Part shown: piece after piece, positions 1 to 22,839 of the stretch
Numbering within the stretch: position 1 is the stretch's first letter
Layout: the number at the start of each line of letters is the position of its first letter
From: a virus
Length of the DNA stretch: 22,839 nt
IMG/VR virus record: IMGVR_UViG_3300020476_000013
Span: 1 to 22,839 of that record
Reading direction: 5' to 3' (one strand)
Made by a program: the position numbers and the translations under genes
The notes under the pieces: model-generated
Database searches by the model: none
What the model saw: only the letters and a program-made list of their open reading frames with translations
What the model was told of the DNA's origin: nothing

Positions 1-1758
1 ATGCCAACAATTTTACAATTAAGAAGAGGTACTACGGCCGAGAATGCTGCCTATACAGGTGCAGCTGGCGAAATTACAGTAGATACAACTCTAAACAAAG
101 TGTTACTACACGATGGTTCTACTGCAGGCGGTAATACCACGGTTGGTAGTTTACAAGGAAATATTCAGTTAGGTAAGACAGCTGCAGGCGAAATAGATAC
201 GTCTTCAGGAAATCTTACAATAGATTCAGCTGGTGGAACAATTACGTTAGATGATAACGTAACAATTTCAGGAAACTTAACAGTTTCAGGAACAACTACA
301 ACTGTTGATTCAACAACAATCAGCATCCAAAATAGTTTTGTATTTGAAGGTGCAACAGATGACGCACACGAAACTACATTAACAACGGTTGATCCTACAG
401 CAGATAGAACAGTTAGATTACCTAACGCAACAGGTACAATAGTATTACAAGATACTACTGATACACTTACAAACAAAACAATTACAAGTGCTGTATTAAA
501 TACAGCAGTTTCAGGTTCTGCTATACTAGATGAAGACAATATGGCTTCAGATAGTGCTACGCAACTTGCAACTCAACAATCTATTAAAGCATATGTTGAC
601 GCTCAAGTTACAGCACAAGATATGGACATTACGTCTGACTCTGGAACAATTGATGTTGATTTAGATTCAGAAACTTTAGATATTGCTGGAGGTACTGGTA
701 TTGATACAAGTGCTTCAGGTACTACAGTTACAGTTGCTATCGACTCAACTGTTGCAACTTTAACAGGATCACAAACTTTAACTAACAAGACTTTAACAAG
801 TCCTGTTATGACAACACCTCAAATCAATGACTCATCAGCTGATCACCAATATGTGTTCGCTGTAAGTGAATTGGCGGCTGACAGAACAGTTACTCTTCCA
901 TTGTTAACTGGAAACGACCAAGTCACTATGGATGCTCACGCTTCAACGTTGACAAACAAAACAATTGATTTGGCAAGTAATACAGTAACAGGTAGTTTGG
1001 CAGAATTTAACTCTGCTCTACAATCTGAAAGTTTTGCTGGATTGGCTGCAACTCAAACATTAACAAACAAAACAATATCAGGTAGTGCAAACACATTATC
1101 AAACATTGGTAACTCATCATTATCAAATAGTGCGATAACTGTTTCAGATGGTTCTAATACTACAGCAGTTGCTCTAGGCGGAACAATGACTTTCTCTGGA
1201 ACTAATAACGAAGTTGAAGTTTCTGAAAGTTCAGGAACAGTAACTATCGGATTACCTAACAACGTAACAATCTCTGGTAACTTAACTGTATCAGGAGATA
1301 CTACAACAGTTAATACTGCTACATTGGCAGTAGAAGATCCATTAGTTGCTCTTGCAACTGGTAACAATTCTTCAGACGCTGTTGATATTGGGTTATATGG
1401 GTTGTACGATACATCTGGTTCACAAGACCTTTACGGTGGTTTCTTTAGGGACGCTGGTGATGGTAAGTGGAAACTATTTAAAGATAATCAGGCTGCACCT
1501 ACAACAACTGTAAACACTAGTGGTACTGGTTATGCTGTTGCTACATTAGTTGCAAATTTAGAAGCAACTACTGCTACTTTGGGTGGTTCAGATATTATCT
1601 CTACAGATAACACTAAAACTTTGACAAACAAAACAATTGTGGCTGGAAACAATACGATTTCAGGCATTACATCTTCACACTTTGCTAGTGCTGTAACATT
1701 AGTAATTAATGATTCATCTGGATCTGCTGTTAAGACAATTGTTGGTTCTGCAAGTTAA
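1..1758 (+). CDS. Repetitive tail-fibre-like structural protein
   Basis: A 585-residue protein starting at the first base of the window with MPTILQLRRGT. This LQLRRGT...GEI..DT....L.HDGSTAGG opening is typical of fibre or appendage proteins of marine T4-like phages and resembles the N-terminal domain of the Mtd (major tropism determinant) type. The rest is low-complexity, rich in Thr, Ser, Asn, Gly and Ala, with five TLTNKT motifs near residues 155, 259, 316, 353 and 540 and two copies of NVTISGNLTVSG (86-97 and 421-432), the pattern of a beta-rich trimeric fibre shaft. It probably forms an exposed virion appendage that touches the host, but no receptor-binding or chaperone domain can be recognised. 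Its upstream signals lie outside the window, so the start is supported only by the family-like N-terminus. It is followed by a 92-nt gap and the promoter of gp13. Structural role is fairly sure; the exact appendage is not. Confidence 0.7.
   Translation: MPTILQLRRGTTAENAAYTGAAGEITVDTTLNKVLLHDGSTAGGNTTVGSLQGNIQLGKTAAGEIDTSSGNLTIDSAGGTITLDDNVTISGNLTVSGTTTTVDSTTISIQNSFVFEGATDDAHETTLTTVDPTADRTVRLPNATGTIVLQDTTDTLTNKTITSAVLNTAVSGSAILDEDNMASDSATQLATQQSIKAYVDAQVTAQDMDITSDSGTIDVDLDSETLDIAGGTGIDTSASGTTVTVAIDSTVATLTGSQTLTNKTLTSPVMTTPQINDSSADHQYVFAVSELAADRTVTLPLLTGNDQVTMDAHASTLTNKTIDLASNTVTGSLAEFNSALQSESFAGLAATQTLTNKTISGSANTLSNIGNSSLSNSAITVSDGSNTTAVALGGTMTFSGTNNEVEVSESSGTVTIGLPNNVTISGNLTVSGDTTTVNTATLAVEDPLVALATGNNSSDAVDIGLYGLYDTSGSQDLYGGFFRDAGDGKWKLFKDNQAAPTTTVNTSGTGYAVATLVANLEATTATLGGSDIISTDNTKTLTNKTIVAGNNTISGITSSHFASAVTLVINDSSGSAVKTIVGSAS
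463..1638 (+). repeat. Five dispersed TLTNKT-coding repeats in the fibre gene
   Basis: Codons for TLTNKT followed by I or L occur at about nt 463, 775, 946, 1057 and 1618. Spacing is irregular (312, 171, 111 and 561 nt), so this is a dispersed protein repeat rather than a tandem array. A second repeat pair, NVTISGNLTVSG, is encoded at nt 256-291 and 1261-1296. Confidence 0.85.
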
Positions 1759-1826
1759 TAATCAAAATTAATCTAAACCGATTTTTAGACACACCATAAT
1801 TGCGTCTTTCCAACGCCTAATAATCG

Positions 1827-1834
1827 TATAAATA
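1827..1834 (+). promoter_or_regulatory. T4-type late promoter box before gp13
   Basis: A perfect TATAAATA. With T4 late-promoter geometry (box from -13 to -6) transcription would begin near 1840, giving an 11-nt leader that starts at the Shine-Dalgarno-like AAAGGA (1840-1845) before the ATG at 1851. Confidence 0.75.
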
Positions 1835-1850
1835 GTAATAAAGGATTAAT

Positions 1851-2666
1851 ATGGCCAACCCAGCAACAAGAGAACAATTAAAACAGTACGCTTTAAGAAC
1901 ACTAGGGAAACCTGTAATTGAAATCAACGTAGATGACGATCAGGCTGAAGATAGAATAGATGAAGCGCTACAATATTTTGCTCAATATCACTATGATGGC
2001 GTTGAGAGAACATACCTTAAATACAAAGTAACTCAAGCAGACGTAGATAGAATTAAATCGCCTTCAGGTGATACTGCGTCTAGTGTAACTAAAAATTCTG
2101 TTACTACTGCATGGAGTGAACAAAATAATTTCATAGTAGTACCTGAAGCCGTATTAGCAGTTACAAGAATATTCCCTCTATCAAATAGAGGTAATCAAAA
2201 TTTATTTGATATTAGATACCAATTAAGATTAAATGACTTGTATGATTTTTCATCTACAAGTATTATACACTATGATATGGTATTAAGACATTTAGACTTT
2301 TTAGATCACATACTAGTTGGTGAAAAACCTATTAGATTTAATCAATACAATAACAAATTATTCGTAGATATGGATTGGAAAAATGACATATCTGTAGGAG
2401 AGTATCTTGTTATTGAATGTTTTAGAAAATTAGACCCTACAGTTATGACAGACGTTTATAATGACATCTATTTAAAAAGATATACTACAGCATTAATCAA
2501 AAGACAATGGGGTGCTAACTTATCTAAATTTAATGGTGTTGCCATGTTAGGTGGTGTTACACTTAACGGTCAACAAATATTTTCAGAAGCACAAGACGAT
2601 ATAAGAAAATTAGAAGAAGAAATAAGGGGCACATACGAAACGCCTGTAACTTACATGATAGGATAA
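1851..2666 (+). CDS. 13: Neck protein gp13 (head completion)
   Basis: A 271-residue protein recognised as the T4 gp13 family; the N-terminal MANPATREQLKQYALR and the acidic DDDQAEDRIDEALQYFAQYH segment are characteristic of marine T4-like gp13. T4 gp13 is about 309 residues, so this is slightly short. In T4, gp13 and gp14 form the neck that closes the filled head and joins it to the tail. The start is fixed by a late promoter at 1827 and AAAGGA six bases upstream of the ATG. gp14 follows after four bases, so the two neck genes are co-transcribed, as in T4. Nothing in it looks broken. Confidence 0.9.
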   Translation: MANPATREQLKQYALRTLGKPVIEINVDDDQAEDRIDEALQYFAQYHYDGVERTYLKYKVTQADVDRIKSPSGDTASSVTKNSVTTAWSEQNNFIVVPEAVLAVTRIFPLSNRGNQNLFDIRYQLRLNDLYDFSSTSIIHYDMVLRHLDFLDHILVGEKPIRFNQYNNKLFVDMDWKNDISVGEYLVIECFRKLDPTVMTDVYNDIYLKRYTTALIKRQWGANLSKFNGVAMLGGVTLNGQQIFSEAQDDIRKLEEEIRGTYETPVTYMIG

Positions 2667-2670
2667 TGCC

Positions 2671-3471
2671 ATGCCAGTCAATCATCATTTTCAAGGCGGC
2701 AATGGAATTGGTAATGAAGCAGAGAGAAGATTACACGAAGATTTAATCATAGAAGGTCTAAAGATATACGGCCTAGATAATTTCTACTTACCAAGAACAT
2801 TAGTCAACAAAGATTTAGTTTTAGGAGAAGATACCCTATCTAAATTTGACCAATCTTACATGATTGAAATGTACATGGAAACTGCTGAAGGTTTTGGTGG
2901 TGAACAAGAATTAGTATCTAAATTTGGTTTAGAAATTAGAGAAGATACAACATTTGTAATTGCAAAAAGAAGATGGCAAAATCAAGTTGATAACAAAGCA
3001 AATAGTATTGTAGATGGTAGACCTAACGAAGGTGATTTAATTTATGTACCTTTGATGAATAGTTTTTTTGAGATACAATTCGTAGAAGACCAGGAACCAT
3101 TCTTTCAACTAGGTAACTTACCTGTTTATAAATTAAGAACAACTAGATTTGAATATTCTAGTGAGAAAATTGATACAGGCAGATCAGAAATTGATGTTGC
3201 TGAAGATAGATTATCTATAGATCAATTACAACATCAATTAACATTAGAAGATGGTGGTGGTATCATGTTAGAGGATTCTGATACTACATTAAACAATATA
3301 AACTTCTTATTGGCAGAAACACACGAAGATATAAATCTTGCAACACAAACTAGAGATTACGCTGATAACGCCACGTACAATGCTGACGCTGGGTTTGATA
3401 CTGCTAGTACAGGTGATGACATATTAGACTTTACAGAAAGAAACCCTTTCGGAGAGGTTGATGAAACATAA
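2671..3471 (+). CDS. 14: Neck protein gp14
   Basis: A 266-residue protein (T4 gp14 is about 256) recognised from its N-terminus, MPVNHHFQGGNGIGNEAE, followed by a GLKIYGLDNFYLPRTLVNKD segment. This region is strongly conserved in T4-type gp14 proteins. The partner of gp13 in the neck between portal and tail. An acidic, low-complexity stretch fills the last 90 residues or so (EDGGGIMLEDSDTT and onward). The gene starts four bases after gp13 and its TAA shares one base with the ATG of gp15, indicating translational coupling through gp13-14-15. Confidence 0.9.
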   Translation: MPVNHHFQGGNGIGNEAERRLHEDLIIEGLKIYGLDNFYLPRTLVNKDLVLGEDTLSKFDQSYMIEMYMETAEGFGGEQELVSKFGLEIREDTTFVIAKRRWQNQVDNKANSIVDGRPNEGDLIYVPLMNSFFEIQFVEDQEPFFQLGNLPVYKLRTTRFEYSSEKIDTGRSEIDVAEDRLSIDQLQHQLTLEDGGGIMLEDSDTTLNNINFLLAETHEDINLATQTRDYADNATYNADAGFDTASTGDDILDFTERNPFGEVDET

Positions 3472-4229
3472 TGTTTGGAAAACAATTTTACCACGAATCA
3501 TTAAGAAAAATTGTTGTATCATTTGGTACAATATTTAATAACATTGTTATTGTAAGAAAAGATGGCGATGGTGGTACAATACAAAGATTAAAAGTACCTC
3601 TTGCATATTCGCCTAAAGAAAAGTTTTTAACAAGACTAGAGCAACAACCTAATTTAGATCAAAGAGAAATGGCAATGACATTGCCTCGTATGGGTTTTGA
3701 AATTTCTAGTTTATCTTATGACTCATCTCGTAAATTACAAAGAGTAGGTAAGTTAAAAAATGTAAATACTTCAGACGCAAGTAAGCAATATTATCAATAC
3801 AATCCTGTACCATACAATCTATCATTTAATTTATATTCATTTACAGCAACTGCTGAAGATGGTTTATGTATTATAGAACAAATACTACCATACTTTCAAC
3901 CAGACTATACGGTTACAGTAAATGCAATACCTGCTATGGGTATAAAAAGAGATGTACCGATAACACTAAATAGTGTTGACTATCAGGATACATATGATGG
4001 TTCATTTACACAAAGAAGAGCTGTAAACTATACATTAAACTTTACAGCAAAAACTTATCTATATGGACCTATATATTCTAGTAAAGTTATTAAAACTGCT
4101 CAAACAGATTTGTATAATGACACAGGATCTAGTGCAGAAAAAGAAGAAAGAATCGTTGTAGTACCTAATCCAACTACGGCTGACGCTGATGATGATTTTG
4201 GATTTACAACAACTATAACTAATTATTAA
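3471..4229 (+). CDS. 15: Tail completion / proximal sheath stabiliser gp15
   Basis: A 252-residue protein (T4 gp15 about 272) with the N-terminal MFGKQFYHESLRKIVVSFG typical of the family. In T4, gp15 forms a hexamer that caps the head-proximal end of the sheath and tube and docks to the neck. Residues 55-75 (LEQQPNLDQREMAMTLPRMGF) and the central QYNPVPYNLSFNL segment fit the family core. Its ATG overlaps the gp14 stop by one base; gp16 begins two bases after its stop. The product acts during virion assembly. No irregularities are visible. Confidence 0.88.
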   Translation: MFGKQFYHESLRKIVVSFGTIFNNIVIVRKDGDGGTIQRLKVPLAYSPKEKFLTRLEQQPNLDQREMAMTLPRMGFEISSLSYDSSRKLQRVGKLKNVNTSDASKQYYQYNPVPYNLSFNLYSFTATAEDGLCIIEQILPYFQPDYTVTVNAIPAMGIKRDVPITLNSVDYQDTYDGSFTQRRAVNYTLNFTAKTYLYGPIYSSKVIKTAQTDLYNDTGSSAEKEERIVVVPNPTTADADDDFGFTTTITNY

Positions 4230-4231
4230 TT

Positions 4232-4720
4232 ATGACTATAGACGAAAAAATAAACGAAGCACTTGGTATCTCTAACGAGAAAATACTAACTAAAGCTGTA
4301 GTAAAAAAAGAATTTACTCCACCTGTACCTAGGTTGGAAGATAAAGAAAAAGAAGACGTTGATAACGATTACAAATATAGTAGAGAAAACTATTATAATC
4401 TTATTGAACGAGGACAAGACGCCATACAAGGTATATTAGATATTGCAAATGAAAGTCAACACCCTAGAGCATACGAGGTTGCAGGTAACTTAATCAAACA
4501 AGTTGCTGATACGGTTGACAAACTACAAGACTTACAAGGTAAACTTAAAACACTTAAAGACGTACCTAATAAAACAAGTACGAATATAAAACAAGCTTTA
4601 TTTGTTGGGTCTTCAGCAGAATTACATAAAATGTTAAAGAATAAAAATAAGAACGTAACTCCTGAGGAAGATAAAACATTCAAAGATGGCTTTAATCCTG
4701 AGGAGCACAAATATGATTAA
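4232..4720 (+). CDS. 16: Small terminase subunit gp16
   Basis: A 162-residue, highly charged and mostly helical protein, almost the same length as T4 gp16 (164). The central helical part (about residues 48-108, with YYNLIERGQDAIQGILDIA) has the two-helix coiled-coil look of the T4-type oligomerisation domain. The small terminase regulates DNA recognition and the ATPase of gp17 during headful packaging. Position after gp15 and upstream of gp17 supports the call. Unlike T4, where gp16 and gp17 adjoin, a foreign gene (4713-5468) is inserted between them and overlaps the gp16 end by 8 nt. Confidence 0.85.
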   Translation: MTIDEKINEALGISNEKILTKAVVKKEFTPPVPRLEDKEKEDVDNDYKYSRENYYNLIERGQDAIQGILDIANESQHPRAYEVAGNLIKQVADTVDKLQDLQGKLKTLKDVPNKTSTNIKQALFVGSSAELHKMLKNKNKNVTPEEDKTFKDGFNPEEHKYD

Positions 4721-5468
4721 TCACTTTGAGTTATTAGAATCAAAAAGAAAACACATAATAAATTACTCACAAGAAAAAATACCAGAAAAAAAAATAGTAG
4801 AAGACGCATTATATAAAGCGTGGAAAACTCAACCATCTAAAAATAATATGATGGCTTACTTTGTTGATGTATATGGTCCTGATAAACAAATATACAAAGA
4901 ATATATATGGAAATTATGTAATCAAAATCATATTAGAACAGATAAAGAATATAACTCAAAAAAATTTTCAAACGTAACAAGGGATGCAAAAAAGTATCCT
5001 AACCCTAATTATCAGCATATAAGATCATCTGCTTATCTATTTGTTTTTTCACAAAGATTAGTTGAGAAACCAAATCCTTTTTATCAACAAATGATAAAGA
5101 GAGGAGAACATGTTGCTGATGAAATGATACCAGAACAAATGCAAAGTTTAAGAGAACATGTAAGTATTGAAGTAGGAATATTTTGTGCTAACTTAACAAA
5201 TTATTTGTTATCTAGTGGTCTGGATATATCTTATAATTTATGTTTTTCTAAAGATTTAAATAGATGGCATGATTATGGTTTTTCACATATGCAATCTCCA
5301 CCAGTAGTTATGATGTCAACAGGTTATGCTGATATGACTAGAAAGCGATATTTACAAGGTTCTGAGCTTTATAGAAATTTAAAAATGAAAATAAAAAATA
5401 ATCCTGATACTAAACCAGATTTAGAGGAAATTATTGTTTGGAGAAATAACAATAAATTAGATAAATGA
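4713..5468 (+). CDS. Nitroreductase-like flavoprotein between terminase genes
   Basis: A 251-residue protein that I place in the nitroreductase-like (FMN-dependent oxidoreductase) fold. The N-terminal basic motif KRKHI (11-15), then PSKNN (41-45), corresponds to the RRSxR and aPSxxN phosphate/FMN-contact motifs of the family. Later, EVGIFCANLTNYLLSSGLD and PPVVMMSTGY match the 'NLxLxAxxxGL' helix and 'P..l..iGY' strand. It is clearly paralogous to the protein at 18619-19320: both carry ELLxSKRxHI, EKIPxK, LYKAWK, PSKNN, a GLD segment and a terminal VWR. I chose the ATG at 4713, preceded by AGGAG at 4701-4705; an in-frame ATG at 4686 lacks this. It overlaps gp16 by 8 nt and ends in an ATGA overlap with gp17, so it is built into the terminase operon. 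The substrate is unknown; family assignment rests on motifs only. Confidence 0.65.
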   Translation: MINHFELLESKRKHIINYSQEKIPEKKIVEDALYKAWKTQPSKNNMMAYFVDVYGPDKQIYKEYIWKLCNQNHIRTDKEYNSKKFSNVTRDAKKYPNPNYQHIRSSAYLFVFSQRLVEKPNPFYQQMIKRGEHVADEMIPEQMQSLREHVSIEVGIFCANLTNYLLSSGLDISYNLCFSKDLNRWHDYGFSHMQSPPVVMMSTGYADMTRKRYLQGSELYRNLKMKIKNNPDTKPDLEEIIVWRNNNKLDK

Positions 5469-7096
5469 CAGAAGCATATCTAGGTAACCCAAATCTTTAT
5501 AAAGCAAATCTTCCACAAAGTTATACGGAAGAACAAGTAAAAGAGATTGCAAAATGTATGGACGATCCTATACATTTTATAAAGACATATACAAGAATTG
5601 TAAACATTGATGAAGGTTTAGTACCTTTTAATATGTACCCTTTTCAGGAGAAAATGGTTAAGACATTCCATGATAATCGTTTTTCTATTTGTAAATTACC
5701 TAGACAGTCAGGTAAGTCAACTACAATTATCGCATATCTATTACATCAAGTTATATTCAATGACAATATAAACGTTGCCATACTTGCAAACAAATCATCT
5801 ACTGCTAGAGATTTATTAGGTAGATTACAACTTGCATATGAAAACTTACCTCAATGGTTACAACAAGGTGTACTAAATTGGAACAAAGGTTCTTTAGAAT
5901 TAGAAAACGGCAGTAAAATACTTGCAGCTGCAACATCTTCAAGTGCGATTCGAGGTGGTTCATTTAACATCATATTCCTTGATGAGTTTGCTTTCATACC
6001 TAACAATATATCTGAGCAGTTTTTTAGTTCAGTTTATCCTACAATATCTTCTGGTAAAACTTCTAAAGTTATGATTGTATCTACACCACATGGAATGAAT
6101 ATGTTTTATAAACTGTGGAATGACGCTCAACATAAACGAAATGATTATGTACCTATTGAAGTACATTGGTCAGAGGTACCTGGTAGAGATGAGAAGTGGA
6201 AAGATGAAACAATTAGAAACACAAGTGAGGCACAATTTGCTACCGAGTTTGAGTGTGAGTTTGTAGGATCAGTAGATACATTAATCAATCCATCTAAATT
6301 AAGAAACTTATCACACAATACACCATTAGTATCTAACGAAGGTTTAGATATGTACGAGAGAGCAGAAAAAGGTAAAGATTATGTTATGACAGTTGACGTA
6401 GCACGTGGTACTGTAAGAGATTATTCTGCCTTTACTGTATTTGACGTAACACAAATGCCATATAGAATGGTTGCAAAATTTAGAGATAATGAAATTAAAC
6501 CTATATTGTTTCCTCACACTATTGAGAAAGTTGCAAGAGCATATAACAATGCTCATATATGTGTTGAAGTAAATGATTTAGGACATCAAATAGCAGACGC
6601 TTTACAGTTTGAATTAGAATACACAAACTTATTAATGTGTATGATGAAAGGTAGAGCAGGTCAAATACTAGGTGGTGGTTTCAGTAAAAGAGGAACACAA
6701 TTAGGTGTTCGTATGACCAAACAAGTAAAACGTATAGGTTGTTCAAACTTAAAGTCTTTACTTGAAGGAGATAAAATAATCATCAATGATTTTCATACAA
6801 TACAAGAGTTATCAACATTTGTAAGACGTGGTAGTGGTTGGCAGGCTGAAGAAGGTTCTAATGACGATTTAGTTATGTGTTGCGTTATCTTTGCATGGAT
6901 CACTAATCAAAGATATTTCAAAGAAATGACTGACCAAGATGTACGTGCTAAAATGTATGCTGAACAACAAAACGCAATAGAACAAGATATGGCACCTTTT
7001 GGGTTTATGGACAATGGTCTGGAAGAAGAATATCAACAAGACGATAGTGGCGAAGTATGGCGCCCAGTTACCGTGCGAAAAGGTGATATATTATAA
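5465..7096 (+). CDS. 17: Large terminase subunit gp17
   Basis: A 543-residue packaging motor ATPase/nuclease (T4 gp17 is 610). The N-terminal ATPase shows Walker A LPRQSGKST (78-86), Walker B IIFLDEF (169-175, D173 and catalytic E174) and a coupling motif STPHG (206-210). The C-terminal RNase H-like nuclease shows TVDVARG with D311, an acidic EVND at 368-371 and NDD at 466-468, matching the metal-binding triad of T4 gp17. It pumps DNA through the portal and cuts concatemers. Its ATG overlaps the stop of the nitroreductase-like gene (ATGA), so its translation is probably coupled to that gene rather than directly to gp16. The stop codon lies inside the late promoter box for gp18. Confidence 0.95.
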   Translation: MTEAYLGNPNLYKANLPQSYTEEQVKEIAKCMDDPIHFIKTYTRIVNIDEGLVPFNMYPFQEKMVKTFHDNRFSICKLPRQSGKSTTIIAYLLHQVIFNDNINVAILANKSSTARDLLGRLQLAYENLPQWLQQGVLNWNKGSLELENGSKILAAATSSSAIRGGSFNIIFLDEFAFIPNNISEQFFSSVYPTISSGKTSKVMIVSTPHGMNMFYKLWNDAQHKRNDYVPIEVHWSEVPGRDEKWKDETIRNTSEAQFATEFECEFVGSVDTLINPSKLRNLSHNTPLVSNEGLDMYERAEKGKDYVMTVDVARGTVRDYSAFTVFDVTQMPYRMVAKFRDNEIKPILFPHTIEKVARAYNNAHICVEVNDLGHQIADALQFELEYTNLLMCMMKGRAGQILGGGFSKRGTQLGVRMTKQVKRIGCSNLKSLLEGDKIIINDFHTIQELSTFVRRGSGWQAEEGSNDDLVMCCVIFAWITNQRYFKEMTDQDVRAKMYAEQQNAIEQDMAPFGFMDNGLEEEYQQDDSGEVWRPVTVRKGDIL

Positions 7097-7099
7097 ATA
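7092..7099 (+). promoter_or_regulatory. T4-type late promoter box before gp18
   Basis: A perfect TATAAATA that contains the gp17 stop codon (7094-7096). With T4 spacing, transcription starts near 7105 and leaves a 43-nt leader to the sheath gene. The leader holds a perfect palindrome TATTAGCTAATA (7120-7131), followed by AGGAG at 7134-7138. Confidence 0.75.
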
Positions 7100-7147
7100 T
7101 AAACGAGATTAATGATACCTATTAGCTAATAAGAGGAGAACAAACAT

Positions 7148-9073
7148 ATGGCATTTCAAGTTTCACCAGGTGTTCTCGTACAAGAGAGGGATTTAACAAA
7201 CGTAATCCCAGCAGTGGCAACTACGATCGGTGCCGTTGCAGGACAGTTCAATCAAGGACCTATGGACGAAGTAACGTCTATTAGTTCGGAGAAAGAATTA
7301 GTAGAAACGTTTGGAAAACCTGACTCTACAAACTTTGAATATTGGTTTAGTGCTGCTAGTTTTTTGCAGTATTCATCAAGTTTAAGGGTAGTACGAGCTG
7401 CAAACACTTCAAGTGTTAACGCTGTTGTATCTGGATCAGCATTAAGAATAAAGAACACAGATCATTACCAAAACGGTGACGGAAGTACAGGACCTTACAA
7501 TGATGGTTCGGCTAACGTTGGCGAATGGGCTGCAAGAACAGCAGGCGCATGGGGTAATAACTTAAAAGTTTCAGTATGTCCGAGTGCAACGGCATATGAA
7601 GCAGTAAATAAAACAACAACAAATGACGCTTCAACAGCAGTTGGAGATACAACTATCGTATTAACTTCAGGAACTGATTTTAATGTAGGCGATATTGTAA
7701 ACTTCGGCGAGTCTGGCGGCCACGAATACAGAATTACAGGTGTTTCATCAAACACTTTAACTTTTGTAAGACATCCATCAGGCACAGGCGGACTACACAC
7801 AGCTGTTGCAAACGGTTCACAAGTAAGAAGAAGATGGCAATACTACGATCTAGTAGATAAAGCACCAGCAACATCAACATACGCTTCTAATAGAAGTGGT
7901 GTAAATGACGAAATGCACATAGTAGTCGTTGATGAAGACGGTGGTATTACAGGTACTGCTGGTGAAGTTTTAGAAGTTTATGATTCAGTATCAAAAGGAT
8001 CAGACGCTAAAACAGCACAAGGCGATACTAACTACTACGTTGACGTACTTTACAACCAATCAGAATACATCTATTGGATGGATCACGTTGCGACAGGATC
8101 AAATTGGGGTAGTGCAGTTGCAGGATTAACATTTACTGCTCTGTCAGCACCTTTTGCTAGATCACTTGTAAGTGGTGCAGATGGTTCCGCAGTATCAACT
8201 GCTGAATTAAAAACTGCTTACGAAAAATACAATGACGCTGATACTGTAGATGTTAACTTAATCATCGCTGGTAAAGGTAACGCTACACACGTTGATAACT
8301 TAATTACAATCGCTGAAAACAGAAAAGACGCAATAGTATTTGTGTCTCCTGAAAGAACAGATGTAGTTAATGTTTCAAATAGTACTACTCAAACAACTAA
8401 CGTAAAAGGTTTCTTTGACGGTATTAGATCATCATCATACGTTGTATTTGATAGTGGTTACAAATATACATACGACAAATATAATGACGTATTCAGATAT
8501 GTTCCTTTAAATGGAGACATTGCTGGATTAGCTGCAAGAACAGACTTAATCGCAGACTCATGGTTCTCACCTGCTGGTTTCAACAGAGGAGTAATTAGAG
8601 GTGCAGTTAAACTTGCTTACAATCCAACACAAGGACAAAGAGATGAATTGTACAGAGCGAGAGTAAACCCAGTTGTAACATTACCAGGACAAGGTACTTT
8701 ATTGTTTGGTGATAAAACTGGATTATCAACGCCGAGTGCTTTTGATAGAATAAACGTAAGAAGATTGTTTATTACTTTGGAGAAGGCAATATCAACAGCT
8801 TCTAAATTTCAACTATTTGAATTTAATGACGAGTTTACAAGAGCTCAATTTAGAAACATAGTTGAACCATTCCTAAGAGATGTACAAGGTAGAAGAGGTG
8901 TTACAGACTTTAGAGTAGTTTGTGATACATCTAATAACACTGCTAATGTCATTGATAGTAATGAGTTTAGAGCTGATATATTTGTTAAACCGAATAGATC
9001 AATCAACTTTATACAACTACAATTCGTTGCGACACGATCAGGTGCTGCTTTTGAAGAAGTGGTAGGAGGATAA
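7148..9073 (+). CDS. 18: Tail sheath protein gp18
   Basis: A 641-residue protein close in length to T4 gp18 (659). The N-terminal MAFQVSPGVLVQERDLTNV is a hallmark of contractile sheath proteins. The C-terminal part (FRNIVEPFLRDVQGRRGV, then DIFVKPNRSINFIQLQF) matches the conserved sheath core domain. The middle (about residues 100-350), rich in Thr, Ser, Gly and Asp, corresponds to the variable surface-exposed insertions. Contraction of this sheath drives the tube into the host envelope. The start has AGGAG nine bases upstream, a late promoter of its own and a palindromic leader, consistent with strong late expression. gp19 follows after four bases. Confidence 0.93.
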   Translation: MAFQVSPGVLVQERDLTNVIPAVATTIGAVAGQFNQGPMDEVTSISSEKELVETFGKPDSTNFEYWFSAASFLQYSSSLRVVRAANTSSVNAVVSGSALRIKNTDHYQNGDGSTGPYNDGSANVGEWAARTAGAWGNNLKVSVCPSATAYEAVNKTTTNDASTAVGDTTIVLTSGTDFNVGDIVNFGESGGHEYRITGVSSNTLTFVRHPSGTGGLHTAVANGSQVRRRWQYYDLVDKAPATSTYASNRSGVNDEMHIVVVDEDGGITGTAGEVLEVYDSVSKGSDAKTAQGDTNYYVDVLYNQSEYIYWMDHVATGSNWGSAVAGLTFTALSAPFARSLVSGADGSAVSTAELKTAYEKYNDADTVDVNLIIAGKGNATHVDNLITIAENRKDAIVFVSPERTDVVNVSNSTTQTTNVKGFFDGIRSSSYVVFDSGYKYTYDKYNDVFRYVPLNGDIAGLAARTDLIADSWFSPAGFNRGVIRGAVKLAYNPTQGQRDELYRARVNPVVTLPGQGTLLFGDKTGLSTPSAFDRINVRRLFITLEKAISTASKFQLFEFNDEFTRAQFRNIVEPFLRDVQGRRGVTDFRVVCDTSNNTANVIDSNEFRADIFVKPNRSINFIQLQFVATRSGAAFEEVVGG

Positions 9074-9077
9074 ACAC

Positions 9078-9605
9078 ATGCCAAATATAAATGACTTTAA
9101 AGCTAAGTTAAGAGGCGGTGGGGCTCGTGCCAATCAGTTTAGAGTAACAATGCCTTTCCCTGGATTTGCAGCTGTAGGTGGGGAGACTGAAACAATGTCT
9201 TTCTTAACTACATCTACATCTTTACCAGGAATGACAGTTGCGGAAGTAGCTATTCCATTTAGAGGCAGGGAGTTATATGTTGCAGGTGATAGAACATTTG
9301 CTACATGGACTACAACTATTCTAAACGATACTAACTTCTTAATCAGAAACGCTTACGAAAGATGGTTAAATGGTATCAACAATATGTCAGATAACGAAGG
9401 ATTAGTAAATCCTGTAGATTATCAAGTTGACGGTTTTGTTGACCAATTAGACAGAAACGGTAACGTGATTAAATCATACACATTTAGAGGAATGTTTCCA
9501 ACAACTCTGGATGATATTGCTCTATCGTATAGTGATAACAACTCCGTAGAGAGTTTTACTGCTACACATAGATACCAATACTTTGAAACAAACACTACTA
9601 CTTAA
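9078..9605 (+). CDS. 19: Tail tube protein gp19
   Basis: A 175-residue protein (T4 gp19 is 163) with the expected order directly after the sheath gene. The N-terminal MPNINDFKAKLRGGGARANQF and the following TMPFPGF fit the gp19/T6SS Hcp-like tube family; the C-terminal SYTFRGMFPTTLDDIALSY is also typical. Subunits stack into hexameric rings to form the inner tail tube through which DNA passes. AGGAGG at 9064-9069, inside the end of gp18, sets the ATG. It probably shares the gp18 transcript. Confidence 0.9.
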   Translation: MPNINDFKAKLRGGGARANQFRVTMPFPGFAAVGGETETMSFLTTSTSLPGMTVAEVAIPFRGRELYVAGDRTFATWTTTILNDTNFLIRNAYERWLNGINNMSDNEGLVNPVDYQVDGFVDQLDRNGNVIKSYTFRGMFPTTLDDIALSYSDNNSVESFTATHRYQYFETNTTT

Positions 9606-9611
9606 TACCGT

Positions 9612-9619
9612 TATAAGTA
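9612..9619 (+). promoter_or_regulatory. Possible late promoter variant before gp20
   Basis: TATAAGTA differs by one base from TATAAATA and lies 26 nt before the gp20 ATG, followed by AGGAG. It sits within an inverted repeat, TTAATAC (9602-9608) with GTATTAA (9617-9623), so it could alternatively be part of an RNA hairpin. Only a tentative promoter. Confidence 0.4.
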
Positions 9620-9645
9620 TTAATAGTAATAGGAGAAACTAAATT

Positions 9646-11280
9646 ATGGCTGAACTGTTTGGGTTTAAGATAGAACGTTTAAAAGACGCTACAACCGATC
9701 CAAGACAAAATATAGTTCCACCTCAAGCGGAAGACGGTACACAAACCGTCCCCGCTGGTGGGTTTTTTGCGTCTTATGGCGGATTTGATGTAACGGCTAG
9801 AAACGAGCTAGACTTAATAAGAAGATATAGAGAAGTATCACTCCACCCCGAGTGTGACCTCGCAATAGAGGATATCATATCTGAAGCAATCGTATCAAAT
9901 GAAAATCAACAATCTGTACAATTAGATTTAAGTAAAATTGAGTACAGCGAATCTATCAAAAAGAAAATAAGAGAATCATTCCATGAAGTATTAAAGTTAT
10001 TAAACTTTGATATAAAAGGACACGATATTTTTAGAAGATGGTACGTAGATGGAAGAATGTACTATCATAAAATTATAGACAAAGATAGTCCTAGATTAGG
10101 GATTACAGAATTAAGATATATAGACCCTCGTAAAATCAAAAAGATTAGAGAGGTCAGAAAGCAAAGAACAGATGGTATGCCTTCTTCATTTGCTTTTGAA
10201 AACAAATTCCAAGAATATTATATATTCAACGAAAGAGGAATACATCCAACTGCTACATCAAACGCAGGTGGGTTAAGAATAGCGACAGACGCTATCGCAT
10301 TTTGTCCGTCTGGTTTAATAGACCAACAACAAAATACAGTTTTATCTTATTTACATAAGGCAATTAAACCTGTCAATCAATTAAGAATGATTGAAGACGC
10401 TGTTGTAATATACAGAATTGCTCGTGCACCAGAAAGAAGAATATTCTATATTGATGTAGGTAACTTACCTAAAATCAAGGCTGAACAATATTTAAGAGAT
10501 GTTATGGCTAGATATAGAAACAAACTTGTATATGACGCAAGTACTGGTGAAATAAGAGATGACAGAAACTATATGAGCATGTTAGAAGACTTTTGGTTAC
10601 CTCGTAGAGAAGGTGGGAGAGGTACTGAAATCACTACATTGCCAGGTGGTCAAAACTTAGGTGAAATAGGAGATATAGAATACTTCCAAAAGAAACTATA
10701 TCGTTCACTTAATATACCAATCAGTAGATTAGAAGGTGGTCAAGGATTTAATCTTGGTCGTGCAGCTGAAATTAGTAGAGATGAAGTTAAGTTTACTAAA
10801 TTTGTAGGCAGACTACGTAAAAAATTCTGTATGCTTTTCCATGATCTATTGAAAACACAATTGATTTTAAAAGGCGTTATTAGTCCAGATGAATGGGACT
10901 TTATGCAAGGCGATATTACATACACTTTCTTACAAGATGGTTATTTTGCTGAATTAAAACACAGCGAAATGATGAGAGAAAGAGTTATGCTCGCTCAACA
11001 ACTAGAAGGATATGTTGGTAAATATTTCTCTAACGAGTATATAAGAACCAAGATATTAAAACAAAATGAAACAGAAATTGAAGAAATTGATAAGCAAATT
11101 GAAGAAGAAGGTTCAGACGAGTTACCAATGGGTGACCAATCTGGTGAATTAGAACCTACTAAAAAGAAACCAAACGGCGAAGCCCCAGCGGCAGCTGCAG
11201 CTACAGCAAAGGCAGATAAAAAAGACTTTAAGGATGCTGAAGATAAAGCTAGGGACAAATACAAAAGTACAGAAAAGTAA
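9646..11280 (+). CDS. 20: Portal vertex protein gp20
   Basis: A 544-residue protein (T4 gp20 is 524). Recognised from the T4-type portal core: RRYREVSLHPECDLAIEDII near residue 60, DRNYMSMLEDFWLPRREGG near 305 and LPGGQNLGEIGDIEYF near 333, the segments commonly used to identify marine T4-like phages. The dodecameric portal starts prohead assembly and is the DNA channel for gp17. The C-terminal tail (about residues 490-544) is low complexity, charged and alanine-rich (EAPAAAAATAKADKKDFKDA), and likely disordered. The start has AGGAG upstream. It is followed after 11 nt by a 53-residue gene. Confidence 0.94.
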   Translation: MAELFGFKIERLKDATTDPRQNIVPPQAEDGTQTVPAGGFFASYGGFDVTARNELDLIRRYREVSLHPECDLAIEDIISEAIVSNENQQSVQLDLSKIEYSESIKKKIRESFHEVLKLLNFDIKGHDIFRRWYVDGRMYYHKIIDKDSPRLGITELRYIDPRKIKKIREVRKQRTDGMPSSFAFENKFQEYYIFNERGIHPTATSNAGGLRIATDAIAFCPSGLIDQQQNTVLSYLHKAIKPVNQLRMIEDAVVIYRIARAPERRIFYIDVGNLPKIKAEQYLRDVMARYRNKLVYDASTGEIRDDRNYMSMLEDFWLPRREGGRGTEITTLPGGQNLGEIGDIEYFQKKLYRSLNIPISRLEGGQGFNLGRAAEISRDEVKFTKFVGRLRKKFCMLFHDLLKTQLILKGVISPDEWDFMQGDITYTFLQDGYFAELKHSEMMRERVMLAQQLEGYVGKYFSNEYIRTKILKQNETEIEEIDKQIEEEGSDELPMGDQSGELEPTKKKPNGEAPAAAAATAKADKKDFKDAEDKARDKYKSTEK

Positions 11281-11291
11281 AGGAGAATAAT

Positions 11292-11453
11292 ATGTCTGAA
11301 GAAGTAATTAGATATGGTGCTGGTGGCGTTCCTTACAAACCAAAGAAGGCAGAAGCACCTAAGGAAGAAGTTAAAGAAGAAGTAATATCTGAAATTTTAA
11401 CAAAGAATCCTAACAAAGAAAAAAAATCTGAAACTACTAAAGAAAAAAAGTAA
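11292..11453 (+). CDS. Small lysine/glutamate-rich protein after the portal
   Basis: A 53-residue ORF beginning MSEEVIRYGAGGVPYKPKK and ending in a run of Lys and Glu. AAAGGAG overlapping the portal stop region is well placed before the ATG. I do not recognise a family with confidence. The short N-terminal block VIRYGAGGVPYKPKK is the only non-repetitive part; the remainder (EAPKEEVKEEV and on) is probably disordered or helical. Its place between gp20 and the gp67-like core gene makes a small head or prohead-core role plausible. That is inference from location. It is real by RBS, coding composition and tight spacing. Confidence 0.7.
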   Translation: MSEEVIRYGAGGVPYKPKKAEAPKEEVKEEVISEILTKNPNKEKKSETTKEKK

Positions 11454-11458
11454 TAGGA

Positions 11459-11466
11459 GATAAATA
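11459..11466 (+). promoter_or_regulatory. Late promoter-like box GATAAATA before gp67-like gene
   Basis: GATAAATA differs only in the first base from the T4 late box; a degenerate first base (NATAAATA) is reported for marine relatives. The box ends five bases before the ATG at 11472. With T4 spacing, +1 would be the A of the ATG. AGGAG at 11455-11459 overlaps it and would be absent from such a transcript, although usable on read-through mRNA from gp20. Confidence 0.45.
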
Positions 11467-11471
11467 ATATT

Positions 11472-11726
11472 ATGAGTAAAGAAAATTTAAACAAGTTTGT
11501 TAATTCACTACAACAAGGTGACGCTAAACAGGCAGGAGAAGATATAAAAAATGCTCTTGCAGATAAAGTTAGTGCAGCCTTAGATGACGCTAAAGTTGAT
11601 GTGGCAAAGTCAGTATTTACAGGACAACAAGGCGCAGACGCTCCAGAAGCGAATGTGTTTAGTGGTAATGATATAAGTGCTGAAACTCCTGCACCAGAGG
11701 TAGCTAGTGATGAAGTGGCTCAGTAA
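11472..11726 (+). CDS. 67: Prohead core protein, gp67-like
   Basis: An 84-residue protein whose first half (LNKFVNSLQQGDAKQAGEDI, then ALADKVSAALDDAKVDVAKS) has the T4 gp67 pattern: a short helix with a 'GD...A...I' turn followed by an 'A.K.....KV.VA.S.F' helix. T4 gp67 is 80 residues, with an acidic tail; here the tail is also acidic (SAETPAPEVASDEVAQ). T4 gp67 is a prohead core component cleaved by gp21 during maturation. Location between gp20 and gp21 matches T4 order. The end overlaps the next gene by 17-20 nt. Family call is by motif and synteny. Confidence 0.65.
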   Translation: MSKENLNKFVNSLQQGDAKQAGEDIKNALADKVSAALDDAKVDVAKSVFTGQQGADAPEANVFSGNDISAETPAPEVASDEVAQ

Positions 11727-11964
11727 TTTTATCAAAGATAATATAACTGAAGGCAACGATTATAAGCGTACTAGACAGTACAACAAACTTACGCCTAAAA
11801 TGAAGCGTGCTGTAGATATGATTTTCAGAGCTGCTGATAAAGACGCAGATCAAATAAAAAACTTTGAGAAAAACGTCAATACAGCTGCAAAACAATTTGG
11901 TGTAAGTAAACAAGATTTAATGACGTATTTTGATAAAGAAACGTTAACAATTTTAAGGAGATAG
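11710..11964 (+). CDS. Small basic protein in the gp68 position
   Basis: An 84-residue basic protein, MKWLSNFIKDNITEGNDYKR, with helical, charged segments such as LTPKMKRAVDMIFRAADKDAD and FEKNVNTAAKQFGVSKQDLM. It occupies the place of T4 gp68, another prohead core protein (141 residues), but I cannot recognise real gp68 similarity. Proteins with the same 'KLTPKMKRAV.....' style exist in marine T4-like phages at this locus, to my recollection. The reading frame also opens with a GTG at 11707; I prefer the adjacent ATG at 11710. It overlaps the end of the gp67-like gene and leads directly into AAGGAG and the next start, so it is part of the same head-core operon. Confidence 0.6.
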   Translation: MKWLSNFIKDNITEGNDYKRTRQYNKLTPKMKRAVDMIFRAADKDADQIKNFEKNVNTAAKQFGVSKQDLMTYFDKETLTILRR

Positions 11965-11966
11965 AA

Positions 11967-12218
11967 ATGGGAACATTTATAATAAAAGGAACCGCTGTTG
12001 CAGGTACATTGACGAATAATTCAATCGGCAATTCACCTTTTGTAAGAGTAGTTGCTACTGCTGGTACAAATACTATTACAGTAAAAGATGGCGCTACTAC
12101 GTTAGGTACAACTTTATTACATTCTGCTGGCGATGAAATTACGATAGAAAAACATCCTAAACATACAATTTCATCAAGTGCAGCTGTAAGTGCTACTGCT
12201 GTTGGCGTAGGACACTAA
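11967..12218 (+). CDS. Small beta-rich protein, possible head decoration
   Basis: An 83-residue protein, MGTFIIKGTAVAGTLTNNSI, rich in Gly, Thr, Val and Ala and with few charges, as expected for a small beta-sandwich virion component. AAGGAG at the end of the previous gene sets the start. It lies between the prohead core genes and the prohead protease, a position with no T4 counterpart, and is followed after one base by another beta-rich gene. I do not recognise a family. A capsid decoration or accessory head protein is a guess from composition and location. Confidence 0.55.
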   Translation: MGTFIIKGTAVAGTLTNNSIGNSPFVRVVATAGTNTITVKDGATTLGTTLLHSAGDEITIEKHPKHTISSSAAVSATAVGVGH

Positions 12219-12219
12219 C

Positions 12220-12612
12220 ATGGCTGATACAGTATCTACACAAACATTAACAGATACGACAGGCGTAAAGTTTGCCGTTAAGATGACTAATTATTCTGAC
12301 GGTACAGGTGAAACTTTAGTTAAGAAAGTTGACGCTAGCGAAACAACTTTTATGACTGAAGACGGCAATCGTAAAATATCAAAAATCTTTTATTCAGTTA
12401 ATACTGCAAACCCTAAATCAGCAGTAGAATTGATATGGGATGGTACAGATAACGCAACGGCAGTTTTGTTGTCTGGTCAAGGTTTTTGGGACTTACGTGC
12501 CGATGGTAATGAGATAGGTAACAACGCAACAACACCAACAGGCGATGTTTTACTATCTACAAAAAATTTCGCAATTGGTGATAATTACACGATTTTAGTG
12601 GTTTTCAGATAA
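12220..12612 (+). CDS. Unknown virion-type protein upstream of gp21
   Basis: A 130-residue protein beginning MADTVSTQTLTDTTGVKFAV, with alternating hydrophobic and polar stretches (FAVKMTNYSD, ISKIFYSVNTANP, VELIWDG, YTILVVFR) that suggest a beta-sandwich. The start lies two bases after the previous stop, so the two small proteins are a coupled pair. No T4 gene sits here. I recognise no family; the pattern would fit a capsid-associated or decoration protein, which is inference. Its stop is followed by the gp21 late promoter. Confidence 0.55.
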   Translation: MADTVSTQTLTDTTGVKFAVKMTNYSDGTGETLVKKVDASETTFMTEDGNRKISKIFYSVNTANPKSAVELIWDGTDNATAVLLSGQGFWDLRADGNEIGNNATTPTGDVLLSTKNFAIGDNYTILVVFR

Positions 12613-12619
12613 TAATTTG

Positions 12620-12627
12620 TATAAATA
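12620..12627 (+). promoter_or_regulatory. T4-type late promoter box before gp21
   Basis: A perfect TATAAATA eight bases after the preceding stop codon. Predicted start near 12633 gives a leader of about 22 nt to the gp21 ATG. No strong Shine-Dalgarno is present in this leader, only purine-rich GAGATAGA. Confidence 0.75.
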
Positions 12628-12654
12628 TTAGAGAGAAATTAGAGATAGATACAA

Positions 12655-13299
12655 ATGAAATTAATAACCGAAGAAATATCAAACGCAGAATATATCGTAG
12701 AAGAAAAGAATGGTAAAAAAAACTATTCTATCAAAGGTGTATTCATGCAATCAGACGTAAAAAATAGGAATGGAAGAATCTATCCTAAAGAAATCTTACA
12801 AAAAGAAGTTGTAAGATACAATAGAGAGTTCATCAATAAAAACAGAGCATTCGGCGAACTTGGTCATCCTGATGGCCCGACAGTAAATTTAGAAAGAGTT
12901 TCGCATATGATAAAGGCTCTATATCCAGAAGGCAGTAATTTTATAGGTGAGGCACGAATTTTAGAAACCCCATATGGAAAAATAGTGAAAAGTTTAATTG
13001 ACGAGGGTGCAAAATTAGGTGTTTCAAGTAGAGGAATGGGCACACTTGCAAATGTAGGTGGTGCTAATGTAGTTAAAGACGATTTTTACCTTGCAACCGC
13101 GGCTGATATAGTCGCAGACCCAAGTGCTCCAGACGCTTTTGTAGAAGGCATTATGGAAGGCAAAGAATGGGTTTGGAATAATGGGATTTTGAAAGAGCAA
13201 GAAGTAAACGAATTAAAGTTACAAGCAGAAAGCAAAGAGAGAATGGCAAGGGCAGAAAAGAACGCTGTTGTATTCGAATCTTTTCTTAAAAAGCTGTAA
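12655..13299 (+). CDS. 21: Prohead core protease gp21
   Basis: A 214-residue protein (T4 gp21 is about 212), the serine protease with herpesvirus-assemblin-like fold that trims head proteins. The family motifs are visible: KNRNGRIYPKEIL (36-48), FGELGHP with the catalytic His at 71, LGVSSRGMG (121-129) with the catalytic Ser at 124 or 125, and the acidic DIVADPSAPDAF (151-162). It cleaves after hydrophobic-x-Glu sites in gp22, gp23 and core proteins, and itself. The start at MKLITEEI fits the length and the expected N-terminus, despite a weak ribosome-binding site. It is expressed from its own late promoter just before the scaffold and capsid genes. Confidence 0.92.
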   Translation: MKLITEEISNAEYIVEEKNGKKNYSIKGVFMQSDVKNRNGRIYPKEILQKEVVRYNREFINKNRAFGELGHPDGPTVNLERVSHMIKALYPEGSNFIGEARILETPYGKIVKSLIDEGAKLGVSSRGMGTLANVGGANVVKDDFYLATAADIVADPSAPDAFVEGIMEGKEWVWNNGILKEQEVNELKLQAESKERMARAEKNAVVFESFLKKL

Positions 13300-13302
13300 T
13301 TT

Positions 13303-13310
13303 TATAAATA
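13303..13310 (+). promoter_or_regulatory. T4-type late promoter box before gp22
   Basis: A perfect TATAAATA four bases after the gp21 stop. T4 spacing puts +1 near 13316, two bases before a hairpin, leaving a leader of about 71 nt. Confidence 0.75.
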
Positions 13311-13317
13311 GTAATTA

Positions 13318-13355
13318 ACACATTCCGATAGGAGTGGTGTGATTATTGCAATAAT
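13318..13355 (+). promoter_or_regulatory. Two leader hairpins before the scaffold gene
   Basis: The first is a nine-pair stem, ACACATTCC (13318-13326) with GGAGTGGTGT (13331-13340, one bulged G), around a GATA loop, with one T-G pair. The second is a perfect palindrome ATTATTGCAATAAT (13342-13355). On the predicted transcript the first would sit almost at the 5' end. The gp22 Shine-Dalgarno (GAGGAG, about 13372-13377) lies downstream and stays open. Confidence 0.5.
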
Positions 13356-13386
13356 TAACAAGTAAAACTATTGAGGAGATAGAACA

Positions 13387-14784
13387 ATGGCTGATAAAAC
13401 TGTGGCAGATTTGCCAAAGAAAAACGCAGCTCCAGCTGAACCAGCAAAGTCGTTACAGGCAACTGTACAACAAGTGATGAATAAAGCAATCACTTCACCG
13501 ACTGACGCTAAAGTAGATTTCGCACAAGGCGTTAACCATATTACAGGTGACGCACATCAAAAAAGTGCAGGAGCGGCTGACGCAATGCAATCTCTAAAAG
13601 CAGAGGCAGAACCGAATAAAACAAAAGCGGTTGTTGCTAACGAAGCTGACGAGAAAAAAGACGAAAAAGAAAAAGAAGAAGTTAAAGAGGCAGAATACGC
13701 TGATAAAAAAGATGATGAGAAAAAAGATGTGAAAGAAGGTGAAATGCCTGCTGGACTTAAAAATTACCTTGACAAAAAATCTGACAAGTCTGATGACAAA
13801 GAAGACAAGAAAGATGTTAAAGAGTCTGATGAAAAAGAAAAAGATGTAAAAGGTGCTGAATCTTTGAAAGCAAGTGCTGACAAAGTTAAGGACAAAGAAC
13901 ATCCAATCGTTAAAGAAGAAGACGAGAAGAAAAAAGAAGACGCAAAAGAGTCAAGTGAAAAAGAAGACGAGAAGAAAAAAGAAGTTTCTGAATCTGAAGA
14001 TAAAAAAGAAGATGAAAAAGAAGTTAAAAAAGAAACTGCTAAAGACAAAGTTAAAGATATGGACATGAAAGAAGATGTGGCTGCTCTAACTGATGGTGAA
14101 GAACTATCGGAAGAGTTTAAAGCAAAAGCTGCTACTATATTTGAAGCTTCTGTTAAAGCAAAACTCGTTGAAGAAATTGAGAAATTAGAAGGCGAATACG
14201 AAACTAAGGTTGCAGAAAAAGTTGAAGAAACTAAATCTGAAATCGTAGAAAAAGTTGACGCTTACCTAAACTATGTCGTTGAGGAGTGGATGAAAGAAAA
14301 CGAATTGGCGATAGAAAAAGGTTTAAGAGCTGAGATTACTGAAGATTTTATCGGTGGTCTTAAATCTTTATTTGAATCTCACTACATCAATGTTCCACAA
14401 GAGAAGTATGATGTGATTGAGGCTCAGACTGCTGAAATAGAGAAGTTAAAAGAAGAAGTTAACCAAACTATTGAGAAAAACGTTGAGTTAAATCAGGCAA
14501 TCGGTAATCATGTAAGACAAGATATTATCAATGATGTATCTTCTGATCTTGCTGAAACTGAAACTGAAAAACTTAAAGGTTTAGCAGAAAGTATTGAATA
14601 CAAAGACGCTGAAAGTTTTAGAACAAGTGTAGAAACATTAAAAAATTCTTACTTCCCTAAAGCAAAAGCGAGTGAAACTGAATCTAATGAAGTGGCTGAA
14701 AACAATGCTGGCTCTATGAACGAGTCAATGGCTGCATATACAGCTGCAATTAGTAAATCAAAGAAAAATCCTTATCTAAAGTAA
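13387..14784 (+). CDS. 22: Prohead scaffold protein gp22
   Basis: A 465-residue, very charged protein between the prohead protease and the major capsid gene, the place of the T4 scaffold gp22 (269 residues). Residues about 78-230 are Lys/Glu/Asp low complexity including an imperfect 15-residue tandem repeat; residues 230-400 are long helical, coiled-coil-like segments (FKAKAATIFEASVKAKLVEE, then EKLEGEYETKVAEKVEE), the part that resembles other marine gp22 proteins. The end (AAYTAAISKSKKNPYLK) is a typical gp22-like tail. It forms the internal core on which gp23 assembles and is degraded by gp21. It is much longer than T4's owing to the charged region. GAGGAG upstream sets the start. Confidence 0.85.
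   Translation: MADKTVADLPKKNAAPAEPAKSLQATVQQVMNKAITSPTDAKVDFAQGVNHITGDAHQKSAGAADAMQSLKAEAEPNKTKAVVANEADEKKDEKEKEEVKEAEYADKKDDEKKDVKEGEMPAGLKNYLDKKSDKSDDKEDKKDVKESDEKEKDVKGAESLKASADKVKDKEHPIVKEEDEKKKEDAKESSEKEDEKKKEVSESEDKKEDEKEVKKETAKDKVKDMDMKEDVAALTDGEELSEEFKAKAATIFEASVKAKLVEEIEKLEGEYETKVAEKVEETKSEIVEKVDAYLNYVVEEWMKENELAIEKGLRAEITEDFIGGLKSLFESHYINVPQEKYDVIEAQTAEIEKLKEEVNQTIEKNVELNQAIGNHVRQDIINDVSSDLAETETEKLKGLAESIEYKDAESFRTSVETLKNSYFPKAKASETESNEVAENNAGSMNESMAAYTAAISKSKKNPYLK
13918..14052 (+). repeat. 15-residue imperfect tandem repeat in gp22
   Basis: Three successive 45-nt units begin with codons for EDEK (units at 13918, 13963 and 14008). Units one and two share an identical stretch of about 22 nt at their starts. 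Encoded units are EDEKKKEDAKESSEK, EDEKKKEVSESEDKK and a weaker EDEKEVKKETAKDKV. Probably arisen by slippage or duplication within low-complexity DNA. Confidence 0.75.
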
Positions 14785-14787
14785 GGA

Positions 14788-14803
14788 TTAGTTAATTAAC
14801 TAA
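14788..14803 (+). promoter_or_regulatory. Perfect palindrome in the gp23 leader
   Basis: TTAGTTAATTAACTAA is a perfect 16-base palindrome in the 38-nt gap between gp22 and gp23, immediately before AAGAAGGAG and the gp23 ATG. No late promoter box is visible in this gap. It may form an mRNA hairpin that processes or stabilises the gp23 message. Confidence 0.5.
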
Positions 14804-14822
14804 AAGAAGGAGAGATAGAAAA

Positions 14823-16199
14823 ATGTTTTTATCTGAATCAATGCAAAACAAGTGGCAGCCCGTTTTAGACCATCCTGATCTTCCCGAAGTCAAGGATAGT
14901 TATAAAAGAGCCGTTACTTCAATGGTATTAGAGAACCAAGAAAAGTCGCTTAAAGAAGACGCTGCTTTCTTATCAGAAGCTGCGCCAACTAACGCAACTG
15001 GTTCATCTATACAAAATTGGAATCCTATTTTAATTAGCTTAGTAAGAAGAGCAATGCCTAACCTTATCGCTTACGATATTGCTGGCGTTCAACCTATGTC
15101 TGGCCCAACAGGTCTGATTTTCGCTATGAGAAGCAGATATACTTCTCAAAGTGGTGGTGAAGCTCTTTTTGACGAAGCTGATACAGACTTTTCTGGAAGA
15201 AACAAAGCTGGTTCTTCTGTGTCTGGGGCTTCCGCTGTAGCACAAACTGGTGAAAACCCAGCTGTACTTAATGACTCAATCGGTACTTCTACTGGTTACA
15301 CAACTGGTACTGGTATGACAACTGCATATGCAGAAGCACTTGGAGACGCAGCTGCGAACTCATTTGCTGAAATGGCTTTCTCAATTGAGAAATCTACTGT
15401 AACTGCAAAAAGCAGAGCATTAAAGGCTGAGTACACTATGGAATTAGCACAGGACCTTAAAGCAATTCACGGCTTAGACGCTGAAACTGAATTGTCAAAC
15501 ATCTTATCTGCTGAAATCTTAGCTGAGATCAATAGAGAAGTTGTAAGAACAGTTTACAGAACTGCTGAAGTAGGTGCTGCTGATAATGACAACTCACATG
15601 CTGCAATTAACACAACAACTGCTGGTATATTTGACCTTGACACAGACTCTAATGGTAGATGGTCTGTTGAGAGATTTAAAGGTCTTATGTTCCAATTGGA
15701 AAGAGATGCAAACACAATCGCTCAGAGAACCAGAAGAGGAAAAGGTAACATGATTATCTGTTCTTCAGATGTTGCCTCTGCATTACAAATGGCGGGTGTT
15801 TTGGATTACACTCCTGCATTAAACAACAACCTAAACATTGACGATACTGGTAATACTTTTGCTGGTGTATTAAATGGTAAGTTTAAAGTTTACATTGACC
15901 CATATGCTGCTAACTTAGCTTCAAATGCGTCACCTACTAAACAATACTACGTTGTTGGTTACAAAGGAACTTCTCCATACGACGCTGGATTATTCTATTG
16001 TCCGTATGTACCTCTACAAATGGTTAGAGCAGTAGGTCAGGATAACTTCCAACCGAAAATCGGTTTCAAAACACGATACGGTATGGTAGCTAACCCATTC
16101 GCTGGTGCGAGTGCTTCTGGCAACATTACTGCTGACGGTGTTGGTGCAATCAACGCTAACAGATACTACAGACGTGTTCAAGTTAAGAACATCATGTAA
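14823..16199 (+). CDS. 23: Major capsid protein gp23
   Basis: A 458-residue precursor of the hexameric head shell protein (T4 gp23 is 521). The conserved block SLVRRAMPNLIAYDIAGVQP followed by MSGPTGLIFAMRSRY (about residues 69-104) is diagnostic of T4-type gp23. The N-terminal propeptide is probably removed by gp21 after E52, in AFLSE|AAPTN, which fits the hydrophobic-x-Glu cleavage rule. The start is set by AAGGAG about 12 bases upstream. It is co-transcribed with gp22, as no promoter box is seen in the gap, and is followed by a strong terminator. No gp24-like vertex gene follows, in line with many marine relatives. Confidence 0.96.
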   Translation: MFLSESMQNKWQPVLDHPDLPEVKDSYKRAVTSMVLENQEKSLKEDAAFLSEAAPTNATGSSIQNWNPILISLVRRAMPNLIAYDIAGVQPMSGPTGLIFAMRSRYTSQSGGEALFDEADTDFSGRNKAGSSVSGASAVAQTGENPAVLNDSIGTSTGYTTGTGMTTAYAEALGDAAANSFAEMAFSIEKSTVTAKSRALKAEYTMELAQDLKAIHGLDAETELSNILSAEILAEINREVVRTVYRTAEVGAADNDNSHAAINTTTAGIFDLDTDSNGRWSVERFKGLMFQLERDANTIAQRTRRGKGNMIICSSDVASALQMAGVLDYTPALNNNLNIDDTGNTFAGVLNGKFKVYIDPYAANLASNASPTKQYYVVGYKGTSPYDAGLFYCPYVPLQMVRAVGQDNFQPKIGFKTRYGMVANPFAGASASGNITADGVGAINANRYYRRVQVKNIM

Positions 16200-16221
16200 T
16201 ATTTGTTGAGAAACAATTTAG

Positions 16222-16249
16222 AAAAGGGCGCTTCGGCGCCCTTTTTTTT
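16222..16249 (+). terminator. Intrinsic terminator after gp23
   Basis: GGGCGC (16226-16231), loop TTCG, GCGCCC (16236-16241), then eight T. Flanking AAAA pairs with the first T residues to extend the stem. It is by far the most GC-rich hairpin in this AT-rich window and closes the head-gene transcription unit. Confidence 0.95.
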
Positions 16250-16251
16250 AG

Positions 16252-16259
16252 CATAAATA
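16252..16259 (+). promoter_or_regulatory. Late promoter-like box CATAAATA after the terminator
   Basis: CATAAATA directly follows the terminator and differs from TATAAATA only in the first base. Predicted +1 is near 16265, five bases before the ATG at 16270. It restarts transcription for the downstream genes. Confidence 0.6.
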
Positions 16260-16269
16260 AAAGTAGATT

Positions 16270-16569
16270 ATGTTTTATACTGAAAGAATAACAATTTACA
16301 AAGAGTCAAAATCAACAATAATGAATACGATAGTTAGAGCAATCGCAGGTATAGTACTAATTGGTGGTTTCTTTTTTCTACTTTCACTAGGTCTTAATTA
16401 CTTACAAAAACCTAACGCATTAGAAAAGATAGAACAAAGACTAGATGAAGCAGAACAATCACAATCTGTACTTACAGAAAACGAAAAGAAGTTAAAAACT
16501 GAAGCCCAAACTAAAGAATGGGAAGAGGTAGACGAAAAGACAATAATACCTCTGCCTAAACCTAAGTAA
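16270..16569 (+). CDS. Small membrane-anchored coiled-coil protein
   Basis: A 99-residue protein with one clear transmembrane segment (about residues 23-42, AIAGIVLIGGFFFLLSLGLN), followed by a Glu/Lys/Gln-rich helix likely to form a coiled coil (ALEKIEQRLDEAEQSQSVL) and a short Pro/Lys end. Translation may begin at the ATG at 16270, five bases after the predicted transcript start, or at the ATG at 16321 (82 residues, the membrane segment then nearly N-terminal); neither has a good Shine-Dalgarno. I do not recognise a family. An inner-membrane role late in infection, for example in lysis or envelope interaction, is only a possibility. It sits alone between the gp23 terminator and the next late promoter. 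Confidence 0.55.
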   Translation: MFYTERITIYKESKSTIMNTIVRAIAGIVLIGGFFFLLSLGLNYLQKPNALEKIEQRLDEAEQSQSVLTENEKKLKTEAQTKEWEEVDEKTIIPLPKPK

Positions 16570-16575
16570 TTTTCA

Positions 16576-16583
16576 TATAAATA
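16576..16583 (+). promoter_or_regulatory. T4-type late promoter box before the gp3-like gene
   Basis: A perfect TATAAATA ending five bases before the ATG at 16589. Under T4 geometry, +1 is the A of that ATG, predicting a leaderless mRNA. No Shine-Dalgarno precedes the ATG. Confidence 0.7.
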
Positions 16584-16588
16584 GCTGT

Positions 16589-17215
16589 ATGACAGTAACA
16601 AACTCATACACAAGACAACCAACTAAACTGGACTATGCGAGTCCTACACAGTTTAAGTTTACTATAATTAAGTTACCTAAAGTAGAATATTTTTGTACTA
16701 CGGCAAATGTACCTGGTGTTACAATGGGTTCTTCAGCACAAGCTACACCTTTTAAAGATGTACCTATCCCTGGTGATAAACTAGAATACGATACATTAAA
16801 CATACAGTTTTTAGTAGATGAAAATTTAGAAAACTATAGAGAGATACATGGTTGGATGACTGGTCTTGGATTTCCTAAAGACCATTCACAATTCAGATCA
16901 TTGCAGGCTGCAGGATCAGATAGATATCCTACAACAACAAGAGAAGACTTAAACAAAGAAATAGGTGATGTAGTAAAACAAACTTCAGATGATGGTGGTT
17001 TATATTCAGACGCTACACTATTCATCTTAACAAGTAAAAACAATTCAAATATAGAAGTACGTTTTAGAGATATTTACCCTATATCATTATCTGGTTTAGA
17101 TTACAATCAACAAGCAACAGATGTAAATTACTTAACAGCAAGTGTTACATTTCAATACAAAATTTATGAGTTTGCTAATGTTAGTGGGAGTGGCGTACTA
17201 GAAACAACTACTTAA
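16589..17215 (+). CDS. 3: Tail terminator / tail completion protein, gp3-like
   Basis: A 208-residue protein with a tail-tube-like fold pattern: SPTQFKFTIIKLPKVEYFCT near the N-terminus, then NVPGVTMG, a DVPIPGDKLEYDTLNIQFLV strand pair, ENLENYREIHGWMTGLGF and a C-terminal LTASVTFQYKIYEF. These features match the T4 gp3 family (176 residues), which ends tail tube growth and belongs to the gp19/Hcp-like fold. Marine T4-like phages often carry gp3 between gp23 and uvsY, which agrees. The start is the ATG immediately after a late promoter; a weaker possibility is another gp19-like tube protein. It precedes the accessory cassette by 19 nt. Confidence 0.65.
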   Translation: MTVTNSYTRQPTKLDYASPTQFKFTIIKLPKVEYFCTTANVPGVTMGSSAQATPFKDVPIPGDKLEYDTLNIQFLVDENLENYREIHGWMTGLGFPKDHSQFRSLQAAGSDRYPTTTREDLNKEIGDVVKQTSDDGGLYSDATLFILTSKNNSNIEVRFRDIYPISLSGLDYNQQATDVNYLTASVTFQYKIYEFANVSGSGVLETTT

Positions 17216-17221
17216 TTATAT

Positions 17222-17229
17222 TATAAATT
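17222..17229 (+). promoter_or_regulatory. Possible late promoter TATAAATT before the radical SAM cassette
   Basis: TATAAATT differs from TATAAATA in the last base. It ends five bases before the ATG at 17235, again predicting +1 at the start codon. The surroundings are almost pure A/T, so a chance match is quite possible. Confidence 0.4.
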
Positions 17230-17234
17230 ATATT

Positions 17235-18617
17235 ATGACTGTTCTTATAAAACCTAGAGATAGGAATCCTCATCACAATAAGTTAATGACTAAAGGTGGT
17301 CCTGGTGACAAGTACCTTGGTGATGGTACTGTTGACATGAGTCAATGGTTTAAAAAAGTTGATATACTAGAAGACCAAATCAGAAATAACGACATCTGGT
17401 TTTGTAGTGCTCCTTTCACAATGGTCTACACTACAACTAGAGGCGAATATGCACCATGCTCATGGGCTGCTGAAGGTTTCAATCCTAATATAAAAGACGT
17501 ACCTATTCGTAGATACTTTGAAGATAATAAAAATTTAAATGATTTACGTAAAGAAATGGTTACACCAGGTTCTAAATTAGAACTTGCAAAAAAATGGTGT
17601 AAACAATGTATGTTTCAGGAAAAAAACTATGGCAGATCAAGGCGACAAGCTTCTCTTAAAATACAAACAAACGATCACGCAATATGGCCTGGTATAAGAA
17701 ATGCAGTAGAGTATTTTAAAAGAAGAAACAAAGGTGTATTTCAGGACAGAATATTTGAGATACAAGTAAAGGCATTTGGTAACAAATGCAACCTTGATTG
17801 TTATATGTGTATACCTTACGACTCTACTACACGATTAAAATCTATACACTCGGAAGAAGTGAAAGGTGAAAAGGTTTTTTCTGATTATGCAAAGGCGCCT
17901 ATAGAATTAGTAAAAGGTGAGAAGTTAAAAAACGTTGTAGATCAGATAGTTGAATTAGCACCATACATTTATAATTTAAAATTTATAGGTGGCGAACCAT
18001 TAGTTATGAAAGACTTTTATATGTTGTTAGATAAGATATGTAAAACAGGTCATGCTGATAAAATGTTTGTAAAATATCAAACTAATATGTCAGTACTATC
18101 AATGGAAAAATTAAGATTATTAGATTACATTCCTAAGTTTATGCAATTTGAATTTACGGTATCTTTAGATGGTATAGGTAAGTCTGTAGAATATATAAGA
18201 CGTAGAACAAACTGGCAAGATGTAGTAAACAATATAAAAGAAGTTAAAAAGTTTCCTAACGTAACGGTTAATATAAACGGTGCAATATCTTTTTTAAGTG
18301 TATTAAGATTTTACGAATTGATAGAATGGATAGATAAAAATAAAACATTGTTCAAACAAATCAATTGGTCTAATATAAGAAATCCTAAAAAGTTATGTGC
18401 TAATGTTTTGCCTGACGAAATAAAAAAGAAACTTATACCAAAGTATAAAGGTTTTCCTGATATACAACAACTGCTAGAAGAAAGCAACGATGGCCTAGAT
18501 TATCAGGACACGTTAGACTATCTTTTAATGAACGATAAATATTACAAAGGTACTAAATGGGAAACACATTTGTTTGATGTTTTTCCTGAACTAGAACCAT
18601 ATCACAAAAAGGATTAA
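17235..18617 (+). CDS. Radical SAM protein with N-terminal twitch-like domain (1)
   Basis: A 460-residue radical SAM enzyme. The 4Fe-4S/SAM motif is CNLDCYMC (C185, C189, C192) and the SAM-contact GGEP is at 252-255. Upstream of it is a second cysteine set, C57 and C75, then WCKQC (C122, C125), within FCSAPFTMVYTTTRGEYAPC. This resembles a SPASM/twitch auxiliary-cluster domain, here placed N-terminal, as in the 'N-terminal twitch' radical SAM proteins known mainly from phages. Such enzymes often modify peptides, but the substrate here is unknown. It shares MTKGGPGDK (18-26) and strong overall similarity with the protein at 19883-21379. A start at M18 cannot be excluded. No Shine-Dalgarno precedes 17235. 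The next gene starts one base after its stop. Confidence 0.85.
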   Translation: MTVLIKPRDRNPHHNKLMTKGGPGDKYLGDGTVDMSQWFKKVDILEDQIRNNDIWFCSAPFTMVYTTTRGEYAPCSWAAEGFNPNIKDVPIRRYFEDNKNLNDLRKEMVTPGSKLELAKKWCKQCMFQEKNYGRSRRQASLKIQTNDHAIWPGIRNAVEYFKRRNKGVFQDRIFEIQVKAFGNKCNLDCYMCIPYDSTTRLKSIHSEEVKGEKVFSDYAKAPIELVKGEKLKNVVDQIVELAPYIYNLKFIGGEPLVMKDFYMLLDKICKTGHADKMFVKYQTNMSVLSMEKLRLLDYIPKFMQFEFTVSLDGIGKSVEYIRRRTNWQDVVNNIKEVKKFPNVTVNINGAISFLSVLRFYELIEWIDKNKTLFKQINWSNIRNPKKLCANVLPDEIKKKLIPKYKGFPDIQQLLEESNDGLDYQDTLDYLLMNDKYYKGTKWETHLFDVFPELEPYHKKD

Positions 18618-18618
18618 T

Positions 18619-19320
18619 ATGGACGCATATGAACTTTTAAGTAAAAGAAGACACATACATAAATTTGACGCAGAAAAAATACCACCTAAAGAGCAGATAG
18701 ATGACTTGTTGTATAAAGCATGGAAAGTAACACCATCAAAAAATAATTTTATGCCATATCATGTTAACGTGTTAGGACCTGAGCATGTAAGTGAAAAGGA
18801 ATCTATCACTAAAAAATGTATGCTTAATAAGAAAAGAATAAATGAAGATAAGATACCTAAACACTATTCAGAAAAACATAAAACGTGGGAAGAAGATGGT
18901 ACTAATCCAGCGTTTGTACACATTAGAACAGCGCCATATGTGTTAGTGTTTACACAAAGAATATGTAAACCTAATAAATTTTACCAAGAGTGTATTGATA
19001 GAGGTGATTTCTTTGAACAAATGCACGAAGAATATCTAGCAGAATTACAAAGAACAACGTGTACTGAAATAGGTTGGTTTACATCAAACCTTACTAACCT
19101 TTGCTTAGAACAAGGACTTGATACAGCAACTTTATTATGTTTTCCTTATTATGAAAAAACATGGAATAGAGATTGGGAAGATATACCTTGGGTAAAATAT
19201 CCTGTTCTTTTACTATGCAGTATAGGTTATAGTAAACAAAGCAGACGTGAGTTTATGCACCCAGCAAATAGAGCAAGAGATAAAAAACCTGAAAAAGAAA
19301 CAGTTGTGGTATGGCGATAA
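18619..19320 (+). CDS. Nitroreductase-like flavoprotein (2)
   Basis: A 233-residue paralogue of the protein at 4713-5468. Shared landmarks in order: KRRHI (9-13), EKIPPK, LYKAWK, PSKNN (39-43), a HIRTAPYVLVFTQR strand, TEIGWFTSNLTNLCLEQGLD, a VLLLCSIGY strand and a terminal VVVWR. The KRRHI and PSKNN motifs correspond to FMN-contact sites of the nitroreductase superfamily and IGY to its late strand, so an FMN-dependent oxidoreductase is the likely role. It follows the first radical SAM gene after one base (AAAGGA before the ATG) and overlaps the next gene by 10 nt. Placement between two radical SAM genes suggests it acts in the same pathway, perhaps as a redox step on the same substrate; this is inference. 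Confidence 0.68.
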   Translation: MDAYELLSKRRHIHKFDAEKIPPKEQIDDLLYKAWKVTPSKNNFMPYHVNVLGPEHVSEKESITKKCMLNKKRINEDKIPKHYSEKHKTWEEDGTNPAFVHIRTAPYVLVFTQRICKPNKFYQECIDRGDFFEQMHEEYLAELQRTTCTEIGWFTSNLTNLCLEQGLDTATLLCFPYYEKTWNRDWEDIPWVKYPVLLLCSIGYSKQSRREFMHPANRARDKKPEKETVVVWR

Positions 19321-19886
19321 TACAAAACAAAACACTATTGTTATTAATTGATTTTCATGGTCATCCCATATTAGGTGACGATCACACAAATAATTTAAGA
19401 TATTCTGAATTAATGGATTTTTTAAATAACGATAAAGAGCTTAATATAGTATCAAACCATTTGTTAGGCGAGTATCCTACACAGCGTGGCCCTAATAAAC
19501 TAAAGGAAATAAAACGCATATATGATAATGAAGGTGTACATAATTGGGACAGAATTGATCCTGATAGAGAACCACCACCAAGTATAGTAGAAATAGAGAA
19601 TATATTTAAAAACAGAAACTATAGAATAAACAATGTAATTCTAGGTGGTACAAATTTAGCAGGTTGTGTTTTAAGATCAAAACCATATTCAGCAATACAT
19701 TGGGCAAAAAGAGGATATCATACGCAAATTTATTTACCATTGTGTGCTGATTATCAGTTACCAGGTATAAATCAGGTTGAAAGAAATTTACATGCCACTT
19801 CAATATTATACAACGTTATACGAGAAGAAAGATTGTGGGATTATATTGATATTGTAAGAATGAAAAACAGGTTGATAATACAATGA
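19311..19886 (+). CDS. Isochorismatase/nicotinamidase-like cysteine hydrolase
   Basis: A 191-residue protein with the outline of the isochorismatase-like hydrolase superfamily. An N-terminal strand LLLLIDFHGH places an Asp at 14, the usual 'lLviDmQ' acid. A later VILGGTNLAGCV (109-120) followed by AIHWAKRGYHTQIYLPLCAD matches the 'v.v.G..t..CV..Ta.dA...Gy.v.v..Da' motif, with nucleophile Cys at 119. The third residue of the classical Asp-Lys-Cys triad is not obvious, and the middle region (residues 25-100) is unusual. Substrate could be a nicotinamide-like or other small amide, but it is not readable. It overlaps the preceding nitroreductase-like gene by 10 nt and the following radical SAM gene by ATGA, so expression is coupled. 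Confidence 0.55.
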   Translation: MAIIQNKTLLLLIDFHGHPILGDDHTNNLRYSELMDFLNNDKELNIVSNHLLGEYPTQRGPNKLKEIKRIYDNEGVHNWDRIDPDREPPPSIVEIENIFKNRNYRINNVILGGTNLAGCVLRSKPYSAIHWAKRGYHTQIYLPLCADYQLPGINQVERNLHATSILYNVIREERLWDYIDIVRMKNRLIIQ

Positions 19887-21379
19887 AGTGTAAAGAAAGA
19901 GAATTAGATTTAGAATTACCTGATTACATGACAAAAGGTGGGCCTGGTGATAAGTCAGCGCCTGGTAAAATTGATACATCTTCGTGGTTTAAGGATCAGT
20001 TAGACCGAGATAGTTGGGCGTATAATCCTTTTGTTGTTGATAAAGGTACAATAGGTCAGCAAGCAAAAGACCAAGAAATATTTTTTTGTGATATACCTTT
20101 CAATCAAGTTTATTTAGAGATAAGTGGTAACTATGCAGCCTGCTGTTTTGGGGCAGAGGCAGATGGTGAAGATGGTTTGCCAAATCATAATGTAAACAAT
20201 ACAACACTACAAGAATGGATGCGTGATAGCACGTATATGAATAATATACGTAAGGAAATGCTTGATCCTAATTCAGATTTAAAGACCGTAAAAAAAACTT
20301 GTAAGAGATGTATAGCAGATGAAAAGCGTTATGGCAGATCCCGAAGAACAGCATGTATGAAAATTCATACACAAGAAAAAGATTACTGGCAAGCAATAGA
20401 ACGATCAGTATTGATGTTCAAAGCAACAGGTCAATATGAGTTTGAGGAAAGAATATTAGAAGTACAATTAAAAGTATATGGTGATGAGTGTAATTTAGAT
20501 TGTCATATGTGTGTACATCAAAATTCAACAACCCGTCAACAAGTTGCAAAAAAAGGTGTATGGAGTGAAGAAATATTTGGTAATACTAATTATGGTAAAG
20601 GCGAATACAAAACATTTAATAGCAAAAATGTTGAAGATATGATACAGCAAACCGTAGAGTTAGCACCTTTCATACGTAGTATTAAAATTATAGGTGGCGA
20701 ACCATTAATTATGAAAAAACACTATGAACTATTACAGAAATTAATAGACATAGATGAAGCAAAAAATATTATGATAAAGTATCAAACAAACTTTACAGAA
20801 ACAAAAGCAGGCAAACATAATATCTTTAATTACATACCACATTTTAAGCTTGTGTCTATGGTTGCGTCTGTAGATGGCATAGGTCCTGTTATAGAATATA
20901 TGAGAAGAAGAACAGATTGGAATAAAGTTATACAGAATACTGAAATATGTAGAAAGTATGATAATGTCGTTGTTGATTTTAATGGTTTAGTTTCGTTTTT
21001 AAGTGTTATGAGATTTTACGAAGTAATAGATTATTGTTTAGATAGGCCTAAACTAATAGATCAAATCAATTGGGCAATGGTAGAAAACCCAAAACATTTA
21101 AGAGTAAATAATTTGCCAGAAAAATTAAAACAAAGTTTGATTCCTAAATATGAAAAGTGGCCTGACATACAAGCTGCATTAAGGAAACCAGCTGATGAAG
21201 ATGTTAATATACAAGATACATTTCAATATCTTTTAAAACAAGATAAATTCTATGAAGGAACAAAATGGGAATCACATTTGTTTAAGGTGTTTCCTGAGCT
21301 AGAAGAATACTATGACCCTATGTACAATCACAATGCTAATTTGAAACTAAATATAAAAAACAATGAGGATATATTATGA
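19883..21379 (+). CDS. Radical SAM protein with N-terminal twitch-like domain (2)
   Basis: A 498-residue paralogue of the radical SAM protein at 17235-18617. The cluster motif is CNLDCHMC (C203, C207, C210) and GGEP lies at 271-274. N-terminal auxiliary-cluster cysteines are C69, C87, C88 and KKTCKRC (C140, C143), inside FFCDIPFNQVYLEISGNYAA, much like a SPASM/twitch domain. Shared landmarks with its paralogue are MTKGGPGDK (16-24), YGRSRR, FIGGEPL or IIGGEPL, MRRRTDW and RRRTNW, INW and TKWESHLFKVFPELE near the end. A C-terminal extension of about 20 residues (DPMYNHNANLKLNIKN) is unique to it. The start overlaps the previous stop (ATGA) and its stop overlaps the uvsY start (ATGA), coupling it to recombination genes. 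Substrate unknown. Confidence 0.85.
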   Translation: MKCKERELDLELPDYMTKGGPGDKSAPGKIDTSSWFKDQLDRDSWAYNPFVVDKGTIGQQAKDQEIFFCDIPFNQVYLEISGNYAACCFGAEADGEDGLPNHNVNNTTLQEWMRDSTYMNNIRKEMLDPNSDLKTVKKTCKRCIADEKRYGRSRRTACMKIHTQEKDYWQAIERSVLMFKATGQYEFEERILEVQLKVYGDECNLDCHMCVHQNSTTRQQVAKKGVWSEEIFGNTNYGKGEYKTFNSKNVEDMIQQTVELAPFIRSIKIIGGEPLIMKKHYELLQKLIDIDEAKNIMIKYQTNFTETKAGKHNIFNYIPHFKLVSMVASVDGIGPVIEYMRRRTDWNKVIQNTEICRKYDNVVVDFNGLVSFLSVMRFYEVIDYCLDRPKLIDQINWAMVENPKHLRVNNLPEKLKQSLIPKYEKWPDIQAALRKPADEDVNIQDTFQYLLKQDKFYEGTKWESHLFKVFPELEEYYDPMYNHNANLKLNIKNNEDIL

Positions 21380-21804
21380 CATTTGACGAACTACAAGCAC
21401 TCGCTGAAAAAGACCTAAAAATAAATGATACTGAACTTGATTTAGAATCACTAAAAACACCACAACTACATAACAAGTATATGAAGTTTCATAATCAATA
21501 TGTTAATCTATTGAAAAAGGCTGAACAAGACTTGGCAAGATTAACAAGAGAGAAATGGGAATACTATACAGGCAAAGCAGACCCTAGTGTATATCAGGAG
21601 AGACCTTTCAATCTGAAGATATTAAAACAAGATGTTGACAAATATCTTAAAGCAGATGATGACCTTATTAAGTTAGAACAAAAAGTAACTTATGTACAAA
21701 GTGTTGTTGACTACCTAGATAGAACAATTAAAATTATTTCTAATCGTGGCTTTCAAATTAAGAATGCTATAGACTGGCGTAAGTTTACATCTGGCGTAAT
21801 CTAA
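21376..21804 (+). CDS. uvsY: UvsY recombination mediator
   Basis: A 142-residue protein, matching T4 UvsY (137) in length and in its pattern: an N-terminal MTFDELQALAEKDLKINDTE, a central TREKWEYYTGKADP (T4 has a LDYYSGRGD stretch), and a C-terminal DRTIKIISNRGFQIKNAIDW. UvsY loads the recombinase UvsX onto gp32-coated single-stranded DNA. Mostly helical and charged. GAGGATA precedes the ATG and it overlaps the radical SAM stop by ATGA, so it may be translated by re-initiation from the cassette transcript. uvsW follows after one base. Confidence 0.88.
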   Translation: MTFDELQALAEKDLKINDTELDLESLKTPQLHNKYMKFHNQYVNLLKKAEQDLARLTREKWEYYTGKADPSVYQERPFNLKILKQDVDKYLKADDDLIKLEQKVTYVQSVVDYLDRTIKIISNRGFQIKNAIDWRKFTSGVI

Positions 21805-21805
21805 A

Positions 21806-22839
21806 ATGCAAAACATAATAGTTGACAAGGTCAATGACGTGTACCTACGTATTGACGCAGACGCAAGTATCCGTAGAGAGTTATCAGATTATTTCTCGTT
21901 TGAAGTACCTGGTTACAAGTTTACGCCTCAATTTCGTAATAGAGTTTGGGACGGAAAGATACGGTTATATTCGTATGCTACAGGTCAATTATATGTTGGA
22001 TTGTATCCTTACTTAAAAGACTGGTGTAAGAAGAAAGATGTACATATTGTCGAATCTAGTCAAATCCTTGCATATAACAGCGGCATAGCCGCCGATATAG
22101 ACGGTTTAATCGAGTCTTATGATATGTCTATCACGCCGAGGGACTATCAAATTAACGCTTTCAAGTTTGCACTAGAATATGAAAGAGGACTAGTTTTATC
22201 GCCTACTGCCTCTGGTAAATCACTTATCATCTATATGTTATGCAGGCACTATATGAATATGATAAACAACAATATTCTAATCATTGTACCAACAACATCA
22301 CTAGTAGAACAATTATACAAAGATTTTAAAGACTACGGTTTCAATGTAGAAAAGAATGTCAGTAGAAAGTATCATGGTTATGATATAGATGAAGATAAAC
22401 GAATCGTTATCTCAACTTGGCAGTCATTATATAAACTTCCAAAGAAGTTTTTTGAAGACTATGGTGCAGTTATAGGTGATGAGGCACACTTGTTTAAGGC
22501 TGTATCATTGACAAAGATAATGACTAAACTAACAGATTGTAAATATAGAATAGGTCTTACAGGTACGTTAGATGATAGTAAAACACATAAGTTGGTATTG
22601 ACAGGTCTATTTGGTATGGTCAACAAAGTTGTATCTACTACAGAATTGATTGAAAGAAAACAACTTGCAAATCTAAAAATTAAATGTCTAAACTTAAAAT
22701 ATCCTGAAACAGAATCAAAGAAGATATATGGTATCAAGTATTTTGAAGAACTAGAATATTTAACTCAAAATACTGCTCGTAATAAATACATACGAAATCT
22801 AACCTTAGCACTTAATGGTAATACATTGTGTCTATTTCA
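21806..22839 (+). CDS. uvsW: UvsW helicase, 5' part
   Basis: An open frame of 344 codons running off the right edge, beginning MQNIIVDKVNDVYLRID one base after the uvsY stop. The N-terminal PGYKFTPQFRNRVWDGKIRL segment is the typical UvsW substrate-binding domain. Superfamily 2 helicase motifs follow: TPRDYQ (110-115, Q-like motif), Walker A SPTASGKS (132-139), DEAH (225-228) and LTGT (251-254, motif III-like). UvsW unwinds branched DNA and R-loops, and in T4 shifts replication from origin- to recombination-dependent. The C-terminal RecA-like domain lies beyond the window. No frame break is seen. Confidence 0.93.
   Translation, partial: MQNIIVDKVNDVYLRIDADASIRRELSDYFSFEVPGYKFTPQFRNRVWDGKIRLYSYATGQLYVGLYPYLKDWCKKKDVHIVESSQILAYNSGIAADIDGLIESYDMSITPRDYQINAFKFALEYERGLVLSPTASGKSLIIYMLCRHYMNMINNNILIIVPTTSLVEQLYKDFKDYGFNVEKNVSRKYHGYDIDEDKRIVISTWQSLYKLPKKFFEDYGAVIGDEAHLFKAVSLTKIMTKLTDCKYRIGLTGTLDDSKTHKLVLTGLFGMVNKVVSTTELIERKQLANLKIKCLNLKYPETESKKIYGIKYFEELEYLTQNTARNKYIRNLTLALNGNTLCLF

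Follow-up and report, generated by a model that had tools for sequence, protein, structure and literature searches.

What pathway, if any, is encoded by four coupled enzyme genes that lie between a tail-tube gene and uvsY in a phage genome? We addressed this question in a 22,839-nucleotide stretch of viral DNA (the window), in which open reading frame analysis recovered the four genes at positions 17,235–21,379, all on the plus strand—a radical SAM enzyme (rSAM-A or rSAM1, 17,235–18,617, 460 aa), a putative nitroreductase-family flavoprotein (NTR1, 18,619–19,320, 233 aa), a protein with a predicted isochorismatase/nicotinamidase fold (HYD, 19,311–19,886, 191 aa), and a second radical SAM enzyme with an N-terminal twitch domain (rSAM-B or rSAM2, 19,883–21,379, 498 aa). 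The reading frame coordinates reproduce exactly the coupling described in the initial annotation, with a 1-nt gap between rSAM-A and NTR1, overlaps of 10 nt between NTR1 and HYD and of 4 nt between HYD and rSAM-B, and an ATGA junction to uvsY, which begins at 21,376. This spacing leaves no room for a precursor peptide gene inside the cassette, as had been proposed, and the motifs claimed for the four proteins (CxxxCxxC, GGEP, an extra N-terminal cysteine set, RRH, PSKNN, and GCV) were all found. The cassette is real rather than a product of chance, because its genes are intact, all four are under purifying selection (dN/dS of 0.01–0.48 in every comparison), and identical contigs were recovered from other metagenomes (L005 and L006).

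Late expression of the cassette is plausible from the DNA upstream, because the late-promoter-like elements TATAAATA (16,576–16,583, plus strand), 13 nt ahead of the tail-tube gene, and TATAAATT (17,222–17,229, plus strand), 13 nt ahead of the rSAM-A start codon, are kept in most relatives. The argument uses only this conservation and the five exact matches to TATAAATA in the window, all on the plus strand; one-mismatch matches were not enriched overall (62 observed vs. 81 expected), and host-type promoters within the cassette did not exceed the shuffled background. The earlier proposal of a multi-enzyme phage pathway, probably expressed late, is supported, and the genes co-occur as a unit, as described below.

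The component enzymes

Both radical SAM proteins had been described as twitch-type enzymes, and profile searches place them in the NF033640 family (N_Twi_rSAM), with scores of 287.1 bits for rSAM-A and 291.8 bits for rSAM-B (cut-off 170) over positions 3–397 and 3–398 of the 398-position model, respectively. In addition, rSAM-A matched PF04055 (51 bits), and rSAM-B gave a sub-threshold match to the SPASM model PF13186 at residues 69–143. The two are 42% identical and fall in separate, well-supported clades; across 26 aligned relatives, C185, C189, and C192 of the CxxxCxxC core (CNLDCYMC in rSAM-A), the GGEP motif, and the cysteines C57, C75, C122, and C125 of the N-terminal, twitch/SPASM-like set are invariant. 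Like NF033640 proteins in general, they carry the auxiliary-cluster domain at the N-terminus instead of the C-terminus, but they differ in falling into two constant clades whose members are found together, and in a GGPGD tail that lies beyond the model and does not vary (N-terminal in rSAM-A). We considered GGPGD as a substrate tag carried by other proteins and rejected the idea, as it is present only in rSAM proteins and at the C-terminal end of one PP-loop protein, probably a truncated fusion. To our knowledge, no function has been assigned to the NF033640 family.

The nitroreductase-like assignment of NTR1 likewise held, with a PF00881 score of 36.7 bits (gathering cut-off 23.5), profile matches in the PDB to an NAD(P)H-flavin oxidoreductase and iodotyrosine deiodinase, and RRH and PSKNN motifs conserved among relatives. 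A paralogue missed in the earlier reading, NTR2 (4,686–5,468, plus strand, 260 aa), is 39% identical to NTR1 and did not itself match any Pfam model; it occupies a slot between gp16 and gp17 that is conserved in contigs L134–L138. In the tree, NTR2 pairs (support 100/99) with L155, the nitroreductase at G010:68621 that adjoins a carbamoyltransferase in the island of the 165.7-kb contig G010; it is of the island type.

The predicted structure of HYD (AF2, pLDDT 88, pTM 0.86) is placed in the nicotinamidase/isochorismatase fold by Foldseek, with nicotinamidase 6kua as best match (E 1.6e-4, probability 1.00, TMq 0.55), followed by 3v8e and 2a67. The isochorismatase-like description stands for the fold and the GCV motif; HYD matched none of the Pfam, NCBIfam, or PHROG models, and its assignment as a hydrolase is therefore made from the fold. 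With PncA, RutB, and N-carbamoylsarcosine amidohydrolase it shares the fold, a GCV-type motif, and the nucleophile cysteine (Cys119, invariant in 27/27 sequences and aligned with the PncA cysteine), but it differs from them in an insertion after this residue and in the absence of Pfam-level similarity. Asp14 is present in 24 of the 27 and replaced by His in the other three; the strand presumed to bear the triad lysine, its position inferred from topology without superposition, has no conserved Lys and an invariant Trp79 (27/27), and the Asp-Lys-Cys triad is accordingly not recovered. Scans of 84,980 cellular species with short conserved peptides, which may miss distant relatives, found no cellular relatives of HYD or NTR, and HYD relatives appeared in viral contigs only.

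Island genes and the proposed pathway

In relatives, the quartet genes are linked or fused to genes of sugar/host-recognition islands. The fusion partner of rSAM-A is a carbamoyltransferase of the NodU type, and that of rSAM-B is a PP-loop domain, which resembles free QueC-like proteins; GT8, epimerase, and methyltransferase genes adjoin the island. Each of the five long contigs checked, all carrying the quartet, encodes a single carbamoyltransferase and a single DegT aminotransferase, the latter scoring far under the PseC and LegC equivalog cut-offs. Vibrio phage K566 has five NF033640-type matches, several of them near GT8 or GT4 genes. Apart from NTR2, no island enzymes were seen in the window, because it covers only 22.8 kb of this genome.

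Radical SAM cassettes in pelagimyophages were previously known: GT8-rich, radical-SAM-bearing islands in host-recognition clusters, for which O-chain modification has been argued (PMC7029224), and T4-like viral genomes from the environment that are rich in radical SAM genes (PMC5332604). These cassettes come from the same phage group and lie in the sugar/tail-fibre island, but the passages of the two papers that we consulted treat radical SAM genes in general only and do not describe the quartet, the uvsY slot, the NTR-HYD pairing, or the rSAM fusions. Among the papers searched, none was found that deals with the quartet, with the partner genes at other places in the genome, or with the phage-only HYD family. 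The island of Pelagibacter phage Mosig EXVC030M (Mosig_00082–00090), a cultured relative, encodes a nitroreductase, a glycosyltransferase-like protein, radical SAM enzymes, a DegT-type aminotransferase, a 79%-identical carbamoyltransferase, and a methyltransferase; however, its NTR is only distant, and HYD and NF033640 rSAMs are absent. The quartet is therefore not obligatory for the island. The hosts of the cassette phages are probably SAR11-type bacteria, and we know of no chemistry assigned to the radical SAM genes in the large sugar-type islands of pelagimyophages.

These neighbours and fusion partners—NodU carbamoyltransferase, PP-loop, DegT, GT8/GT4, and epimerase—favour small-molecule or sugar chemistry, whereas the rSAM fold matches, a mixture of peptide, nucleotide, and sugar enzymes, do not discriminate between these. 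Our preferred reading, held tentatively, is that the quartet forms the core of a late-expressed phage pathway for sugar or glycan tailoring. rSAM-A and rSAM-B would perform the radical chemistry, with a small molecule resembling a sugar as substrate, the NTR flavoprotein a paired redox step, and HYD, through its cysteine nucleophile, a C–N or acyl-type step. The same phages would carry the remaining pathway genes in their tail-fibre/host-recognition island, this part comprising the NodU-type carbamoyltransferase, the DegT aminotransferase, another radical SAM enzyme, a split radical SAM/SPASM pair, a GDSL-like protein, and glycosyltransferases. The product would most likely decorate a glycan, either the host O-chain, blocking co-infection, or the tail fibre. 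We infer that all of the enzymes share one substrate and that it is a sugar, as we do the single reactions and the destination of the product. For the NTR-HYD pair, we also considered a pathway of the type encoded by the E. coli rut operon, which likewise joins an isochorismatase-like amidohydrolase (RutB) to a small reductase (RutE, a nitroreductase-family protein); the rut operon, unlike the cassette, has no radical SAM enzymes, and with a weak profile comparison we set it aside as an analogy of parts only.

The initial annotation had leaned towards peptide modification. On such a reading, the rSAMs, NTR, and HYD would act on a virion or host protein encoded elsewhere, in a sactipeptide- or epimerase-like manner. 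Many SPASM/twitch enzymes do act on peptides, and the best Foldseek match of the rSAM-A model (AF2, pLDDT 80) is the sactipeptide maturase CteB, with SkfB and EpeE also matched. Yet RiPP radical SAM maturases are marked by a nearby precursor gene and an RRE/leader-recognition domain, whereas here no precursor gene fits between the four genes and family profile searches found no RRE or protease family in the four proteins. The fusion partners and neighbouring genes, moreover, belong to small-molecule and sugar metabolism; we consider peptide modification unlikely.

Less probable still is a nucleotide function: the enzymes would modify a nucleotide or a base of DNA late in infection, or remove a nucleotide used in host defence by viperin-like or counter-viperin chemistry. 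The rSAM fold matches do include viperin, MoaA, and BlsE, HYD has a nicotinamidase fold, and in one phage group the NTR-HYD pair, there lacking adjoining rSAMs, sits beside nrdA/nrdB-like genes. Against this, the fold matches are at the superfamily level (TMq about 0.3), scores to viperin and MoaA models fall far under their cut-offs and led us to reject membership of either, and the island regions examined held no recognisable genes for nucleotide modification. When the rSAM profile was searched against PDB sequences, nothing was returned at E 1e-3.

Recurrence and exchange of the gene set

The four genes co-occur as a unit across relatives. The gene immediately upstream is known and is not itself HYD at 47 distinct HYD loci; at 41 of these it is NTR, and in 31 of those 41 (distinct HYD sequences) rSAM-A, NTR, and HYD are consecutive, usually with rSAM-B next. 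The quartet occurs in two genomic settings, one being the uvsY slot and the other islands of the sugar type; in G010 the genes are scattered, with all four types present (two rSAM, three NTR, and three HYD). Synonymous divergence shows that NTR and HYD are exchanged as a pair—L007 has dS of 0.07 and 0.02 for NTR and HYD vs. 0.30–0.54 in the flanks, and L024 has 0.70 and 0.76 vs. 0.19–0.39. Two outcomes named beforehand as telling against a joint pathway, lack of co-occurrence in related phages and failure to place the smaller proteins in the proposed folds, were both checked, and both checks came out in its favour.

The same data bear on whether these could be unconnected accessory genes in permissive slots (uvsY, nrdAB, and gp16/17) that share no pathway. 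Single NTR homologues are indeed found in several slots, and cassettes differ in content, with rSAM-B missing from L029 and L030 and HYD duplicated in other loci. We nonetheless regard this as improbable, given that gene order stays the same in divergent contigs and different settings, and given the paired NTR-HYD exchange, the gene fusions, and the presence of both A and B rSAMs in the two long (>165 kb) contigs. In cofactor or NAD salvage, HYD would be a nicotinamidase and NTR a flavin/NAD(P)H reductase, in support of NrdAB or other phage reductases. This would suit the best HYD fold match and the nrdA/nrdB neighbourhood of one phage group but is very improbable, as HYD has no conserved Lys at the presumed triad site, two conserved rSAMs go unexplained, and most loci lie away from nrd genes.

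The quartet offers a testable minimal unit whose fusions tie it to carbamoylation and to the chemistry of PP-loop proteins, and HYD adds a protein family whose relatives were found in viral contigs only. Pelagimyophages are regarded as abundant ocean viruses. It is possible, if rather doubtful, that the twitch rSAM pair, the flavoprotein, and the lysine-less isochorismatase-fold enzyme form a phage-only pathway without a cellular counterpart, making a modified sugar or small molecule not known before, late in the infection of abundant ocean bacteria. Peptide or nucleotide substrates would mean new phage chemistry in either case, and a new glycan, if one is made, would be of direct relevance to the control that these phages exert over adsorption and co-infection.

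Cassette layout and putative late-expression signals

The window is the late region of a T4-like marine phage, with terminase, tail, portal, and capsid genes followed by uvsY and uvsW. The major capsid protein shares 80% identity with its counterpart in the Pelagibacter phage Mosig, making a SAR11-type host likely. Gene coordinates agreed exactly with the four-gene arrangement proposed in the initial annotation at 17235-21379—two N-terminal-twitch radical SAM proteins, rSAM-A (17235-18617) and rSAM-B (19883-21379), enclosing a nitroreductase-family flavoprotein (NTR1, 18619-19320) and a putative hydrolase (HYD, 19311-19886), with uvsY next, beginning at 21376. Its protein assignments were likewise borne out, as both rSAMs matched NF033640 and NTR1 matched PF00881.

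Conserved late-promoter-like elements (TATAAATA/TATAAATT) lie before a tail-tube-like gene (16576-16583) and before rSAM-A (17222-17229), each 13 nt ahead of the start codon, so close that a leader or Shine-Dalgarno site would hardly fit. There are five exact copies of the octamer, always on the + strand and ahead of late genes. Because these elements precede both genes, the cassette would be expressed late in infection. The tail-tube-like gene itself (phrog_45, 16589-17215), the second besides that at 9078, follows gp23 and is kept ahead of the cassette in relatives. A terminator-like GC hairpin with T run (AAGGGCGCTTCGGCGCCCTTTTTTTT) after gp23, just upstream of 16270, is also conserved in relatives.

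Conservation of the gene set and exchange of NTR-HYD

Scans of viral contigs recovered many relatives of the cassette proteins, and the anticipated co-occurrence in related phages was found: of the 47 distinct HYD loci with a known upstream gene other than HYD, 41 had NTR immediately 5' of HYD, and in 31 of these 41 rSAM, NTR and HYD stood in a row, usually with a second rSAM next. This order was common to two settings—the slot between gp23/tail-tube and uvsY, and islands with sugar-type genes. In a third setting, NTR-HYD follows an nrdB-like gene without adjoining rSAMs; one such contig (G010, 165.7 kb; three NTR and three HYD copies) encodes two NF033640-type rSAMs elsewhere, one occupying the tail-tube to uvsY slot. 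Another long contig (G001, 170.8 kb) carries the intact cassette and one additional HYD. Separately, a divergent nitroreductase-like gene lies between nrdA-like and nrdB-like genes (L048:6143-6871, L050:4932-5642, L106:5824-6543); the aligned copy, from L048, has lost the PSKNN motif.

All four genes showed dN/dS below 0.5 (eight comparisons), with NTR and HYD (0.05-0.48) mostly looser than rSAM-A (0.04-0.12). Relative to flanking genes, dS was low against L007 (NTR 0.07, HYD 0.02; flanks 0.30-0.54) and high against L024 (NTR 0.70, HYD 0.76; flanks 0.19-0.39). These opposite signals show that NTR-HYD was swapped as one block, which fits two cooperating proteins.

Component proteins

HYD (191 aa) returned no matches in the family model search; its AlphaFold model (pLDDT 88, pTM 0.86) best matched nicotinamidases and isochorismatase-family structures, with the PncA nucleophile aligned to Cys119, upholding the isochorismatase-like fold first suggested. 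Across 27 sequences this cysteine is invariant and Asp14 nearly so, and an invariant Trp79 occupies the strand where topology puts the triad lysine, as placed by secondary-structure order rather than superposition. Second copies adjoining HYD (L013:2452-3078, L016:1993-2628, L021:2159-2830) have His for Asp14, and are possibly diverged or non-catalytic partners.

The two rSAMs fall in separate, supported clades and share an invariant N-terminal GGPGD tail, probably disordered in rSAM-A, where the model has low confidence at residues 1-31 (this tail) and 134-143 (the GRSRR region). A PP-loop protein (L060, 9224-10063) carries GGPGD at its C-terminal end. Peptide modification by these enzymes, a rival reading, would accord with a sactipeptide maturase as the top structural match; however, the matches overall are superfamily-level and mixed, and neither a precursor nor a recognition domain was found.

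Links to sugar-type islands

The reading we prefer, tailoring of a small molecule, draws on neighboring and fused genes. In L123, rSAM-A forms a single protein with a NodU-type carbamoyltransferase (a 968-aa architecture also in L130-L132), and in L062/L063 rSAM-B is joined to a PP-loop domain; this domain had no match in a Pfam search, and similar free proteins matched QueC weakly. For a third rSAM clade, the fusion partner in L061 and L126 is an unknown domain. Each of the five long set-carrying contigs checked had a single carbamoyltransferase and a single DegT aminotransferase, a count made without a control set. Besides rSAM and SPASM-like proteins, the G001 island encodes a methyltransferase-like protein, a GT8 glycosyltransferase and, judged by eye, a GDSL-enzyme-like protein, with an epimerase and fibre-like genes adjoining. 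The 170.8-kb contig also has, next to a thyX-like gene, a split gene pair for a radical SAM protein of 218 aa and a SPASM-like protein of 96 aa (L162:6878-7811).

For the window phage, an island is extrapolated from relatives ~71% identical in rSAM-A. A second nitroreductase (NTR2, 4686-5468) overlaps gp16 and is ATGA-coupled to gp17, a slot kept in L134-L138; its grouping with the G010 nitroreductase adjoining a carbamoyltransferase (support 100/99) suggests that part of the island toolkit is also present in the window. Mosig has an island of similar layout, in which the carbamoyltransferase is 79% identical, and it also has a distant nitroreductase; it lacks both HYD and any NF033640 rSAM. 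Of the five NF033640-type matches in Vibrio phage K566 (L004, 161581-178879), two exceed the cut-off, and several of the five lie near genes for GT8/GT4 glycosyltransferases. A published study describes pelagimyophage host-recognition clusters as glycosyltransferase-rich, differing by radical SAM cassettes, with GT8 the most frequent family in these phages, and argues for O-chain modification (PMC7029224).

Our confidence that the four genes form a functional unit is much higher than in the pathway as a whole, which we propose tentatively, at a little less than an even chance: the quartet would act late in infection, tailoring a small, probably sugar-type molecule.
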